Shown here in pieces: positions 1 to 64,000 of a stretch of 64,000 bases of DNA. The position numbers and the translations under genes were made by a program. The number at the start of each line of letters is the position of its first letter. The stretch's first letter is position 1. The notes beneath the pieces were generated by a model. That model was not told where the DNA came from. It made no database searches and was given only the letters and a program-made list of their open reading frames with translations. The DNA lies in assembly GCF_003449035.1 (NCBI RefSeq), contig NZ_QRGB01000001.1:868001-932000 (forward strand), written 5' to 3'. This DNA is from Pedobacter indicus (GTDB lineage: Bacteria > Bacteroidota > Bacteroidia > Sphingobacteriales > Sphingobacteriaceae).

Positions 1-814
1 TTTCACTCAGGCTAACGACGGTCGAATAAATACCTAAAGCATCATTCCCTAGATAGCTGCTGATCATTACTTGGTCGATTTTCATATAAAGGGACACCAA
101 GATTGCTGAGAAAGCTAAGGGCCATGCTTTTTTGAATAGATCGACCGCAATAACGCGGTTGAACTTCCATCGGAAAATAGATTCAGAGCTTCTTGAATAC
201 ATAAGAATGTAGCCGGCGGCCAGAAATGCCGCATCAGCCAGAAGTGCACATACGAAGTAGATTAAGGGTGCCTGTTTGATGATTAATCCAATCTTCAATA
301 GAGCTGATATTAGATTTCCGGCAATCTGCACGATCATGATCTTTTTCCCCTGCACTTGCGATTGGAAGTAACTGTCGATAATGTTAATGGACTGGATGAC
401 GCAAACGAAAGAAACGATGAGGATGAACTCAAAAGGGATTCCGAGGTTGGGGCTTGAAAAATTAACTACGAGAAAATAGGAGAGATAGATTAGAGGCAAC
501 ATCAGGAGCCCGGCCAGCAGGCGCATGCCGAATGCTGTTCCTAACAACGTGTTTTTTGCCTGCGGCCGGTGTAATAACTCGCGTGTCACGTAACTATCTA
601 AACCGAGTGCGGAAGCTGCCATAAAGAAGGTAATGATAGCCATGGGGAAATTCAACATACCATTTTGCTCGCTCCCCAGATAGTTGGCTACCGCTATGCC
701 CGTAAACATTTTAATGAGTAAGCTACCGATACGGGCTAACATTAACCAGCTTGTGTTTTTAAAATATTTCTCAAAAGCCTGAGGGTCAAAGCCTGGTAGC
801 GTGGGTAGCTTCAT
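1..814 (-). CDS. Polysaccharide/lipid flippase (MOP superfamily), partial
   Basis: The minus strand is open from an ATG at 814 to the window edge, giving the first 271 residues; the C-terminus lies outside. I translated it by hand. The product is strongly hydrophobic, with segments such as GIAVANYLGSEQNGMLNFPM near residues 38-57 and later VSLYMKIDQVMISSYLGNDA. These match the N-terminal and middle parts of Wzx/RfbX-type polysaccharide exporters, which flip lipid-linked saccharides across the inner membrane. It diverges from rplM. A TAGGTTTG box at 819-826 (minus) sits only 4 nt before the ATG. The substrate cannot be inferred, and no glycosyltransferases are visible in the window. Confidence 0.85.
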   Translation of the reverse strand, partial: MKLPTLPGFDPQAFEKYFKNTSWLMLARIGSLLIKMFTGIAVANYLGSEQNGMLNFPMAIITFFMAASALGLDSYVTRELLHRPQAKNTLLGTAFGMRLLAGLLMLPLIYLSYFLVVNFSSPNLGIPFEFILIVSFVCVIQSINIIDSYFQSQVQGKKIMIVQIAGNLISALLKIGLIIKQAPLIYFVCALLADAAFLAAGYILMYSRSSESIFRWKFNRVIAVDLFKKAWPLAFSAILVSLYMKIDQVMISSYLGNDALGIYSTVVSLSE

Positions 815-818
815 GAAA

Positions 819-826
819 CAAACCTA
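819..826 (-). promoter_or_regulatory. -7 box of the flippase gene (near-leaderless)
   Basis: TAGGTTTG on the minus strand matches the Bacteroidota -7 consensus TAnnTTTG. Its last base is 4 nt before the ATG at 814, so transcription should begin at or within about 2 nt of the start codon. No good -33 TTTG is seen. Confidence 0.5.
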
Positions 827-870
827 ATAAAAAATAGTAAATGTATTCGTAAAATATATTTTAAAGTGTT

Positions 871-900
871 TTTGGTTTACGAAAGTATTCGCTACCTTTG
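871..900 (+). promoter_or_regulatory. Promoter of the rplM ribosomal operon
   Basis: TTTG at 871-874 and TACCTTTG at 893-900, separated by 18 bp, form a full Bacteroidota housekeeping promoter (TTTG/TAnnTTTG). The start codon at 955 leaves a leader of about 50 nt. This is the best-matched promoter in the window. Confidence 0.8.
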
Positions 901-954
901 CAGTCCTTAATTTTAAGGAGCATTATATATTATTCATATTTAAAAGAAAAGTAA

Positions 955-1398
955 GTGAATACGTTAAGTTACAAAACTGTCTCAGCCAACAAGCAGACCA
1001 TTAACAAAGAATGGATTGTCGTTGATGCCGAAGGTGAGATTTTGGGGCGCTTGTCTTCTGAAATTGCAAAGATTATCAGAGGAAAACACAAGCCGACGTT
1101 CACCCCAAACGTAGACTGCGGAGATAACGTGATTGTTATTAATGCAGACAAAGTTAAATTGACCGGTGATAAACTGGAGGACAAAGTTTATACGTCTTAT
1201 ACTGGATATCCAGGTGGTCAGCGTTTTATTTCTCCTAAGGAATTGTTGGCGAAACACCCGACACGCGTTGTAGAAAAAGCAATTCGTGGGATGTTGCCTA
1301 AAAACAGATTAGGTCGCGCTTTATTTAAGAACCTTTATGTGTATGCTGGTAATGAGCATCCGCATGCGGCTCAAAATCCTAAAACAGTTAAATTCTAA
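955..1398 (+). CDS. rplM: 50S ribosomal protein L13
   Basis: The 147-residue protein is recognisable as bacterial L13: [20 protein letters not shown] near the N-terminus, a central [20 protein letters not shown] segment, and [20 protein letters not shown] toward the end. L13 is an early-assembling protein of the large subunit. The start is GTG at 955; no in-frame ATG precedes the conserved N-terminus. It heads the operon rplM-rpsI-rpsB-tsf and overlaps the rpsI Shine-Dalgarno sequence at its stop codon. The rplM-rpsI pairing is conserved across bacteria. Confidence 0.97.
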
Positions 1399-1403
1399 GG
1401 AGG
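1397..1403 (+). promoter_or_regulatory. Strong Shine-Dalgarno of rpsI
   Basis: AAGGAGG lies 6 nt before the rpsI ATG at 1410 and overlaps the rplM stop codon. Such a full anti-SD match is notable because most starts in this window have none. Confidence 0.8.
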
Positions 1404-1409
1404 AAAGAA

Positions 1410-1796
1410 ATGTCAGTTACAAACACTTCAGGAAGAAGAAAAACAGCTGTAGCGCGTATCTATTTGAGCGCGGGCAGCGGAACAATTACCGTGAACGGTA
1501 AAGATTATAAAGAGTATTTTCCAACATTGCCATTGCAGTACATCGTAACTCAGAGTATTGAAGTTGCTGGTGTAGCTGGGAATCATGATGTTAAAGTTAA
1601 CGTTGCAGGTGGTGGAATTAAAGGTCAGGCGGAAGCAGTTCGATTAGCGATTGCGAAAGCATTGATCGAATTAGACCCAGAAATTAAAGCATCTTTACGT
1701 GCGAAAGGCTTGGTGACCCGTGACGACCGTATGGTTGAGCGCAAGAAACCAGGACGTGCAAAAGCTCGTAAGAAATTTCAATTTAGTAAACGTTAA
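1410..1796 (+). CDS. rpsI: 30S ribosomal protein S9
   Basis: The 128-residue protein has the S9 hallmarks: TSGRRKTAVARIYLSAGSG at the N-terminus, the GGGIKGQAEAVRLAIAKAL helix region, and the basic C-terminal tail KKPGRAKARKKFQFSKR whose last Lys-Arg reaches the P-site tRNA in the ribosome. The length is normal. It is the second gene of the ribosomal operon, 11 nt after rplM and 18 nt before rpsB, with a strong Shine-Dalgarno. Confidence 0.97.
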   Translation: MSVTNTSGRRKTAVARIYLSAGSGTITVNGKDYKEYFPTLPLQYIVTQSIEVAGVAGNHDVKVNVAGGGIKGQAEAVRLAIAKALIELDPEIKASLRAKGLVTRDDRMVERKKPGRAKARKKFQFSKR

Positions 1797-1799
1797 TTT

Positions 1800-1806
1800 A
1801 AGGAGG
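1800..1806 (+). promoter_or_regulatory. Strong Shine-Dalgarno of rpsB
   Basis: AAGGAGG lies 8 nt before the rpsB ATG at 1815. Together with rpsI this makes two consecutive ribosomal genes with perfect Shine-Dalgarno sequences. Confidence 0.8.
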
Positions 1807-1814
1807 ACCAAACA

Positions 1815-2687
1815 ATGGCAAGAACAACATATCAGGAATTACTGGATGCAGGTGTACATTTTGGACACCTTACCCGTAAATGGGATCCGAAAATGGCTAA
1901 GTACATTTTCATGGAGCGTAACGGCATCCACATCATCGATTTAAATAAAACTTTAGTAAAACTAGAAGAAGCTGCTTCTGCTATTAAGCAGATCGTAAAA
2001 TCTGGCCGTAAAGTTTTATTTGTTGCTACAAAAAAACAAGCAAAAGATATTATAGCAGAGCAGGCAAAAGCTGCAAATATGCCTTACGTTACAGAACGTT
2101 GGTTAGGTGGTATGCTTACCAACTTTGCTACGGTGCGTAAGTCTATTAAGAAGATGTCGAACATCGACAAAATGACGAAAGACGGAACTTACGATGTTTT
2201 GTCTAAAAAGGAAAAGTTAATGATTCAGCGCGAGCGAATTAAGCTTGAATCTCTTCTTGGAGGTATTGCTGATTTGAATCGTTTGCCGGCAGCGTTATTC
2301 ATCGTTGATGTTAAAAAAGAGCATATTGCAGTAAGCGAAGCGATGAAGTTGAATATCCCTACATTTGGCTTAGTGGATACAAACTCTGATCCTTCAAATA
2401 TTGACTTTCCAATTCCTGCGAATGACGATGCATCAAAGTCTATTTCTTTAATAGCTGCTATTATCGGAAAGGCTATTCAGGAAGGATTGGAAGAGCGTAA
2501 ACGCGATAAGGAGGAAGAGGCTGAAAAGGAAGCAGCAGCAGCAAAAGCACAAATCGATAACGCAAAAGAAGAGTCTGATAAAGACGATAAAGATAAAAAA
2601 GAGACTTCGGCTAAACGTCCGCGTAAATCTGCAAGTCAAGATAAATCTGAAACTGTTGAATCATCGGTAGAAGATAAAAAAGATTAA
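1815..2687 (+). CDS. rpsB: 30S ribosomal protein S2
   Basis: The protein starts [20 protein letters not shown], followed by [11 protein letters not shown] and [11 protein letters not shown], all diagnostic of S2. The S2 core covers about residues 1-223. Residues from about 224 to 290 form a highly charged Lys/Glu/Asp/Ala tail (for example [17 protein letters not shown]), longer than in E. coli S2 (about 240 residues); such tails are, to my knowledge, common in Bacteroidota. It is the third gene of the operon. A stable hairpin separates it from tsf, which may set the S2:EF-Ts expression ratio. Confidence 0.97.
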
Positions 2688-2696
2688 TTTTTATAT

Positions 2697-2753
2697 TGTG
2701 GGTTGTTGATTAAGTGTATGCGTTTTAAATAAGCACGTAATCGACGACCCATA
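2697..2753 (+). other. Intercistronic hairpin between rpsB and tsf
   Basis: Two 20-nt arms, 2697-2716 and 2734-2753, pair with a single A/G mismatch and three G-U wobbles around a 17-nt loop. No run of T follows directly, so it is not a textbook intrinsic terminator. It may be a partial attenuator, an RNase processing site or a binding site. Confidence 0.6.
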
Positions 2754-2785
2754 ATTATTTTATAATATAAATAAAAGTAAAAGAA

Positions 2786-3625
2786 ATGTCTACAGTACAA
2801 ATTTCTGCATCGGACGTAAATAAGCTGCGCCAACAAACTGGAGCAGGTATGATGGATTGCAAAAAGGCTTTGGTTGAATCAAATGGAGATTTCGAACAAG
2901 CTGTTGACTACCTTCGTAAGAAAGGAGCAAAAGTAGCTGCTAATCGTCAAGACCGTGAGTCGAACGAAGGAGTAGTCATTGCTAAAACTACCACTGATGG
3001 AAAAAGAGGAGTTGTGGTTGAAGTGAACTGCGAAACTGACTTTGTTGCAAAAAATGAAGATTTTATCGCATTTGCAGAAAATATCGCTGACGTTGCAATT
3101 CAGGAAAACCCAGCTAGCCTTGATGCTTTAAAAGCATTGAGTATCGGCGGACGTCCAATAAGTGAGTTGATTGTTGAGCAAACTGGAAAAATTGGTGAGC
3201 GTATCGACGTTTCAAACTATGAGGTAATAGAAGCTGAAAAAGTTGTTCCTTATATTCATGGAAACTACCGTATTGGAGTTTTAGTGGGATTGAGTCAAGA
3301 AGCTGAGGGGGCAGAAGAAGCAGGGAGAGATGTAGCAATGCAAATTGCGGCGATGAACCCATCCGCAATTGATAAAGACGGGGTCGATGAAGAGGTTATT
3401 CAACGCGAACTAGAAATTGCTAAGGAGCAGATTCGTGCTGAAGGAAAGCCAGAAGCGATGTTGGACAAAATAGCGCAAGGAAAGTTGAATAAGTTTTTCA
3501 AGGAAAACACGTTGTTGAACCAAGAGTTTGTTAAAGATCCTTCTAAAAGCGTTACTCAATTCTTAGGGAGTGTATCAAAAGATTTAACTGTTACAGCATT
3601 TAAACGTGTACAGTTAGGTGCATAA
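2786..3625 (+). CDS. tsf: Translation elongation factor Ts
   Basis: The 279-residue product begins with the UBA-like module, including LRQQTGAGMMDCKKALVESN, followed by VVEVNCETDFVAKNEDF (the TDFVAKN signature near residues 82-88) and the core domains. EF-Ts is the nucleotide exchange factor of EF-Tu. It is the last gene of the ribosomal operon, 98 nt after rpsB, and is followed at once by an intrinsic terminator. It has no clear Shine-Dalgarno, unlike rpsI and rpsB. Confidence 0.97.
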   Translation: MSTVQISASDVNKLRQQTGAGMMDCKKALVESNGDFEQAVDYLRKKGAKVAANRQDRESNEGVVIAKTTTDGKRGVVVEVNCETDFVAKNEDFIAFAENIADVAIQENPASLDALKALSIGGRPISELIVEQTGKIGERIDVSNYEVIEAEKVVPYIHGNYRIGVLVGLSQEAEGAEEAGRDVAMQIAAMNPSAIDKDGVDEEVIQRELEIAKEQIRAEGKPEAMLDKIAQGKLNKFFKENTLLNQEFVKDPSKSVTQFLGSVSKDLTVTAFKRVQLGA

Positions 3626-3650
3626 CTAACAGTTTTTACTGAGAATATGG

Positions 3651-3681
3651 ATCCCGTCTCGTTAGAGGCGGGATTTTTTTT
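3651..3681 (+). terminator. Intrinsic terminator of the rplM-tsf operon
   Basis: ATCCCGTCTC (3651-3660) pairs with GAGGCGGGAT (3665-3674) around a 4-nt loop with one G-U pair, followed by a run of T. It lies 25 nt past the tsf stop. Confidence 0.92.
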
Positions 3682-3810
3682 GCTTTGTAGTCAATATTGA
3701 AGCCAGATCCAAAAGGATTTGTTATATTTAATGCCATTTTTCATTCTGAGGTAGAAAAATAATTATTTGAAGCAGTAAAGAAGGTATGACGATAAAAGCG
3801 AAAGGACGGC

Positions 3811-6693
3811 ATGAGAGTAGATAGTAGCAAACCCTTTAAATTGGTCTACTCGTTATGTAGGCATGAATTCTTGGGATATTTGATCGAACCGCACGTTGTA
3901 CAGATAAACCAAGATGGAGGGATGTCTTTAACCTATAACCGTCTGTTTACTAATACTGCCAGTGATTATAGTAAGTACATTGATGAGATAGATTGGAAAC
4001 TCATTAAGCTATGTGAGGATATCGAACAGGGCAATATTATTAAGCGATTCTACAAAAAGAATATAAGGCCTTCCGAATATTTTAGTCGGATTTTCAATGA
4101 GGAACTTTTTGCTATTATTCGACCAAAGATCGAGGAGACATTACAGAAGATATTTGATTTGCTAACAGGAAAGCCCTTTTACTTAATGAGTAAAGAGGGG
4201 TGGCCGGTCGAAGCTAATCTTAGTTTCGCGAGCCAAAAGGCTTCAGTCTTGTTTCATTTTAGACGTTCGGAACATGAACTCAGGTATTTCCCGACTTTGA
4301 AGTATGATGGGTATCGTATTGAGTTCATGTATAAAGGAGCTGAAATTATAACGAATGACCCTGCATGCTTACTCTTGGAGAATACCCTTTATTTCTTCGA
4401 TCAAGAAGTTGAAGGACGCAAACTAGCACCTTTTTTAAATAGGCGGTATATTTCTATCCCTAAATCGACAGAGCAGAGTTATTTTAAAAAGTTTATAGCT
4501 CCTTTGATCGAACGATATCATGTTTATGCAGAGGGCTTCGAGATAAAAACACATAAGTATCAAGCAGTGCCCTTAATTGAATTCCGCTCACTTTCTGATC
4601 GGCAATACGATATTAAGCTTAAATTTAAATATGACAGCTATATTTTTTCAGAAATAGGTACTAAACCGGTGAGCGTGAGAGTTTCTTATGACACTCAATA
4701 TGACCGTTATACATTTTATCGGATAAAAAGATCGATGATGTGGGAGCGTGCTCAATTAGATTTTCTGGAAAAATTAGGACTTAAACGCTCAACGTCGAAT
4801 CGACTGGAGCTAAGAGAAGAGATTAACAATAGCGGGAACCTGCTAGATTGGTTAAATCGGCAAATAGATGTGCTAGTTGATCACGGCTTCGAGATCTCAC
4901 AGAAAAAATCCGATAAGAAATATGTATTCGGACAGATGAAAGTGAACCTTGAAGTTGAAGAAGGGATCGATTGGTTTGATATTAAAGCAACTATTCAGTT
5001 CGGAGAATTTTTAATTCCATTTGTTAAGCTCAAAAAGTATATTTTGAACAATGAACAAGAATTCGTGTTGCCTTCAGGTGAAATTGCGATTATCCCCGAG
5101 CAATGGTTTAACAAATTCAACGATCTCTTTTATTTTGCCGATGACAAGGAAGGTTTAAAGCTTCAGAAACAACATATTGGGATTATTAGTGGTCTTGATG
5201 AAGATGGAGTCGCGGGATTGAGTATGAAGAGGAAAATCGAGAAGTTGACTCATTTCGAATCTCTTGAGGATGTCGATGAGCCTAAGCTTTTTCATGGAAC
5301 CCTTCGTCCTTATCAAAAAGCCGGTTATAATTGGTTCTGGTTTTTAAAACGACATCATTTCGGTGGATGTTTAGCAGACGACATGGGCTTAGGAAAGACT
5401 GTCCAGACATTAGCGCTTTTACAGAAAGAGAAGGAAGAGTCTGTTTCAACAGGAAGGGAGCACACATCTTTAATTATAATGCCAACTTCGTTGATATACA
5501 ACTGGTTGAAAGAAGCTGAAAAATTTGCTCCTGATTTGCGAATACTAAACCACACAGGGACAACAAGAGCTAAAGCTTCTTCGGTATTTACAGAATACGA
5601 CATCGTCATCAGTACCTATGGAATAGCAAGAATAGACACCGATATTCTGGAGGATTTCTTATTTCATTACATTATACTAGACGAGAGCCAGTACATCAAG
5701 AACGTAACATCAAAGGCTTTCAAATCAATACAGCGATTAAGAGGTAACTATCGATTAATTTTAAGTGGTACACCAATTGAGAATTCAGTGGCTGATCTAT
5801 GGTCGCAAATGACATTTGTTAATCCGGGGCTTTTAGGAAGTTATACTTTTTTTATGAGAGAGTATGTCACTCCAATCGAAAAGAAGAAGGATGAAAAAGC
5901 CAGTATGCGCTTGCAAACATTGATCAAGCCTTTTGTTCTTCGTAGAACGAAAGATCAGGTAGCCAAAGAGTTGCCAGAAAAGTCTGAAAAAATATTCTAC
6001 TGCGGAATGTCTGAATCACAGGCTGATTATTATAGTCGGATCAAAGCAGAATATCGAAACATGATGCTTAGGCAATTGGATGAAGGGACATTTAAAAGGT
6101 CAGGTATTCAGGTAATCAAAGGTCTCAGTCAATTGAGACAATTGGCAAATCATCCTCAGCTGATTGATGATAAATATCAGGGTACATCGGGTAAGTTTGA
6201 GAGCGTTATACAGACATTGGAAACTGTCTTGATTCGCGGTCATAAGGTGCTTATATTTTCACAGTTTGTAAAACAAATGAAGATATATGCAAACTATTTT
6301 AAAGACAACGGTATTGCATTTTCATATCTGGATGGCGCAACCCAGAATAGACAAAATGTTATTGACGAATATCGAGAGAGTGAAGAGATAAAAGTTTTTT
6401 TAATTTCTATAAAGGCAGGAGGGGTCGGACTAAATTTGACCGAGGCCGACTATGTTTTCATTCTCGACCCCTGGTGGAACCCCGCTGTCGAGATGCAGGC
6501 CATAGATCGAACCCATCGGATTGGTCAAACTAAGAAAGTTTTCATCTACAAGTTTATCACAAAGGACACCGTAGAAGAAAAGATTTTAGCGTTACAAAGA
6601 AATAAACAACAGCTTGCAACGTCACTCATAAAAGTCGAAGAAAGCTTTGTTAAATCACTAACGGAGGCTGATATTGCCGAGTTGTTAAGCTAA
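3811..6693 (+). CDS. SNF2/SWI2-family DEAD-like ATPase (helicase-type)
   Basis: The 960-residue protein carries a complete SNF2 motor in its C-terminal half: motif I LADDMGLGKT near residues 521-530, DESQ (motif II, in place of DEAQ/DEAH) near 624-627, LSGTPIENS (motif III), LRRTKDQV, then GGVGLNLTEADYVF and AIDRTHRIGQ (motifs V-VI) near residue 900. Residues 1-480 match no motif I can name; bacterial SNF2 proteins often have a long N-terminal region here. Such ATPases move along double-stranded DNA and remodel protein-DNA complexes; the cellular role is unknown. No methylase or nuclease gene lies beside it, so a restriction or phage-defence role is not supported. Confidence 0.88.
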   Translation: MRVDSSKPFKLVYSLCRHEFLGYLIEPHVVQINQDGGMSLTYNRLFTNTASDYSKYIDEIDWKLIKLCEDIEQGNIIKRFYKKNIRPSEYFSRIFNEELFAIIRPKIEETLQKIFDLLTGKPFYLMSKEGWPVEANLSFASQKASVLFHFRRSEHELRYFPTLKYDGYRIEFMYKGAEIITNDPACLLLENTLYFFDQEVEGRKLAPFLNRRYISIPKSTEQSYFKKFIAPLIERYHVYAEGFEIKTHKYQAVPLIEFRSLSDRQYDIKLKFKYDSYIFSEIGTKPVSVRVSYDTQYDRYTFYRIKRSMMWERAQLDFLEKLGLKRSTSNRLELREEINNSGNLLDWLNRQIDVLVDHGFEISQKKSDKKYVFGQMKVNLEVEEGIDWFDIKATIQFGEFLIPFVKLKKYILNNEQEFVLPSGEIAIIPEQWFNKFNDLFYFADDKEGLKLQKQHIGIISGLDEDGVAGLSMKRKIEKLTHFESLEDVDEPKLFHGTLRPYQKAGYNWFWFLKRHHFGGCLADDMGLGKTVQTLALLQKEKEESVSTGREHTSLIIMPTSLIYNWLKEAEKFAPDLRILNHTGTTRAKASSVFTEYDIVISTYGIARIDTDILEDFLFHYIILDESQYIKNVTSKAFKSIQRLRGNYRLILSGTPIENSVADLWSQMTFVNPGLLGSYTFFMREYVTPIEKKKDEKASMRLQTLIKPFVLRRTKDQVAKELPEKSEKIFYCGMSESQADYYSRIKAEYRNMMLRQLDEGTFKRSGIQVIKGLSQLRQLANHPQLIDDKYQGTSGKFESVIQTLETVLIRGHKVLIFSQFVKQMKIYANYFKDNGIAFSYLDGATQNRQNVIDEYRESEEIKVFLISIKAGGVGLNLTEADYVFILDPWWNPAVEMQAIDRTHRIGQTKKVFIYKFITKDTVEEKILALQRNKQQLATSLIKVEESFVKSLTEADIAELLS

Positions 6694-6760
6694 TTATTCG
6701 CATAGTGAAATAAACTTTAGTTTATTTTTATTGTTTAAATCAGAAGGTAATCAATAGTTG

Positions 6761-6768
6761 TATATTTG
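6761..6768 (+). promoter_or_regulatory. -7 box of prfB (near-leaderless)
   Basis: TATATTTG matches TAnnTTTG and ends 4 nt before the prfB ATG at 6773. The predicted start of transcription is about 1 nt from the start codon. The -33 element is weak. Confidence 0.55.
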
Positions 6769-6772
6769 CGCA

Positions 6773-7859
6773 ATGACCAAAGAAAATATTCAAGACTTGA
6801 GGGATCGAACTGCTTCCCTGAGGAGGCATCTTTGACATCGATCAGAAAAAAGAAGAACTTCATAAAGATCAAAGTTTAACGCTTACACCTACCTTTTGGG
6901 ACGATCCCAAAGCAGCTGAACAGGTTATGGCTACAATTCAGAGTAAGAAGGTCTGGACAGATGCCTATGATGAGCTCAGCACACTTGTTGATGATGTTGC
7001 AGTCATGCAGGAGTTTTTTCAATCGGGAGATGCGAGCGAAGAGGAATTAAACGACACGTATGCAAAGGCGATAACGGCGCTTGAGGAGTTGGAGTTTAAA
7101 AACATGCTTAGTGCGGAGGAAGATCAACTCAGTGCAATCCTTCAGATTACGGCCGGCGCTGGCGGAACGGAAAGCTGCGACTGGGCAGAAATGCTTATGC
7201 GTATGTACCTGATGTGGGGAGCCAATAATGGTTACAAAGTTAGCGAACAGGACTATCAGGCTGGCGACGTTGCTGGAATAAAGACAGTAACACTTCAATT
7301 TGATGGTAATTTTCCGTTTGGGTATTTAAAGGGAGAAACAGGCGTACATCGTTTAGTCCGTATCTCTCCGTTTGATTCGAATGCAAAACGACATACGTCT
7401 TTTTCTTCGGTATATGTTTACCCACTAATTAATGATGCGATCGAGATTGATGTTAAAGACTCCGAAATCGAATGGGATACTTTTCGTTCAGGAGGTGCCG
7501 GAGGTCAGAATGTGAACAAAGTGGAGACTGCCGTGCGCTTGCACCATAAGCCTTCGGGAATCATTATTAAGAATCAAGAATCTCGTTCGCAGTTGCAGAA
7601 TAAAGAAAATGCTATGCGCCTACTTAAATCTCAGTTATATGAAATAGAAATGAGAAAAAAAATGGAAGCGACAGCAGCAATCGAAGGGAGCAAGAAAAAA
7701 ATTGAATGGGGTTCCCAAATTCGGAATTATGTTCTGCACCCATATAAGTTAGTTAAAGATTTACGGACTAATCATGAAACATCCAATACACAGGCGGTAC
7801 TGGATGGCGAGATTGATGACTTTTTGAAGGCCTATTTAATGGAGTTTGGGAGTGACTAA
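6773..7859 (+). CDS. prfB: Peptide chain release factor 2, with programmed +1 frameshift
   Basis: The gene starts at ATG 6773, not at the in-frame ATG 6927. Frame 1 reads 20 codons to CTT and then TGA (6833-6835). Skipping T6833 continues with GAC into the long frame to 7859, giving about 361 residues (E. coli RF2 is 365). The slippery site CTT TGA C is preceded by AGGAGG (6821-6826) at the same 3-nt distance as in E. coli. RF2 hallmarks are RISPFDSN (SPF anticodon-like tripeptide) and [14 protein letters not shown] (catalytic GGQ). RF2 ends translation at UGA and UAA, so low RF2 promotes frameshifting: classical autoregulation. It converges on dcd with a 2-nt gap. Confidence 0.96.
6821..6836 (+). 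promoter_or_regulatory. Programmed +1 frameshift site of prfB
   Basis: AGGAGG, a 3-nt spacer (CAT), the slippery codon CTT and the in-frame stop TGA followed by C reproduce the classical RF2 recoding signal. Both the internal Shine-Dalgarno and the poor UGA-C termination context are present. Confidence 0.95.
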
Positions 7860-7861
7860 TT

Positions 7862-8398
7862 CTAAAAGTCATTTTTCCACATCATGCTTTCAACAGGTCT
7901 TGTCGTTTTTCTATTGTATTTTGCGTTCCCTTTTGAATTATATAGTGTCTGAACATCGCCTTCGACAGCAAAATAAATTAATTGTCCGATAGGCATACCT
8001 GCATACACTCTGACAGGCTGTGTCACCGATATTTCAAGTGTCCAGGTATTGCAAAACCCAACATCTCCTTTTCCAGCGGTTGCATGAATGTCGATTCCCA
8101 GGCGACCCGTGCTCGACTTCCCTTCAAGAAAGGGAACGTGGCGATAGGTCTCCGTATATTCGACTGTTACACCCAAGTACAAGGTATTCGGTTCTAAAAT
8201 CAGCCCTTCCTTAGGTATCTCGAAGTGAACCACCTCATTATGTTCTTTTGCATCCAATACGCGGCTCTTATAGGTTGCAAGATATCTACCCAAATGAACA
8301 TCATATGAGTTAGTTCCTAAACAACGCCGATCGAAGGGCTCGATAACGATATGCCCATTTTCGATTTCTTCCAAAATTCTTTTATCAGATAAAATCAT
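7862..8398 (-). CDS. dcd: dCTP deaminase
   Basis: The 178-residue protein starts MILSDKRILEEIENGHIVIEP. The trimeric dUTPase-like fold signature is FLEGKSSTGRLGIDIHATAG with downstream GDVGFCNTWTLEI; the Ser/Arg of KSSTGR and the Glu of TLEI match the catalytic S111, R115 and E138 of E. coli Dcd. The enzyme deaminates dCTP to dUTP on the way to dTTP. Whether it is mono- or bifunctional (also releasing pyrophosphate) cannot be told here. It is monocistronic and convergent with prfB. Confidence 0.92.
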   Translation of the reverse strand: MILSDKRILEEIENGHIVIEPFDRRCLGTNSYDVHLGRYLATYKSRVLDAKEHNEVVHFEIPKEGLILEPNTLYLGVTVEYTETYRHVPFLEGKSSTGRLGIDIHATAGKGDVGFCNTWTLEISVTQPVRVYAGMPIGQLIYFAVEGDVQTLYNSKGNAKYNRKTTRPVESMMWKNDF

Positions 8399-8538
8399 GC
8401 AGTAAAAATAGAAATAATCGTTGTCTAATTGCCTACATATTAAAAATAAAGACGTTTAAAGTAATGTTGAGTCTCGATTTCGGAGATTAGTTCGTAATTT
8501 GTGATGTGAAATAAACTAAGACGAATAATTATAATTAG

Positions 8539-9177
8539 ATGCCGATACGTTTTATCAAAAAGATAGAGGACGGAAGCACGTTAGCCTTATGGTATATTGA
8601 TGAAGACGAGGATAAGCTGATAGAGGGTTTAAGAATGAGCGATCTTGAAAGACAGGAATTATCCAAGATTCGATCGCCGTATGGAAGAATACGCTGGCTT
8701 GCTGTGCGCAGAGCACTCAATTGTTTGTTCGCTCAAGACATTACAGAATGTCTGAAAGACGAACATGGTAAGCCCTATGTAAAAGGCTTTGATGGCTACA
8801 TTTCCCTGAGTCATTCGAACGAATATGCAGCCGCGATCTCTCATCCCCGGCACCCGGTTGGAGTTGATATAGAAATTATACAACCCAAAATTAAACGTAT
8901 TAAGCAGAAATTCATGACGGAGAAAGAGCTTCGTTTCATCCATGGAGAAAATGAGATAGAGCAACTATACGCCTGTTGGTGCGCAAAGGAATCTATTTTC
9001 AAATGGCAGGGGAGAAAGGGGATCTCCCTTAAACAAAATATTGATGTCGTTCCCTTCGAATATCAAGACAAGGGAAGTTTGCAAGCATACTTAAATACAT
9101 CAGATGCGAGTCAATTGTTGACGGTAGAATACCAGAAAATGGAAGGGTATTTTCTGGCTTATGTTTCTAATCCTTAA
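8539..9177 (+). CDS. 4'-phosphopantetheinyl transferase (Sfp type)
   Basis: The 212-residue protein has the Sfp/AcpT motifs: GKPYVKGFDGYISLSHSNEY (P1/P2), VGVDIE with Mg2+ ligands D110 and E112, and WCAKESIFKWQG with E151 and K155. It would move phosphopantetheine from CoA to a serine on carrier proteins. No NRPS or PKS gene lies nearby, so housekeeping acyl carrier protein is a plausible substrate. It precedes lipB by 24 nt on the same strand, probably as one transcript; LipB takes its octanoyl group from the same holo-ACP. Confidence 0.88.
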   Translation: MPIRFIKKIEDGSTLALWYIDEDEDKLIEGLRMSDLERQELSKIRSPYGRIRWLAVRRALNCLFAQDITECLKDEHGKPYVKGFDGYISLSHSNEYAAAISHPRHPVGVDIEIIQPKIKRIKQKFMTEKELRFIHGENEIEQLYACWCAKESIFKWQGRKGISLKQNIDVVPFEYQDKGSLQAYLNTSDASQLLTVEYQKMEGYFLAYVSNP

Positions 9178-9201
9178 TTTTGGGATTTAATAGAGAATGT
9201 A

Positions 9202-9906
9202 ATGCAAAACAAAGATGTGATTTTTCAAGACTGGGGATTGGTTGACTACGAAGAGTCATGGAACCGACAAGAGGAATTATTTGCGGAAACCATTGCGCTA
9301 AAGATCGATAACCGGACTCATGAAAGAAAAATACCTACAAAAAATTATTTGATTTTTGTAGAGCATCCGCATGTATATACGCTGGGTAAAAGCGGTAAGC
9401 CCGAACACCTATTATTGGATGAAGAAGGCTTGAAGGCTAAACATGCTAGGTATTACAAAATAAATAGAGGAGGAGATATAACCTATCATGGGCCAGGACA
9501 GATTGTAGGTTACCCGATACTTGATTTGGACAATTTCTTTACCGATATCCATCGCTATTTACGTACACTAGAAGAAGCAATTATTCTGACTTTGGCGGAT
9601 TACGGACTAAAAGCAGATCGGTATCCTGGTTATACCGGCGTTTGGCTGGAGGCTGATAACGAAAAAGCAAGAAAAATATGTGCAATGGGGGTTCGTAGCA
9701 GTCGCTGGGTGACCATGCATGGTTTTGCATTCAATGTCAATTCAGAACTTGATTACTTCAATAATATTGTACCTTGTGGAATTGAAGATAAAGCTGTTAC
9801 TTCCTTGTCACGCGAATTAGGTGAAGAGCAGGATATTACTGAAGTAAAAAGCCGTCTAAAACGTCATATTGGACAGGTTTTCCAAATGAATTTTATTGAG
9901 CCATAA
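9202..9906 (+). CDS. lipB: Lipoyl(octanoyl) transferase
   Basis: LipB transfers octanoate from octanoyl-ACP to lipoyl domains of 2-oxoacid dehydrogenases and the glycine cleavage H protein. The 234-residue sequence shows RGGDITYHGPGQIVGYPILD (about 88-107), RKICAMGVRSS with the catalytic lysine K158, TMHGFAFNV, and VPCGIEDKAVTSL with the acyl-accepting cysteine C192. Length and motif order are typical. It probably shares a transcript with the upstream phosphopantetheinyl transferase and converges on the S41 protease gene. lipA is not in the window. Confidence 0.94.
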   Translation: MQNKDVIFQDWGLVDYEESWNRQEELFAETIALKIDNRTHERKIPTKNYLIFVEHPHVYTLGKSGKPEHLLLDEEGLKAKHARYYKINRGGDITYHGPGQIVGYPILDLDNFFTDIHRYLRTLEEAIILTLADYGLKADRYPGYTGVWLEADNEKARKICAMGVRSSRWVTMHGFAFNVNSELDYFNNIVPCGIEDKAVTSLSRELGEEQDITEVKSRLKRHIGQVFQMNFIEP

Positions 9907-9958
9907 TAATATAGAACCGCTAGAATATAGAACTCATAGCGATTCAACATTATTAGAA

Positions 9959-11530
9959 TTATTTCCTAGACTCTTTTTCCATTTTCAATTGATCAATGAC
10001 CGTTGGCTTGACCTGATATTTATCAAGCAACACTGGCAATGGTTTACTATTTTCTCTCTTAAATTCTTCAATCAGTTCAAAGGCTGCTTGTCTGGTTTGT
10101 GCGCGAGAAACAGACATCTGCTTAGCTTGTGATGTTGTTGCTTCAGAAGGATCAATTATATAGAGCGCAGTTAATACCAGAGGGTCTTCTTTAGAACCTA
10201 ATGGTGATAAAGGCAGGTATTCATACTCATCAATTTCTTCATCAGGAGCTAAACCTTTGTCATAGTCACCATGTCCTTCTTTATCAGCAAGTTTGACGAT
10301 AATCGGCTGAATAGCCCAGTCAATTTGCCGTGGTTTTCTATCATCCTCGATCGTTATTGAACCCTCATTTTTTCCTATTGTAGTGCCACCAATATGGATG
10401 ACCTCCATATAAGGTGCAAGGTTGTGAATAACCAACTCACTCGCCGATGCAGAATTATCCGTTGCCAATATAAAGACTCGCGGGAGGTTCAAATTAGCAG
10501 CTTTAATCCTAGCATCAATCGCGTTAGCTGCCGCAGTTAACTCTTGGTCACTCGGGTTTTCCGGTAGGTCTTTTGACAATGCCGGATAGAGGTCATAAAA
10601 TCTCTCATCGCGACTTTGTCCTGCCCTGTCAAATTGTTGATTCAGGCGATCGTTATAGTTGTATTTAACAAATACATCTTCTTTATTATAGTTATCCATA
10701 ATCAAAGCGGACAATGCACCTGAAACGGCTATCCCTCCACCCAGGTTATAACGAAGATCAAGAATTAGATCGCTTACGCCAGCAGATTTAAACTCAGCGA
10801 AAACATCGAACAGTTCATCTACCTTATTGTTTAAAAAGCGATTATAGAAGATATAACCAACTTTCTTGCCGCTCTTAGATGTGATTGTTGAGTGGTAATG
10901 CACTGAGGGTTCGTCGACCTTGGTTGCAGTTAGAGAAACGGTTTCATCCGTTGTTGTCAATACTTTTCCTTTTAAAGTCGCTAGCGTAATGTTAAATGCT
11001 TCGCCCGAAGAGTAAGGTTTAAGTTTTTCTTCATAGTTTTGAGCCGTCATCTCCGACCCATTCACTTTCGTAAACATATCTCCTCTTTCCAGCTTGGCTT
11101 TGTCGGCCGGCGAACCAGGAATGACATATTTAACCACACCGAATACCTTCTTGCCATCATCATACCCAAATAATATAATGTTCATGCCCGTACTCGTCGT
11201 CACCCCTTGCATCCCTTCATTTAACTCATCTGCTTTTTGTATCCATGAAAATCGGTCATCGGCGTTAAGAATAGTCTCAAAAAACTCAGGAGGTTCAAGA
11301 CCGAAGTCTAGTCGATTATCAGCTGGTATTCCATCATTCCAGTAATAGTAAATACGCATTTGTTCGGTAATCCATTCATTCACCTTTTGGTTCTCAGGAT
11401 TAACCTCTGTTTCCTCTGTATCGTCAGTTGGACTTGGCGCTGTCTTTTCACACGAAGCGAAGCTTATTGCGATACCCATAAATAATATGGGTATATATCT
11501 TTTTATAAGTGTAAGATAACTTATTTTCAT
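9959..11530 (-). CDS. S41-family C-terminal processing protease, lipoprotein
   Basis: The 523-residue protein has a lipoprotein signal (hydrophobic 13-26, cysteine at 27), a PDZ-like segment (KAKLERGDMFTKVNGSEMT) and an S41 catalytic domain. NSASASELV supplies the nucleophile, Ser362, and TTIGKNEGS the general-base lysine, as in CtpA/Prc. After the protease domain come charged C-terminal segments, ending MEKESRK. It is probably anchored in the outer membrane and trims periplasmic proteins; the substrate is unknown. A -7 box TACTTTTG lies 20 nt upstream. Confidence 0.88.
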   Translation of the reverse strand: MKISYLTLIKRYIPILFMGIAISFASCEKTAPSPTDDTEETEVNPENQKVNEWITEQMRIYYYWNDGIPADNRLDFGLEPPEFFETILNADDRFSWIQKADELNEGMQGVTTSTGMNIILFGYDDGKKVFGVVKYVIPGSPADKAKLERGDMFTKVNGSEMTAQNYEEKLKPYSSGEAFNITLATLKGKVLTTTDETVSLTATKVDEPSVHYHSTITSKSGKKVGYIFYNRFLNNKVDELFDVFAEFKSAGVSDLILDLRYNLGGGIAVSGALSALIMDNYNKEDVFVKYNYNDRLNQQFDRAGQSRDERFYDLYPALSKDLPENPSDQELTAAANAIDARIKAANLNLPRVFILATDNSASASELVIHNLAPYMEVIHIGGTTIGKNEGSITIEDDRKPRQIDWAIQPIIVKLADKEGHGDYDKGLAPDEEIDEYEYLPLSPLGSKEDPLVLTALYIIDPSEATTSQAKQMSVSRAQTRQAAFELIEEFKRENSKPLPVLLDKYQVKPTVIDQLKMEKESRK

Positions 11531-11550
11531 TCTGTAAAATTTATGTAACC

Positions 11551-11558
11551 CAAAAGTA
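11551..11558 (-). promoter_or_regulatory. -7 box of the S41 protease gene
   Basis: TACTTTTG on the minus strand, 20 nt before the ATG at 11530, preceded by a run of T on that strand. No clear -33 element. Confidence 0.5.
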
Positions 11559-11585
11559 GTAAAAAAAAAACTCAGAATTTATTGA

Positions 11586-13013
11586 TTAACACTCAGGTAA
11601 ACTCAAGGGGATATTGATAGCCAAACCACCGTCTGACGTCTCTTTATATTTCGAGTTCATATCCTGAGCCGTTTGCCACATGGTTTTAACAACATTATTC
11701 AGACTAACGATTGTTTTGTCCGGATCAGTTCGAAGAGCAAGCTGTGATGCCGTAATAGCCTTGATAGCTCCCATGGTGTTTCTTTCAATACAAGGGATCT
11801 GAACCAAACCGCCAATAGGGTCACATGTCAGCCCTAAATGATGTTCCATCGCGATCTCAGCAGCGGTTAGTACCTGCGCTTGTGTACCCCCTAAACATTC
11901 GGTCAGTGCTGCTGCGGCCATTGAAGAGGATACTCCAATTTCCGCCTGACAACCACCCATGGCAGCAGATATTGTCGAACCTTTCTTAAAAATACTACCT
12001 ATTTCTGCAGCTGTTGCTAAAAAGTGAATAACTTCTTCATCGTCAATATCGTGGTGAAAAACACTGAAATATAAAAGAACGGCCGGAATGACTCCCGCAG
12101 CACCATTGGTTGGCGCGGTAACTACACGACCGAAAGAGGCATTCTCCTCATTCACCGCCAAAGCAAAACAACTTACCCAATCAAGAATATGCTTAAAGTC
12201 GTTTCCTCCCGAGCGGATTGCTTCAACCCAAGACTGGTAGTCATGATAAAATTTACCGTTTAAAAGGCGTTTATTAAGTTTGGATGCTCTTCTTACAACT
12301 GATAGCCCGCCTGGCAAAACACCCTCCGTATGACATCCACGATACACACAGTCTTTCATAACTTCAAAAATGCGCAGCATTTGTGCTCTTGTATCTTTTT
12401 CCTCACGCCATGCAGTTTCGTTTTCCAAAACGATGTCCGAAATACTAAGACCTGTGCGTATACACCATCCTAACAATTCATTCGCATTATCAATCGGAAA
12501 AGGCAAGTCAACTTGGTTGTCTTGGCCTATTTCTTCATTTTCTTGGGTAACAAAACCTCCACCAACCGAGTAGTAAGTTTCTGAAATTGCTTTCCCTGTT
12601 GTCAGAAATGCCTGAAAAGTTAGAGCGTTCGGGTGAAACGGAAGACTTTCAGTAAAATGAAAGACAATATCATCGGAGAACGAAAAAGCTATTTCTTTTT
12701 TTCCACCTAAAGAGATTTTCTTGTCAATCTTAATTGAGTCAATCGTAGGGTTAATCATATTGACCTCAATCGTCACCGGATCATCACCGTTAATCCCTAA
12801 CGCAACCGCAATATCAGTTCCGTGCCCCTTGCCAGTTTTTGCCAAAGACCCGTACAGGTGTATCTGGACTTGCTCGACTTCATCTGTTAAGCTTTCTTCA
12901 TCCAATCTTCTTAAGAAGCGTTGTGCCGCTCGCCATGGCCCCAGCGTATGGGAGCTAGACGGACCAACACCGATCTTCAAGATGTCAAAAACCGAAATCT
13001 GTTCCTTTTCCAT
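11586..13013 (-). CDS. sdaA: L-serine ammonia-lyase, iron-sulfur type
   Basis: The 475-residue single chain joins the beta-like domain (N-terminal [20 protein letters not shown]) and the alpha domain of bacterial L-serine dehydratases. The conserved cysteines expected to bind the [4Fe-4S] cluster appear in [37 protein letters not shown] and nearby. It converts L-serine to pyruvate and ammonia. It lies downstream of nothing on its strand, with its own -7 box. The opposing, serine-making activity (27297-28589) is also encoded in this window. Confidence 0.93.
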
Positions 13014-13045
13014 TCTTTATCGTTAATAATCAGGTTATTTTATTA

Positions 13046-13053
13046 CAAAAATA
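13046..13053 (-). promoter_or_regulatory. -7 box of sdaA
   Basis: TATTTTTG on the minus strand fits TAnnTTTG, 32 nt before the sdaA ATG at 13013. The region is AT-rich, so chance occurrence is possible. Confidence 0.4.
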
Positions 13054-13132
13054 AGCAATATAAACTCACATTCGTAGCTTAGCTCATCGACATAAATTAT
13101 AATTACTATTTTTAAAAAATAGTTTACTCGTT

Positions 13133-14494
13133 ATGAAAAACATCCTTGGTTTATTGGTTTTGCTTACTTCCTGTTTGTTCAGTAGAGCACAAGTCTATCA
13201 AGAATATTTGCTGAGTGACTGGGCTTTCAAAGCAGAATCTGATAAATATTGGCTTCCTGCACAGGTACCCGGCATTTTAATCGATGACCTTTTAGATAAT
13301 GGGAAGTCATCGGTAAATAGTTCAGATTCCATCTGGTTCTATCGAACGACTTTTATAGCCGATAAACAGATTATGTCAAGAGACTTTGTTGAATTGTCAT
13401 TCGAGGGACTCGATACGCGGGCAACTGTATTCCTAAATCAGAAACCGATATTGGCAGCTAACAATATGTTTCGCTCATGGTCCGTACCTATTAAATCTCT
13501 TATAAAGGAAGGCGAGAATGAATTGATGATTCGGTTTGCAAATGTTGAATATTCTCCCTCACTTCGGAAAGCGTATTATCATTTTAAAGACGCAGACCCC
13601 ATTCTCCCTCTCGGCGTCTGGAAACCCGTCATTCTTGAGTCCTGGAACGAATACCGACTAGATCATCTTAGCTACAGTATCGATGAAATAACGGATAAAG
13701 AGGCACGTTTAACCGCTGAACTCGATTTCCGCACACAGGGGGAGCAACAAGTGAATGTGGAGGTTTATGATGAAGTATCGGGGAGAACATTTACCCGTGA
13801 AACCGTTCGTGTCGCCCCAGGTAGCGAGCAAATAGAGCTTCCGTTTGTAATCAAAAAGCCAAAGCTTTGGTGGCCTAAAAAGTTAGGGAAGCCCAATCTT
13901 TACAAAATTGGGGTTCGTGTAAATAGTGGCAAAAATGAGCAGGTAATGATGAAGCGGATTGGAATTCGTGATGTGAAGGTTGATCCTTCGAGCACAGTTC
14001 AAGATTTCAGGCTAATGGTAAACGGGAAGTCGGTGCATGTCGATCTATCTGAATATTGGCCTATGGCGATGAATGCGAGCAGTATAAGTACGGATGAATA
14101 TGATTCGTTTTTCTTCATCTTAGAGAGGTTAGAAAAGACTGTGCTCCACGTAGCGTCTCCGGGAATCTATGAAAGTCCCTATTTTTATGATTTGGCTGAT
14201 ACGCATGGGATCTTAATTTTGCAGGATTTTATGTTTCCGCCGGCAAATTATCCTAAAACAGCTAGTTTTCTTGAAAACATAAAAGCTGAAGCGGCAGAAA
14301 ACATAAAAGCTCTACAACATCACCCGTCCATTGTAGCCTGGGGCGGTGTTGTTCCGAAGTACCCCGACAAAGAAAGAGCACATTCAGGTACGGAAGAGAA
14401 TTCAAATGCAAAAGCGCATTCAGAACACATCAACGCCTTGCTGAAAAAAACGCTGGAAGAGATCGATCCAACTTATTTTTTCCTAGCCAAATAG
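13133..14494 (+). CDS. Truncated GH2 (beta-mannosidase-like) protein, probably non-catalytic
   Basis: The 453-residue protein has a signal peptide (about 1-20), a GH2 sugar-binding jelly roll (about 25-185, with SIWFYRTTF and SFEGLDTRATVFLN), an Ig-like sandwich (about 190-290, ending at KLWWPKKLGKPNLY), and the start of a TIM barrel. It stops at LEEIDPTYFF, where beta-mannosidases continue into the second half of the barrel that holds the nucleophile. The acid/base site, usually W-C-G-N-N-E after HPSIV, reads AWGGVVPKYPD, so Asn-Glu is missing. It is followed directly by a terminator, so this is the real end, not a window or frame effect visible here. It could be a secreted binding protein or a decaying gene. 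Confidence 0.8.
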   Translation: MKNILGLLVLLTSCLFSRAQVYQEYLLSDWAFKAESDKYWLPAQVPGILIDDLLDNGKSSVNSSDSIWFYRTTFIADKQIMSRDFVELSFEGLDTRATVFLNQKPILAANNMFRSWSVPIKSLIKEGENELMIRFANVEYSPSLRKAYYHFKDADPILPLGVWKPVILESWNEYRLDHLSYSIDEITDKEARLTAELDFRTQGEQQVNVEVYDEVSGRTFTRETVRVAPGSEQIELPFVIKKPKLWWPKKLGKPNLYKIGVRVNSGKNEQVMMKRIGIRDVKVDPSSTVQDFRLMVNGKSVHVDLSEYWPMAMNASSISTDEYDSFFFILERLEKTVLHVASPGIYESPYFYDLADTHGILILQDFMFPPANYPKTASFLENIKAEAAENIKALQHHPSIVAWGGVVPKYPDKERAHSGTEENSNAKAHSEHINALLKKTLEEIDPTYFFLAK

Positions 14495-14513
14495 ATTGAA
14501 GCTGATATAATAT

Positions 14514-14557
14514 TTCAAAAAAAGAGGGAGTTACTGATTAAGCCACTCCCTCTTTTT
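14514..14557. terminator. Bidirectional terminator between the GH2-like gene and groL
   Basis: AAAGAGGGAGT (14521-14531) pairs perfectly with ACTCCCTCTTT (14545-14555), with A-rich and T-rich flanks, so it can end transcription from both convergent genes. Confidence 0.88.
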
Positions 14558-14575
14558 TATTGCGACGTTTGATTA

Positions 14576-16219
<1,644 letters not shown>

Positions 16220-16285
16220 TTATTTGATAATGATTTTATAAAGCCTATTGAAAGGCTGTCTTGAATTAAAACTAAAAACGAACGA

Positions 16286-16561
16286 TTACAGTACTGCGTA
16301 AATATCTGACTCACGCATGATTAAATACTCTTGTCCCTCATAGGTTATCTCAGTACCTGCATATTTACCATAAAGAATTTCATCACCAACTTTAACCGTT
16401 AGTGGCTCATCAACTTTACCCGTACCAACGGCCACAACAGTGCCACGTTGAGGCTTTTCTTTCGCCGTGTCCGGAATGTAAATTCCTGAAGCTGTTTTTT
16501 CTTCTGCAGGAGCGGCTTCTACCACCACTCTGTCTCCGATAGGTTTAATGCTTAATGCCAT
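16286..16561 (-). CDS. groS: Co-chaperonin GroES (10 kDa)
   Basis: The 91-residue protein reads [20 protein letters not shown] at its start, [16 protein letters not shown] (the mobile loop region that binds GroEL) and [16 protein letters not shown]. It forms the seven-subunit lid of the chaperonin chamber. It is the first gene of the groS-groL operon. A TCACTTTG sequence about 75 nt upstream is a one-mismatch -7 box; no CIRCE inverted repeat is present. Confidence 0.97.
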
Positions 16562-16690
16562 AATTATTCTATTAAATTTTTAGTGTTAATACTTTTATTA
16601 AGTTTAAAAAGAAGTATTCAGTAACTATGCCAAAGTGATTTCTGTGGATAAAGTGACACCTCTTATGTAAAAATGTCAGCATTCGCCAAT

Positions 16691-16726
16691 AAAAAAGGGA
16701 TAACTTGATTGTCATCCCTTTTTATG
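16691..16726 (-). terminator. Intrinsic terminator after secG
   Basis: AAAAAGGGAT (from 16692) pairs with ATCCCTTTTT (to 16723) around a short loop, giving a T-run on the minus strand. It lies 15 nt past the secG stop and closes the miaB-secG run. Confidence 0.85.
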
Positions 16727-16741
16727 TTCTTCTAATATCTC

Positions 16742-17095
16742 TTAATTTGCAGTATCCGCCGGACTCTCCGGTAAGGCTGGTGTTGTTGTGTTCAGGTCAG
16801 GCGCCGGTGCAGTTGGTACACTCGTCGGCTGTATCTGGTCTCCTAAACCGGAACCACTTCCAGCACCTCCACCTAAAGGCATTGTTACGTTTATTAATAG
16901 AGAAATTACCATGATGGCAATGACCAATACCCAAGTTCCTTTTTCTAAAATATCTCCCGTGCGCTTAACGCCCATCAGGTTATTTGACCCTGCGAATTGA
17001 GAAGCTAAACCTCCTCCCTTTGGATTTTGTATCAATACAAAAAACACCAACAAAGCGCAGGCGATGATAATCAGGGTAATAAATAAGTAAAACAT
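16742..17095 (-). CDS. secG: Preprotein translocase subunit SecG
   Basis: The 117-residue protein has two membrane segments (about 2-22 and 53-73) linked by the SecG signature FVLIQNPKGGGLASQFAGSN, then a Gly/Ser- and Pro/Thr-rich tail. SecG is the small accessory subunit of the SecYEG channel in the inner membrane. It is the last gene of the run miaB-sigma54 activator-lptE-TPR-secG and is followed by an intrinsic terminator. Confidence 0.94.
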   Translation of the reverse strand: MFYLFITLIIIACALLVFFVLIQNPKGGGLASQFAGSNNLMGVKRTGDILEKGTWVLVIAIMVISLLINVTMPLGGGAGSGSGLGDQIQPTSVPTAPAPDLNTTTPALPESPADTAN

Positions 17096-17105
17096 TGTAT
17101 GATTA

Positions 17106-18014
17106 TTAATTTAATTTTTTATTAAGCAGCTCAATTTGCCCCGCAAAATAAAGACTTTTTTCGGGATATTTCAAACTTAATTTTTTATAAGTGTCGATAG
17201 CCTTATGATAAAGACCCTGTTCTGCATAAATTTTTGCCAAGGTTTCCGATACAAAGCCAGATTCATCCTCAGCACTTTTCCTCGCTTTATTTTCCAAATT
17301 GATTTTTTCTGCTGAAGGAGGGCGTATCTGGGGCTCTTCTTTGATAAATCGCTCAATAATCGGATCTTCTTTTCTAGGCACCTGAAATGGTTTTGCCTTT
17401 CCGCCAAACTGCTCACTAAGTTTTGTCTCCGGGTTTTGCAAGTTAAATATATGCTCACGTATCTGCTGGTCGAGCGGGTTGCCAGCTTCATCCGTTTCCC
17501 CAACCTCTTTTTCATTTGAACCGCTTGATGCATATGGCTGGTTAGATTCAGCATATTCAGTTCGGGTTTTGTTTAACCACCACACATAGGAATAAGGCAT
17601 CCATTCGTCATAATAGCGACTGGGAGTATTCGGTTCTGCTCCCCTCTCATTATTAATAGACATGCGTTGGTCAACAGCATTTTTGGATTGCAGTAATACC
17701 TCTGACGGAGCTACGATGGTCTTTGGAGTTTGAGTTTGAGCCTGATTCTCATCTTCATGAGAAGAAATCCCTGAATCCGGTTGATAGACAAATTCACGGT
17801 ACTTTTCCGTATCTGAACTGAATATTACCGCTTTTTGGTATCGCTCTTTTGCGTCATGCTCACCATTAGCGACCCCCAGTCGAGCATATAAAAACCAAAG
17901 AGCGTTAACATAGGGGTACTGGTCAATAAGTTTTTTGACATCCTTGGAGTCGGCCGATTCGGGCTTACTCAAAGACGATTGAAAAAGTTTTTGTATCGCT
18001 GTATTTTCTCCCAT
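17106..18014 (-). CDS. Tetratricopeptide-repeat protein, function unknown
   Basis: The 302-residue protein has no signal peptide and is hydrophilic. The last 50 residues (SETLAKIYAEQGLYHKAIDT and YKKLSLKYPEKSLYF) make one clear TPR-like helical hairpin; the N-terminus (LIDQYPYVNALWFLYARLGV) looks similar. The middle is Asn/Glu/Ser-rich and low in complexity, probably disordered. It sits 29 nt after lptE and 10 nt before secG, so it is probably co-made with envelope-assembly proteins. I do not recognise a named family; a scaffold or partner protein is only a guess. Confidence 0.75.
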   Translation of the reverse strand: MGENTAIQKLFQSSLSKPESADSKDVKKLIDQYPYVNALWFLYARLGVANGEHDAKERYQKAVIFSSDTEKYREFVYQPDSGISSHEDENQAQTQTPKTIVAPSEVLLQSKNAVDQRMSINNERGAEPNTPSRYYDEWMPYSYVWWLNKTRTEYAESNQPYASSGSNEKEVGETDEAGNPLDQQIREHIFNLQNPETKLSEQFGGKAKPFQVPRKEDPIIERFIKEEPQIRPPSAEKINLENKARKSAEDESGFVSETLAKIYAEQGLYHKAIDTYKKLSLKYPEKSLYFAGQIELLNKKLN

Positions 18015-18043
18015 TTTATCTCTGCTTGATTTTATCTCCTAGG

Positions 18044-18571
18044 TTACCAGTTAGCAAATGCACGATTAAAAATGTCTTCCGTAAGCATATCATTGATATT
18101 TTTAATGAGCTGAGGCTCTTGTGCTTGAATCGGCCCAGCTGTGGTGGAGAAATCTTCAAATCTACTGAAAGATTGTTCAAAATCTAACTTGGGGTCTAAT
18201 CGGTTCTTATAGGTAACCGTGACCGTGATGGTGAGCCTATTGAGCCCAGCCCGATCGTTACCCTGCACAGCCGTCGGTGTAATGCTATAACCGGTTATCC
18301 TGCCTTCAAAGGCTGCGTCTGCGTCTGCACGAACCATACTCAAGCGAGATTGATTTCTGATCCGCGTTTTTAACGCCTCCGTAAACTCCTGACTTAGGTA
18401 GGTGACCACAATGGGGGCTGTATTCTCAAAAAAATCTACACTTACCGTACTCATTTCAGCAGGTATAGACGCCCCGGTAAAGCTGTACATACCACATGAA
18501 AGGTGTGAACCCATAACGATGCAGCACAATACAAAAATTTGTTTAAACTTCTTAAAAGGCTTTAGGCACAT
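18044..18571 (-). CDS. lptE: LptE-family LPS-assembly lipoprotein
   Basis: The 175-residue protein has a signal peptide ending in a lipobox (LSC, cysteine 26), then the pattern of Bacteroidota LptE: GMYSFTGASIPAEMSTVSVD, LTEALK-like TEALKTRIRNQSRLSM, and AFEGRITGYSITPTAVQG. LptE plugs the LptD barrel and helps place lipopolysaccharide in the outer leaflet. Its ATG overlaps the stop of the upstream sigma54 activator gene (TAATG), so translation is probably coupled. lptD is not in the window. Confidence 0.85.
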   Translation of the reverse strand: MCLKPFKKFKQIFVLCCIVMGSHLSCGMYSFTGASIPAEMSTVSVDFFENTAPIVVTYLSQEFTEALKTRIRNQSRLSMVRADADAAFEGRITGYSITPTAVQGNDRAGLNRLTITVTVTYKNRLDPKLDFEQSFSRFEDFSTTAGPIQAQEPQLIKNINDMLTEDIFNRAFANW

Positions 18572-19809
18572 TAGTTTAAATTTAAATCTTTAATCTTTCG
18601 ATAGAGGGTCCGTTCAGATATTCCCAATTCTTGTGCAGCTAATTTGCGTTTCCCTTTATGTTTCTTTAGTGCTTTTTTAATCAAGTCAGACTCTTTGTCG
18701 ACTAGCGACAGCGACTCTTCAATCTCCTCAGCCTCTTCCATCATATTAAGATCTTCTTCCCTCTCAGCTTTGGGTTGATGTATCGTTAATGTCGATGCCG
18801 AAGGTAATTCGCCGTGTGGATGCGCCGTATCTCGATACAGCTGGTTGATATAAGGTGAATGTTCATCAATGGTCGATGCATTTACGCCATTATTCACAAT
18901 ACCCACAACCAGCTTCTTTAACTCCATCATGTCTTTCTTCATATCAAAGAGAACCTTGTACAAAAGGTCTCTTTCTGAAAAATCATCCCCCTTGTTCTTA
19001 TCCAAAGTCGTAGGCAATGTGCTCCTTTCATCCGTGGGCAAATATTTTCTCAGCGCGTCTGCGTTTACCACCCTGTCCTTTTCTAACACAGCAACCTGCT
19101 CCGCTATATTTTTCAACTGCCTTACATTTCCAGGCCAGCTATACTGCACTAATAAAGCTTGTGCCTCGTCAGTTAGCTGTACATTCGGACTACGGTATTT
19201 AAATGTAAAATCTGAAATAAACTTTCGGAATAAAAGATGAATGTCTTCTTTTCTTTCTCTTAATGAAGGTATTTTTAAAGGAACTGTATTTAATCGGTAG
19301 TAGAGATCCTCACGGAATTTTCCTTTTTCCACCGCGTTAAATACATCCACATTCGTAGCAGCAATAACCCGCACATCCGTCTTTTGCACCTTTGATGAAC
19401 CTACGCGGATATATTCTCCCGACTCCAGAACCCGCAGCAAGCGCGCCTGTGTATTCAAGGGGAGTTCCCCAACTTCATCTAGAAAAATTGTCCCTTCGTT
19501 GACCACCTCAAAATAACCCTTCCTCGCCTCATGAGCACCCGTAAAGGAGCCCTTTTCATGTCCAAAAAGTTCCGAATCGATTGTTCCTTCGGGAATGGCT
19601 CCACAATTGACTGCAATAAAAGTACCGTGTTTTCTTGCACTTAATTGGTGAATAATGTGAGAAAATACTTCCTTCCCACTACCACTTTCTCCGGTAATCA
19701 ACACCGAAATATCTGTGGGAGCCACCTGTCGGGCAACATCGATCGCTCGGTTCAACAAAGGGGAGTTCCCAATGATACCAAACCTATTTTTAATATCTTG
19801 TATATCCAT
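18571..19809 (-). CDS. Sigma54-dependent transcriptional activator without receiver domain
   Basis: The 412-residue protein begins almost at once with the AAA+ domain: Walker A GESGSGKE (40-47), the sigma54-contacting loop GSFTGA (87-92, a variant of GAFTGA), Walker B FLDEVGEL, and the sensor region LLRVLESGEYIRVGSSKVQK. A linker (about 260-365) leads to a Fis-type helix-turn-helix, AAQELGISERTLYRKIKDLN, at the C-terminus. There is no receiver, GAF or PAS domain, so its signal input is not visible. It lies 6 nt after miaB and overlaps lptE by 1 nt. The placement among envelope genes suggests, but does not prove, a role in envelope control. Confidence 0.93.
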   Translation of the reverse strand: MDIQDIKNRFGIIGNSPLLNRAIDVARQVAPTDISVLITGESGSGKEVFSHIIHQLSARKHGTFIAVNCGAIPEGTIDSELFGHEKGSFTGAHEARKGYFEVVNEGTIFLDEVGELPLNTQARLLRVLESGEYIRVGSSKVQKTDVRVIAATNVDVFNAVEKGKFREDLYYRLNTVPLKIPSLRERKEDIHLLFRKFISDFTFKYRSPNVQLTDEAQALLVQYSWPGNVRQLKNIAEQVAVLEKDRVVNADALRKYLPTDERSTLPTTLDKNKGDDFSERDLLYKVLFDMKKDMMELKKLVVGIVNNGVNASTIDEHSPYINQLYRDTAHPHGELPSASTLTIHQPKAEREEDLNMMEEAEEIEESLSLVDKESDLIKKALKKHKGKRKLAAQELGISERTLYRKIKDLNLN

Positions 19810-19815
19810 TTTTGA

Positions 19816-21234
19816 CTATTCTATAATTCGTCCAATCAGTGTAGCTGAAGTACAGGTTTCGCCAATCACATCTACGTAATCTCCAATTTTATAACGATCA
19901 TCAACCGGGAAAACAACCATTGCATTCTGGTCATTTCTGCCACAATAATCTTGATCTGATTTCTTTGAATAGCCCTCGATTAAAATTCGATGTACTTTCC
20001 CTATCTGGTTCTCAAGACGGAATAAGCTATGCCCACGCTGCTTATTAACAATCTCCGTTAATCGGCGTTTCTTCACATCTTCAGGTACATCATCTTCATA
20101 GCGTTTTGCCGCTAAAGTACCGGGCCGTTCGCTGTATGTGAACATATAAGCATAATCATATTTTACCAGATCCATCATCGATAGCGTATCTTCATGCTCT
20201 TCCTCTGTTTCCGTGCAGAAGCCAGCTATCATATCGGTAGAAATACCACAATCTGGAATAATTCGACGAATCGCATTGATACGGTCTATATACCATTCCC
20301 GGCTATATGTTCTATTCATCAACTCCAACACACGGGAATTTCCAGATTGAACGGGTAGGTGAATGTATTTACAAATATTCGGATATTTCGCTATGGTATA
20401 AAGAACCTCGTCGGTAATATCTTTGGGGTGTGACGTAGAAAAACGTACCCTCAACAAAGGATCGACTTCAGCAACCAACGCCAAAAGCGCTGCGAAGTTT
20501 ATGGTCTCGCCTTTTTCTTCATCCTGGTATTTATAGGAGTCGACATTCTGTCCAAGTAAGGTAACCTCTCGGTAACCTGCATCGAATAAATCCTGAGCCT
20601 CCTTAACGATCGATTGCGGATCCCGACTTCGTTCACGACCGCGCGTAAATGGAACAACACAAAAAGAACACATGTTGTCGCAACCGCGCATAATCGATAT
20701 GAACGCCGTTATGCCATTCGAATTCAAGCGAACCGGACTGATGTCAGCGTAAGTTTCCTCTCGAGAAAGGAGCACATTAACTGACTTGCTTCCTTCATCT
20801 ACTTTAGCAATTAAATTAGGTAAATCACGGTATGCATCAGGCCCTACCACTAGGTCAACTAACTTCTCTTCTTCCAGAAATTTAGATTTTAGACGTTCAG
20901 CCATACAGCCCAAAACCCCTACGATCATGCCCGGGTTCTCGCGTTTAGCCCGTTTAAAATCTGCTAAACGCGTACGAACACGTTGTTCTGCATTCTCCCG
21001 GATTGAACAGGTATTGATAAACACGACATCTGCTTCGTTATAATACCCTGTCGTCTCGAAACCATTATCCAATAAAATTGATGCTACAATCTCACTATCA
21101 GAAAAGTTCATCTGGCACCCATAGCTTTCAATGTAAAGCTTTCGGCTTGCTTTGCCTGATTCTTTTTTTAAAAGAAGCGCTTCGCCTTGGCGAGCTTCAT
21201 TATGTACTTTTGATTGGATAGGTGATTCAAACAT
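19816..21234 (-). CDS. miaB: tRNA-2-methylthio-N6-dimethylallyladenosine synthase
   Basis: The 472-residue protein has the three MiaB parts: an N-terminal UPF0004 domain ([17 protein letters not shown] with cluster cysteines), the radical SAM core with [20 protein letters not shown] (CxxxCxxC), and a C-terminal TRAM domain. It adds a methylthio group to i6A37 of tRNAs reading UNN codons, using two 4Fe-4S clusters and SAM. It leads a five-gene minus-strand run. A TATCTTTG box lies 19 nt before its ATG. Confidence 0.95.
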
Positions 21235-21253
21235 TGCTTTTTATTTCAAAGAG

Positions 21254-21261
21254 CAAAGATA
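21254..21261 (-). promoter_or_regulatory. -7 box of the miaB-secG run
   Basis: TATCTTTG on the minus strand matches TAnnTTTG and lies 19 nt before the miaB ATG at 21234. It could drive all five genes down to the terminator after secG. Confidence 0.55.
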
Positions 21262-21428
21262 AGAAAAAATGATAGAAATGACAGTTTGTCAGGTAACGAT
21301 TATTTTATTTTAGCGATTTAGCCAACTATTCAGTCTTTTGCTTGTTGAAAGATAAAAATGCAAAAAAGACACACAGCGATATTAAGAGACTGAACGTGTT
21401 TTAATTGTAAGTCGTCTAATAGGATTAT

Positions 21429-23108
21429 ATGGATAAGAAAACGACTCAAACATCAAAAAATAAAACTTGGAAAAAAATAGCGATCTGGGTAGGGTCGGTC
21501 ATGGTCGTTATCGTATTGGCTCTCGTGATCGGTGGCATCATTTTGCAAAATAGTATGCCTGAAAAATTAAAAGCCCGCGTCAATAAGGAAACCGAAGGTG
21601 TCTATCAGCTTGATTTTGCTAACATGAATGTGAGTTTATTGAGAGGTTCAATCAGACTGGACAGTGTTAAGCTAAGTCCTGACACCGTAGCTTATTTTGA
21701 TTTGTCGGATTCAAGCCGTTCGGCTAACTTGTTCGATGTAAACATGAGCTCGTTGTCAATTTCGGGGGTCAAGGTACTTAAGCTTCTCTTCCAAAAAGAT
21801 CTGCAGTTATCTTCAATTACTATCAGTAAGCCTGATGTTCTTGTTATGAGCATGCAGGATACCGTAAAACAAGAGGAAACTGAGCAGACTTTGTATGAGA
21901 AGATACCAGATTTTTTTAAAGATACTGATATTCGGCTCATTCGTGTTCAAGAACTTTCCTTTGTAGAACAGCAAGGTGCTGACACCACAACGCGTAGTGG
22001 TCAGTTATCCGGCTTATCGTTCGCACTTGAATCGATACGTATCGATTCATTACGGAGTGCTGATACAAGTGCTTTTTGGTTTTGTGATGATGTTAAAATC
22101 GATAGTCGGAACTTTAAGTATGCGTCGGCAGATGGAATGTATATATTTGACATTGCAGACATTAAAGCGTCGTTAAAAGACGGATTTTTAGATGTCAGCA
22201 ACTTCAAGCTTACACCACAATATCCCGAGATCGAATTTTCTCAGAAATTGGGAACAGAAGGGGATCGATATCATATAGTCGTGGAAAAAATTAAGGCTCG
22301 TCAGATCAAATTTAAAGACCTTGAAATAGATAATATCCTAAGAATTGCCAGTTTAAGTCTAGAGAACGCAGAGCTGAGGATTTTTAATAATAAACTGTTG
22401 CCCGAGAGTGGTAAAATTAAGGCCGAGAATTTCCCGAATCTCGCAATGAAGCGCTTGGGCTTGCCGACGACAGTCGATACGCTCCTGATGAAAAACTTTG
22501 CTGTATATTATAAAGAAATGGGTCCTAAATCAAAAAAGCCGGGAACTGTTTTCTTCACTAACCTCTACGGGACACTCAAAAATGTTACCAACGATAGTGC
22601 TCGGTGGGCGACTGATTCATGGTGTCGGTCAGACTTTCAGACCAATTTTATGGGCAAAGTTCCACTAAAGGTTAATCTGAATCTTAATATGGCCGATGAG
22701 GCAGGTGAATTCAATTACAAAGGTTCTCTTGGAAAAGCGAACGCCAAATTATTTAATGAATTTGCTGAACCTTTGGCCATGGCAAGAATTGAGAAAGGCG
22801 TGATTAACCAAGTGACTTTTTCGATCAACGCAAACCGCTACGGCTCTTCGGGTACCGTACAGGCTCTTTATGACAATATGGAGATCAGCCTTCTTGATAA
22901 AGACGGTAACGTATTAAAAAAGAAAGGTTTCCTTTCGTTCCTGGCAAACTCGCTGATCGTAAAGAATAGTAACCCGCGCAAAAAGGGTGAAGAACCGATC
23001 TCCGCTGAGATATCACATTTGCATCCACAGGACAAATCATTTTTTAATTTGATGTGGAAGAGCATATATGCAGGATTAAAAGTAAATTTAGGCGTTCCTG
23101 ATTTATAA
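21429..23108 (+). CDS. AsmA/DUF748-like membrane-anchored protein, first of a tandem pair
   Basis: The 559-residue protein has a charged N-terminus, one membrane segment (about 17-40) and a long periplasmic part rich in beta-strand patterns, such as LRGSIRLDSVKLSPDT and VKVLKLLFQKDLQLSSITIS ('layered' repeats typical of AsmA/DUF748 proteins). It is paralogous to the next gene: both share the order anchor, LYEKI/LYQKI segment near residue 155-160, a GAxxY/FxYxGxLG segment, and the closing FFxxxWKSxxxGxK motif. AsmA-like proteins are thought to act in envelope lipid transport or outer-membrane upkeep. The specific function here is unknown. Confidence 0.72.
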   Translation: MDKKTTQTSKNKTWKKIAIWVGSVMVVIVLALVIGGIILQNSMPEKLKARVNKETEGVYQLDFANMNVSLLRGSIRLDSVKLSPDTVAYFDLSDSSRSANLFDVNMSSLSISGVKVLKLLFQKDLQLSSITISKPDVLVMSMQDTVKQEETEQTLYEKIPDFFKDTDIRLIRVQELSFVEQQGADTTTRSGQLSGLSFALESIRIDSLRSADTSAFWFCDDVKIDSRNFKYASADGMYIFDIADIKASLKDGFLDVSNFKLTPQYPEIEFSQKLGTEGDRYHIVVEKIKARQIKFKDLEIDNILRIASLSLENAELRIFNNKLLPESGKIKAENFPNLAMKRLGLPTTVDTLLMKNFAVYYKEMGPKSKKPGTVFFTNLYGTLKNVTNDSARWATDSWCRSDFQTNFMGKVPLKVNLNLNMADEAGEFNYKGSLGKANAKLFNEFAEPLAMARIEKGVINQVTFSINANRYGSSGTVQALYDNMEISLLDKDGNVLKKKGFLSFLANSLIVKNSNPRKKGEEPISAEISHLHPQDKSFFNLMWKSIYAGLKVNLGVPDL

Positions 23109-23116
23109 CAAACTAT

Positions 23117-24883
23117 ATGAATAGAGCTTTAAAAATTATCCTCGCGATTTTCTTGTTTATCGTGATTGTCATCTTAGCTGGGTCCTGGTATCTGAGTAAA
23201 CACTGGAGGCCTATTCTGAGTGAACGCTTACAGGTCTTGGTTAGCTCTTCGTCTGATAGTTTGTATAGTTTGAGTTATGATGATCTGGAATTTAGCTGGT
23301 ACCGAGGCTATGCATCATTAACAAATGTCTCGTTAAAGCCCAATAAAGAAGTATTTGAACGCCTGAAAGCAGCGGGCACAGCCCCTGATAATCAATATTC
23401 AATCCAAGTGGGGCTCGTTGAAGTTAAAAACTTTCACCCTGCAAGATTATACAAGCAGCGCAAACTGAACATCAATGATATCATATTGGTAGATCCTGTG
23501 GTTTCCGTTATCAATGAAACAATGCCCAAACAAGACACCGTTGAGGCTGAAGACCAGCGTACACTGTACCAAAAAATATCGAAATTATTAACAGAGGTTC
23601 GGGTAGACAATTTCGATGTGAATAACCTCACTCTGACGTATCAAAACAATAATACGGAAGATAGCACCACCACCCGTTTGAAAAACGTGAATATCAATGT
23701 GAATGATATCTTGTTAGATTCGCTTTCTGGTAAGGATACCTCTCGTATCTATTACTCCAAAGGAGTACATTTTAAAATGAATAATTATCGTATCGCAACA
23801 CGCGATAGCCTATACCATATCAACATATCAGATATCGATTTTTCTACGTCGAAAAAAGAGTTTCTTGTGGGCCATATTGAACTGGAGCCGCGGTATGGGA
23901 AAGATGAATTTTATGAAAAAGCGAATAAGCCGACCGAGCGTTTCGATATCGCATTTGATTCACTATTATTTCAAGGCGTTGATGTACCCCGTTTGCTTGA
24001 GTCGCAGCAGTTCCGGGCATCTAAAATCAGTATTGCCAAAGGGGATATGGAGGTGGCAGCGAACACCAATTATCCCAAACCGGCAACAGATAAAAGAGGA
24101 AAAGACCCTCATCAACAGATCCTTAAATTAGCCTGGAACATCGGCATTGATACGGTTTCAATCGCGAACACCAATATTGTTTATGAAGAGCTCAGTAAGG
24201 TCACGCAGCAAAAAGGTAAAATTTCTTTTAATAACACAGATATCCGTTTGGTAAATGTCACCAATGACTCGAGCCGACTGAGCCGCTCGCCTCACCTCAC
24301 GGCGGATATCCAAAGTAAGTTCATGAATGCTGCCCCATTGACCGTACACTTTGATTTTGACATGTCGTCCGAAATAGGTGCTTTTCAGTACCGTGGCAAA
24401 TTGGGTGCTATGAACGGCCGGGTATTAAATCAAGTTTTGAAACCTTTGGCGCAAATTGAAATCACGACAGCGGACATCCGGTCGCTAGCATTTAATTTCA
24501 AAATTGACCAAAACAAATCCGTAGGAACCGTAGATTTTCGTTACGACAATTTGAAAGTCAAGTTGCTAATGCTCGAAGACGAAGGGGCACTGATCTCTAA
24601 AAGAAAACTAGCTTCGACCCTAGCTACCACCGTTATTATTAACAGCGGCAACCCCGACGGGATAGGTAAATACACGAAAGGGAATGTTTATTATAACCGT
24701 CCTCAGTCTTATGCATTCTTTAAAATTATCTGGAAAAGCCTTTTTCAGGGTATTAAAACCAGCGCTGGCGTTAGTCAGGAGCGAGAAGCTAAATTGAAAA
24801 ACACAGCTGTTGAAACAAAACGCGCAGCCAAAAAAGTAGGCTCCTTCTTCAAGAAAGTATTTAAAAAGAAAGATAAAGAATAG
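23117..24883 (+). CDS. AsmA/DUF748-like membrane-anchored protein, second of a tandem pair
   Basis: The 588-residue protein starts 8 nt after its paralogue. It has an N-terminal membrane anchor (about 5-26), the same long beta-rich periplasmic part, the FFKIIWKSLFQGIKTS motif near residue 535, and an added strongly basic tail (AAKKVGSFFKKVFKKKDKE). The basic tail could bind phospholipid or nucleic acid; that is inference. Two copies in tandem suggest duplication followed by specialisation. It converges on ilvE across a hairpin. Confidence 0.72.
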   Translation: MNRALKIILAIFLFIVIVILAGSWYLSKHWRPILSERLQVLVSSSSDSLYSLSYDDLEFSWYRGYASLTNVSLKPNKEVFERLKAAGTAPDNQYSIQVGLVEVKNFHPARLYKQRKLNINDIILVDPVVSVINETMPKQDTVEAEDQRTLYQKISKLLTEVRVDNFDVNNLTLTYQNNNTEDSTTTRLKNVNINVNDILLDSLSGKDTSRIYYSKGVHFKMNNYRIATRDSLYHINISDIDFSTSKKEFLVGHIELEPRYGKDEFYEKANKPTERFDIAFDSLLFQGVDVPRLLESQQFRASKISIAKGDMEVAANTNYPKPATDKRGKDPHQQILKLAWNIGIDTVSIANTNIVYEELSKVTQQKGKISFNNTDIRLVNVTNDSSRLSRSPHLTADIQSKFMNAAPLTVHFDFDMSSEIGAFQYRGKLGAMNGRVLNQVLKPLAQIEITTADIRSLAFNFKIDQNKSVGTVDFRYDNLKVKLLMLEDEGALISKRKLASTLATTVIINSGNPDGIGKYTKGNVYYNRPQSYAFFKIIWKSLFQGIKTSAGVSQEREAKLKNTAVETKRAAKKVGSFFKKVFKKKDKE

Positions 24884-24906
24884 AACAGGAATCCGAAGAA
24901 CAGAAT

Positions 24907-24936
24907 GAATTTAGTGCTTAATCAAGCACTAAATTC
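24907..24936. terminator. Perfect 13-bp hairpin at the convergent end of the AsmA-like gene and ilvE
   Basis: The arms 24907-24919 and 24924-24936 are perfect inverted repeats with a 4-nt AATC loop. The ilvE stop codon (24918-24920) lies at the loop edge, so the hairpin overlaps the last ilvE codons. No T-run follows on either strand, so its use as a terminator is likely but not certain. Confidence 0.5.
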
Positions 24937-25982
24937 CAGCCAAATTCATCTTCAATGCGACCGTAACGCAGGTCATTTAAGTAAGCCAGTACCTTGTTCG
25001 AGAATTCCCGCGTGGCCGGATCACTTAACTTATAAATCTGTCCGTTATAGCCGATCTCTGCAATGGGGGTTAAGGTAGCTGCCGTACCCGCTGCAAATGC
25101 CTCCGTAACAGAACCATTTTCAATCCCCTGAATAAGTTCCTCAATAGAAACTTTTCTCGATTCAGTTTTCATTCCCCATTTCTTTGCAATATCCATAATG
25201 CTCAATCGGGTAATTCCTCGTAAGATTGTTTCTGACGAAGGTGTGATCAGCGTATCGTTCATAATAAAAAGAAGATTGGCTGTGCCAGCCTCTTCGACAT
25301 ACGCGTGTTCTTTAGCGTCTGTCCAGATTAATTGGTCAAAACCTTCTTTTTGTGCCAACCGGGTTGGATGAAGCGATAAAGCATAGTTTCCAGCATTTTT
25401 AGAAAACCCTACACCGCCTTCAGCCGCTCTTGTAAAATGCGTTTCTACTTTAATTCGCAACGGTTTGTTATAATAGGCGCCAACAGGGCTCGTTATAATC
25501 AAAAACTTATAATTAGCAGAAGGATGTACGCCCAAAGCTGCTTCCGTTGCAAACATATACGGACGGATATAAAGTGAAGTATTCGGCGTTTTCGGCACCC
25601 ATTCCTTATCCGTACGGATAAGTTCTTTCATTCCTTCTATAAAGATTTCTTCCGGCACCTCAGGCATTTCAAGTCGTGCAGCCGACTTGTTAAAACGAAT
25701 ATAATTTTGATCAGGACGAAAGATGCTGATCTGTCCATTTTCCAGTCGATACGCTTTAACCCCTTCAAATATCGCTTGTCCGTAATGCAAAGCAGAAGCA
25801 GCTGGGCTCAGAGATAAGTTCTGATACGGGACGACCTTCACACTCTCCCAGCTACCGTTGTTGTATTCAGCCAACAACATATGATCTGACATAATTTTTC
25901 CGAAATTCAGATTTTCAAAATCTACTTGAGCCAAACGCGAATTCTGGGTTTGCTCAACGGCGATAGAATGCACTTTTTCCAC
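24918..25982 (-). CDS. ilvE: Branched-chain amino acid aminotransferase
   Basis: The 354-residue fold-type IV PLP enzyme shows SPAASALHYGQAIFEGVKAY near the N-terminus, FSKNAGNYALSLHPTRLAQK with the PLP-binding lysine of the KNAGNY segment, and AYVEEAGTANLLF. This is the longer, eukaryote-like class II form common in Bacteroidota. It interconverts Leu, Ile and Val with their 2-oxo acids. It is monocistronic, with no other branched-chain pathway gene in the window. Confidence 0.93.
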   Translation of the reverse strand: MEKVHSIAVEQTQNSRLAQVDFENLNFGKIMSDHMLLAEYNNGSWESVKVVPYQNLSLSPAASALHYGQAIFEGVKAYRLENGQISIFRPDQNYIRFNKSAARLEMPEVPEEIFIEGMKELIRTDKEWVPKTPNTSLYIRPYMFATEAALGVHPSANYKFLIITSPVGAYYNKPLRIKVETHFTRAAEGGVGFSKNAGNYALSLHPTRLAQKEGFDQLIWTDAKEHAYVEEAGTANLLFIMNDTLITPSSETILRGITRLSIMDIAKKWGMKTESRKVSIEELIQGIENGSVTEAFAAGTAATLTPIAEIGYNGQIYKLSDPATREFSNKVLAYLNDLRYGRIEDEFGWNLVLD

Positions 25983-26078
25983 GACAAACGTTATTTAATT
26001 ATTTATGTGCAATTTACAAAAAAAAGAAATAACTAATCTTTAGCATTCGTGCTTTTTAAGTTTTTAGCAATATATACG

Positions 26079-26086
26079 TACTTTTG
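26079..26086 (+). promoter_or_regulatory. -7 box of the TlpA-like gene
   Basis: TACTTTTG matches TAnnTTTG, 41 nt before the ATG at 26128. A T-rich stretch lies at the -33 position. Confidence 0.5.
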
Positions 26087-26127
26087 GCTTGTCTAGCAAA
26101 TCATTTTATTGACAAACACGAGATACA

Positions 26128-27258
26128 ATGAATAAAAAAGCAATATTATCCTTGTTATTGGCATTGCCTTTTTCCTCTTTTGCCCAACAAGGCTTCACTA
26201 TCAACGGAAAGATAAAAAGCCTTTCTGCACCTGCTAAGGTTTTTCTTCTTTACTCAAATAACGATGAACATGTAACTGATTCAGCTACAATTGAAAATGG
26301 CACGTTCGTATTTTCCGGAACGGTCAGTGAGCCGGTTTCTGCAACCTTGGCTGTCGATCCGACAGGAGCTGGAATTGATCAGCTGCGGAATCCGGATCGT
26401 ACTACTCTTTACTTGGAAGAGGGGTCCATAACCTTGGAGGCTGATAGTTTGGCGAGTGACGCTGAGTTAGGAGGGACTCCGTTAAACGAAGATCAAAATA
26501 AATTAAACAAAAGTCTCCAGGGAGTGAAGGCCAAGCGTCAGCAGTTTCTAGCTGATTATGCCGCTGCAACGGATGAAGAGAAAAAAGATCCTGCTTTTGG
26601 TGAAAAGATGAACGCCCGCTATGAGCAGATTGAAGACGAAAAGAATGAGGTACTGAAAGAGTTTATCCAAGCAACCCCCAGTTCCCTATTAAGTCTAGAA
26701 GCTTTAATTGATTATGCTGGTTACGTGCCAGAATTTTCCGAAATAGACCCGATTTTCAATACGTTGTCGCCAGAGCTACAACAACATAAAAAAGGTATTG
26801 CCTTTCGTGAGCGTCTGGATATCGCCAAAAAGGTTTCGATAGGAGCTGTCGCGCCAGATTTTACACAAAACGACCCAGACGGCAATCCCATTTCCCTTTC
26901 TTCGTTTCAGGGGAAGTATGTTCTAATTGATTTCTGGGCCAGTTGGTGTGGCCCATGCCGTCAGGAAAACCCCAACGTAGTTGCGGCATATCATAAATTT
27001 AAGGATAAGAACTTTACCGTATTGGGCGTTTCCTTAGATCGTGAATCGGGTAGAGAGGCATGGTTAAAAGCAATCGAAGACGACAGCTTAGAGTGGACTC
27101 AAGTATCTGATCTGAAGTTTTGGGAAAACGAAGCTGCCGTGTTATATGGAGTGCGCGCAATTCCTCAAAACTTTTTAATCGATCCATCCGGGAAAATTAT
27201 CCAAAAGAATCTGCGGGGCGAAGAATTGCACACCCGTTTAGAGGAGCTTCTTAACTAG
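26128..27258 (+). CDS. TlpA-like thiol:disulfide oxidoreductase with DUF4369-type N-domain
   Basis: The 376-residue protein has a signal peptide (about 1-19), a beta-rich N-terminal domain (FTINGKIKSLSAPAKVFLLY) typical of DUF4369, a charged helical linker (about 130-175), and a thioredoxin-like domain from about 240. The redox motif is WASWCGPCRQ with C274 and C277. A cis-proline is expected at AIPQNF. Such proteins reduce or handle disulfides in the periplasm of Bacteroidota, for example in cytochrome c maturation or stress response. No cytochrome genes lie nearby, so the partner is unknown. Confidence 0.88.
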   Translation: MNKKAILSLLLALPFSSFAQQGFTINGKIKSLSAPAKVFLLYSNNDEHVTDSATIENGTFVFSGTVSEPVSATLAVDPTGAGIDQLRNPDRTTLYLEEGSITLEADSLASDAELGGTPLNEDQNKLNKSLQGVKAKRQQFLADYAAATDEEKKDPAFGEKMNARYEQIEDEKNEVLKEFIQATPSSLLSLEALIDYAGYVPEFSEIDPIFNTLSPELQQHKKGIAFRERLDIAKKVSIGAVAPDFTQNDPDGNPISLSSFQGKYVLIDFWASWCGPCRQENPNVVAAYHKFKDKNFTVLGVSLDRESGREAWLKAIEDDSLEWTQVSDLKFWENEAAVLYGVRAIPQNFLIDPSGKIIQKNLRGEELHTRLEELLN

Positions 27259-27281
27259 GTCTTAACCAATTTCTGGTTTCT

Positions 27282-27319
27282 TTAAATTCAGGGCTCTTAA
27301 TAGAGAACCCTGAATTTAA
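27282..27319. terminator. Long hairpin at the convergent end of the TlpA-like and serB-like genes
   Basis: The 12-nt arms 27282-27293 and 27308-27319 are perfectly complementary, with an inner CTCT/AGAG stem. The stop codon of the minus-strand gene (27297-27299) reaches into the loop. There is no clear T-run on either strand. Confidence 0.55.
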
Positions 27320-28589
27320 TCGTATGCTCGACTGACTTCAACTCTTTCAAAACAATTTTATCGTACTTCCTGCTGATGTCCGTGATAACATACCCCAATC
27401 CTTTTTTTGTCATTAAGAACTGTGCGACAATATTGATGTCATGATCTCTTAAAATACCGTTAATCCGTGCCATAATGCCCGGAACGTTTTCATGGATATG
27501 GATCAGTCTGTGCGAATCGTTTTTCTGTGGTACGTTCAGATTAGGGAAGTTACGACTCATCATCGTATCACCATTGTTAATAAAATTGGCCATTCGCCTG
27601 GGAATGAAGTCCGCGTTTTTCCATTTATTCTTTTTGTCGTCAAACAATACAATACCATGTTGTCGGCAAAAATCCCGATCAATATGGCCTTTGCTGTTTC
27701 CCAGGTACCCAATGGTTTTTAAGCGCGCAGCAGATTGGATCATATCGTCGCTGAGATTTAAACCATCCTCAAGCAACAGCATTCCCGCTTCTTTTAAATC
27801 TGCGTCATCCAGGTCTTTTGCGGTGACTGTATTAAATCCGTCTTTTTTGAAAAAGCTAAGTGCATGTTTGGGAATCGAACCCACAAGGACACACAGTATC
27901 CTGTTCTTCGGATAGGAGATAGCACGCGGAAGCTGATTAATGTACAGGAATTCATCAAAATTGGGTGCTATATGGTCTGCTTTTGCAGAGACCGATTCGC
28001 GGCGGATGTTTTCAGTAAACGCATAAAACTTCTCGATCATCCCAGATTCCTTCAATTGGAAATCGGAGTACCCATCTCCTATTCCGTGAATCTCACCCTT
28101 TAACTTAAGCTGTTTAAGGAGCTTTACTTTTCCACCCTCTTCCGATAGAGGGTTCTCAGCATCGAAACCAATAATATTACCATTGACATCAAAAAGAAAT
28201 GTATTAGCAAAAACATTTTCTTCTGTTATATGATAATTCCGAACTACCGGATAAATGAATTCTTTAAAACCGCCGGATACAATCAGGACATCATCGGCGT
28301 TTTCTTTGAAAAAGGCTTTGTTTCTGGAAAAGGAAGCAGAAACCTTTTTCTTTAGTCTTTTAATGAGCAGTTCCAAGTGATCCTTATTTGCATGCAACAG
28401 CTGAAGGCGTCTGTTCAAGCTATCGCGAAAGGAAAGCTTACCTTCCATAGCCAAATTGGTCAACGATTCAATTTCATCAAGATAGCGTTGTTTGTTTGGG
28501 TTGTTTTTAAGGGATATCTTGGCTAATTCATCCAATGCCTCTACTTGGGTAAAAGTACTGTCAAAATCAATGATGTAACTTGTTTTCAT
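27297..28589 (-). CDS. serB: Phosphoserine phosphatase fused to SerA-like substrate and ACT domains
   Basis: The 430-residue protein has three parts. Residues 1-215 are a HAD phosphatase: DFDST (nucleophile D8, D10), VSGG (S105) and GDGYSD (171-176). Residues 229-340 resemble the N-terminal substrate domain of phosphoglycerate dehydrogenase (AARLKTIGYLGNSKGHIDRD) but without the NAD-binding Rossmann domain. Residues 349-430 closely resemble the SerA ACT domain, from NFPN through HIHENVPGI to the final RVLY. H366, N368 and N386 align with the serine-binding H344, N346 and N364 of E. coli SerA. It should make L-serine from phosphoserine and may be serine-inhibited. It follows the SDR gene by 24 nt. 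Confidence 0.87.
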   Translation of the reverse strand: MKTSYIIDFDSTFTQVEALDELAKISLKNNPNKQRYLDEIESLTNLAMEGKLSFRDSLNRRLQLLHANKDHLELLIKRLKKKVSASFSRNKAFFKENADDVLIVSGGFKEFIYPVVRNYHITEENVFANTFLFDVNGNIIGFDAENPLSEEGGKVKLLKQLKLKGEIHGIGDGYSDFQLKESGMIEKFYAFTENIRRESVSAKADHIAPNFDEFLYINQLPRAISYPKNRILCVLVGSIPKHALSFFKKDGFNTVTAKDLDDADLKEAGMLLLEDGLNLSDDMIQSAARLKTIGYLGNSKGHIDRDFCRQHGIVLFDDKKNKWKNADFIPRRMANFINNGDTMMSRNFPNLNVPQKNDSHRLIHIHENVPGIMARINGILRDHDINIVAQFLMTKKGLGYVITDISRKYDKIVLKELKSVEHTIKFRVLY

Positions 28590-28613
28590 GTAATATGGAT
28601 TGATAGTAAACCA

Positions 28614-29567
28614 TTATTCCGCTATGTCACGAAGTGTCTCTTTCAATGGTTTAAATGTGTACTGCAAGGTTTTAACAATTTTATCGTTGCTATATTTATT
28701 TTTCTTTCGGGCTGATCTAACGAGTTCTTTCGTTAGTTTTGACTTGCTCAGTTTAAGCAAACGAAGGATACTCTGTGTTCGCCAGGCAATGCCAAGCATC
28801 AATCGGTTTGCCGGAGTTTCAGGTGGTGTAATCTTGCGGATCTCTGCATATTGTTCGAAGAGCTCTTGATAGCTTATATTGACACTGTTGATCAAAAAAT
28901 TAGTGCCATTGATCTGATCGTCATTCATTAACCTGATCATAATATCAACAAGGTCATGCACATCCACAAAGCCCGTACTGCCCGTTGGGTAAAATTTTAA
29001 GCCTTTCTCAAGTTGCGAAAAGATCTGGCCACTATTCTCCCGATCATCCGCACCTAATACAATAGAAGGGTTGATGATCACAGCATTCAAGCCTTCCGCC
29101 ATTCCCCTCCAGACTTCACGCTCTGACTCAAATTTCGATATGCTGTAAGCGGATTTGTTTTTGTTCCACTCCCATTTACTGCTTTCGGTAATCAGTACAT
29201 CATCCCTTTCTTCACCCAACGCCGCAACTGAACTGACATGGAGCAGTCGCGCTTTCCGGTGGAGACAAAGATTGACAATGTGCGTGGTGCCTTCTACGTT
29301 GACTTTCTCTAAGGCTGCTTTGTCCTTGCTGTCAAAAGATACAAGACCCGCGCAATGGTATACTTGCGAGACATTATTAAACACATCTTCCAACGAGAAG
29401 TAATCGGTTATATCGGCGTCAAACCAAAATAGATTTTTCTTGTAAAGTAGCCTTTCGGGTATGGTAGAGTGTTTCCGTTTAATCGCCAAAACAGAGCTGC
29501 CTTTTAGCAATAATTTTTCAATCAGAAGAGAGCCTATAAAACCTGTTCCGCCCGTTACTAGAATCAC
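28614..29567 (-). CDS. NAD-dependent epimerase/dehydratase-like SDR protein
   Basis: The 317-residue extended short-chain dehydrogenase has the Rossmann motif GGTGFIG (6-12), the catalytic Ser112-113 region (VSSVAALG) and YSISK with Y141 and K145. The start is GTG at 29567; no better upstream start is seen. It resembles the group annotated as nucleoside-diphosphate-sugar epimerases, dihydroflavonol reductases or 3-beta-HSD-like proteins. The substrate cannot be told. It probably shares a transcript with the serB-like gene downstream and diverges from the arginase-fold gene. Confidence 0.82.
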   Translation of the reverse strand: MILVTGGTGFIGSLLIEKLLLKGSSVLAIKRKHSTIPERLLYKKNLFWFDADITDYFSLEDVFNNVSQVYHCAGLVSFDSKDKAALEKVNVEGTTHIVNLCLHRKARLLHVSSVAALGEERDDVLITESSKWEWNKNKSAYSISKFESEREVWRGMAEGLNAVIINPSIVLGADDRENSGQIFSQLEKGLKFYPTGSTGFVDVHDLVDIMIRLMNDDQINGTNFLINSVNISYQELFEQYAEIRKITPPETPANRLMLGIAWRTQSILRLLKLSKSKLTKELVRSARKKNKYSNDKIVKTLQYTFKPLKETLRDIAE

Positions 29568-29609
29568 GTTACTATTTTTGAAAAATCAATTCAATTTATT
29601 ATTCGCTTT

Positions 29610-29617
29610 CAAAAGTA
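29610..29617 (-). promoter_or_regulatory. -7 box of the SDR-serB transcript
   Basis: TACTTTTG on the minus strand matches TAnnTTTG, 42 nt before the GTG start at 29567. Confidence 0.5.
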
Positions 29618-29686
29618 AGCTATTAAATGGATATTTGCAGGAATTATCTGTGATAGCCTACTATATAATACTATTTAAACATCCAT

Positions 29687-30865
29687 ATGTCTCTAATCGA
29701 TTTTTTCAGTCCGGTCAATAGCGAGGAAATATTAGCCGAAACAGATTTGTTCAGATCACAGTATGGCAAGATACTAGATATTTACGATCAAGAGTTTCCG
29801 AAGCTAGATGATGCGGACATCGCAATTATTGGGGTGATGGATGATCGCAGGGCTTTCAATAATAAAGGCTGCGCCGAAGCCCCGGATGCCTTTCGGAAAC
29901 AGTTCTACAAATTGCACCAAGGAGGGTATCGAACCAAGATCGTTGATTTGGGTAATATTAAGCGCGGGCATTCGGTAACGGATACCTATGTTGCTCTACA
30001 AACCGTTACTACAGAATTGATAAAAAAGAATATTGTACCGGTAATTATTGGAGGAGGGCAGGATTTGACCTACGCCCAATACCTTGCATACGAGAAATTA
30101 GAGCAACGGGTTGACCTCGTCGTTGTCGATTCATCCTTCGATCTTCAGGAAGATGTTGAAGATATGGCAGATACAACATCCCGGTCTTATCTGAATAAGG
30201 TGATGCTTCATCAGCCGAACTATCTTTTTAATTTCAGCAATATCGGATATCAAACCTACTTTGTAAATCAAGAGAGCCTGGATGTATTTGAAAAGCTTTA
30301 TTTTGATGTTTATCGCCTCGGAACATTTTCCGGAAAAATTGAACAGGCCGAACCGGTTCTCCGCAATGCCGATATGATTAGTTTTGACATGGGGGCTATC
30401 CGGTCTTCAGACGCTTCTGCAAACGGGAATGCAACCCCAAATGGATTCTATGGCGAAGAGGCCTGTCAAATCTGCCGCTACGCAGGCATGAGTGATAAGC
30501 TCACATCCATTGGATTTTATGAGTTTAATCCCGACCTTGACAAAAACGGACAAACCGCAATTTTGCTCTCGCAAATGATTTGGTACTTCATCGAAGGGTA
30601 CTATCATCGGAAGAAGGATTTTCCGCTTCAGCCCAAATCCTCTTATATCATTTATCACACCGCTTTAAAGGCAGATGATCACGAGGTGGTATTTGTGAAA
30701 AGTAAAAAGTCAGATCGCTGGTGGATGCAGGTACCTTATCCGAATACCAAGTCGGTTAACGAGCGCTACCACTTAGTGCCTTGCAGCTATCAGGATTATC
30801 AAACAGCAATTGACGGTGAGATGCCCGATTTATGGTGGCGAACCTATCAGAAATTAACCTTTTAA
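29687..30865 (+). CDS. Arginase/formimidoylglutamase-fold protein with altered metal site
   Basis: The 392-residue protein follows the ureohydrolase fold: DIAIIGVMDDRRAFNNKGCA, GHSVTDTY, then IGGGQDLTYA, VVDSSFDL and ISFDMGAIRSSD. In arginases these carry six Mn ligands (GGDH, DAHxD, SxDxD). Here Q125 replaces the first His, S150 the second His and G236 the last Asp, while D148, D152 and D234 remain. The binuclear site is therefore probably incomplete, and hydrolysis of a guanidino compound is doubtful. Similar degenerate homologues are, as I recall, widespread in Bacteroidota and annotated as formimidoylglutamase. No other histidine-degradation gene is present here. Confidence 0.8.
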   Translation: MSLIDFFSPVNSEEILAETDLFRSQYGKILDIYDQEFPKLDDADIAIIGVMDDRRAFNNKGCAEAPDAFRKQFYKLHQGGYRTKIVDLGNIKRGHSVTDTYVALQTVTTELIKKNIVPVIIGGGQDLTYAQYLAYEKLEQRVDLVVVDSSFDLQEDVEDMADTTSRSYLNKVMLHQPNYLFNFSNIGYQTYFVNQESLDVFEKLYFDVYRLGTFSGKIEQAEPVLRNADMISFDMGAIRSSDASANGNATPNGFYGEEACQICRYAGMSDKLTSIGFYEFNPDLDKNGQTAILLSQMIWYFIEGYYHRKKDFPLQPKSSYIIYHTALKADDHEVVFVKSKKSDRWWMQVPYPNTKSVNERYHLVPCSYQDYQTAIDGEMPDLWWRTYQKLTF

Positions 30866-30920
30866 TCAAATAATATCATTGAAGAGATTGCTTAAATCAT
30901 CGAATCTTAAACTTGTTTTT

Positions 30921-31712
30921 ATGAAAAACACCCGTTTGTCCATCGCTCTTATCTTGCTGATGTCGTTTCTGAGTATACCTTTAACTTATGCCCAAAAAGG
31001 AAAGACTCTGAAGGTTATGACCTATAATATCCACCATGCAAACCCTCCCAGTAAAGAAAGGTTTATCGATTTGCCTGCTATAGCAAAGGTGATCAACGAA
31101 AGCGGAGCCGACTTAGTCGCTCTGCAAGAAGTAGACGTCCACACCCAACGATCGGGTAAAGAAATTAATCAGGCTGCAGAATTAGGTCGTTTAACCGGAA
31201 TGAATCATTTCTTTGTCAAAGGGATCGATTATGAAGGCGGCGAATATGGGATAGCAGTTTTGTCACGTTTTAAAATCCTGAAAACCGACAGCCTTCGCCT
31301 ACCTATGAAGGAAGGCATTGGCGGAGAGCCTCGTGTGTTAGCCTTAATTACTGTGAAGCCTGCTAAAGGCAAAAAGATGGTTTTCGGTAGTACACATCTT
31401 GATTTAAAGCCCGAAACAAGAGTTTTGCAGGCAGAGGCTATTACGGCCCATCTCAAGGATCTTAAGCTGCCTGTTATTCTTGGCGGCGATTTTAACGCCA
31501 AACCCGAAAGCGATGAGATTGGTATTTTTGATCAACATTTCAAACGAAGCAGCATTCCCAATGGCTTCACCATCCCCGTAACCAAGCCAAATCGAGAAAT
31601 TGATTTCATTATGTTTAAGCCAGAAGATCGTTTCGAAGTTGTTAAACATGAGGTAATTGATGAGCAGTATGCATCAGATCATTTGCCCGTTTACGTAGAA
31701 CTGGAATATTAA
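30921..31712 (+). CDS. Secreted endonuclease/exonuclease/phosphatase (EEP) family hydrolase
   Basis: I start at ATG 30921, which gives a proper signal peptide (MKNTRLSIALILLMSFLSIP...YAQ); an upstream TTG at 30879 would add 14 polar residues before it. The 263-residue product has the EEP motifs: VMTYNIHHAN, LQEVD (metal-binding Glu), GSTHLDLK, GGDFNAKPES and ASDHLPVYVE (catalytic His). The family includes nucleases, sphingomyelinases and inositol-phosphate phosphatases; the substrate is not clear. A second, distinct EEP gene lies at 38733. Confidence 0.85.
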   Translation: MKNTRLSIALILLMSFLSIPLTYAQKGKTLKVMTYNIHHANPPSKERFIDLPAIAKVINESGADLVALQEVDVHTQRSGKEINQAAELGRLTGMNHFFVKGIDYEGGEYGIAVLSRFKILKTDSLRLPMKEGIGGEPRVLALITVKPAKGKKMVFGSTHLDLKPETRVLQAEAITAHLKDLKLPVILGGDFNAKPESDEIGIFDQHFKRSSIPNGFTIPVTKPNREIDFIMFKPEDRFEVVKHEVIDEQYASDHLPVYVELEY

Positions 31713-32040
31713 ACTGATTTAGGTACGTCCGCTCTCATTCGGCAACCCACTCTTTTTATTGGTTGATTAATTCTTTCCTGGAATGATGTTTTTTGGTGAG
31801 ATCGCCGAGAGATCTCGAGTGAACTTGTTTAGGGTCCTCGCGTTGTGAAGCCGTAGTGCTCCCGTTGTCTTCTCGTTCAAAACCTTGATTTGTACGAGTT
31901 AACTACGAAGGAATAAGGGGTGAAGTACCCATGATAGTCGAACAAGGTCTAACCAACTTTTCAACCAAAAAACTCCTATCCATGACTTCTCGAAAAAATT
32001 GTATCTTCGCAATACTTAGAAACGTTGTAATATTCTATAC
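31713..32040. other. 328-bp intergenic region without a recognised gene
   Basis: I find no credible reading frame, tRNA or known RNA here. There are some local foldable pieces, such as GAGATC/GAGATCTC near 31798-31815 and ACCTTG (near 31882) with CAAGGT (near 31943). A one-mismatch -7 box, TATCTTCG (32002-32009), lies 31 nt before the next gene. Confidence 0.5.
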
Positions 32041-33234
32041 ATGAGTATAAGCAAACCAACCCGCCGTAGTTTTCTTCAGCTAACAGGTGTTGGTGCACTA
32101 ACTTCGTTGATTTCTCCCCTTGATGTTTTTGCTGGTGCAGAGCTGGCGAAGGTGATGCAGGTGACCGAATTTGAAGCACCCTACCTACAGAATTTGGGTC
32201 CGGAACAGGTAGCCATTTCTGTGGTTGATACGAAAGATGCCGTTACGTGGGTTGAATTGACCGATGGGGGGACGACCCGGAAGATCGTTAATCAGCAGGA
32301 TGGCTTTCTGGAAGCAGGTAAAGGACCGAAGACGTTTAAGATAAATAACTTAGTGCCGGGAAAGGAATATAGCTACCGTGTCTATCGAAAAGAAATTACT
32401 CTTTTTAAACCTTACGATCTTCAGTATGGTGAGACGCGCAAGACAAAAGATTATACGTTTAGAACACCTTCGCCTTCGTCTGAGTCGGTTTCTTGTCTGA
32501 TCATGAATGATATCCATGATCGGCCACATTCTTTTGCACATCTGATGGCATTAAATAGTGAACCGTATGATTTTGTGGTTTTTAACGGTGATACGTTCGA
32601 CTATCAAACTGATGAAGCGCAGCTAATAGATCACCTGTTCCTTCCAACGAGTGCTTTGTTCTCAGCAGAAAAACCGATGTTGATGATACGCGGAAATCAT
32701 GAGACACGAGGGAAATATGCACGTGATTTTAAAAATTATTTCAGCTATCCGGACAATCAATATTACTTTAGCTTTCAGCAGGGTCCGGTACATTTTATTG
32801 TACTCGATACGGGTGAAGATAAGCCAGATGATGCTGAAGTTTATGGAGGGATTGTGAATTTCGATGCTTTCCGGGAAGAACAAGCACGTTGGCTTGAAGA
32901 GCTGATGAGGAGTAAGGCCTATCGGAAGTCACCTTATAAAGTGGTTTTCATGCATATACCGCCTTTTCATTCTGGTGACTGGCATGGTACGATGCACTGT
33001 AGAGAACTTTTTGCCCCTCTTTTTGAAAAATATAAAGTCGACTTGGTTATTTCAGGTCATACACATCGATATGGAATCCATCAGGCGAATAACGAGCATT
33101 CGTTCCCGATTGTCATTGGTGGCGGACCGCAAGAGGGTAAACGAACAATTATCCATTTGACAGCCGATAAGTCTAAGCTTTCGATATCCATGAAAGATGA
33201 TTCCGGCAGAGTTGTAGGTGAGCTTACTATCTAA
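32041..33234 (+). CDS. Tat-exported metallophosphoesterase with purple-acid-phosphatase-like N-domain
   Basis: The 397-residue protein has a twin-arginine signal (TRRSFLQL at 7-14, then a hydrophobic stretch to about 32), a fibronectin-like N-domain (about 45-140, KEYSYRVYR) and a calcineurin-like catalytic domain. The metal-binding motifs are NDIHD (156), GDTFD (183), GNHE (218), HIPPFH and GHTHRYG (339). Export in folded form suits an enzyme loaded with metal in the cytoplasm. It should cleave phosphomonoesters or diesters outside the inner membrane. It precedes the phosphodiester glycosidase gene by 17 nt. Confidence 0.88.
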   Translation: MSISKPTRRSFLQLTGVGALTSLISPLDVFAGAELAKVMQVTEFEAPYLQNLGPEQVAISVVDTKDAVTWVELTDGGTTRKIVNQQDGFLEAGKGPKTFKINNLVPGKEYSYRVYRKEITLFKPYDLQYGETRKTKDYTFRTPSPSSESVSCLIMNDIHDRPHSFAHLMALNSEPYDFVVFNGDTFDYQTDEAQLIDHLFLPTSALFSAEKPMLMIRGNHETRGKYARDFKNYFSYPDNQYYFSFQQGPVHFIVLDTGEDKPDDAEVYGGIVNFDAFREEQARWLEELMRSKAYRKSPYKVVFMHIPPFHSGDWHGTMHCRELFAPLFEKYKVDLVISGHTHRYGIHQANNEHSFPIVIGGGPQEGKRTIIHLTADKSKLSISMKDDSGRVVGELTI

Positions 33235-33251
33235 ATTAAAATAGGAAACTG

Positions 33252-34142
33252 ATGAATAAAGTAAAGTTGATTTTTACACTTTTTCTGTTTATTGCAACAA
33301 GTTGTTTGAAAGCACAGGACGGAACTATTGCCCCGCCTCTAGAAAAACAGGATAGCTTAGCGGCTCTGTATGATCAAATTCGCAATGCAGAATGGAAAGC
33401 GACTGAAGCAACGGAAGGGGTTATCTGGAAATACTTTCATTTCAATGATCTTTATTCATCGAAGCAGTTTGTCAGCGTTATCGAGGTTGATTTGGACAAA
33501 GGTATTTCGGTCGATTTACCCTATGTGACTGAAGGTTTTATGAAAACGAGTGAAGCGTCCGCTGAAGCGGGCGCGGTTGCTGCAATTAATGGAAGTTTTT
33601 TTGATACGAAAATCGGAGGCTCAACCGTTTTCTTGAAAAAAGATGGGAAAGTTATCAATGAAACCCGAAAGGGCTTTACCCCTTACCGAGAAGAGGTGGG
33701 GTTCGCGGTCGACAATAAAGGCAAGGTGGCGATTGTAAAGCGACCCGCGGAAAATATGGGTGGCTGGAATTCGGTCGACGCCTCAACACTTTTAGCATCG
33801 GGGCCTTTACTGGTCTATGGTGGTGAACTTGTTGAGCCCCTCGACAATCCATTTAATACCAATCGTCATCCTAGAACTGCTATTGGGGTAACCGCGGATA
33901 AACGTGTCATATGTGTGGTCGTAGATGGACGCTCATCAGAATCATACGGAATGTCGATATCAGAATTAGCGAAGCTCATGCATGCGCTGGGCTGCAAAGA
34001 GGCGATGAATCTGGATGGTGGAGGGTCGTCAACAGCCTGGGTTCAGGGGGAAGGAATCATTAATCACCCGACTGATAATAAGAAGTTTGATCATGAAGGA
34101 GAGCGATCTGTTGCGAATGCGATCCTTTTCATGCTCCGCTAG
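33252..34142 (+). CDS. Phosphodiester glycosidase family protein (NAGPA-like)
   Basis: The 296-residue protein has a signal peptide (about 1-21) and the NAGPA domain: AAINGSFFDTKIGGS, STLLASGPLLVYGGEL, RHPRTAIGVTADKRVICVVV and AMNLDGGGSSTAWV. The mammalian homologue removes GlcNAc from a phosphodiester on lysosomal enzymes. Bacterial members act on sugar phosphodiesters such as wall or teichoic-acid-type polymers. It directly follows the Tat-exported phosphoesterase, so the pair may strip sugar phosphodiesters stepwise; this is inference. Confidence 0.87.
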   Translation: MNKVKLIFTLFLFIATSCLKAQDGTIAPPLEKQDSLAALYDQIRNAEWKATEATEGVIWKYFHFNDLYSSKQFVSVIEVDLDKGISVDLPYVTEGFMKTSEASAEAGAVAAINGSFFDTKIGGSTVFLKKDGKVINETRKGFTPYREEVGFAVDNKGKVAIVKRPAENMGGWNSVDASTLLASGPLLVYGGELVEPLDNPFNTNRHPRTAIGVTADKRVICVVVDGRSSESYGMSISELAKLMHALGCKEAMNLDGGGSSTAWVQGEGIINHPTDNKKFDHEGERSVANAILFMLR

Positions 34143-34195
34143 TCACATATTTCTCAAAACCGGGCTTTCTTCAAACTTTCATCAAAAACAAAAAT

Positions 34196-34203
34196 TATCT
34201 TTG
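34196..34203 (+). promoter_or_regulatory. -7 box of the two-component operon (near-leaderless)
   Basis: TATCTTTG matches TAnnTTTG and ends 7 nt before the ATG at 34211, predicting a leader of only about 4 nt. Confidence 0.5.
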
Positions 34204-34210
34204 TTTAACC

Positions 34211-34897
34211 ATGAAAGTGTTAGTAATCGAAGATAATCAAGATCTTGCCAGCAATATCATGTCATACCTGACGCGTGAGGGGTATGTTTGTGAACTTGCT
34301 AATAATCAAAGCACGGCCATTGATAAGCTGAGTACTTTTCAATATGATTGTGTGGTGTTGGATATTATGCTCCCCGATGGCAATGGTCTGGATATTCTAC
34401 AGTATATAAAAACCAAACGTATAAAAAGTGGAGTACTGATAATCTCGGCGAAAAATTCCTTAGATGATAAAGTTCATGGGCTGGAATTGGGTGCCGACGA
34501 TTATTTGACAAAACCATTTCATTTACCGGAGCTAAATGCACGCTTGAAGGCCATATACCGTCGCAAGTACCTGGAAGGTGATCACTTGATCAGTTTCAAT
34601 GATATCTCAATTAATATTGACACGATGGAGGCTTTTGTAAATGATACATTGCTTGACCTAACTCGTAAAGAATATTCTCTATTGGTGTATTTTATCACGA
34701 ATCAGAACCGTGTACTAACCAGACAGACGATCGCTGAACATTTATGGGGCGATTATGCTGATAACTTGTTGAATTTTGATTTCGTTTATCAGCATGTGAA
34801 GAACTTAAGAAAGAAGATTATTCAGGCTGAAGGACACGATTATATCGAGACGGTTTACGGGTTAGGGTATAAGTTCAATAATAATTCTGTTAAATGA
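34211..34897 (+). CDS. OmpR/PhoB-family response regulator
   Basis: The 228-residue protein has a receiver domain (IEDNQDLA at 6-13, phospho-acceptor D51 in VVLDIMLPDGNG, ISAKNSLDDKVHGL, LTKPF) and a winged-helix DNA-binding domain (LTRKEYSLLVYFIT, VYQHVKNLRKKI, YIETVYGLGYKF). It overlaps the histidine kinase by 4 nt (ATGA), so the pair is translationally coupled. The TonB-type outer-membrane protein downstream is a plausible target; CusR-like metal sensing is possible but unproven. Confidence 0.95.
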   Translation: MKVLVIEDNQDLASNIMSYLTREGYVCELANNQSTAIDKLSTFQYDCVVLDIMLPDGNGLDILQYIKTKRIKSGVLIISAKNSLDDKVHGLELGADDYLTKPFHLPELNARLKAIYRRKYLEGDHLISFNDISINIDTMEAFVNDTLLDLTRKEYSLLVYFITNQNRVLTRQTIAEHLWGDYADNLLNFDFVYQHVKNLRKKIIQAEGHDYIETVYGLGYKFNNNSVK

Positions 34898-36165
34898 AGT
34901 TAATACAGAAGTTTACACTATTGTATTTGCTTATCACCGTGGTCGTGCTCATCATCGGGGGTGTCTTTTCTTATCATGTTATCAAGAAAGAAGTCGACAA
35001 GGAACAGACCCGTTATTTAAAACGGAATATCGATTTTACGATGCAGGAACTATCTCGTGGGATTTACCCTGATTCATTATTTCAAAATAAAATGGAAGTG
35101 CAGAGACTCGATATGTCTGTTCCGGAGATTGAGTTTTTTGTAAGAGATACATTGGTATGGCTGAACTACTTAAAAAGGTTTGAACCGCAGGTGAAAGTTT
35201 CTGCGTCCCGGAAAATTAATAACAACCATTATTATATTTCAACCTACGGTGCAATTGTGGATACGCAGGATATCACCGATGCTGTGGTAAAGTCGATTAG
35301 TGGAATTTTTCTGATCATGCTGTTTGTGACTGCTCTGGTTAGTGTTTTGATTTCGAGAAAAATTCTCAAACCTTTTAATCAGACATTGAGGGAGATGAAG
35401 CTATTCAGGCTTAATGAGAAAAAACCTCTGGCATTAATCGGAACGAGTACTAGTGAATTTAGGCGACTAAATCTGCTGTTGGAGAAAATGACGGATAAGA
35501 TGCGGGACGATTATGCTGCTTTAAAGGAATTTTCTGAAAATGCTTCACATGAACTTCAGACCCCCTTGTCTATCATCATGGGTAAACTTGAGTTGTTAAT
35601 GGATTCAGATATTAGTGATGAACAAGCTCGGTTGATTCACAGTGCGCAAAACTCGGTTGATAAGTTGAGTAAAATGGGGCAGTCGCTCTCACTACTAACT
35701 AAGCTGGGGAACCGTGAGTTTGAGTCGCCCGGCCCGATTAATCTGTCTGCACTTGTAAAAGAATGCCTCTTTGCCTTCCAGGAATTACTGGAGATGAAGT
35801 CGCTGACACTCGAGGATGAAATTGAGGATGATGTAATGGTCAGCCTTCACCCTGTTTTGGCTAATATTTTGTTGAATAATTTGATGAGTAATGCGATTCG
35901 CCACAATGTTCTTAATGGCTTGATCAAAGTGTCCTTGAATCATGATCGACTTGAAATTGCAAACACTGGTGAGGAATTGACCGCCCCTGCGGAAGAGATG
36001 TTTGAACGGTTTCGTAAAAATGACCCGAATAGCCAATCGATCGGACTCGGTCTTGCAATTGTTAAACAGATATGTAACCAAAATGATCTACAAATTTGTT
36101 ACGAATATCGGGGTGTAATGCACGTTCTTCAAATTTCCTTCAAAATGTTATCAAATTCTGCTTAA
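34894..36165 (+). CDS. Sensor histidine kinase
   Basis: The 423-residue inner-membrane kinase has two membrane segments (about 9-29 and 137-158) around a short periplasmic sensor of about 110 residues, a linker, the H-box ENASHELQTPLSII (His219), the N-box ILLNNLMSNAIRHN and the G-box SIGLGLAIVKQI. The F-box/G1 region is reduced (MFERFRKND). The C-terminus is short. The sensor domain matches no motif I can name. It is cotranscribed with the response regulator and ends 57 nt before the outer-membrane protein start. Confidence 0.93.
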   Translation: MKLIQKFTLLYLLITVVVLIIGGVFSYHVIKKEVDKEQTRYLKRNIDFTMQELSRGIYPDSLFQNKMEVQRLDMSVPEIEFFVRDTLVWLNYLKRFEPQVKVSASRKINNNHYYISTYGAIVDTQDITDAVVKSISGIFLIMLFVTALVSVLISRKILKPFNQTLREMKLFRLNEKKPLALIGTSTSEFRRLNLLLEKMTDKMRDDYAALKEFSENASHELQTPLSIIMGKLELLMDSDISDEQARLIHSAQNSVDKLSKMGQSLSLLTKLGNREFESPGPINLSALVKECLFAFQELLEMKSLTLEDEIEDDVMVSLHPVLANILLNNLMSNAIRHNVLNGLIKVSLNHDRLEIANTGEELTAPAEEMFERFRKNDPNSQSIGLGLAIVKQICNQNDLQICYEYRGVMHVLQISFKMLSNSA

Positions 36166-36175
36166 ATATCTGGAC

Positions 36176-36183
36176 TAGCTTTG
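36176..36183 (+). promoter_or_regulatory. -7 box of the TonB-type outer-membrane protein gene
   Basis: TAGCTTTG matches TAnnTTTG and lies 38 nt before the ATG at 36222, just past the kinase stop codon, so the receptor has its own promoter. Confidence 0.55.
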
Positions 36184-36221
36184 TATTTAGATTACTAAAG
36201 TTAAAACTAATACATATTCAG

Positions 36222-38663
36222 ATGTCCTTTCAACCCAAACAGATCCTTAAAATTAGCACTTGGTTACTTCTTTTATTTTGTTTCGTTGCGAATGAATCAC
36301 AAGCACAACAAAATGGATCGATTCGTGGGCAGGTTGTCGATGAGACAAAAAACGGATTGGAGTTCGTAGCGATATCGCTATTGAAACTTCCTGACTCTAC
36401 ATTTGTTGAGCATGCTGAAACGGCGGCCAATGGGCGCTTTCAATTTCCGGCTGTAGCCCCAGGAGCATATGTGATTAAGACCAATTACATTGGTTATGAT
36501 GTTGCACAACGAAGTGTAACCATTGAAGCCGGAGACAATGAAAACCTTGGTGTGATTAATCTGTCGGTTGACAGTAAGCTGCTGCAAGAGGTAGTCGTAG
36601 AGCGTGAAGCTCCTGCGGTTCAATACGAATTAGATAGAACTGTCTTTAATATCACCTCAGATGTGCAGGCAATGAGTGTGAATGCGACCGAAGTTTTGGA
36701 GCAGATTCCGATGGTTGAACTGGATGAAGAAGGTACACCTAGTGTAATGGGACAAGGACTTACCGTGTTGATTGATGGTAGGCCTTCTAGGATTTATGGT
36801 GATAATATTGAAACTGTATTAAAGCTGATCCCTTCGGGTGTAATTGAAAAAGTAGAAGTGATCACAAGTCCGTCTGCGAGATATACAACCGAAGAGGGCG
36901 GAATCGTCTTGAATATCGTGACGAAAAGTAAGAGCCTGATTGGGGTAAGTGGGATTGCTACCATGAATGCTACAACAAATAATCGCTACTCGCCATCTTT
37001 GAATGTGAATATTACCAGAAAAAAAATAGGTTTTAATAACAGCGTTAGTTTTGATTTTGACAAGGAACCTACAGAAAGTCGGATCTATCGGGAAAACCGG
37101 GTTGGCGACTTGTTTTTTACAGATCAGCAACGTACCGGGATGGATATTGATAAAGACTTCTCGTACAATGGGAACCTTTTTTATAACTTCAATGAAAACA
37201 ACACAGTTGGAGTGTTCTTTGGTATAGGAAGAGATACCGAAGATGAGGAGGAGGTGTTGTTAACACGTTCGTACAATAGTGAGAACGAAGATATCTCCTC
37301 TTATCGTCGTGTTATTGATGGGACAGAAAATTCTTGGCAGTATCGTGGAGGAATCGACTATAAGCGAACCTTCGAGAACGAGAATCAGGTGTTGGATCTT
37401 CAGGCTTACTATTCGACCCGTGATGATAAAGATATCGAGATATTCGATCAAGAAAGTGAATGGGAAGATTTGGAGTACCTTCAGCACCAGACTTCGATCA
37501 GTGAGGATGAAGGCTTTACCTTTCAGGGAGATTATGTTCATCCGTTTGGAGAAAATGCCATGTTAGAAGCCGGCGTGCGTGCAGAGTGGGAAACAGACGC
37601 AAACGAGTTTACACCGCTGGAGTTCGATAACGAATTGGGCGAGTATGTTATAGATACCGAATTGCTGAACGATTATGAATCGCGAGAGAAAGAGTTTACT
37701 GGTTATTTAATGTATCGCAATTCATTCGACAGACTGAGTGTTCAGGCGGGAGCGCGGCTGGAGAAAGCGATATTAAAAACGGAGCAGCGAATTTTGAATC
37801 AGTCGTACGAGAATGATTTTCTGAACCTGATCCCTACGTTAAACTTGTCTTATCGTTTGAAAAACGAAGACAATATCAAGTTTAGTTACAGCCGTCGAGC
37901 TCGCAGACCATGGTGGCGTCAACTGAACCCTTTTGTTGATTACTCAAATCCAGAGGATATTCAATCGGGAAACCCTGATCTGGATCCAGAACTTATCAAT
38001 TCATTTGAAGCTAGTTACGGTAAATTTATCAATCAGTTCAATCTTTTTGGTTCTGTTTTCTATCGCCATAGCAATAATCCTATTCAACGGGTAAGTACGG
38101 TGGATGCCAGTGGTGTAACGCATACAACTTACCAAAATATTGGTACTGAAAACTACTATGGACTTGAAACGGGGGTCAGTGCAGATGTGGTTCCGAACTG
38201 GAATGTCCGATTGAATATTGGTCTGAGAAAGAATGAGGTATTAGGCTTTGATCGCGAAAATTCGCAAATGTCATTTACCGGACGGTTTTCAACGTTTTTT
38301 CCCATCGCTGCCGGATTTAGAGGGTATGCATTTGTTCGCTATCGGGGGCCGCGTGCTATTGCGCAAGGAACCATGAAGGGCATGCTGATTAGCGATGCCG
38401 GAATCCGTAAATCTTTTTTCAATAAGAAGGCTAATTTCTCAGTTCGGGTTTCAGATATTTTCAACCAAATGCAGTTTTCCAGAACCTTGGAACAAGAAAA
38501 CTTTTTCCAGACAAGTGATTATAAAAGACAGTCGCGCTACGTGTCTTTCAGTATCAGCTATATCTTTGGAAGTTTGAGAGATAGCGGTGGTAGAGGTGAC
38601 AGCGATATGGATCAGGGTTCGGGTGATATGGGAGGCGGTATGCAAGGCGGAATGGAAGATTAA
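36222..38663 (+). CDS. TonB-dependent outer-membrane beta-barrel protein (OMP_b-brl_3 type)
   Basis: I start at ATG 36222, which gives a signal peptide (MSFQPKQILKISTWLLLLFC... SQA); the open frame extends to 36096 but that part overlaps the kinase. The 813-residue protein has a carboxypeptidase-like regulatory domain (GSIRGQVVDETKNGLEFVAI), a plug (ATEVLEQIPMVELDEEGTPS, VEVITSPSARY) and a long barrel. The last barrel strand, RYVSFSISYIFG, is followed by about 32 extra residues rich in Gly, Asp, Ser and Met (GDMGGGMQGGMED), so the usual C-terminal aromatic beta-signal is not at the end. It follows a two-component system. The ligand is unknown; metal binding by the Met-rich tail is speculative. 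Confidence 0.88.
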   Translation: MSFQPKQILKISTWLLLLFCFVANESQAQQNGSIRGQVVDETKNGLEFVAISLLKLPDSTFVEHAETAANGRFQFPAVAPGAYVIKTNYIGYDVAQRSVTIEAGDNENLGVINLSVDSKLLQEVVVEREAPAVQYELDRTVFNITSDVQAMSVNATEVLEQIPMVELDEEGTPSVMGQGLTVLIDGRPSRIYGDNIETVLKLIPSGVIEKVEVITSPSARYTTEEGGIVLNIVTKSKSLIGVSGIATMNATTNNRYSPSLNVNITRKKIGFNNSVSFDFDKEPTESRIYRENRVGDLFFTDQQRTGMDIDKDFSYNGNLFYNFNENNTVGVFFGIGRDTEDEEEVLLTRSYNSENEDISSYRRVIDGTENSWQYRGGIDYKRTFENENQVLDLQAYYSTRDDKDIEIFDQESEWEDLEYLQHQTSISEDEGFTFQGDYVHPFGENAMLEAGVRAEWETDANEFTPLEFDNELGEYVIDTELLNDYESREKEFTGYLMYRNSFDRLSVQAGARLEKAILKTEQRILNQSYENDFLNLIPTLNLSYRLKNEDNIKFSYSRRARRPWWRQLNPFVDYSNPEDIQSGNPDLDPELINSFEASYGKFINQFNLFGSVFYRHSNNPIQRVSTVDASGVTHTTYQNIGTENYYGLETGVSADVVPNWNVRLNIGLRKNEVLGFDRENSQMSFTGRFSTFFPIAAGFRGYAFVRYRGPRAIAQGTMKGMLISDAGIRKSFFNKKANFSVRVSDIFNQMQFSRTLEQENFFQTSDYKRQSRYVSFSISYIFGSLRDSGGRGDSDMDQGSGDMGGGMQGGMED

Positions 38664-38732
38664 CAATGAATTAATAGAAAAGCGGCTAGAAAGAATTACA
38701 TTAGCAATGTAAAACTGCAAATTTTTTAGCTG

Positions 38733-39569
38733 ATGAAACGGATATATACAACCCTTCTACTCTTATTGGTTATTAGCGCATCTGTTGTTGCGCAGGAACT
38801 TAAAGTAGCGACCTATAATCTCAGGTATGCGAACACAAGCGACACAGGAAATCTATGGCCAGATCGTGCGCCTTATGTTGGTGCTCTGATTCGATTTCAT
38901 GATTTTGATGTTTTTGGGACGCAGGAGGCGCTAAACTCACAGTTAGTTGATTTAAATGAAATGCTTCCTGATTACGCACGCTATGGCGTGGGGCGTGATG
39001 ATGGGGAAACAGGAGGCGAGCATTCGGCGATCTTTTATAAAAAAGAAAAGTTTACATTGCTGGATAAAGGCGACTTTTGGTTAGCTGAAAACCCCGATGT
39101 GCCGGGTAAAGGTTGGGATGCAACATGTTGTAATCGAATTGTATCTTGGGTTAATTTAAAGGATAATAAGTCAGGAAAGCAGTTTTTCTTTTTCAGCGCT
39201 CATTATGATCATCAAGGAAAGGTGGCGAGAAGAGAAAGCAGTAAGTTGGTATTGGAAAAGATTAAAGAGATTGCCAAGGGTAAGCCGGTTATTCTGGTTG
39301 GAGACCTTAATGCGGATCATGAAAGTGAACCCTATGAGATCCTACAGGATTCAGAGCTACTGGATGATTCTTATACCTTAGCAGACGACCCATATCATAA
39401 TAATGGAAGTTTTAGTGGCTTTAAGACGTCGAATAATATGACTATTATCGATCATATTTTTATCACCAAAGGTATTGAAGTTGATAAGTGGGGCGTGTTG
39501 ACGGATACCTATTTCGGGAAGTACCCTTCAGATCACTTTCCGGTAATGAGCATCATTAGACTTCCTTAG
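38733..39569 (+). CDS. Endonuclease/exonuclease/phosphatase (EEP) family protein, secreted
   Basis: The 278-residue protein has a signal peptide (about 1-20, MKRIYTTLLLLLVISASVVA) and EEP motifs: VATYNLRYAN, FGTQEALNSQ (metal Glu), FFSAHYDHQG, VGDLNADHESEPY and SDHFPVMSI. It differs clearly from the EEP protein at 30921, so this is not a recent duplication. Close relatives are called secreted endonuclease/exonuclease/phosphatase or sphingomyelinase-like. The substrate cannot be told. It converges on the MFS gene with a 14-nt gap. Confidence 0.86.
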   Translation: MKRIYTTLLLLLVISASVVAQELKVATYNLRYANTSDTGNLWPDRAPYVGALIRFHDFDVFGTQEALNSQLVDLNEMLPDYARYGVGRDDGETGGEHSAIFYKKEKFTLLDKGDFWLAENPDVPGKGWDATCCNRIVSWVNLKDNKSGKQFFFFSAHYDHQGKVARRESSKLVLEKIKEIAKGKPVILVGDLNADHESEPYEILQDSELLDDSYTLADDPYHNNGSFSGFKTSNNMTIIDHIFITKGIEVDKWGVLTDTYFGKYPSDHFPVMSIIRLP

Positions 39570-39583
39570 ACACTTCTTTAGAC

Positions 39584-40987
39584 TTACACTCTGTCGGGCT
39601 TTTTTAAATACGAACTCACGATAAAAAGGCATAGCAGAGGGAAGATTGCAAAAAGAATGAATAGCCAAAAGGCCGCAGATTGAGCTCCTTCTAAGCCGCC
39701 GGGCTCATTGATCCCCGCTAAATTTGTGATGATTCCGGCGAATGCTGTTCCGAATGCAGTTGCAATCAGCTGTATCGACGTGATAGAAGTAGATGCTTGG
39801 TCTTCATCGCCCTTTTTTGCTGACGAGAGAACAAGTGTAAGAAGGTGAGGCCAACCGAGTCCGATACCGATACCTGTTAATGCTAGTCCCATACAAGTCA
39901 ATATAAAGCCCAGGCTACTTCTTCCGAAAGGTGAGGGTAATAAAAATGCCAGCATGAGTATGCCAACAAACATACATAAAGGGCCTAGTCTAATAATATT
40001 ATATACCTGACTTTTAGCTACTCCTGAAAACCGAATGGATGCGGCCGTCCATCCTAAAGAAATGATAACCGTCAGATAGCCTGCTTTTAGGGGCGCATAC
40101 TGATGGATTTCCTGAAAGAAATAGGGAATATAGATTTCAGGATTCGTGCATAAAATTAACAGAGCCATCGCAGCATAAACAACACCCAGTGTGCTGCGAA
40201 ATGTATATGCGCCGCGTGGTAATAGCCGGCTCGTTGAGTTTTTCTCGAGTCTGACGATAATGAAGATGAAGATGAACGAGATCAGCAAACCTGTGAGGTT
40301 GAACGTTAAATTCGATGTGAGGCTACCGAACGACAAACAGAGGATGGCAATACTTAGCAATATCAGTTTACCGAATGGTATTGCTGTGTTCTGCTTGGAG
40401 AGTTGATGCCGCCGCGGGAATACTTTTGAAATAAGGAATAAAAGGATGATCGAAAATATAACGATTGCGCCGAAAGCCATCCGCCAAATATCTAATTCTG
40501 CAAATATTCCGCCGATAAATGGACCCGATAGAGCGGCTACTCCCCATATACCTGACAAAAGCGCCATGGCCCTTGGCCATAAAGCCTCACTGTATACCAC
40601 CCGTACCATAGAATAGGAAAGTGCCATCAATAATCCTCCCCCAAACCCCTGAACGGTTCTTCCTATCAACATCACATACATTGTCGGGGCAAGTGTGCAG
40701 GCAAGTGTTCCTGCGATAAAGATGGCGATGGACAGTTGAAAGGATCTCCGTGGACCATAGGTGTTTAAGAGTCTGACAGATAGAAATGATCCGAGGATTG
40801 AGGTAAGAACGAACAAGGTGGAGTTCCAAGAGTAAAACTCCATTCCGCCGATATCTTCAACGACAGAAGGTAAAATGGTAGTAACGAGATAGATATTGAT
40901 GGCGTGAATACCGAGTCCGCCAGCCAAGGCGCCTGTTTTAGCTCGGTTTTCTTTAGAAAATAAGATACTCCAATTGTTGTCTGCCAT
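39584..40987 (-). CDS. MFS transporter, probable drug:H+ antiporter (DHA2-like)
   Basis: The 467-residue protein has many hydrophobic segments, consistent with 14 membrane helices (DHA2 type). The loop 2-3 region reads RLLNTYGPRRSFQLSIAIFI (motif A-like), then GRTVQGFGGGLLMALSYSMV (motif B-like) and LSGIWGVAALSGPFIGGIFA (motif C, antiporter type). Motif C suggests export rather than uptake. It is divergent from the ECF sigma gene of the SusCD locus across 233 bp, but a link to that locus is not shown. Confidence 0.87.
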   Translation of the reverse strand: MADNNWSILFSKENRAKTGALAGGLGIHAINIYLVTTILPSVVEDIGGMEFYSWNSTLFVLTSILGSFLSVRLLNTYGPRRSFQLSIAIFIAGTLACTLAPTMYVMLIGRTVQGFGGGLLMALSYSMVRVVYSEALWPRAMALLSGIWGVAALSGPFIGGIFAELDIWRMAFGAIVIFSIILLFLISKVFPRRHQLSKQNTAIPFGKLILLSIAILCLSFGSLTSNLTFNLTGLLISFIFIFIIVRLEKNSTSRLLPRGAYTFRSTLGVVYAAMALLILCTNPEIYIPYFFQEIHQYAPLKAGYLTVIISLGWTAASIRFSGVAKSQVYNIIRLGPLCMFVGILMLAFLLPSPFGRSSLGFILTCMGLALTGIGIGLGWPHLLTLVLSSAKKGDEDQASTSITSIQLIATAFGTAFAGIITNLAGINEPGGLEGAQSAAFWLFILFAIFPLLCLFIVSSYLKKPDRV

Positions 40988-41220
40988 GGATTGATATACG
41001 TTAATCTTGGTAAATATTAGCTATAATAATACTGAATTAATAGGTCTTTTGTTAGTTCTTTTCTTAAAATTTTGCCAACAACTTTTTAACTGTTACTATT
41101 TTTTTTATATATTAGTTGAAAGAGATTATAGCCAACTATAACAAAAGTGATATTATGAAGTTTTGATTGCTCGCTTTACGGGTACGTAAACTTATAAAAC
41201 CTAATTATGCTATAGCCAAT

Positions 41221-41775
41221 ATGAACAATTATGAATCGTATACAGATACTGAATTAGCAAGTCTTCTGGCTCATGGAGACGAGTCGGCATATATTGAGTG
41301 CTATAATCGTTACTGGAAAAATTTATTTATACATGCCTGTAGAATGCTTCGTGATGAGGACCAAGCGATGGATATTGTACAGGATATTTATTCAAACCTT
41401 TGGAATAAAAGAGACTCGTTGATTGTTAATTCCTCTATCAAAACGTATTTGTATACATCTGTTAGAAACCATGTCATCAATGTGATAAATAAAGGCAAAC
41501 AAAAGGATAAGTATTTGGATTCTATCGCTGCCTTTGCGCAAAAGGGAGAATCTTCCACGGATGACTATGTTCACTTTAAAGACCTGGTTGAACGGATTGA
41601 CAGAGAGGTTGATAAATTTTCGCCACGAATGAAAACTATATTCGTTCTTAGTCGTGAAGACGGGATGTCTAATAAGGATATCGCTGAAAAATTAGAGATA
41701 ACGGATCATACTGTTAAAAAAACAATAAACAGAGCTTTAAAGCTACTCCGAACCCAAATCTCTTCTTTCTTTTAG
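41221..41775 (+). CDS. RNA polymerase sigma factor, ECF family
   Basis: I start at ATG 41221 (MNNYESYTDTELASLLAHGD); an upstream ATG in the same frame adds 18 poorly conserved residues. The 184-residue product has region 2 (ACRMLRDEDQAMDIVQDIYSN, LYTSVRNHVINV) and region 4 (LSREDGMSNKDIAEKLEITD followed by HTVKKTINRALKLLR). This is the FecI-like ECF group that serves SusC/SusD loci. It should be held inactive by the FecR-like protein downstream and released by a signal from the STN domain of the SusC protein. Confidence 0.93.
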   Translation: MNNYESYTDTELASLLAHGDESAYIECYNRYWKNLFIHACRMLRDEDQAMDIVQDIYSNLWNKRDSLIVNSSIKTYLYTSVRNHVINVINKGKQKDKYLDSIAAFAQKGESSTDDYVHFKDLVERIDREVDKFSPRMKTIFVLSREDGMSNKDIAEKLEITDHTVKKTINRALKLLRTQISSFF

Positions 41776-41862
41776 CAATGAATTCGTTTTGTACGTCTAC
41801 CTAGGTTAGTCTTGATAGTCTATATAGTATAAGGACCTGGAATTGGGGCTACAATATTATGG

Positions 41863-43005
41863 ATGACAATGAATAAAAAAAATGCAGAGGAACTAATTAA
41901 TAAATACTTGGAGGGTACCTGCAGTCCGGAAGAAAAGTCTTTGGTAGAACGGTGGTATAATCATGCAACAGATGAGCATCATTTGATGCCTTCGAACAGA
42001 AATATAGACGAAATTGGGGATGAGATTTTTCAGCGACTTCCCGTAAAGAGAAAAAGTAGGATAAGTATTTTCTATCGTTCAATTGTCGCTGCTGTATTCT
42101 TGGCTGCGACCACCTTTGTCATCAATTCGTTCCTTAAGGATCAAAATGAGGTTGCTGTCATCGATAGGGATCTGGAATCAATTCTCCCGGGAGGAAACAA
42201 GGCATATTTGACCTTAGAAGATGGAAGCCGTGTTTTATTAGACGAACTGGATGAAGGAAAGAGTTTGCAACAATTGGGCGTGTCGATTTCTAAGACGGAA
42301 GAGGGGCAATTAGTTTATTCGATAGATGAAAAGCCGGAGAGTGAGCCCAAAATAGTGAGGTATAACACCATATCGACTCCACGAGGAGGGCAATACCAAA
42401 TTCTATTGCCCGATGGTACAAAAGTTTGGCTGAATGCAGAATCTTCGCTTACCTATCCCACAACGTTCTCGTCTCTAGGTGAACGGAAGGTTGTATTAAG
42501 AGGCGAAGCATATTTTGAAGTAATGACTAACGAAAAGATGCCGTTCTTGGTCCATGCGATTTCGCCCGATAGCTCACTATCACAAAATATAGAAGTTCTC
42601 GGTACGCATTTTAATATTAATGCTTACGGAGATGGTGGTATATTAAAGACCACCCTCGTCGAGGGTTCTGTCAAAGTGAGGAGCGGCGATCAACAGGCTA
42701 TATTGAAACCCAACCAGCAGAGTAATGTCGACGGTAATAACCTTAACATTAAGAACATGGACGCCGACGTCGCAATAGCGTGGAAGAATGGCTATTTTAT
42801 GTTTGAGGATGAAAGGATTGAAGATATTATGTTGAGAATTGCGCGATGGTACGACGTAGAAGTGGATTTTCAGCATGTGGACAAGACGCAGGTCTTTTCT
42901 GGCACTATTTCGAAATTTGAAGACGTGAAAAGCGTGTTAAACTTGCTTGAACTAACTGGGGGTGTGCATTTTAAGATCCAACAGAAAAAAATTATTGTAA
43001 ATTGA
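41863..43005 (+). CDS. FecR-family anti-sigma factor
   Basis: The 380-residue protein has a cytoplasmic N-terminal sigma-binding part (about 1-65, ELINKYLEGTCSPEEKSLVE), one membrane segment (67-90), a periplasmic FecR domain (ISTPRGGQYQILLPDGTKVW, LRGEAYFEV) and a C-terminal DUF4974-like domain that resembles an STN fold (IEDIMLRIARWYDVEVDF). It relays the state of the SusC receptor across the inner membrane to the ECF sigma factor. Its stop codon overlaps the -33 element predicted for susC. Confidence 0.94.
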   Translation: MTMNKKNAEELINKYLEGTCSPEEKSLVERWYNHATDEHHLMPSNRNIDEIGDEIFQRLPVKRKSRISIFYRSIVAAVFLAATTFVINSFLKDQNEVAVIDRDLESILPGGNKAYLTLEDGSRVLLDELDEGKSLQQLGVSISKTEEGQLVYSIDEKPESEPKIVRYNTISTPRGGQYQILLPDGTKVWLNAESSLTYPTTFSSLGERKVVLRGEAYFEVMTNEKMPFLVHAISPDSSLSQNIEVLGTHFNINAYGDGGILKTTLVEGSVKVRSGDQQAILKPNQQSNVDGNNLNIKNMDADVAIAWKNGYFMFEDERIEDIMLRIARWYDVEVDFQHVDKTQVFSGTISKFEDVKSVLNLLELTGGVHFKIQQKKIIVN

Positions 43006-43030
43006 TGTCTACCACCGCACCCTAAATTTG
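43002..43030 (+). promoter_or_regulatory. Promoter of the susC-susD transcript with long leader
   Basis: TTG (43002-43004), an 18-bp spacer and TAAATTTG (43023-43030) form a good housekeeping-type promoter. The susC ATG at 43246 leaves a leader of about 210 nt holding a palindrome and a hairpin. The ECF-dependent promoter, if separate, is not identified. Confidence 0.5.
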
Positions 43031-43049
43031 TCTTATATATAGATCGGTT

Positions 43050-43065
43050 ACGTTCACGTGAATGT
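43050..43065. promoter_or_regulatory. Palindrome in the susC leader
   Basis: A perfect 10-bp palindrome, TTCACGTGAA (43053-43062), is extended on both sides to 16 bp with one G-T mismatch. It starts about 16 nt after the predicted transcription start, a position suiting an operator or an RNA hairpin. Confidence 0.4.
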
Positions 43066-43155
43066 AGATCGACTAAACAGTTTAACCAATTTATCATTCG
43101 ACTTAAGAATTGCTTATGAGAGACTACTACTATTACTAATTTGAATGCTGAAAAA

Positions 43156-43187
43156 ATCACCAGAAATGTGCTAGCATCTCTGGTGAT
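43156..43187 (+). other. Hairpin in the susC leader
   Basis: ATCACCAGA (43156-43164) pairs perfectly with TCTGGTGAT (43179-43187); the loop holds a second palindrome, TGCTAGCA. It ends 58 nt before the susC ATG and has no T-run, so it is more likely a leader or sRNA structure than a terminator. Confidence 0.5.
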
Positions 43188-43245
43188 ATACATTCAGTTA
43201 ATCCACAATTAAAAATCTAAATAACTAACCGAACATAACAAATGT

Positions 43246-46200
43246 ATGAAATTTATTAATGCTATCGGGCTGTCTCACCGCAGGTGGTTGGCTCAAATCA
43301 TGCGTATTATGAAACTCATTGTCTTCTTAATGGCCATTTCTTTTTTACAAGTGAGTGGGGAGACCCTTGCACAGAAAGTGACGCTCAAGCAGGAGAATAT
43401 AGCCTTGAAAGATGTTTTCAATCATATCAGAGACCAAACCGGATACGATGTCTTGTGGCAGTCTGGAAAACTCAATGATCGTGAACGGGTAGACGTTGAT
43501 TTTCAGGAAGTAGACTTGAAGGAAGTATTGAGCTCAGTACTGACACCGAAAGACTTGGCATATACGATTGTAGATAAGACGGTGGTTGTAAGGCCGCGTC
43601 CACGGTCAACCGTGCCAACTTACGAAAAGCGGAGTCAACAAAGCGTGTCTGGGGTCGTTCAGGATTCATTAGGTGTAACATTGCCGGGAGCTTCTGTAAT
43701 GATCAAAGGAACAAATGTAGGAACTCAGACTGATGGTAGTGGTCGATTTTCCTTTCCTGCCCTCGATGAGGACGTTGTATTGGTTGTATCATTTACAGGC
43801 TTTGTTACTCAGGAGGTTCCCCGTCGAGGCAGAACTTCAATTACTGTTGTTTTAAAAGAAGATCCAGCAGAACTGGGAGAGGTTGTGGTTGTTGCATTTG
43901 GTACACAGAAGAAAACGGATATGGTGGGTGCGGTTACTACTATCAAGCCGTCGGATCTGCGTGTTCCGTCAAGTAATCTTACAACTGCTTTAGCAGGACA
44001 AGCAGCGGGTGTTATCGCTTATCAACGAAGTGGGGAGCCTGGGCAAGATAATGCTGACTTCTTTATTCGAGGGGTTACTTCATTTGGTACGGGAAAAGTG
44101 GATCCTTTGATTTTAATTGATGGTGTAGAGTTGGGAGTTACGGAATTGGCACGTCTCCGACCAGATGATATTGAAAGTTTTTCAATCATGAAAGATGCGA
44201 CTTCGACTGCGCTCTATGGTGCCCGAGGGGCAAATGGGGTTATTTTTGTTACAACCAAGCAGGGTAAAGAAGGAACTCCAACAATATCGTTTCGAGCAGA
44301 GAGTTCTCTTTCCGAACCAACTGCGAATGTCGAATTAGCCGATCCGGTAGATTTTATGAAGCTCTATAACGATGCATTAATATCGAGAAATCCATTTGAG
44401 CCTCCTCTGTATTCTCAAGAAAAAATCGATGCCACTGAACAAGGCCTTCATCCGATTCTATTTCCGGCAGTCGACTGGCGCGATGAATTATTTAAAGATC
44501 AAACTTTCAATCATCGCTATAATCTGAATGTAAGTGGAGGGGGAAAGGTGGCGAGATATTATGTCGCAGGTTCATATGCACAAGACAATGGTGTGCTAAA
44601 AGTCAATGGTATTAACAATTTTAATAATAATATAAACTTAAAAAGTTACACGTTGAGAGCAAATGTTAATATTGATTTAACTAAATCAACTGAACTAATC
44701 GTCCGTTTAAACGGTAACTTCGATGATTATGTGGGGCCGATTGAGGGTGGGTCAGCTATATACAATAAGGTTATTCGAACTAACCCGGTAGACTTTGCTC
44801 CGTATTATCCAATTGATGATTCGCACCGTCATATACAACATATTATGTTTGGCGGTTTGGCTGATCGTTCATTTTTGAATCCATACGCCGACATGGTGAA
44901 GGGATACAAAGATTATACTAGATCTTTAATGATGGCACAAATGGAGTTAAAGCAGGATCTATCTGCAATAACTGAGGGCTTAAATGTTCGAGCAATGTTT
45001 AATACAAATCGAATATCTAGATTTGATATTGAACGCTCATATAAACCCTTTTTCTATGACCTAGAATACTTTGATCGACGGACTGGTGACTATGAGATAT
45101 ATTCCTTTAATGAAACTTCCGGAACTGAGTTTTTAGATTTCGGAGTAAACGAAGGCCTGAGACAACAGTCTTCCGTTTTTTACATGGAAACTGCATTGAA
45201 TTATGCCAGAGTATTTAATGAGAAGCATTCTTGGAGCGGTTTACTTGTTGCGATTATGCGTTCCAACATGGATGCAAAAGCGAGCAGCCTTCAATTATCT
45301 CTTCCTTCACGAAATTTAGGGGTTTCTGGACGAGCAACCTATGCTTACGATAGCCGTTATTTTCTCGAGTTTAATTTCGGATATAACGGCTCGGAGCGAT
45401 TTCATGAGAATAAACGCTGGGGGTTTTTCCCGTCAGCTGGGGTAGCTTGGAGCATATCGAATGAAAAGTTCTGGGAGCCAATGAAGAATACGATTAATAA
45501 TTTTCGTATTAGAGGCACCTATGGTCTTGTAGGAAATGATGAAATCGGATCAGCCTCTGATCGATTCTTTTATCTTTCTGAAGTAAACATGGCGGCGGGT
45601 AACCGGGGATTTACTTTTGGGCGAGAGGGGGGTAGATCAATCAGCGGCGTAAATGTTACGAGATATGCAAATGAAGGTGTAACATGGGAAACTTCTTATA
45701 AAAGTAACCTCGCTCTTGAGTTAGGATTATTTAATAAAGTAAATATCCAAGCCGATTTCTTTTCCGAAAGAAGAACGAATATTTTAATGAATCGGGCTGA
45801 TATTCCAACTACAATGGGATTAACAGCGCCTGTACGAGCAAATGTGGGTGAAGCTTCTGGTCGAGGAATGGATATATCTCTTGATTATTCGCATAGCTTC
45901 CAAAATGGTATGTGGTTACAAGCACGAGCAAACTATACTTATGCCACTAGTAAATATCGTGTATATGAAGAACCAGTTTACGAAAGGGAGTGGTGGAAAT
46001 CTAGGATTGGACAACCATTAGGACAGCTTTATGGTTACATTGCAGAGCGCTTGTTTGTCGACGATGCAGAGGTTCAGAATTCACCTCAACAAAATTTTGG
46101 CTCACAAAATATAGCGGGAGATATAAAGTATAAAGATATCAATGGTGATGGACAGATCACTACTTTAGATCAGGTGCCGATAGGATTTCCTACAGTGCCG

Positions 46201-46698
46201 GAGATCGTATATGGTGGTGGGTTTTCCTTTGGTTGGAAAGGATTCGATCTATCAATGTTTTTACAAGGGTCAGCTCAATCTTCATTTTGGACTGGAGGTG
46301 TTGTTGATGGAGTAGCCGGCCCTATAAATGTTCAGCCTTTTGTTGGTGGAAAACAAGTATTACAAGCTTTTGCTGACAGTCATTACTCATTAGATAATCC
46401 GGATATCTATGCTTTGTGGCCGCGACTAAGCACCGAGAATCAAGCTAATAATATGCAGTTGAGTACATGGTGGTTGAATGACGGATCTTTTCTTCGTTTA
46501 AAACAAGTTGAATTAGGTTATTCTATACCAGAGCATCTTACTAAAAGGATTTCAGCTAAGAACCTTCGTTTTTATTTGAGTGGAACAAATTTATTTTTAT
46601 TAAGTGGATTTAAATTATGGGATATAGAAATGGGTGGAAATGGCTTAGGGTATCCCTTGCAAAGAGTTGTAAATCTGGGTGTTAATATGACATTTTAA
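43246..46698 (+). CDS. SusC/RagA-family TonB-linked transporter with STN signalling domain
   Basis: The 1150-residue protein has a signal (KLIVFLMAISFLQVSGETLA), an STN domain (about 47-103, VTLKQENIALKDVFNHIRDQ), a carboxypeptidase-regulatory-like domain (GVTLPGASVMIKGTNVGTQT), a plug (VVVVAFGTQKKTDMVGAVTT, DIESFSIMKDATSTALYGAR) and a barrel ending VNLGVNMTF with the usual terminal Phe. It forms the outer-membrane channel of a pedal-bin transporter with the SusD lid. The STN domain makes it a transducer that tells the FecR/ECF pair when substrate is present. The transported substrate is unknown. Confidence 0.96.
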   Translation: MKFINAIGLSHRRWLAQIMRIMKLIVFLMAISFLQVSGETLAQKVTLKQENIALKDVFNHIRDQTGYDVLWQSGKLNDRERVDVDFQEVDLKEVLSSVLTPKDLAYTIVDKTVVVRPRPRSTVPTYEKRSQQSVSGVVQDSLGVTLPGASVMIKGTNVGTQTDGSGRFSFPALDEDVVLVVSFTGFVTQEVPRRGRTSITVVLKEDPAELGEVVVVAFGTQKKTDMVGAVTTIKPSDLRVPSSNLTTALAGQAAGVIAYQRSGEPGQDNADFFIRGVTSFGTGKVDPLILIDGVELGVTELARLRPDDIESFSIMKDATSTALYGARGANGVIFVTTKQGKEGTPTISFRAESSLSEPTANVELADPVDFMKLYNDALISRNPFEPPLYSQEKIDATEQGLHPILFPAVDWRDELFKDQTFNHRYNLNVSGGGKVARYYVAGSYAQDNGVLKVNGINNFNNNINLKSYTLRANVNIDLTKSTELIVRLNGNFDDYVGPIEGGSAIYNKVIRTNPVDFAPYYPIDDSHRHIQHIMFGGLADRSFLNPYADMVKGYKDYTRSLMMAQMELKQDLSAITEGLNVRAMFNTNRISRFDIERSYKPFFYDLEYFDRRTGDYEIYSFNETSGTEFLDFGVNEGLRQQSSVFYMETALNYARVFNEKHSWSGLLVAIMRSNMDAKASSLQLSLPSRNLGVSGRATYAYDSRYFLEFNFGYNGSERFHENKRWGFFPSAGVAWSISNEKFWEPMKNTINNFRIRGTYGLVGNDEIGSASDRFFYLSEVNMAAGNRGFTFGREGGRSISGVNVTRYANEGVTWETSYKSNLALELGLFNKVNIQADFFSERRTNILMNRADIPTTMGLTAPVRANVGEASGRGMDISLDYSHSFQNGMWLQARANYTYATSKYRVYEEPVYEREWWKSRIGQPLGQLYGYIAERLFVDDAEVQNSPQQNFGSQNIAGDIKYKDINGDGQITTLDQVPIGFPTVPEIVYGGGFSFGWKGFDLSMFLQGSAQSSFWTGGVVDGVAGPINVQPFVGGKQVLQAFADSHYSLDNPDIYALWPRLSTENQANNMQLSTWWLNDGSFLRLKQVELGYSIPEHLTKRISAKNLRFYLSGTNLFLLSGFKLWDIEMGGNGLGYPLQRVVNLGVNMTF

Positions 46699-46707
46699 AA
46701 TGTATTT

Positions 46708-48603
46708 ATGAAAAATATACGATTAATAACATTAACTTTTCTTGTCATGATCACGATAGGCTGTAATAAATTTATAGATGTCGTGCCTGATAATGTCCCT
46801 ACTCTGGAATATGCTTTTAGGATGCGGAGTGCTGCTGAAAAATATCTCGCAACTTGTTATTCCTTTTTGCCCGACTTGGGACATCCAATGTCAAATGTAG
46901 CACATGCAGGGAGTGACGAATTATGGATAAATACCGCATTCGATAATAACTCAACCAAATTAGCCAGAGGAGAACAGAATAGAAATTCTCCATATTTAGA
47001 TTTTTGGAGTGGTCAGAATAGCGGTGAACCGTTATGGACAGCTATCAGTCAATGTAATTTGTTTCTTGAAAATATCGTGAATGTACCGGATATGGAGGAA
47101 TATGAAATACAACAGTGGATGGCCGAGGTGAATGTTTTAAAAGCATATTATTACTTTTATTTAGTACGTATGTACGGCCCGCTGCCTATTATCAAGGAAA
47201 ATTTGCCTATTTCGGCTTCCGGAGAAGAGGTGCGCGTTTCTCGTCAACCAGTAGATGATGTGTTTGAATATATCGTGGAGTTACTTGATGAGGCTACCGA
47301 GTTTTTACCGGACCATGTTTTTGACGAAAATTCGGAGTTAGGCAGAATTACGCGACCGATAGCCGTAAGTCTAAAAGCTAGAGTGTTGCTCTATGCTGCT
47401 AGTCCGCTATTTAATGGGAATAGTGATTATAATAATTTCACGGGAAAGGAAGGGGAGCTGTTTTTCAATCAAATCTATAGCGTACAAAAATGGGAGCGCG
47501 CTGCTGAAGCTGCAAAAGCTGCAATTGATTTGGCTCATTCATTAGGATACAAACTTTATGTATTTGAGCCTGGAATGCAACAGCGGAGTCTTTCGGATAC
47601 AACGTTGATTCAATTAACATATCGTGGGGCATTAACCGAACGCTGGAACTCCGAAATTATTTGGGCAAATACAGGCAGCACGACCCAAGTACTGCAGCGA
47701 TATGCTACCCCTCGTGCGTTAGATGCTAGTCAAAGATTATATACGTTACCGAATGGGGTTCTTAGTGTACCATTAAAGATCGTCGAACAATTTTATAGTG
47801 AACACGGGGTCCCAATTGAGGAAGATCATACTTGGCATTATGCCGAAAGGTTTGATTTGAGGGTGGCAACGGAAGAAGAGAGATACAATATCAAACAGGG
47901 TTATACAACAGCGGCTCTGAACTTTCATCGCGAACCCCGCTTTTATGGAGGTTTAGGTTTCGATGGAGGTATCTGGTATGGTCAAGGTAAATATGACGAT
48001 AATAATACGTATTGGTTTGAAGGGAAAGTAGGACAGTATGGGGGTAAAACAGGCATAAGTTATCATTCGGTAACCGGATATTATCCCAAAAAGCTGAATT
48101 ATTATACTAACACTTCGGTTGACAGGAGTACTTGGAATTCTACTAATTATCCATGGGTAATGCTGCGCCTAACTGATTTGTATTTGATGTATGCTGAAGC
48201 CATGAATGAAGCGTATGGTCCAAGTGACGAAGTTTACGAGTTTCTTAATATTATTAGGGAGCGTGCAGGAATACCTACGGTTCAAGAGTCGTGGTCCAAG
48301 TTCTCTCGTATACCTACAAAATATACGACGAAAGAAGGTTTACGGGAAATTATTCAAAGAGAGCGATCGATTGAATTAGCTTTTGAAGGACATAGATTTT
48401 GGGATATCAGACGTTGGAAAACAGCTGTAGAAGAAGGGTCTAAACCTATCTCTGGCTGGGATGTAGACCAATCTTCAACTGAAGGGTACTATCGGGAGAG
48501 GTTGATTTTCAAACCAGACTTTAGTTTAAGGGACTATTTCTGGCCTATAAGCGAGCGTGACCTATTAGTAAATAAAAATTTAGTGCAAAACCCCGGTTGG
48601 TAA
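46708..48603 (+). CDS. SusD/RagB-family nutrient-binding outer-membrane lipoprotein
   Basis: The 631-residue lipoprotein (cysteine 19 in TIGCNK) has the SusD N-terminal TPR-like helices (WMAEVNVLKAYYYFYLVRMY, PLPIIKEN), IAVSLKARVLLYAASPLFNG, and the C-terminal DLYLMYAEAMNEAYGP, LNIIRERAGIP and ELAFEGHRFWDIRRWK motifs. It starts 9 nt after susC and forms the surface lid that captures ligand. At about 630 residues it is long for SusD, consistent with a larger ligand or the subgroup that travels with DUF4959/DUF5000 lipoproteins. Confidence 0.95.
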   Translation: MKNIRLITLTFLVMITIGCNKFIDVVPDNVPTLEYAFRMRSAAEKYLATCYSFLPDLGHPMSNVAHAGSDELWINTAFDNNSTKLARGEQNRNSPYLDFWSGQNSGEPLWTAISQCNLFLENIVNVPDMEEYEIQQWMAEVNVLKAYYYFYLVRMYGPLPIIKENLPISASGEEVRVSRQPVDDVFEYIVELLDEATEFLPDHVFDENSELGRITRPIAVSLKARVLLYAASPLFNGNSDYNNFTGKEGELFFNQIYSVQKWERAAEAAKAAIDLAHSLGYKLYVFEPGMQQRSLSDTTLIQLTYRGALTERWNSEIIWANTGSTTQVLQRYATPRALDASQRLYTLPNGVLSVPLKIVEQFYSEHGVPIEEDHTWHYAERFDLRVATEEERYNIKQGYTTAALNFHREPRFYGGLGFDGGIWYGQGKYDDNNTYWFEGKVGQYGGKTGISYHSVTGYYPKKLNYYTNTSVDRSTWNSTNYPWVMLRLTDLYLMYAEAMNEAYGPSDEVYEFLNIIRERAGIPTVQESWSKFSRIPTKYTTKEGLREIIQRERSIELAFEGHRFWDIRRWKTAVEEGSKPISGWDVDQSSTEGYYRERLIFKPDFSLRDYFWPISERDLLVNKNLVQNPGW

Positions 48604-48618
48604 TTAATTTAATTAAAT

Positions 48619-49827
48619 ATGAGATTTGTATATTTATTTTTTTCTATATGCTTGTTTGGCTTTTTTTCTTGTAATGAAAGAAAGCTGGAACCATTAGTTC
48701 AAAAAGGAGATAAGCCTTCTATAGTGAGTGATATTTCAGTTAAGAATGACCATGGAGCAGCGACCATTTCATATGCTTTGCCCGATGACTCTGAATTATT
48801 ATATGTAGAAGCCGAGTACACATTAGACAATGGCGTTACAAAGAAGGTTAAATCGTCAGTTTTTAAAGGGTTTGTTAAACTAGAAGGTTTTACCAGTACC
48901 AACGAAAGGGAAGTTTTTCTTTATACAGTTAATCGTTCAGAAATGAAATCCGATCCGATTTCAGTAAAAATAAAACCTCTCATATCTCCGATAGAACTAG
49001 CTTTTAATTCACTTTTACCAACTCAAGATTTTGGAGGGGTAAATGTTAAATACGATAATGAGCTAGAGAATGAGTATGTATTATATTTCTTAACCAAAGA
49101 TAGTGTGGGTCAATGGGAGATATATGATAAACTATACACGTTGTCAACAGAGATAAACCCAAGCTTTTCTTTTCGAGGTTTAGGAGCTGAGCCGCAGGAG
49201 TTTGCTTTTTATTTTACTGATAAATGGCAAAACCGTTCAGATACATTATTTCAAACAATTACGCCCTTATATGAAGTTGAAATTGATAAGACCTTGATGA
49301 AACACTATCAACTTGATAACGATTACTACGTGCCAAAATTCGCAACAAGGCAGCTGAAAAATTTATGGGATGGACCTAGTACTGCAGCAGGAAGTAATTT
49401 TTTTCTACAAGAATATACAGGCTTTGCTTTTCCTTGGTGGTTTACCATTGATTTGGGAAAGAAGTATCAAATTGGTAGAATGAAGGTCTTCCCTAGCCCT
49501 GCTCAAAGCGGTACGCGTTATAGCTACTTCTTTGGGAACTTGACACCCCGAGTTTTTGAAATATGGGGGAGTAATGACCCTGGAATTGATGGATCTTGGG
49601 ATAGCTGGACACTGTTAGATAGATTTGAGTCTATAAAACCCTCTGGACTTCCTATGGGAGAGAATAGCGCAGAAGATATTGCAGTTGGGCTTGCCGGTGA
49701 GGATTTTACATTTTCAAATTATGAACAAGCTTATCGGTATATTCGAGTGAAAGTAATGGATAGTTGGTCGTCTCAAGCTGGATTTATTTTACAGGAGCTT
49801 ACATTGTGGGGAGCACCGGTAGAATAG
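48619..49827 (+). CDS. DUF4959/DUF5000-type surface lipoprotein
   Basis: The 402-residue lipoprotein (cysteine 18 in GFFSCNE) lies 15 nt after susD. Its N-terminal part (about 30-220) looks like two Ig/Fn3-like domains (GAATISYALPDDSELLYVEA). The C-terminal part (about 240-400) resembles a discoidin/F5-8-type-C jelly roll: WWFTIDLGKKYQIGRMKVFP, PRVFEIWGSND and YIRVKVMDSW. This matches the DUF4959-DUF5126-DUF5000 architecture found after susD in many loci. It is probably a surface glycan-binding protein. Confidence 0.82.
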   Translation: MRFVYLFFSICLFGFFSCNERKLEPLVQKGDKPSIVSDISVKNDHGAATISYALPDDSELLYVEAEYTLDNGVTKKVKSSVFKGFVKLEGFTSTNEREVFLYTVNRSEMKSDPISVKIKPLISPIELAFNSLLPTQDFGGVNVKYDNELENEYVLYFLTKDSVGQWEIYDKLYTLSTEINPSFSFRGLGAEPQEFAFYFTDKWQNRSDTLFQTITPLYEVEIDKTLMKHYQLDNDYYVPKFATRQLKNLWDGPSTAAGSNFFLQEYTGFAFPWWFTIDLGKKYQIGRMKVFPSPAQSGTRYSYFFGNLTPRVFEIWGSNDPGIDGSWDSWTLLDRFESIKPSGLPMGENSAEDIAVGLAGEDFTFSNYEQAYRYIRVKVMDSWSSQAGFILQELTLWGAPVE

Positions 49828-49852
49828 TTTTTTTGTTATCTATAAATAAGCA

Positions 49853-50548
49853 TTGAATATCATGAAAAAATATTTTAAAAATATATTTCTCTTCGTATTG
49901 TCTATTATTTTTTTGATTAGCTGTAAAAAGTTAGATGATAATTATCGACAATTTATCGATGAGGGGGAAACTATTTATATCGGCAAAGCTGATTCGGTTA
50001 TAGTACGGGGAGGAAACCATCGTGTCGAGATATCTTGGCTATTATTGTCGGATCCAAAAGTTAACAGTTATAAATTATATTGGAATAATTATCGGGATTC
50101 AACTTCTGCATTGGTGACCAAAACTTCGAATATCGATACTGTTCGAGTTTTGTTGGAAAACATGACAGAGGGCTTGCATCATTTTGAAATAGTATTGTAT
50201 GACAAGATGGGCAATCATTCGGTACCTACTCAGACTTCGGGACGCTCTTATGGTGAACAGTATAGTAGTTTTTTGGTGAATAGAACATTTAATTCTGCCA
50301 AATTAATAAATGATGGAGATTTGCTTTTGGACTGGGTGGCGGCTGAAGAACAACTACTATATTCGGAATTACTATATCTTGATACTGATGGTAATAGTGT
50401 TAAACATATCGTTGATCGGGAAGCTCAATTAGATACACTTAAGAAGTTTCCGCTGGATGGAATATTTAAATTAATCTCAGCCTATAAGCCAGATTCTATC
50501 GCTTTAGATACATTTTATTCGAAAACGGAAGATATAAGGCCTCTTTGA
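49853..50548 (+). CDS. DUF4998-type lipoprotein of the SusCD locus
   Basis: The 231-residue lipoprotein (ISCKKLDDNYRQF) has the opening usual for DUF4998: DEGETIYIGKADSVIVRGGN then HRVEISWLLLSDPKVNSYKL, an Fn3-like fold. A second Met three residues in (49862) is an equally good start. It is the last gene of the locus, 25 nt after the DUF5000-type gene. Proteins of this type accompany SusCD pairs and may bind glycan; no catalytic motif is seen. Confidence 0.8.
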   Translation: MNIMKKYFKNIFLFVLSIIFLISCKKLDDNYRQFIDEGETIYIGKADSVIVRGGNHRVEISWLLLSDPKVNSYKLYWNNYRDSTSALVTKTSNIDTVRVLLENMTEGLHHFEIVLYDKMGNHSVPTQTSGRSYGEQYSSFLVNRTFNSAKLINDGDLLLDWVAAEEQLLYSELLYLDTDGNSVKHIVDREAQLDTLKKFPLDGIFKLISAYKPDSIALDTFYSKTEDIRPL

Positions 50549-50695
50549 TGAAGGTAGAATTTGAATTCTTTTGTAATATATTCATACAAGGTTTAATGAA
50601 ATGTTAGTTCTTTCATGTATCGAAGATGCTCATTGAGCAAAATTAATTTTTCCCTCCTTTATATGTGATCTCTTAAAGTTTGATTCTTCGTTATA

Positions 50696-52501
50696 CTACT
50701 TCTCGTTTATCAGTATATAAGCTGAAAAATATGGGAAATAAATTCGTTGTTCCGTATTATTCTTATTATCAATGGTGATTCTTTCGACTTGCATCTGAAC
50801 ACGGTATTTTGCATTTTCTCCTTCGAGCATCATCCAGTCTCTGGGAGCTTTAATTTCATTAATCGTTCTCTCGGTATTAGAGCTTTGATTCGAAATTTTC
50901 AACGAATCATATTTATATCGGAGAGATGTTTGGAAAGCTTTTATATCGAGGGACACGCTGTCATTCCCATTAAATATGACGTAAAAGCTCTCTTCATTAG
51001 GATATGCGGTGGTTATGATGCCTGCTGGTGTTTCTACGCCGTCCTCTCCAGAATGATTGTTTCTCCAAAAAGCTATTTCGAAATCACTACTACGGAGGTA
51101 ATTTTCACTATTGATGAAGCTGATACTTGTTTGCGCAAAGGGGTGGCGGTCGATTGCTAACATTGAAAAGGCTGTGTCCAATAAGCGTGTTTGTTTTTGG
51201 AAATTTGAATTTCGTAACGAGTCCTTTGTGCTGATGATCTGATTTTGTATTGTAGCAGTATTTTGTGAAATGAACGATTCTAGTGATATAAGTCCATGAA
51301 AACGTACCAAGTAGTTGATAATGGAAGCATTTTCTTCGCTTTTTTCTTTTAACATTATTTGTTTTGAAAATCGCGACAACTGCGATTTTTTTGAGATACT
51401 GCTTGCACTCTGGGGACCGCTGATGGAGAAAATAGTTGTTATAAATAGACTGATTGGAATAATCTTGACATTGGGTTTCTTCTTTGTAATAAAATAAAAC
51501 GTCACAAAACTTAACCATAGTGCCAATATGAAAACGAAATAGCGCATTTCGGTAATTCCATAGTCCCCGATACGGACAAGGATGGCAATGAACAGGAGGA
51601 TTAGCAGCGGCAGCATAAACCAAAAGAATAGTCTAGAAAATCGACTTATCCATGCGTTCTCTTCCGTTTCCCGTATCGGATAGATCAGCAGATATGATAA
51701 TATTCCAAAAACTGCATATCCCATAATCAGAATTGAGACCAGACCATCGGGAAGCTGCATGCTAATAATTATCTTGAGTTCATAAACCAATAAAATTGCT
51801 AGATAGACAGTCAGCAGCGGAATGAGGACATATTGGGTGAAAATCTTTAGTGCTTTGGGATAGTCATTATGTTCGGTGGATTCGTTTAAATTTGTTGGAA
51901 TTCCACCCAGAAAAAACAACGTGTTGAACCCTGCGGCGATTAGAATGAATAGCTTGTAATAGATATCGCCATCGAAATCAACCTGGAACAGTGCTTCGGT
52001 TGTATATAGAGCGACTGCCAAACCGATATAAAGTACGATCGAAAATAAGACGGACGTAAAAAAACGGAGAAAAAGTACCTTGTTAAAATGCCAAAATGCC
52101 TGAGGGTTAGATTTATTTATGTAAGCGCTGAAGGAAACGGATAGGTGACCTGCCAGAATCAGGAGAATAATTTTAAGGACGTCTTTTTGAAAATATTCGG
52201 GATAAATAAACCATGTTATACTGTAGCTTAGACCGATTACAATGAGTTGTATTAACCAGCTCATGTAACGAGGTAGTACCCGGCTTTCTGAAAATAATTC
52301 AAAAGATAAAGAAAAGGTAAAAGCGACTAAGCTTAAGGCGATAAGCTTATGAACCATATTGATGTGTTCGCTGGCGTAGTGATCTGCGACGGATAGCCAT
52401 AAGACCATGGCAAACAGTGCGATTAGGGTTTGTAAAGGGAAACGGATAAGTATATTTCGAAGACTTAACCAAAGGGTATTGAGGGACGGTAATTTGAGCA
52501 T
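50696..52501 (-). CDS. DUF4153-type polytopic membrane protein
   Basis: The 601-residue protein has about 10-12 hydrophobic segments in residues 15-375 (for example LQTLIALFAMVLWLSVADHY, ILILLFIAILVRI), followed by a soluble part (about 380-601) with a beta-rich C-terminus. This matches DUF4153, a family of unknown function common in Bacteroidota. There is no transporter or enzyme motif that I recognise. It is monocistronic, convergent with the SusCD locus and divergent from trhO. Confidence 0.75.
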   Translation of the reverse strand: MLKLPSLNTLWLSLRNILIRFPLQTLIALFAMVLWLSVADHYASEHINMVHKLIALSLVAFTFSLSFELFSESRVLPRYMSWLIQLIVIGLSYSITWFIYPEYFQKDVLKIILLILAGHLSVSFSAYINKSNPQAFWHFNKVLFLRFFTSVLFSIVLYIGLAVALYTTEALFQVDFDGDIYYKLFILIAAGFNTLFFLGGIPTNLNESTEHNDYPKALKIFTQYVLIPLLTVYLAILLVYELKIIISMQLPDGLVSILIMGYAVFGILSYLLIYPIRETEENAWISRFSRLFFWFMLPLLILLFIAILVRIGDYGITEMRYFVFILALWLSFVTFYFITKKKPNVKIIPISLFITTIFSISGPQSASSISKKSQLSRFSKQIMLKEKSEENASIINYLVRFHGLISLESFISQNTATIQNQIISTKDSLRNSNFQKQTRLLDTAFSMLAIDRHPFAQTSISFINSENYLRSSDFEIAFWRNNHSGEDGVETPAGIITTAYPNEESFYVIFNGNDSVSLDIKAFQTSLRYKYDSLKISNQSSNTERTINEIKAPRDWMMLEGENAKYRVQMQVERITIDNKNNTEQRIYFPYFSAYILINEK

Positions 52502-52541
52502 AACTCGCTTTCTTTGAGAGTGAATTTACTTCAATTTTTTT

Positions 52542-52549
52542 TATCTTTG
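52542..52549 (+). promoter_or_regulatory. -7 box of trhO
   Basis: TATCTTTG matches TAnnTTTG, 47 nt before the trhO ATG at 52597. A TTTG at 52513-52516 is 25 bp upstream, slightly too far for a standard -33 element. Confidence 0.5.
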
Positions 52550-52596
52550 CGCATTATTTAACATTAAACGCCGTTTGCAGCGGTATCAATGAATTT

Positions 52597-53550
52597 ATGG
52601 AAAAATATCAAACCTTGCTGTACTATTGCTACAGCCCAATAGAGAATGCAGAAGAATTTGCTGCTGAGCACCTCGCTTTTTGTAAAAGTCTGAACTTGGT
52701 CGGGAGGATTATTGTTGCCGACGAAGGATTGAATGGTACGGTTTCAGGTACGGTTGAGTCCTGTAAACAATACATGGCAAGCATTCATGCAGATGAGCGC
52801 TTTGCGAAAACCGATTTCAAAATCGATGACGTAGAAGAGCCGTCGTTTATTAAGATGCATTGTCGTTATAAATCAGAGATTGTACATTCGGGTCTTCGGA
52901 ACCCTGATCTCATTGACCCAAATAAAGAAACGGGTATTCATCTTGAGCCGAAAGACTTCTTGGAAATGAAAGATCAGGAAGATGTGGTGGTGTTGGATGT
53001 GCGCTCGAATTATGAGCATAATTTGGGGAGATTTAAGAATGCGGTAACTCTGGATATTGAAAATTTCCGTGACTTCCCTGCAAAAATCAATGAACTGGCA
53101 CAGTATAAAGACAAAAAGATATTGACTTATTGTACTGGCGGAATTAAGTGTGAAAAGGCGTCAGCATTGTTGTTGAAAGAAGGGTTTAAAGAGGTTTACC
53201 AATTACACGGCGGTATTATAAAATATGGGAAAGAAGCCGAGGGTAAAGATTTCGAGGGACAATGTTATGTATTTGACAATCGGGTGGCAGTGGATGTAAA
53301 CCGTGTAAATCCGACGGTAATATCTACCTGCAGAAATTGTGGTACCAAAACTAACAAAATGATCAACTGTGCAAATCCTGAGTGTAATGAGCATTTCACG
53401 CAGTGTGATGCTTGTGGGGAGCAGTTAGAGGGTTGTTGTTCTGCAGCTTGCCAGACGCATCCTTTGAAAAGAGAATACGACGGTACAGGGTATTATGTAA
53501 AGATCCCACAGCCTGTTAACACGAAGAAACGTATTCTTACCGAATCTTAA
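52597..53550 (+). CDS. trhO: Oxygen-dependent tRNA uridine(34) hydroxylase (rhodanese-like)
   Basis: The 317-residue protein matches TrhO/YceA: an N-terminal acylphosphatase-like domain (VADEGLNGTVSGT), a rhodanese domain (VVLDVRSNYEHNLGRFKNAV) with the active-site cysteine C179 in TYCTGGIKCEKAS, and a C-terminal Cys-rich part (TCRNCGTKTNKMI, QCDACGEQLEGCCSAACQTH) that looks like a zinc-binding module. It hydroxylates U34 of some tRNAs, the first step toward cmo5U/mo5U-type wobble bases. Confidence 0.93.
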   Translation: MEKYQTLLYYCYSPIENAEEFAAEHLAFCKSLNLVGRIIVADEGLNGTVSGTVESCKQYMASIHADERFAKTDFKIDDVEEPSFIKMHCRYKSEIVHSGLRNPDLIDPNKETGIHLEPKDFLEMKDQEDVVVLDVRSNYEHNLGRFKNAVTLDIENFRDFPAKINELAQYKDKKILTYCTGGIKCEKASALLLKEGFKEVYQLHGGIIKYGKEAEGKDFEGQCYVFDNRVAVDVNRVNPTVISTCRNCGTKTNKMINCANPECNEHFTQCDACGEQLEGCCSAACQTHPLKREYDGTGYYVKIPQPVNTKKRILTES

Positions 53551-53620
53551 TTCTTGCATGTCTTAAGTTTTTACTTGGGATTATTTATAAAAGTTTAAAG
53601 GGTTTTTTGTAGTTTTAACT

Positions 53621-54781
53621 ATGCGAAACCCTTTTTTCTTATTTGTTGTAATGGTAATTGCTTGGCCGTTAGGTAGTATTGCTCAACGTGCAGATAGTCT
53701 ACATCAAGCGTCAATCGTAATAGATACACATAACGATGTATTAATTTCTTCTATTATGGAGGGAAAGAACATTGCCAATCATGTCCCTAGTGGGCATACC
53801 GATATTCCCCGTTTTTTTGAAGGAGGGGTTAATGCTCAAATCTTTTCAGTATGGTGTGGGGGAGATTATGGAAAAGGGAGGGCGTATAATTTCGCGAATC
53901 AACAAATTGACGCTTTAACAAAAATTGTTGCTGAAAACCCCGACAAGTTACAATTAGCGACGACTAAAGAGGATGTCCTTTCCGCTGCCAAAGAAAACAA
54001 ATTAGCGGTTCTGATGGGTGTGGAAGGGGGACACATGATTGAGGATGATTTGAGTTATCTTCAAAATCTGTATGATCGCGGGGTACGGTATTTAACGCTG
54101 ACCTGGAATAATAGTACGGACTGGGCGAGCTCTGCATCTGATGAAACGAACCCTAAATCGAAGATCAAACATAAAGGGTTGACTGATTTTGGTCGTGAGG
54201 TGGTTCGCTACATGAATAAAATCGGCATGATGGTGGATCTATCACATGTTGGTGAGCAAACATTCTATGATGCAATAGAAACGACTTCAAAACCGGTAAT
54301 TGTATCGCATAGTAACGTGTATGCAATAGCACCTGTGCCACGAAATTTAAAAGATGAGCAGATCAAGGCAATTGCGGAGAACGATGGTGTGATCTGCATT
54401 AATTTTTATTCTGGTTTTTTAGAAGAAGGTTATAATCGTAAAGTAGATAGCTTATATGCTGTGACGGTTCCGGAAAAGGAGCAAAAAAAGAATGTGAAGG
54501 GGGATGGCAAATTTGATAAGCTGTCTGCTGAAGCAAAGGAACAGGTTCGTCCTGAACTAAGCGTGGTGATTGATCATATTGACTACATTGTTAACTTGGT
54601 GGGTATTGATTATGTCGGATTGGGTGGCGATTTTGACGGGGTAGAATCAACTGCCAAAGGTTTAGATGATGTGTCAGCCTATCCGAATATTACAAAAGCG
54701 TTAGTCGAAAGAGGGTATAGCGATGGAGATATCCAAAAGATTTTGGGGCTCAATGTGCTAAGGGTACTTGATGCACAATGA
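53621..54781 (+). CDS. Membrane dipeptidase-type peptidase M19, secreted
   Basis: The 386-residue protein has a signal peptide (about 1-21) and M19 motifs: VIDTHNDVL (zinc ligands His, Asp), LMGVEGGHMI (bridging Glu), MVDLSHVGEQTFYDA, PVIVSHSNVYAIAPVPRNLK and GLGGDFDGVE. These enzymes hydrolyse dipeptides, including those with D-residues, with a binuclear zinc site. Export to the periplasm suggests use of peptides from food or cell wall turnover. It is monocistronic. Confidence 0.92.
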   Translation: MRNPFFLFVVMVIAWPLGSIAQRADSLHQASIVIDTHNDVLISSIMEGKNIANHVPSGHTDIPRFFEGGVNAQIFSVWCGGDYGKGRAYNFANQQIDALTKIVAENPDKLQLATTKEDVLSAAKENKLAVLMGVEGGHMIEDDLSYLQNLYDRGVRYLTLTWNNSTDWASSASDETNPKSKIKHKGLTDFGREVVRYMNKIGMMVDLSHVGEQTFYDAIETTSKPVIVSHSNVYAIAPVPRNLKDEQIKAIAENDGVICINFYSGFLEEGYNRKVDSLYAVTVPEKEQKKNVKGDGKFDKLSAEAKEQVRPELSVVIDHIDYIVNLVGIDYVGLGGDFDGVESTAKGLDDVSAYPNITKALVERGYSDGDIQKILGLNVLRVLDAQ

Positions 54782-54818
54782 GCCTGACGTTTATTTTCGT
54801 GGGTGGCAATGTGATGGA

Positions 54819-55541
54819 TTAAGCCATGTTGTGGTAAACCGCCTGAACATCATCATCTTCCTCAATCTTATCGATAAGTTTCAGAATATCTGCGGCATCT
54901 TCTTCGCCGATCTCTGTTGACGAAAGCGTAATGCGTTCTAATTTAGCAGTGACCTCTAAGCCTTTGCCTTCTAGAAGTTTTTGCATATTTCCAAAATCTT
55001 CAAAGGAAGTTTGAACGACAACGACGTCATTGCCTTCCTCGTCATCTTCGACATAGAGTTCCTCTAAGCCTCCGTCAATGAGTTCGAGCTCGAATTCCTC
55101 GAGATCGACATCTTCGCCAACTTTGAAACGGAACACGGATTTGCGTTGAAATATAAAATCTAGCGATCCTGTCTTGCCGAGTGATCCTCCGGCTTTGGTG
55201 AAGTAACTGCGGATATTCGCGACGGTTCGGTTAATATTGTCGGTTGCTGTCTCTATTAGAATTGCAACTCCGTGGGGAGCGTAGCCTTCATAAATATGTT
55301 CTTCATACGAATTCGAATCTTTTTCAGAGGCTCTTTTGATAGCCGCCTCGATCCGGTCTTTCGGCATGTTCACAGCTTTCGCATTCTGAATAGCCGTTCG
55401 TAAGCGTGAGTTCGATTCAGGATGTGGCCCTGAATCTTTAACTGCCATCGCTATTTCTTTGCCCAAACGTGTGAACTGAACGGCCATTTTAGCCCAGCGC
55501 TTAAACTTCCGTTCTTTTCTAAATTCAAAGGCTCTTCCCAT
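54819..55541 (-). CDS. yebC: YebC/PmpR-family (TACO1-like) protein
   Basis: The 240-residue protein matches the family: MGRAFEFRKERKFKRWAKMA, GPHPESNSRLRTAIQNAKAV, MPKDRIEAAIKRASEKDSNS and YEGYAPHGVAILIETATDNI. Members were first called DNA-binding regulators; newer work places YebC with the ribosome, easing proline-rich stretches. It starts 1 nt after the threonine dehydrogenase gene and is probably cotranscribed with it. Confidence 0.93.
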   Translation of the reverse strand: MGRAFEFRKERKFKRWAKMAVQFTRLGKEIAMAVKDSGPHPESNSRLRTAIQNAKAVNMPKDRIEAAIKRASEKDSNSYEEHIYEGYAPHGVAILIETATDNINRTVANIRSYFTKAGGSLGKTGSLDFIFQRKSVFRFKVGEDVDLEEFELELIDGGLEELYVEDDEEGNDVVVVQTSFEDFGNMQKLLEGKGLEVTAKLERITLSSTEIGEEDAADILKLIDKIEEDDDVQAVYHNMA

Positions 55542-55542
55542 T

Positions 55543-56490
55543 TTATTGTTGTTTTCTAAGGTTTGTCAACATTTCTTTTGTTATTGCAGAAAGATCAAAT
55601 TCAGGATTCCAACCCCAATCTTCTCTTGCGTAGCTATCATCGATAGATTTTGGCCAACTATCAGCTATTTGTTGTCGAGGATCATCAGCCGTGTAACTTA
55701 GTTGGAAATCGGGTAAATATTTTTGTATTTCTTCTCCTAATTCGGATGGTGTAAAACTTGGACCAGTGAGATTATAACTAGAGCGAATCCGAAGATTTTC
55801 TGCAGGGACATCCATTACTTGTAAAGTGCCGGCAATAGCATCATCCATGTAAAGCATCGGTAGTCTCGTGTTCTCAGAAAGAAAACTCTCGTATTTCCCA
55901 GATAATAGAGCTTCGTGGAAAATATGAATAGCATAATCAGTAGTTCCTCCCCCCGGTGCCGCTTTCCAACTGATTAAGCCAGGATAACGAATGCTTCTTA
56001 TATCTAAACGGTGTTTTTGGTGATAGTATTCACACCACCGTTCGCCGGCTAACTTGCTGAATCCATAGACCGTACTGGGATCCATAATGCAATATTGGGG
56101 GGTTTGGTCTTTTGGAGAGTGAGGGCCGAAGACGGCAATTGAGCTGGGCCAGAAGACTTTCGATACTTTATATTCGACGGAAAGGTCGAGTATATTAATA
56201 AGTCCATCCATGTTGAGTTCCCATGCTTTTTTCGGAAATTGTTCACCAGTGGCTGACAGAAGTGCTGCAAGCAGGTAAACCTGGGTTGGTTTGTGCTTCT
56301 CAAATAGGGCCTTCAATGCTTGTTGATCAAGTACATTGACTATCTCGAAGTTTGCAAAGGGATCAAGCTGAGTCGGTGCTTTGATGTCGCAAGTTATAAT
56401 GCTTTCATTTCCGAATTTTTGGCGGAGGGCGGCGGCTAACTCGGTTCCAATCTGACCATTTGATCCGATGATAATAATACGTTCTTCCAT
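55543..56490 (-). CDS. SDR-type L-threonine 3-dehydrogenase
   Basis: The 315-residue protein has the Rossmann motif GSNGQIG (9-15), the catalytic residues S117, Y142 and K146 (PSSIAVFG, VYGFSKLAGE), and the long signature RYPGLISWKAAPGGGTTDYA followed by NTRLPMLYMDDAI and IADSWPKSIDDSYAREDWGW. This distinguishes short-chain threonine dehydrogenases from sugar epimerases. It oxidises threonine to 2-amino-3-ketobutyrate with NAD+. The partner enzyme (kbl) is not in the window. A TATATTTG box lies 5 nt before its ATG. Confidence 0.9.
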   Translation of the reverse strand: MEERIIIIGSNGQIGTELAAALRQKFGNESIITCDIKAPTQLDPFANFEIVNVLDQQALKALFEKHKPTQVYLLAALLSATGEQFPKKAWELNMDGLINILDLSVEYKVSKVFWPSSIAVFGPHSPKDQTPQYCIMDPSTVYGFSKLAGERWCEYYHQKHRLDIRSIRYPGLISWKAAPGGGTTDYAIHIFHEALLSGKYESFLSENTRLPMLYMDDAIAGTLQVMDVPAENLRIRSSYNLTGPSFTPSELGEEIQKYLPDFQLSYTADDPRQQIADSWPKSIDDSYAREDWGWNPEFDLSAITKEMLTNLRKQQ

Positions 56491-56495
56491 CGCCG

Positions 56496-56503
56496 CAAAT
56501 ATA
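56496..56503 (-). promoter_or_regulatory. -7 box of the threonine dehydrogenase-yebC transcript (near-leaderless)
   Basis: TATATTTG on the minus strand matches TAnnTTTG and ends 5 nt before the ATG at 56490, predicting a leader of about 2 nt. Confidence 0.5.
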
Positions 56504-56537
56504 TGCTTTTTGAAAATAAAATTGGGACTATGTCAGA

Positions 56538-57488
56538 TTACCTTAACAATAAACAGGCTTCTTTAAAAGATTCTCTTTGTCCTATAGAACTATATAATTC
56601 GGTATAAACATAATATACCCCTGATGGCACAGGCTTTCCTTGATCGTCCGTACCGTCCCAATTGACGAGGTTTCGGGTTCCTAGACGGTGGTTGCTAAGA
56701 AGTTTTTTTACTGAAATTCCACTGGAACTATAAACCGATACGTTTGCCATTTTACCCCCTTTTTCGAAGCCAATATGCAACTCTAAATTGTCTTCTTTTT
56801 CCGGTGCGAACTTTTTATTAATTAGATAGACGCCATATGATTGAGTATCCTGATTGAGAGCTTGTGAATTTTGATAACCGGGTGTTGCATACCCATGATT
56901 TGCTGCGGCAGAAATAAAATTTCCAGGAATATTTGTAGGGGTATTGAAGTCAACTCTTTCTAAAGAAACGCCTTTTGGGTTTTTAATAAAGGCATCGTGC
57001 ATTTTTTCATGGTAGGAAAGACTGTCAACCAGCTGCTCGTTCCTAAATAGGAGGACAGCGCCTTGGGTGTTTGTCAAAGTTGGGAAAGTTTCCATAGACT
57101 GGAAGCTCTGGGGAACCTGAGAAGGGTAATGTTCCTGAAGAATCTGTGAATCTTTACTTAGTACTTTATAGGAGCCAGGGTACAGGTAAACGGACTCTTT
57201 ACTGACTTGATGCAGCCGATTTCGTTTTCCGCTAGAGTTTACCGTTGTAATTTCCAGCGAACGGAGATCGATAATTTGATCTGAATGATTGTATATTTCA
57301 ATGAATTCTACCCCGTCCGACTTAGGGTCAGCTAAAATTTCTGAAATTAAGACTTGTTGGGGGACATAGTTACTGTCACCAGAAAGACTAGTCTGGGGAG
57401 CTGTCGGTTCAAAAATGTTATGTTCCGAACATGCTGATATGAAAAGTAAACAGGGAGAAATAAATAGAGTTTGTAAGAACGCCTTCAT
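56538..57488 (-). CDS. Lipoprotein with lamin-tail domain and FlgD-like C-terminus
   Basis: The 316-residue lipoprotein (cysteine 20 in ISAC) has a lamin-tail-type domain (about 48-155: VLISEILADPKSDGVEFIEI, YNHSDQIIDLRSLEIT, PTLTNTQGAVLLFRNEQLVD) and a C-terminal FlgD/T9SS-like Ig segment (VNWDGTDDQGKPVPSGVYYV). Lamin-tail domains in bacteria occur on surface proteins and exported nucleases. Here no enzyme domain is attached, so a binding or structural role is likely. It lies between dapF (59 nt) and the threonine dehydrogenase gene (47 nt). Confidence 0.78.
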   Translation of the reverse strand: MKAFLQTLFISPCLLFISACSEHNIFEPTAPQTSLSGDSNYVPQQVLISEILADPKSDGVEFIEIYNHSDQIIDLRSLEITTVNSSGKRNRLHQVSKESVYLYPGSYKVLSKDSQILQEHYPSQVPQSFQSMETFPTLTNTQGAVLLFRNEQLVDSLSYHEKMHDAFIKNPKGVSLERVDFNTPTNIPGNFISAAANHGYATPGYQNSQALNQDTQSYGVYLINKKFAPEKEDNLELHIGFEKGGKMANVSVYSSSGISVKKLLSNHRLGTRNLVNWDGTDDQGKPVPSGVYYVYTELYSSIGQRESFKEACLLLR

Positions 57489-57547
57489 TTTTCAATAAAA
57501 ATCGTAGATACAAAAAGTGAAATTATATGTAACAAAAATTAGCTTGG

Positions 57548-58333
57548 TTAAATAGTAACTGTGCCTTCAAAAACATATTCAGCAGGACCTTCAAGATAGA
57601 TATCCCGAAAATGGTTATTGTCCGCATGAAAGCGTATGAGCAGATTCCCGCCAAGGGCACGGATAGGGGTTTTTAGTTGGCCATTTTCACCCTTTTTATA
57701 TGCCATCGCTAAAGCAACAGCGGTTACACCGGTGCCACAAGCAAGAGTCTCATCTTCAACACCACGCTCGAATGTACGTACGAAGTAACCATCTTCTTCA
57801 GGGCTTACGAAATTTACATTAATTCCGTCTTTCTTGTAAGGGGTTGAATTGCGGATACTGGCTCCTTCGTGCTTTACGTCCATTGCTTCCAGCTCGTTAA
57901 CTAATTTTACATAGTGTGGTGAACCGGTGTCTAAAACGTAAGACTTGTCGATTATTTGAATCTGATCAACATCTTGCATTTTTAGTGACACCCAATTTCC
58001 TTCGTCGTTGATTGATGCAGTATGACGTCCGTCTATGGCTATAAAGTCGGCATGATCACTTACTATTTCTATTTTCTTTGCGAAAGCAACAATACATCTG
58101 CCTCCATTGCCACACATGCTTCCGAGTTGGCCATCGGCGTTGTGATAGATCATTTCAAAGTCGCCTTCAGCACTGTTTTGTAGCAACATGAATCCATCCG
58201 CACCAATACCAAAACGCCGGTCGCAAAGGTGATTGATTTTTTCCTGACTGAGTTGAATGTTTTTTTCTCGATTGTCGACGATGATGAAATCGTTGCCAGC
58301 ACCTTGATACTTAAAAAAATGAATTGATTGCAT
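57548..58333 (-). CDS. dapF: Diaminopimelate epimerase
   Basis: I start at ATG 58333, where MQSIHFFKYQGAGNDFIIVD fits the family N-terminus; the frame stays open to 58447 but those 38 residues match nothing. The 261-residue protein has both catalytic cysteines, in GSMCGNGGRC and LACGTGVTAVAL. It turns LL-diaminopimelate into the meso form for peptidoglycan and lysine. A TAAATTTG box at 58337-58344 lies 3 nt before the chosen ATG, which also supports this start if the mRNA is leaderless. Confidence 0.93.
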   Translation of the reverse strand: MQSIHFFKYQGAGNDFIIVDNREKNIQLSQEKINHLCDRRFGIGADGFMLLQNSAEGDFEMIYHNADGQLGSMCGNGGRCIVAFAKKIEIVSDHADFIAIDGRHTASINDEGNWVSLKMQDVDQIQIIDKSYVLDTGSPHYVKLVNELEAMDVKHEGASIRNSTPYKKDGINVNFVSPEEDGYFVRTFERGVEDETLACGTGVTAVALAMAYKKGENGQLKTPIRALGGNLLIRFHADNNHFRDIYLEGPAEYVFEGTVTI

Positions 58334-58336
58334 TTT

Positions 58337-58344
58337 CAAATTTA
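58337..58344 (-). promoter_or_regulatory. -7 box of dapF (leaderless)
   Basis: TAAATTTG on the minus strand matches TAnnTTTG and ends 3 nt before the ATG at 58333. If the start of transcription is 4 nt past the box, it is the A of the start codon. Confidence 0.5.
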
Positions 58345-58440
58345 AACAAAATATTGATTGTCGACTTCTAATTTTAATGTCATTAAATAATGGTAGCTGG
58401 ATTCGTTTAACATTATTTAACAGAAAAGATCTGTAAGCGA

Positions 58441-58473
58441 TTTGCAAACAATGGTCTCTAAATGGTAAATTTG
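58441..58473 (+). promoter_or_regulatory. Promoter of the DegP-like protease gene
   Basis: TTTG (58441-58444), a 21-bp spacer and TAAATTTG (58466-58473) form a full housekeeping promoter with a leader of about 68 nt. An 8-bp hairpin with a 3-nt loop (58507-58525) lies inside the leader. Confidence 0.68.
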
Positions 58474-58544
58474 TGCTAGTTAATATTTTTAATCTTTATA
58501 AAACAATAAAGTGGTTCCCACTTTAGAAATACTTGAATAAATAA

Positions 58545-60083
58545 ATGAATATGAAAAAAATCGGAATGACAGTTTTGATCGCTATGGTAGGAGGCCTTCT
58601 TGCTATAGGTGGTTATAAATTGTTTGAAAACAAACAAGTGGAGAATATGAGCTTTGAAGAGAAGCAAGAGGTTTATTTTGCTAATAATCCTTTAAAGATT
58701 AATTCTTCAACGGGGAATCCTGACTTTACACAAGCAAGTGCGGCAGTATCGCCTGCAGTTGTTCATATTGTAACAACCTACGAGGCGAAAAGTCGTCAGC
58801 GTATGCAATCTTCGCCATTCGGAGATATGTTTGAAGAATTTTTTGGGGTTCCAAGAGGTAGAGGACAAAGTCAGCCTTCCCGTGCGTCAGGTTCTGGCGT
58901 TATAATTTCTACAGATGGTTATATCGTGACAAACAATCACGTAGTAGAGGGAGCGGACAAGATAGAAGTTAAGCTTACTGATAAGCGTGTTTTGGAAGCT
59001 AAATTGATAGGTAGAGATCCTAATACTGATTTGGCATTGTTAAAAGTATCATCGTCCAAGTCTTTGCCAATCGTTAAGCTTGGAGACTCAGACGATGTGA
59101 ATATCGGTGAATGGGTTTTAGCGGTTGGTTATCCTTTGGGTTTGGAGTCTACCGTTACTGCTGGTATTGTTAGTGCCAAGGGGAGGTCTCTTAATCTTTT
59201 AGGGCAAGATGATTTGCGCCGTCAATATCAAGAAAATCCTAATGAAATGCCGGTAAATGCGGCGATTGAATCTTTTATTCAGACGGATGCTGTAATTAAC
59301 AGAGGTAATAGCGGTGGTGCATTAGTAAACGCTAATGGCGAATTGATTGGAATTAACTCAGCAATCGCTTCACCTAGCGGATATTATGCTGGATACGGCT
59401 TCGCGATACCGGTGAACTTAGTTAAGAAGATAGCGAATGACTTCAAAGAGTTTGGCGAAGTTAAACGTGGTTATGTAGGAATTACGTTTGTTGAGCTGAA
59501 TACTGAGGTGGCAAAGGAATTAGAGGTAAGTGAATTCAATGGGTTGTATGTTCGTGATGTTGTAGAGGGTGGTGGCGCTGATAAAGCCGGAATAAAAGCA
59601 GACGATATTGTTACCCATATTGACGGTAAATTAATTACAAGTTCTTCTGTTTTACAAGAGCGAGTTGGTCGTTTACGTCCGGGAGATAAAATTGAATTAG
59701 AGTACTTAAGAGAAGGGAAGAAGCGGAAAGCAACGATTACTTTGCAGGAAATAACAAACGCAGAGACAGCAGATACTGCTGAATCAAGTAAATCAGCTAC
59801 ACAATTATACAATAGCTTGGGGGCTGGATTCAAAGAATTGACGGCCGCACAAAAGAAGGAGCTTGGTGTAGATGCCGGAGTTGTTGTTACTAGTATCCGC
59901 CAAGGTGGGCTTTTTGCCAAATACGGTGTGCCTAAAGGGTTGGTAATAACAAGTATAAATGGTACAGCTGTAAGCAATATTGATCAAATCGGTCAGGCTT
60001 TAAGTAAGAATGCAAATGTAATTACCATTAAAGGGATTACACCAGACGGAGGAATGGCTACATTAACGTTCCCGACGGAATAG
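58545..60083 (+). CDS. degP: DegP/HtrA-family serine protease (Do-like)
   Basis: The 512-residue protein has an N-terminal membrane segment or signal (about 5-25), a trypsin-like domain with the triad H132 (VTNNHVVEG), D162 (NTDLALLKV) and S256 (NRGNSGGAL), and two PDZ domains (about 300-390 and 420-505; GLYVRDVVEGGGADKAGIKA, LFAKYGVPKGLVITSING). It degrades or refolds damaged proteins in the periplasm. ATG 58551 is an alternative start two codons in. It has its own promoter and a strong terminator, so it is monocistronic. Confidence 0.94.
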   Translation: MNMKKIGMTVLIAMVGGLLAIGGYKLFENKQVENMSFEEKQEVYFANNPLKINSSTGNPDFTQASAAVSPAVVHIVTTYEAKSRQRMQSSPFGDMFEEFFGVPRGRGQSQPSRASGSGVIISTDGYIVTNNHVVEGADKIEVKLTDKRVLEAKLIGRDPNTDLALLKVSSSKSLPIVKLGDSDDVNIGEWVLAVGYPLGLESTVTAGIVSAKGRSLNLLGQDDLRRQYQENPNEMPVNAAIESFIQTDAVINRGNSGGALVNANGELIGINSAIASPSGYYAGYGFAIPVNLVKKIANDFKEFGEVKRGYVGITFVELNTEVAKELEVSEFNGLYVRDVVEGGGADKAGIKADDIVTHIDGKLITSSSVLQERVGRLRPGDKIELEYLREGKKRKATITLQEITNAETADTAESSKSATQLYNSLGAGFKELTAAQKKELGVDAGVVVTSIRQGGLFAKYGVPKGLVITSINGTAVSNIDQIGQALSKNANVITIKGITPDGGMATLTFPTE

Positions 60084-60126
60084 CAGGGAGTGTAATTGTA
60101 TAGTTTACGCGTCGATTACGACGTAG

Positions 60127-60171
60127 AAAAGAGGGTGAATCGCTAGATAAGCGTTCAGCCTCTTTTTTTTT
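60127..60171 (+). terminator. Intrinsic terminator after the DegP-like gene
   Basis: An arm starting AAAAGAGG (60127) pairs with one ending CCTCTTTT, with an internal TGAATCGC/GCGTTCA stem, followed by a run of T. Confidence 0.88.
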
Positions 60172-60176
60172 GCAGA

Positions 60177-60191
60177 TTAGAACAGTTCTAA
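60177..60191. promoter_or_regulatory. Palindrome upstream of the sdhCAB promoter
   Basis: TTAGAACAGTTCTAA is a perfect 7-1-7 dyad. It lies just after the degP terminator and 46 bp before the predicted sdhC -7 box, a fitting place for an activator or repressor site. Confidence 0.4.
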
Positions 60192-60237
60192 ATTGTTTTA
60201 TTTTTACAAAAGTTTTACAGAATTGAATACAAATGGA

Positions 60238-60245
60238 TAATTTTG
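60238..60245 (+). promoter_or_regulatory. -7 box of the sdhCAB operon
   Basis: TAATTTTG matches TAnnTTTG, 29 nt before the sdhC ATG at 60275. The -33 region is T-rich without an exact TTTG. Confidence 0.5.
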
Positions 60246-60274
60246 CTTACCATAATTAAAAACAAGCCATAAAA

Positions 60275-61054
60275 ATGAGTCGTTTCAATCATTTACTTTC
60301 CTCTACGATAGGGAAGAAACTTATCATGAGTTTAACAGGGATATTTCTAAGCCTATTCCTGGTTGTTCATTTGATTGGGAATTTGCAATTATTCAAGGAT
60401 GATGGCGGATTGGCATTTAACCAATACGCATACTTCATGACAAGCTTTGGTCCCATAAAAATTATCTCTTACGGCCTCTATGCGACGATTGTGCTCCATG
60501 CAGTGTATGCTTTAATCGTTACGATACGAAATAGAAAGGCTAGACCAGTTGCATACGCATCTTATAATGGAGCGGCGAATAGCCCTTGGAATTCACGAAA
60601 CATGGGCATCTTGGGGACTATCATTTTGATATTTATCGTTACTCATATGAGTAATTTCTGGTATAAATACCATTGGGGTGGTACGCCTTATGTTGAGTAT
60701 GTAACTAACTTACAAAGTGGGGATACCCAGGTTAATGAGATATCAGAAGCTGAATTTGCAGGTTATGTCAATTATATTGACTCTGACAATCAGATTATGA
60801 GAGCGAAAGATTTATATAAGCAAGTTAATTTTGCTTTCCAAAATGTAATTCTTGTAATTTTCTATGTGTTGGCGATGGTAGCATTAGGTTTTCACCTGGC
60901 TCATGGATTTAGATCAGCTTTTCAGACCCTCGGCTTCGACCATAATCGATATGCCCCAATAATTAGGTGGATTGGATTTTGGATATTTGGTATTTTAATA
61001 CCTTTAGGGTTCGCTGCAATGCCTTTGTATTCTTTTTTCGTTGTTAATGGTTAG
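60275..61054 (+). CDS. sdhC: Succinate dehydrogenase cytochrome b subunit
   Basis: The 259-residue protein has five membrane segments and histidines placed as in type B (two-haem, single-subunit) quinone reductases: [32 protein letters not shown] and [14 protein letters not shown]. It anchors the enzyme in the inner membrane and passes electrons to menaquinone. It is the first gene of the operon; the two downstream subunits follow at 32 and 26 nt. Confidence 0.94.
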
Positions 61055-61086
61055 CATTTCGTTATGCTGAAAATAAAAAATTCAAA

Positions 61087-63018
61087 ATGATTTTAGATTC
61101 TAAGATTCCAGAAGGTCCATTAGCGGAAAAATGGACTAAGCATAAATTTAATTTAAAGTTGGTCAACCCTGCCAACAAACGTAAGTATCATATTATAGTC
61201 GTAGGTACGGGCTTAGCGGGCGCTTCGGCAGCAGCATCCCTCGGGGAACTGGGGTATAATGTAACAACGTTCTGCTATCAGGATAGCCCACGACGTGCGC
61301 ACTCGATCGCAGCGCAAGGTGGGATTAACTCATCTAAAAACTATACAAATGATGGTGATAGTGTTTATCGTTTGTTTTATGATACTATCAAAGGGGGCGA
61401 TTACCGCTCGCGTGAAGCGAATACGTATCGTTTAGCTGAAGTTTCAGCAAATATAATCGATCAATGTGTGGCACAGGGGGTGCCCTTTGCTCGCGAATAC
61501 GGTGGGATGTTGGATAATCGGTCGTTTGGTGGAGCACAAGTGTCCAGAACATTTTATGCGCGCGGACAAACAGGACAACAATTGTTGCTAGGGGCATATT
61601 CAGCATTAAATCGTCAGATTAAAAAGGGTACAGTTAAGAGTTACACACGACATGAGATGCTTGACGTGGTCACAATCGATGGTCATGCTCGTGGTATAAT
61701 AACTAGAGACTTGATAACAGGTAAGATTGAGTCTCATGCGGCACATGCAGTTTTATTATGCACTGGCGGCTACGGGAACGTATTCTTCTTATCAACGAAC
61801 GCTATGGGATGTAATGTTACCGCAGCATGGAGAGCTCATAAAAGGGGAGCTTTCTTTGCAAACCCTTGTTATACCCAGATTCACCCTACTTGTATTCCAG
61901 TTACAGGTGATCATCAATCTAAATTGACATTGATGTCTGAATCACTACGGAACGATGGGCGTGTGTGGGTGCCTAAAACAGTAGAACTAGCCGAACGATT
62001 ACGAAAAGGTGAGCTCAAAGCAAGTGATATTAAAGAAGAGGATCGCGATTATTATTTAGAGCGAAAATATCCGAGCTTCGGAAACTTAGTTCCACGCGAT
62101 GTTGCTTCCAGAAATGCGAAAGAAATGGTCGATGAGGGAAGAGGTGTAGGTAAGACTGGCGTAGCTGTCTATTTGGATTTCGCGGACGCCATCAAGCGTT
62201 TAGGAGAGGATGCTGTTCGTGCGAAATATGGGAATCTATTTGATATGTATTTGCAAATCACAGATGAAAATCCATATAAGCAGCCGATGCGGATTTATCC
62301 AGCTGTTCATTACACTATGGGCGGACTTTGGGTTGATTATAATTTGATGACAACTGTACCAGGGTTATATGCACTTGGCGAATGTAATTTCTCTGACCAT
62401 GGTGCTAATCGTTTGGGTGCGTCAGCCTTAATGCAAGGGCTTGCAGATGGTTATTTTGTGTTGCCGTATACTGTTGGTGATTATTTAGCTAGTCAGGGAT
62501 TTGATCCGGTAGATGATAAAAATCCTGCTTTTGAAAATACAAGAAAGGAAGTCGAAGAGCGTGTTAACAAGTTGCTTAGCATGAAGGGTAAGCAGACAGT
62601 TGATGACATTCATAAGAAACTCGGTCATATCATGTGGGAGTATTGTGGGATGGCGAGAACTGAAGAAGGGTTGACGAAAGCAAAAGGTTTAATTCAAGAC
62701 CTTAGAAAAGAGTTCTGGGAAGATGTTAGTGTGTTAGGGGCAAATGAAGAACTGAATATGTCGCTAGAGAAAGCTGGACGAGTAGCTGATTTCTTGGAGT
62801 TGGCCGAACTTATGGTCGATGATGCGTTGAATCGTTCTGAGTCATGTGGCGGTCACTTCCGTGTGGAGAGTCAGACTGAAGAAGGGGAAGCCAAACGTAA
62901 AGATGATGAATTTGCTTATGTTGCAGCTTGGCAATATCAGCCGAATGGAACCGAACAATTGCATAAAGAGGAACTGCAATTCGAGAATGTTAAATTAACT
63001 CAACGTAGTTATAAATAG
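61087..63018 (+). CDS. sdhA: Succinate dehydrogenase flavoprotein subunit
   Basis: The 643-residue protein has the FAD-binding motif [21 protein letters not shown]72 in [11 protein letters not shown] (expected site of the covalent 8-alpha-histidyl FAD bond), [11 protein letters not shown] and [12 protein letters not shown] in the active-site region, and [19 protein letters not shown]. It oxidises succinate to fumarate in the TCA cycle. The N-terminal extension (about 1-33) before the Rossmann fold is usual for the type B form. Confidence 0.96.
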
Positions 63019-63044
63019 ATGATGAATCTCTAATCTATAAGAAA

Positions 63045-63815
63045 ATGAGTGCAACAATGAATCTGACGCTAAAGGTATGGCGTCAAAAAGACGAGAATAC
63101 TCGAGGTAAGTTTCATACATATGAAGCGAAAAATATATCAGACGACATGTCATTCTTGGAAATGCTCGATGTTGTCAACGAAGAAATAACAAGAAAGGGT
63201 GAAGACCCGATTTATTTTGATCACGATTGCCGCGAGGGTATCTGTGGTATGTGTTCCTTGTATATTAATGGTCGACCTCATGGACCAAAAGAGGGTATTA
63301 CGACTTGTCAATTACATATGCGAAGCTTTCATGACGGGCAAACGATTGTAATTGAACCTTGGAGAGCAGCAGCTTTTCCAGTTCTCAAAGACTTGGCTGT
63401 CGATCGTACAGCATTCGATCGTATTCAACAAGCAGGGGGCTTTGTTTCAGTAAACACAGGAGCCATCGTCGATGGAAATGTTCACCCGATACCAAAGGTT
63501 AAGGCTGATGAGGCATTTAATTCTGCTACATGTATTGGTTGTGGAGCCTGCGTGGCGGCTTGTAAAAATTCATCAGCGATGTTATTTGTTTCCGCCAAGG
63601 TATCGCAGTTCGCCCTTCTTCCTCAAGGTCAAGCAGAACGTGTTGAAAGAGCTCAGGCTATGGTGGATCAAATGGACGCTGAAGGCTTTGGTTCTTGTAC
63701 AAATACGGGAGCCTGTGAGATAGAATGTCCGGTAGGGATTAAACTTACAAACATTGCCCGTCTCAATCGGGAATACCTTCGTGCTAAGATTACGAAAGAA
63801 GAAGAAATCCATTAA
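63045..63815 (+). CDS. sdhB: Succinate dehydrogenase iron-sulfur subunit
   Basis: The 256-residue protein has cysteines for three clusters: [15 protein letters not shown] with the later TTCQLHM for [2Fe-2S], [13 protein letters not shown], and [16 protein letters not shown] for the [4Fe-4S] and [3Fe-4S] sites. It carries electrons from FAD to the haem subunit. It is the last gene of sdhCAB, followed 15 nt later by a very strong hairpin. Confidence 0.96.
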
Positions 63816-63830
63816 AGGATCATATCTTTT

Positions 63831-63874
63831 ACTAAATAAAAAAGCTTCGGATTTCCGAAGCTTTTTTATTTAGT
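63831..63874. terminator. Bidirectional terminator between sdhB and the next gene
   Basis: Two perfectly complementary 20-nt arms (63831-63850 and 63855-63874) flank a 4-nt ATTT loop. The CTTCGG/CCGAAG core with A- and T-runs works in both directions. Confidence 0.95.
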
Positions 63875-63881
63875 AAAACTA

Positions 63882-64000
63882 TTAGAATATACTGCTGACA
63901 ACCTGAATTATATTGACGCTTGGAATTTGAATGAACGAAGCACTAATTGATCCTTCTTCAGCAATCATATTGGTGTCTGAGTTTATAAGTATTAAGGCTA
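63882..64000 (-). CDS. C-terminal end of an unidentified protein, partial
   Basis: On the minus strand one frame is open from the window edge to a TAA at 63882-63884, coding for 38 residues that end IQIPSVNIIQVVSSIF. The stop lies just past the bidirectional terminator, as expected for a real convergent gene. The fragment is too short to name. A chance open frame of this length is possible. Confidence 0.45.
   Translation of the reverse strand, partial: ALILINSDTNMIAEEGSISASFIQIPSVNIIQVVSSIF

Follow-up and report, generated by a model that had tools for sequence, protein, structure and literature searches.

In E. coli SerA, a Type II 3-phosphoglycerate dehydrogenase, L-serine is bound across an ACT dimer through H344 and N346 of one subunit and N364' of the other, and moves the unit formed by the substrate-binding and ACT domains against the NAD-binding domain (PMC6300728). 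The HAD-IB phosphoserine phosphatases (PSPs) of the SerB2 type from M. tuberculosis and M. avium are also controlled by L-serine through ACT domains; MtSerB2 and MaSerB are inhibited by it, and the serine residues of MtSerB2 are E33, R103 and T136 (PMC10564941). No description of a SerB-SerA fusion, or of a truncated form of one, was found in the open-licence literature. A fusion reported from oomycetes joins SerA to SerC and is thus a different enzyme pair.

Here we analysed 64,000 nucleotides of the Pedobacter indicus genome (the window), in which an open reading frame at 27297..28589 encodes a 430-residue protein, P0001, composed of a PSP domain, a remnant of the SerA substrate-binding domain and an ACT domain. 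The initial annotation had these boundaries exactly right but gave no strand; the frame lies on the minus strand, as do all of the features located below. A single-chain AlphaFold2 model built from 36 sequences of the same layout (short forms) is confident (pLDDT 85.9, pTM 0.68) and has three parts. Immediately upstream, separated by a 24-base gap, lies an NAD-dependent epimerase-like gene (28614..29567), which also precedes the short form at all six named loci (L001-L005, L017) and has no known link to serine.

The HAD-IB phosphoserine phosphatase domain occupies residues 1-214 (27948..28589) and is recognised by Pfam (HAD, residues 7-179, 3.6e-7), by TIGR01488 (74.9 bits against a cut-off of 45), by PDB matches and by fold. 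Motif I, D8-F-D-S-T12 (28554..28568), carries the nucleophile, and its D8, D10 and T12 are invariant across 62 short forms and 33 full-length SerB-SerA fusions. In all 62 short forms S105 of motif II, K154 of motif III, and D172 and D176 of motif IV, G171-D-G-Y-S-D176 (28062..28079), are likewise invariant, so that motifs I-IV (DxDxT, S, K, GDxxxD) are complete, together with the PSP specificity residues E17 and R61. The PSP equivalog model TIGR00338 is not reached (64.8 bits against 144.15); since a full-length fusion (L008, 59.5 bits) also falls under the cut-off, this model does not cover the subfamily to which P0001 belongs. The closest solved structures to residues 5-214 are the Francisella PSP-like protein 3kd3 (2.8e-26) and human PSP (~4e-21), both of which, unlike P0001, are single-domain proteins without ACT, and the PSP match found by Foldseek superposes well (TM 0.77, normalised by target). 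Assignment of this domain as a PSP is therefore upheld. P0001 is the predicted SerB of P. indicus, and from its motifs we infer that it hydrolyses phosphoserine.

The remainder of the chain corresponds to SerA from which one domain is missing. E. coli SerA (1yba) aligns to residues 224-318 and again to 332-430, reaching the last residue, and the NCBIfam SerA profile PRK11790 (1.1e-40 overall) matches residues 326-430 up to its final position, 410 of 410, although the SerA score, too, lies under the equivalog cut-off. The N-terminal part of the substrate-binding domain (27636..27905, residues 229-318) has lost its catalytic residues; it is followed by a deletion junction (27609..27635, residues 319-327), where nine residues stand in place of the 201-202 found in full-length fusions, and by the C-terminal helix of the substrate-binding domain with a linker (27540..27608, residues 328-350). 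In the Pfam search residues 235-316 resembled the N-terminal half of 2-Hacid_dh (4.7e-4, under the gathering score) and there was no match to the NAD-binding domain PF02826. Alignment to the fusions indicates that the missing part is equivalent to approximately residues 105-303 of E. coli SerA, which is the NAD-binding domain with its GxGxxG motif. Foldseek accordingly gives a poor global superposition of the whole chain on SerA (rmsd ~20 Å, TM ~0.24), as expected because one domain is missing. The Rossmann-less SerA remnant proposed in the initial annotation is thus borne out. The residues that remain have also changed: E. coli R60 is replaced in 61 of 61 Sphingobacteriaceae short forms, in which S61 is kept in only four and T63 in two, whereas in intact full-length forms R60 is kept in 30 of 31, and S61 and T63 in all 31. 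R240, E269 and H292 of E. coli SerA fall within the deletion. As aligned, the remnant no longer has the residues that bind 3-phosphoglycerate, and the SerA-like similarity of P0001 should not be annotated as a second 3-phosphoglycerate dehydrogenase.

In contrast, the ACT domain (27300..27539, residues 351-430) is SerA-like up to its final residue. In addition to the profile match described above, Pfam recognises ACT_AHAS_ss at residues 362-425 (2.6e-10), and the alignment to 1yba shows that the serine-binding trio, as first proposed, is intact and identical to that of E. coli SerA. H366 (27492..27494) corresponds to H344, which binds the serine carboxylate, N368 (27486..27488) to N346, which binds the amino group, and N386 (27432..27434) to N364, the ligand contributed by the partner subunit. 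Compared with E. coli SerA, P0001 therefore retains both halves of the substrate-binding domain and the ACT domain with its trio, lacks the NAD-binding domain and the catalytic residues, and has a phosphatase in addition. The resemblance to SerB2-type enzymes is of another kind, as these carry two N-terminal ACT domains rather than one at the C-terminus, use serine residues unlike the trio, and have ACT domains of probably different ancestry.

How this arrangement arose can be read from its full-length relatives. Full-length fusions, which persist in other Bacteroidota (L006-L016, L019, L082-L106), match P0001 on either side of a gap of approximately 192 residues. They share with P0001 the order of PSP, substrate-binding and ACT domains and the linker SYPKNRI (e.g. 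L008, L103, L013), but have in addition a complete NAD-binding domain and R60, S61, R240, E269 and H292. L008 has an end-to-end match to E. coli SerA (6e-128), and this fusion scores above the equivalog threshold for SerA (656.9 bits, with 404 required). In a tree of ACT domains, the check that had been suggested for the origin of this domain, the short forms fall inside a clade (support 99/97) that comprises the ACT domains of the fusions and those of some stand-alone (Neomarinimicrobia) SerA proteins. A tree of the PSP and ACT domains groups the Sphingobacteriaceae short forms as one clade (100/98) and places the short form of the Bacteroidota family f14, which belongs to an order other than that of the window, within a separate supported clade of fusions (100/99). 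The AU test rejected one common origin for the excised forms (p = 0.019, a value to be read with caution given the long branches present). The trees and alignments together indicate that the NAD-binding domain, some 190-200 residues, was lost from an ancestral full-length SerB-SerA at least twice. We consider this evolutionary account of P0001 to be strong. The initial annotation had described a sensor taken from the first step of serine synthesis, and the ACT domain is indeed derived from SerA; it was, however, not transplanted, as the whole of SerA was fused first and the NAD-binding domain was lost later.

Other lineages carry graded forms. Two full-length proteins, L102 (genome G322) and L104 (G241), keep most of the NAD-binding domain but lack R60, R240 and H292; the dehydrogenase has therefore also been lost by decay in two more lineages, and these proteins are apparent pseudo-enzyme intermediates that keep the PSP and the serine-binding ACT residues. 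In genome G255 a 231-residue SerB and an ACT-bearing SerA of 407 residues are encoded by adjacent, separate genes (L140, 1176-3159, minus strand), and as this pair is nested within the fusions it is a probable re-split of a fusion. The existence of intact, catalytically dead full-length and excised forms makes the order of events testable.

The short form is the rule in the family to which P. indicus belongs. Matches to P0001 were present in 191 of 201 Sphingobacteriaceae genomes, one per genome and, among the matches listed, all of the short form; conservation of the architecture to this extent is far beyond chance. Among named genomes, the relatives in Albibacterium, Pedobacter, Sphingobacterium and a strain listed as Flavihumibacter soli have 430 residues, whereas those in Flavobacteriales and one Cytophagaceae MAG are full-length, at approximately 623 residues. 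Of 139 genomes sampled across the class, 49 gave matches, and strong matches outside Sphingobacteriaceae were mostly full-length fusions of 612-732 residues, the f14 short form (L081, 424 residues) being of the P0001 type. In one f14 genome (G256) the short form is split into two overlapping frames of approximately 115 and 345 residues (L141, 1438-2708, minus strand); since SerA is also in two pieces in this genome, assembly errors are the likely cause. The family genomes without P0001 (G010, G033, G048, G059, G069 and G079 of genus g11, G023, G042, G024 and G122) are mostly small. No other good SerB match was found in those tested, and SerA was present in all three examined for it (G010, G033, G023); either the last step of serine synthesis is missing from such genomes or another phosphatase performs it.

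The remaining serine genes of P. indicus lie apart from P0001. A 356-residue SerC, over the TIGR01364 cut-off, is followed by a 317-residue SerA that consists of PF00389 and PF02826 only, without ACT. The other clear 2-hydroxyacid dehydrogenases, of 291-318 residues, are too short to contain an ACT domain, and no second match to the P0001 ACT domain was found in the genome. P0001 is the sole HAD-IB protein over the cut-off and the only recognisable phosphoserine phosphatase. Because a separate, ACT-less SerA adjoins SerC, the dehydrogenase of the fusion was redundant, and this redundancy probably permitted its loss. A stand-alone SerA was found in every genome tested that has a dead or excised dehydrogenase (that of P. 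indicus and seven others of the family, three of f14, and G322 and G241), and in 15 of 23 genomes with an intact one (a set that includes the split G255), the other eight having none; this pattern is consistent with the proposal without amounting to statistical proof. A second SerA-like dehydrogenase of 318 residues (L055, 1411-2367, minus strand; TIGR01327, 2e-78) overlaps the end of a KsgA-like gene.

We propose that P0001 is an active PSP that has retained the ACT domain as a dimeric sensor of L-serine, a reading that we consider fairly probable. According to this model, the redundant fused dehydrogenase lost its substrate-binding residues through decay and its NAD-binding domain through excision, with the PSP and ACT domains remaining under strong selection. 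The ACT domains of two chains would join in the manner of E. coli SerA, and two L-serine molecules would be held at the interface, each by H366 and N368 of one chain and N386 of the other. As the NAD-binding domain is gone, transmission of the signal as in E. coli SerA cannot operate; with the trio kept, any effect of bound serine would have to fall on the phosphatase. The signal might pass through the substrate-domain remnant to lower PSP activity or, alternatively, act through the oligomeric state. We infer the ACT dimer, the binding of serine and the sign of its effect from the parallels with the described enzymes.

The main rival to this proposal, which we regard as possible but clearly less probable, is that the ACT domain serves dimerisation or stabilisation alone, with the PSP unregulated or inhibited by its product at the active site. 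An ACT interface is one of the two dimer interfaces of the E. coli SerA tetramer (PMC6300728). Moreover, approximately 23 residues of the ACT region are invariant, many of them outside the ligand trio; invariance of the trio is therefore not unique to ligands and could partly be structural. However, H366, N368 and N386 do not vary in any of the 62 short forms or in the two full-length forms with a dead dehydrogenase, and a mere dimer interface would not need all three ligands, while no such constraint is seen at the nearby positions E345 and A366 (E. coli numbering).

A serine sensor is likewise to be preferred to an ACT domain that binds another ligand, such as glycine or a different amino acid, or through which serine activates the enzyme, either of which we consider improbable. 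Many different amino acids are ligands of ACT domains, and there are some differences from E. coli SerA close to the pocket, in the region of A366/A367; the trio is nevertheless common to fusions with an intact SerA half, for which serine is the expected ligand. Association of P0001 with the SerA of the cell through mixed ACT pairs, put forward in the initial annotation as an alternative, draws on the SerA-like nature of the ACT domain and nothing else, and is refuted as stated: neither the 317-residue SerA nor the other dehydrogenases have an ACT domain, the 191 family genomes with a match contain only one apiece, P0001 itself, and we regard such pairing as very improbable. Loss of the NAD-binding domain and of the dehydrogenase residues might finally suggest a decaying or mis-assembled gene without function, a reading that has next to no likelihood and is ruled out by family-wide conservation, intact PSP residues and a dN/dS of approximately 0.02 in every domain. 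Pooled over six independent close pairs, dN/dS was 0.018 for HAD, 0.030 and 0.017 for the N- and C-terminal parts of the substrate-binding domain and 0.021 for ACT; P0001 is not decaying, and its ACT part is as strongly constrained as the phosphatase.

If P0001 is a serine sensor, the end product may now be sensed at the final reaction of the pathway, and the feedback control predicted in the initial annotation is plausible. We lean, by a small measure, towards the view that in Sphingobacteriaceae and independently in f14 allosteric serine control has passed from the enzyme that opens the pathway to the one that closes it, with an ACT-less SerA taking over step one. This would be a natural and repeated case in which an enzyme domain has been lost and its allosteric domain kept, apparently in the service of a fused partner, and it predicts the site of serine feedback across a whole bacterial family. 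One further full-length protein, L106 (G283), has an intact SerA half and a PSP half on a very long branch, with DFDQT as motif I and SYS in place of SGG in motif II; its phosphatase half may be changing function.

Follow-up and report, generated by a model that had tools for sequence, protein, structure and literature searches.

Introduction

In arginases, the chemistry is based on a hydroxide held between two metals, and the metal ligands are assigned to two sites, which are named A and B. According to structure alignments, the formiminoglutamase of Trypanosoma cruzi has Asn where the first ligand His stands, and its N114H variant has been solved. Larger losses were described in other members of the fold. 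The work on metformin hydrolase reports that MetCb, which MetCa requires, is metal-free and has lost five of the six ligands (PMC11271267). An arginase-like protein of Trypanosoma brucei is reported to be inactive and to lack key catalytic residues (PMC10820115). In a flavobacterium species description, a lone formiminoglutamase was listed without the remaining histidine pathway (PMC11278836).

The protein considered here is encoded in the window, that is, the whole stretch of 64,000 nucleotides that was analysed. Half of its metal ligands are lost, it carries a tail of its own and its gene is frequently found in a neighbourhood of the type IX secretion system (T9SS) across the family. Hence, a job different from histidine breakdown is most likely for this arginase-fold protein.

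Results

Fold and Domain Layout

The gene is a full-length open frame of 392 residues with an ATG start, and its features are listed in Table 1. Residues 43–301 matched the Pfam Arginase family (PF00491) with 86.2 bits against a cut-off of 22. The AlphaFold2 model had a mean pLDDT of 90.9 and a pTM of 0.92. Its best structural match in VIA-align was the T. cruzi formiminoglutamase 4myn (Z 37.5, rmsd 2.0, 280 residues, model residues 21–309). Foldseek ranks 1 to 10 were formiminoglutamases, metformin hydrolases and agmatine hydrolases, with metformin hydrolase chains at ranks 2 and 4. The arginase fold, which the first-pass annotation had proposed from the letters, was thus borne out by the family match, the model and the structural alignment.

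TABLE 1. Coordinates of the gene and its features, counted from the first letter of the window.
Feature	Position	Strand	Basis
Arginase-fold pseudoenzyme, 392 aa, usual label formimidoylglutamase	29687..30865	+	Pfam Arginase; NCBIfam hutG below cut-off
Arginase-like domain, residues 41–301	29807..30589	+	Pfam match 43–301; VIA-align to 4myn
Q125, in place of the first metal-ligand His	30059..30061	+	Alignments; Q 128/152, H 12/152, N 5/152
D148-x-S150-x-D152, DxHxD with His replaced	30128..30142	+	Alignments; position 150 variable
Q189, family-invariant	30251..30253	+	152/152
D234-x-G236, DxD with second Asp replaced	30386..30394	+	D234 145/152; position 236 mostly G (60) or S (56), N in 15
E279, column of a Glu conserved in canonical relatives	30521..30523	+	20/20 controls; family E 119/152
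C-terminal module, residues 313–392, near-invariant W345 and C366	30623..30862	+	Absent from canonical relatives; no recognised Pfam or Foldseek match

Residues 313–392 lay outside nearly all structural matches and form a C-terminal module, in the alignment of which F, WW, C and Y positions were invariant. No Pfam family passed its cut-off on the module; SH3b_P2 appeared in 5/34, with a best E of 0.002. A profile search of the PDB with the module gave a best E of 0.07. The model of the module by itself (pLDDT 76) had no Foldseek match at E ≤ 0.001, and its VIA Z values did not exceed 4.2. An already known fold is possible for the module. A module profile found no stand-alone copy among 25 genomes, and all of its matches were in frames of 288–412 aa.

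Replacement of the Metal Ligands

The residues named in the first-pass annotation (Q125, D148, S150, D152, D234 and G236) were all found at those numbers. Moreover, its placing of Q125, S150 and G236 at arginase ligand positions agreed with the phmmer alignments to solved relatives and with a MAFFT alignment to which 20 canonical members of the arginase family, taken from related genomes, had been added as controls. These columns read H/D/H/D/D/D in 19 of the 20 controls and H/D/H/D/C/D in the remaining one. The latter is a canonical HutG-like relative (L199, G036:C74) with Cys at the D234 position and five of the six ligands.

The orthologue alignment was reduced from 171 loci to 152 distinct sequences, the 19 duplicate-sequence loci being removed before counting. 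The window's own taxonomic family contributed 98 of the 152, and the other 54 came from 23 further families (one family-f1 locus was unlabelled), so the residue counts are weighted to that family. The complete set of six ligands was present in none of the 152; the window protein reads Q, D-x-S-x-D and D-x-G. As ligand replacement was seen in all 152 orthologues, neither chance nor the decay of a single gene accounts for it.

The first-pass annotation had asked whether Q, S and G are fixed among homologues. Q125 was mostly kept, with Q in 128, H in 12 and N in 5 of the 152 sequences. S150 and G236 were not fixed: position 150 held H in 44, K in 34, R in 26, Q in 19, A in 7 and S in only 2, and position 236 held G in 60, S in 56, N in 15, T in 6 and D in 3. 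Single Asp residues were conserved to a greater extent (D148 in 145, D152 in 143, D234 in 145 and the neighbouring D126 in 144). The column of E279 was Glu in every canonical control and in 119 orthologues, with N or G in 30.

A one-metal enzyme had been among the roles suggested for the protein from its letters, and the alignment is in part compatible with it. D148, D152 and D234 with Q125 would hold one hard metal in site A, which would activate water, and E279 would hold the substrate. This reading, judged from residue patterns, is tentative and on the whole doubtful. It is consistent with the retention of all three Asp in 142/152, position 125 in those 142 being always Q, H or N, and with the frequent D126 and E279. 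However, the three Asp were not all present in 10/152 (families f2, f11, f19 and f21 and one f20 sequence), and the members of f2, f11, f19 and f21 with a broken set mostly retained Q189, R226, W345 and C366. Moreover, the residue at position 125 is no strong ligand, and E279 gave way to N or G in the 30 sequences mentioned above.

Residues away from the metal site showed the strongest conservation: Q189 and W345 were present in 152/152, R226 and C366 in 151/152, R70 in 150/152 and W346 in 149/152. The divergent members that lost Asp residues still carried the 80-residue C-terminal module. Short orthologues of about 280 aa were observed in f21 (L156, L158 and L166), in which the N-terminal arginase half was largely gone and the C-terminal module was retained.

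The Formimidoylglutamase Label

The best NCBIfam match of the window protein was hutG (TIGR01227, an equivalog model) with 90.1 bits, which is below the cut-off of 229.15. A true HutG with all six ligands is encoded elsewhere in the same genome (row L189) and scored 288.6 bits against 229. It belongs to a contiguous hut cluster with hutU (884 bits, cut-off 375) and hutI (350 bits, cut-off 298), where hutG scored 289. The order hutU–hutI–hutG lies at about 87.5–91.4 kb of G000:C1, whereas the window gene lies at 897.7 kb and hence outside the hut context. The doubt raised earlier over the annotation as formimidoylglutamase was therefore justified by the low score and by the genuine HutG of the same genome, and the label is, as judged from sequence comparison, wrong for the window protein.

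A true formimidoylglutamase, or another ureohydrolase with unusual ligands, can hardly be credited. The arginase fold and the identity of the best NCBIfam match speak for such an enzyme, but the score is far under the HutG cut-off, the real HutG sits in the hut cluster and the six-ligand set occurs in none of the orthologues. The lone formiminoglutamase of PMC11278836 would fit the same mislabelling if that protein is assumed to belong to the same family, and it would then also count against a ureohydrolase.

Distribution and Constraint

Each of the 41 genomes in the relatives set, which includes the window genome, had an orthologue. A profile built from 37 sequences matched 282/296 genomes at E ≤ 0.001 in the sampled group, which we take, from the named relatives and from general taxonomy, to be the class Bacteroidia. 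The number 282 is an upper figure because some of the matches are weak and are perhaps canonical paralogues (e.g., G501, 1.9e-4). Among the matches listed in the search of the phylum, those from outside the class stopped by query residue 326, i.e., without the C-terminal module. The family was monophyletic in the maximum-likelihood tree with a UFBoot value of 63, which is weak support for a separate clade; the FastTree clade support was 0.39, from an alignment with one misframed control row.

The window genome encodes three canonical arginase-family relatives besides the pseudoenzyme, and in 11/41 relatives the pseudoenzyme is the sole arginase-family protein. These observations bear on the idea that the protein has no catalysis of its own and is paired with an active arginase-family enzyme, in the way of MetCb and MetCa. 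The similar ligand loss in MetCb and the three canonical relatives would suit such a partnership. It is nevertheless very improbable, since no other arginase-family protein exists in the 11 relatives and no canonical member recurs among the neighbour clusters. As a general role, the pairing was rejected because of the relatives without a cognate. The protein thus works without an active cognate in those genomes, and its partner is not generally another arginase.

The pseudoenzymes of two species of the window's genus (G000 and G001) shared 78.7% identity. The values for four neighbour proteins in the same comparison were 65.5, 75.8, 54.1 and 81.9%, so that the pseudoenzyme stood above three of the four. 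The pair gave a pN of 0.13 and a pS of 0.82 with saturated synonymous sites, and no dN/dS ratio is given because of that saturation. A relic of a lost T9SS that is now decaying in the genus would agree with the absence of SprA from both genomes. However, this is extremely unlikely, because the frame is open and full length, the copies of both species are intact, and identity and pN relative to pS are those of a constrained gene. Retention for a different role, as the first-pass annotation had put it, is supported by the presence in all relatives, by the profile matches across the class and by a pN far below pS.

Gene Neighbourhood and Type IX Secretion

The order topA – pseudoenzyme gene – porP – gldK – gldL – gldM – gldN recurred in many families. 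Neighbour clusters were obtained from 44 neighbourhoods (36 fetched, 7 named and the window), with neighbour names confirmed on representatives, and they contained gldK 18 times, topA 17, gldM 16 and porP, gldN and gldL 15 times each. Moreover, at least 45 of 75 genomes, covering 20 families, had gldM on the strand of the pseudoenzyme gene and 2178–5134 bases downstream of it. The 75 genomes were those of the 296 that were common to listings of 150 and 137, and 45 is a lower bound because several of the 30 non-adjacent genomes list only a gldM paralogue.

Other contexts were also present. No T9SS genes were found around the window gene among the neighbours examined (24–36 kb of the window), and an SDR gene lies upstream and divergent in the window's family. 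In family f18 (L152, L163, L164 and L170), a gene for a PBP4-like D-Ala-D-Ala carboxypeptidase follows immediately downstream, and the frames overlap in L152. A murQ gene is near one f15 locus. The short f21 orthologues L156, L158 and L166 adjoin a murF-type gene and gldK, a context found at 3/5 f21 loci. A gene at 27297–28589 on the minus strand of the window encodes 430 aa with SerB-type HAD phosphatase, phosphoglycerate-dehydrogenase-like and ACT segments, and it is a conserved neighbour of the pseudoenzyme gene in the window's family.

The T9SS markers SprA and gldM were each present in 287/296 genomes. Nine of the 287 SprA-positive genomes were without the pseudoenzyme gene (G225, G282, G351, G370, G399, G420, G437, G480 and G516). 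Four of the nine SprA-negative genomes had it (G000, G017, G315 and G459), and G265, G273, G287, G377 and G472 had neither. SprA was absent and the gene was kept in the window genome (G000), G001, G016 and G017, whereas G001, G315 and G459 had the gene with neither SprA nor gldM. Homologues of gldL–gldM (plus strand) and of gldN and gldK (minus strand) were observed in the window genome at L182:6919-11738 (G000:C1:2835918-2840737), so that the motor and ring of a T9SS-like system are there and the translocon SprA is absent. Similarly, GldM and GldK were over the cut-off in G016 and G017 with SprA absent.

A cytosolic protein dedicated to the T9SS, as one of its components or as its regulator, and acting for example on the GldL–GldM motor, would account for the recurring gene order and for gldM downstream in so many genomes. 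It is considered unlikely because the gene is kept in G001, G459 and G315 without SprA and GldM, because nine SprA-positive genomes are without it and because some families have other neighbours, such as the PBP4-like gene and murQ. A strict T9SS function was discarded on account of genomes with the gene and without SprA or GldM, and of SprA-positive genomes without the gene. The imperfect co-occurrence, together with constrained copies in a SprA-less genus, indicates that the link is historical or partial.

Discussion

The moderately favoured reading is a conserved, Bacteroidia-specific arginase pseudoenzyme that forms oligomers in the cytosol and serves there as a binding or scaffold protein; it would be linked to the T9SS operon and have a T9SS-independent role as well. 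With the ligands at positions 150 and 236 lost, metal site B would be dismantled, and in site A a Gln takes the place of the first His. As site B would be gone and site A altered, two-metal hydrolysis as in arginases and HutG is not expected. One metal or a cationic ligand may be bound in the old pocket, where three Asp are kept and a Glu is mostly present; the pocket may sense a ligand or gain stability from it. The C-terminal module around W345, W346 and C366 would then be the contact surface for a partner. As the gene heads the porP–gldKLMN operon in many lineages, the partner possibly belonged to that envelope machinery in the past, or still does in many species. A T9SS-independent role is also needed, since the gene is kept in lineages without the T9SS. 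The C-terminal module, the location at the T9SS operon and the variability of positions 150 and 236 had not been anticipated in the first-pass annotation.

The retention of the three Asp in 142/152 speaks against this scaffold role: a pure scaffold would not require so much conservation, and the protein could, judged by these columns, still be catalytic or bind metal. The association with the T9SS, which is loose in both directions, and the lack of T9SS genes among the examined neighbours of the window gene also count against the favoured reading. That the protein senses a ligand in the cytosol as a partner of the T9SS or gliding motor (GldL–GldM), and was reused later after loss of the T9SS translocon, seems rather improbable.

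The metabolic label of this gene, which belongs to the core of a large class of bacteria, appears to be wrong, and genome papers may report lone formiminoglutamases as a result. If the operon position reflects function, the protein is a candidate cytosolic factor for secretion or gliding. Furthermore, the family members range from those with a nearly complete metal site to those in which it is fully lost, other residues staying invariant, and this series may be a record of an enzyme fold becoming a binding protein. No paper tying an arginase-fold pseudoenzyme to the T9SS was found in the open-access literature searched, and, on the family as delimited by its sequences, an arginase pseudoenzyme that spans the class, carries a tail of its own and is linked to the T9SS operon appears to have no prior description there.

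Among known systems, HutG (TIGR01227; 3m1r, 1xfk and 4mxr) has the arginase fold in common with the window protein, which differs by its score below the cut-off, three replaced ligands, the added C-terminal module and its place outside the hut cluster. The arginase-like protein of T. brucei, reported as inactive, is a precedent for a pseudoenzyme, although it is eukaryotic, unlike the window protein. We presume that the 4rhi series is this protein without a manganese cluster, and we know of no comparable C-terminal module or T9SS linkage in it. MetCb (8x3g, 8ryi and 8snf) is likewise an arginase-family pseudoenzyme with ligand loss; it has lost five ligands and has an active partner in MetCa, whereas the window protein has lost three and its family lacks a cognate in 11 of the 41 genomes. 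Finally, co-occurrence with the T9SS is not strict, and the pseudoenzyme gene heads the T9SS core operon porP–gldKLMN in many families.
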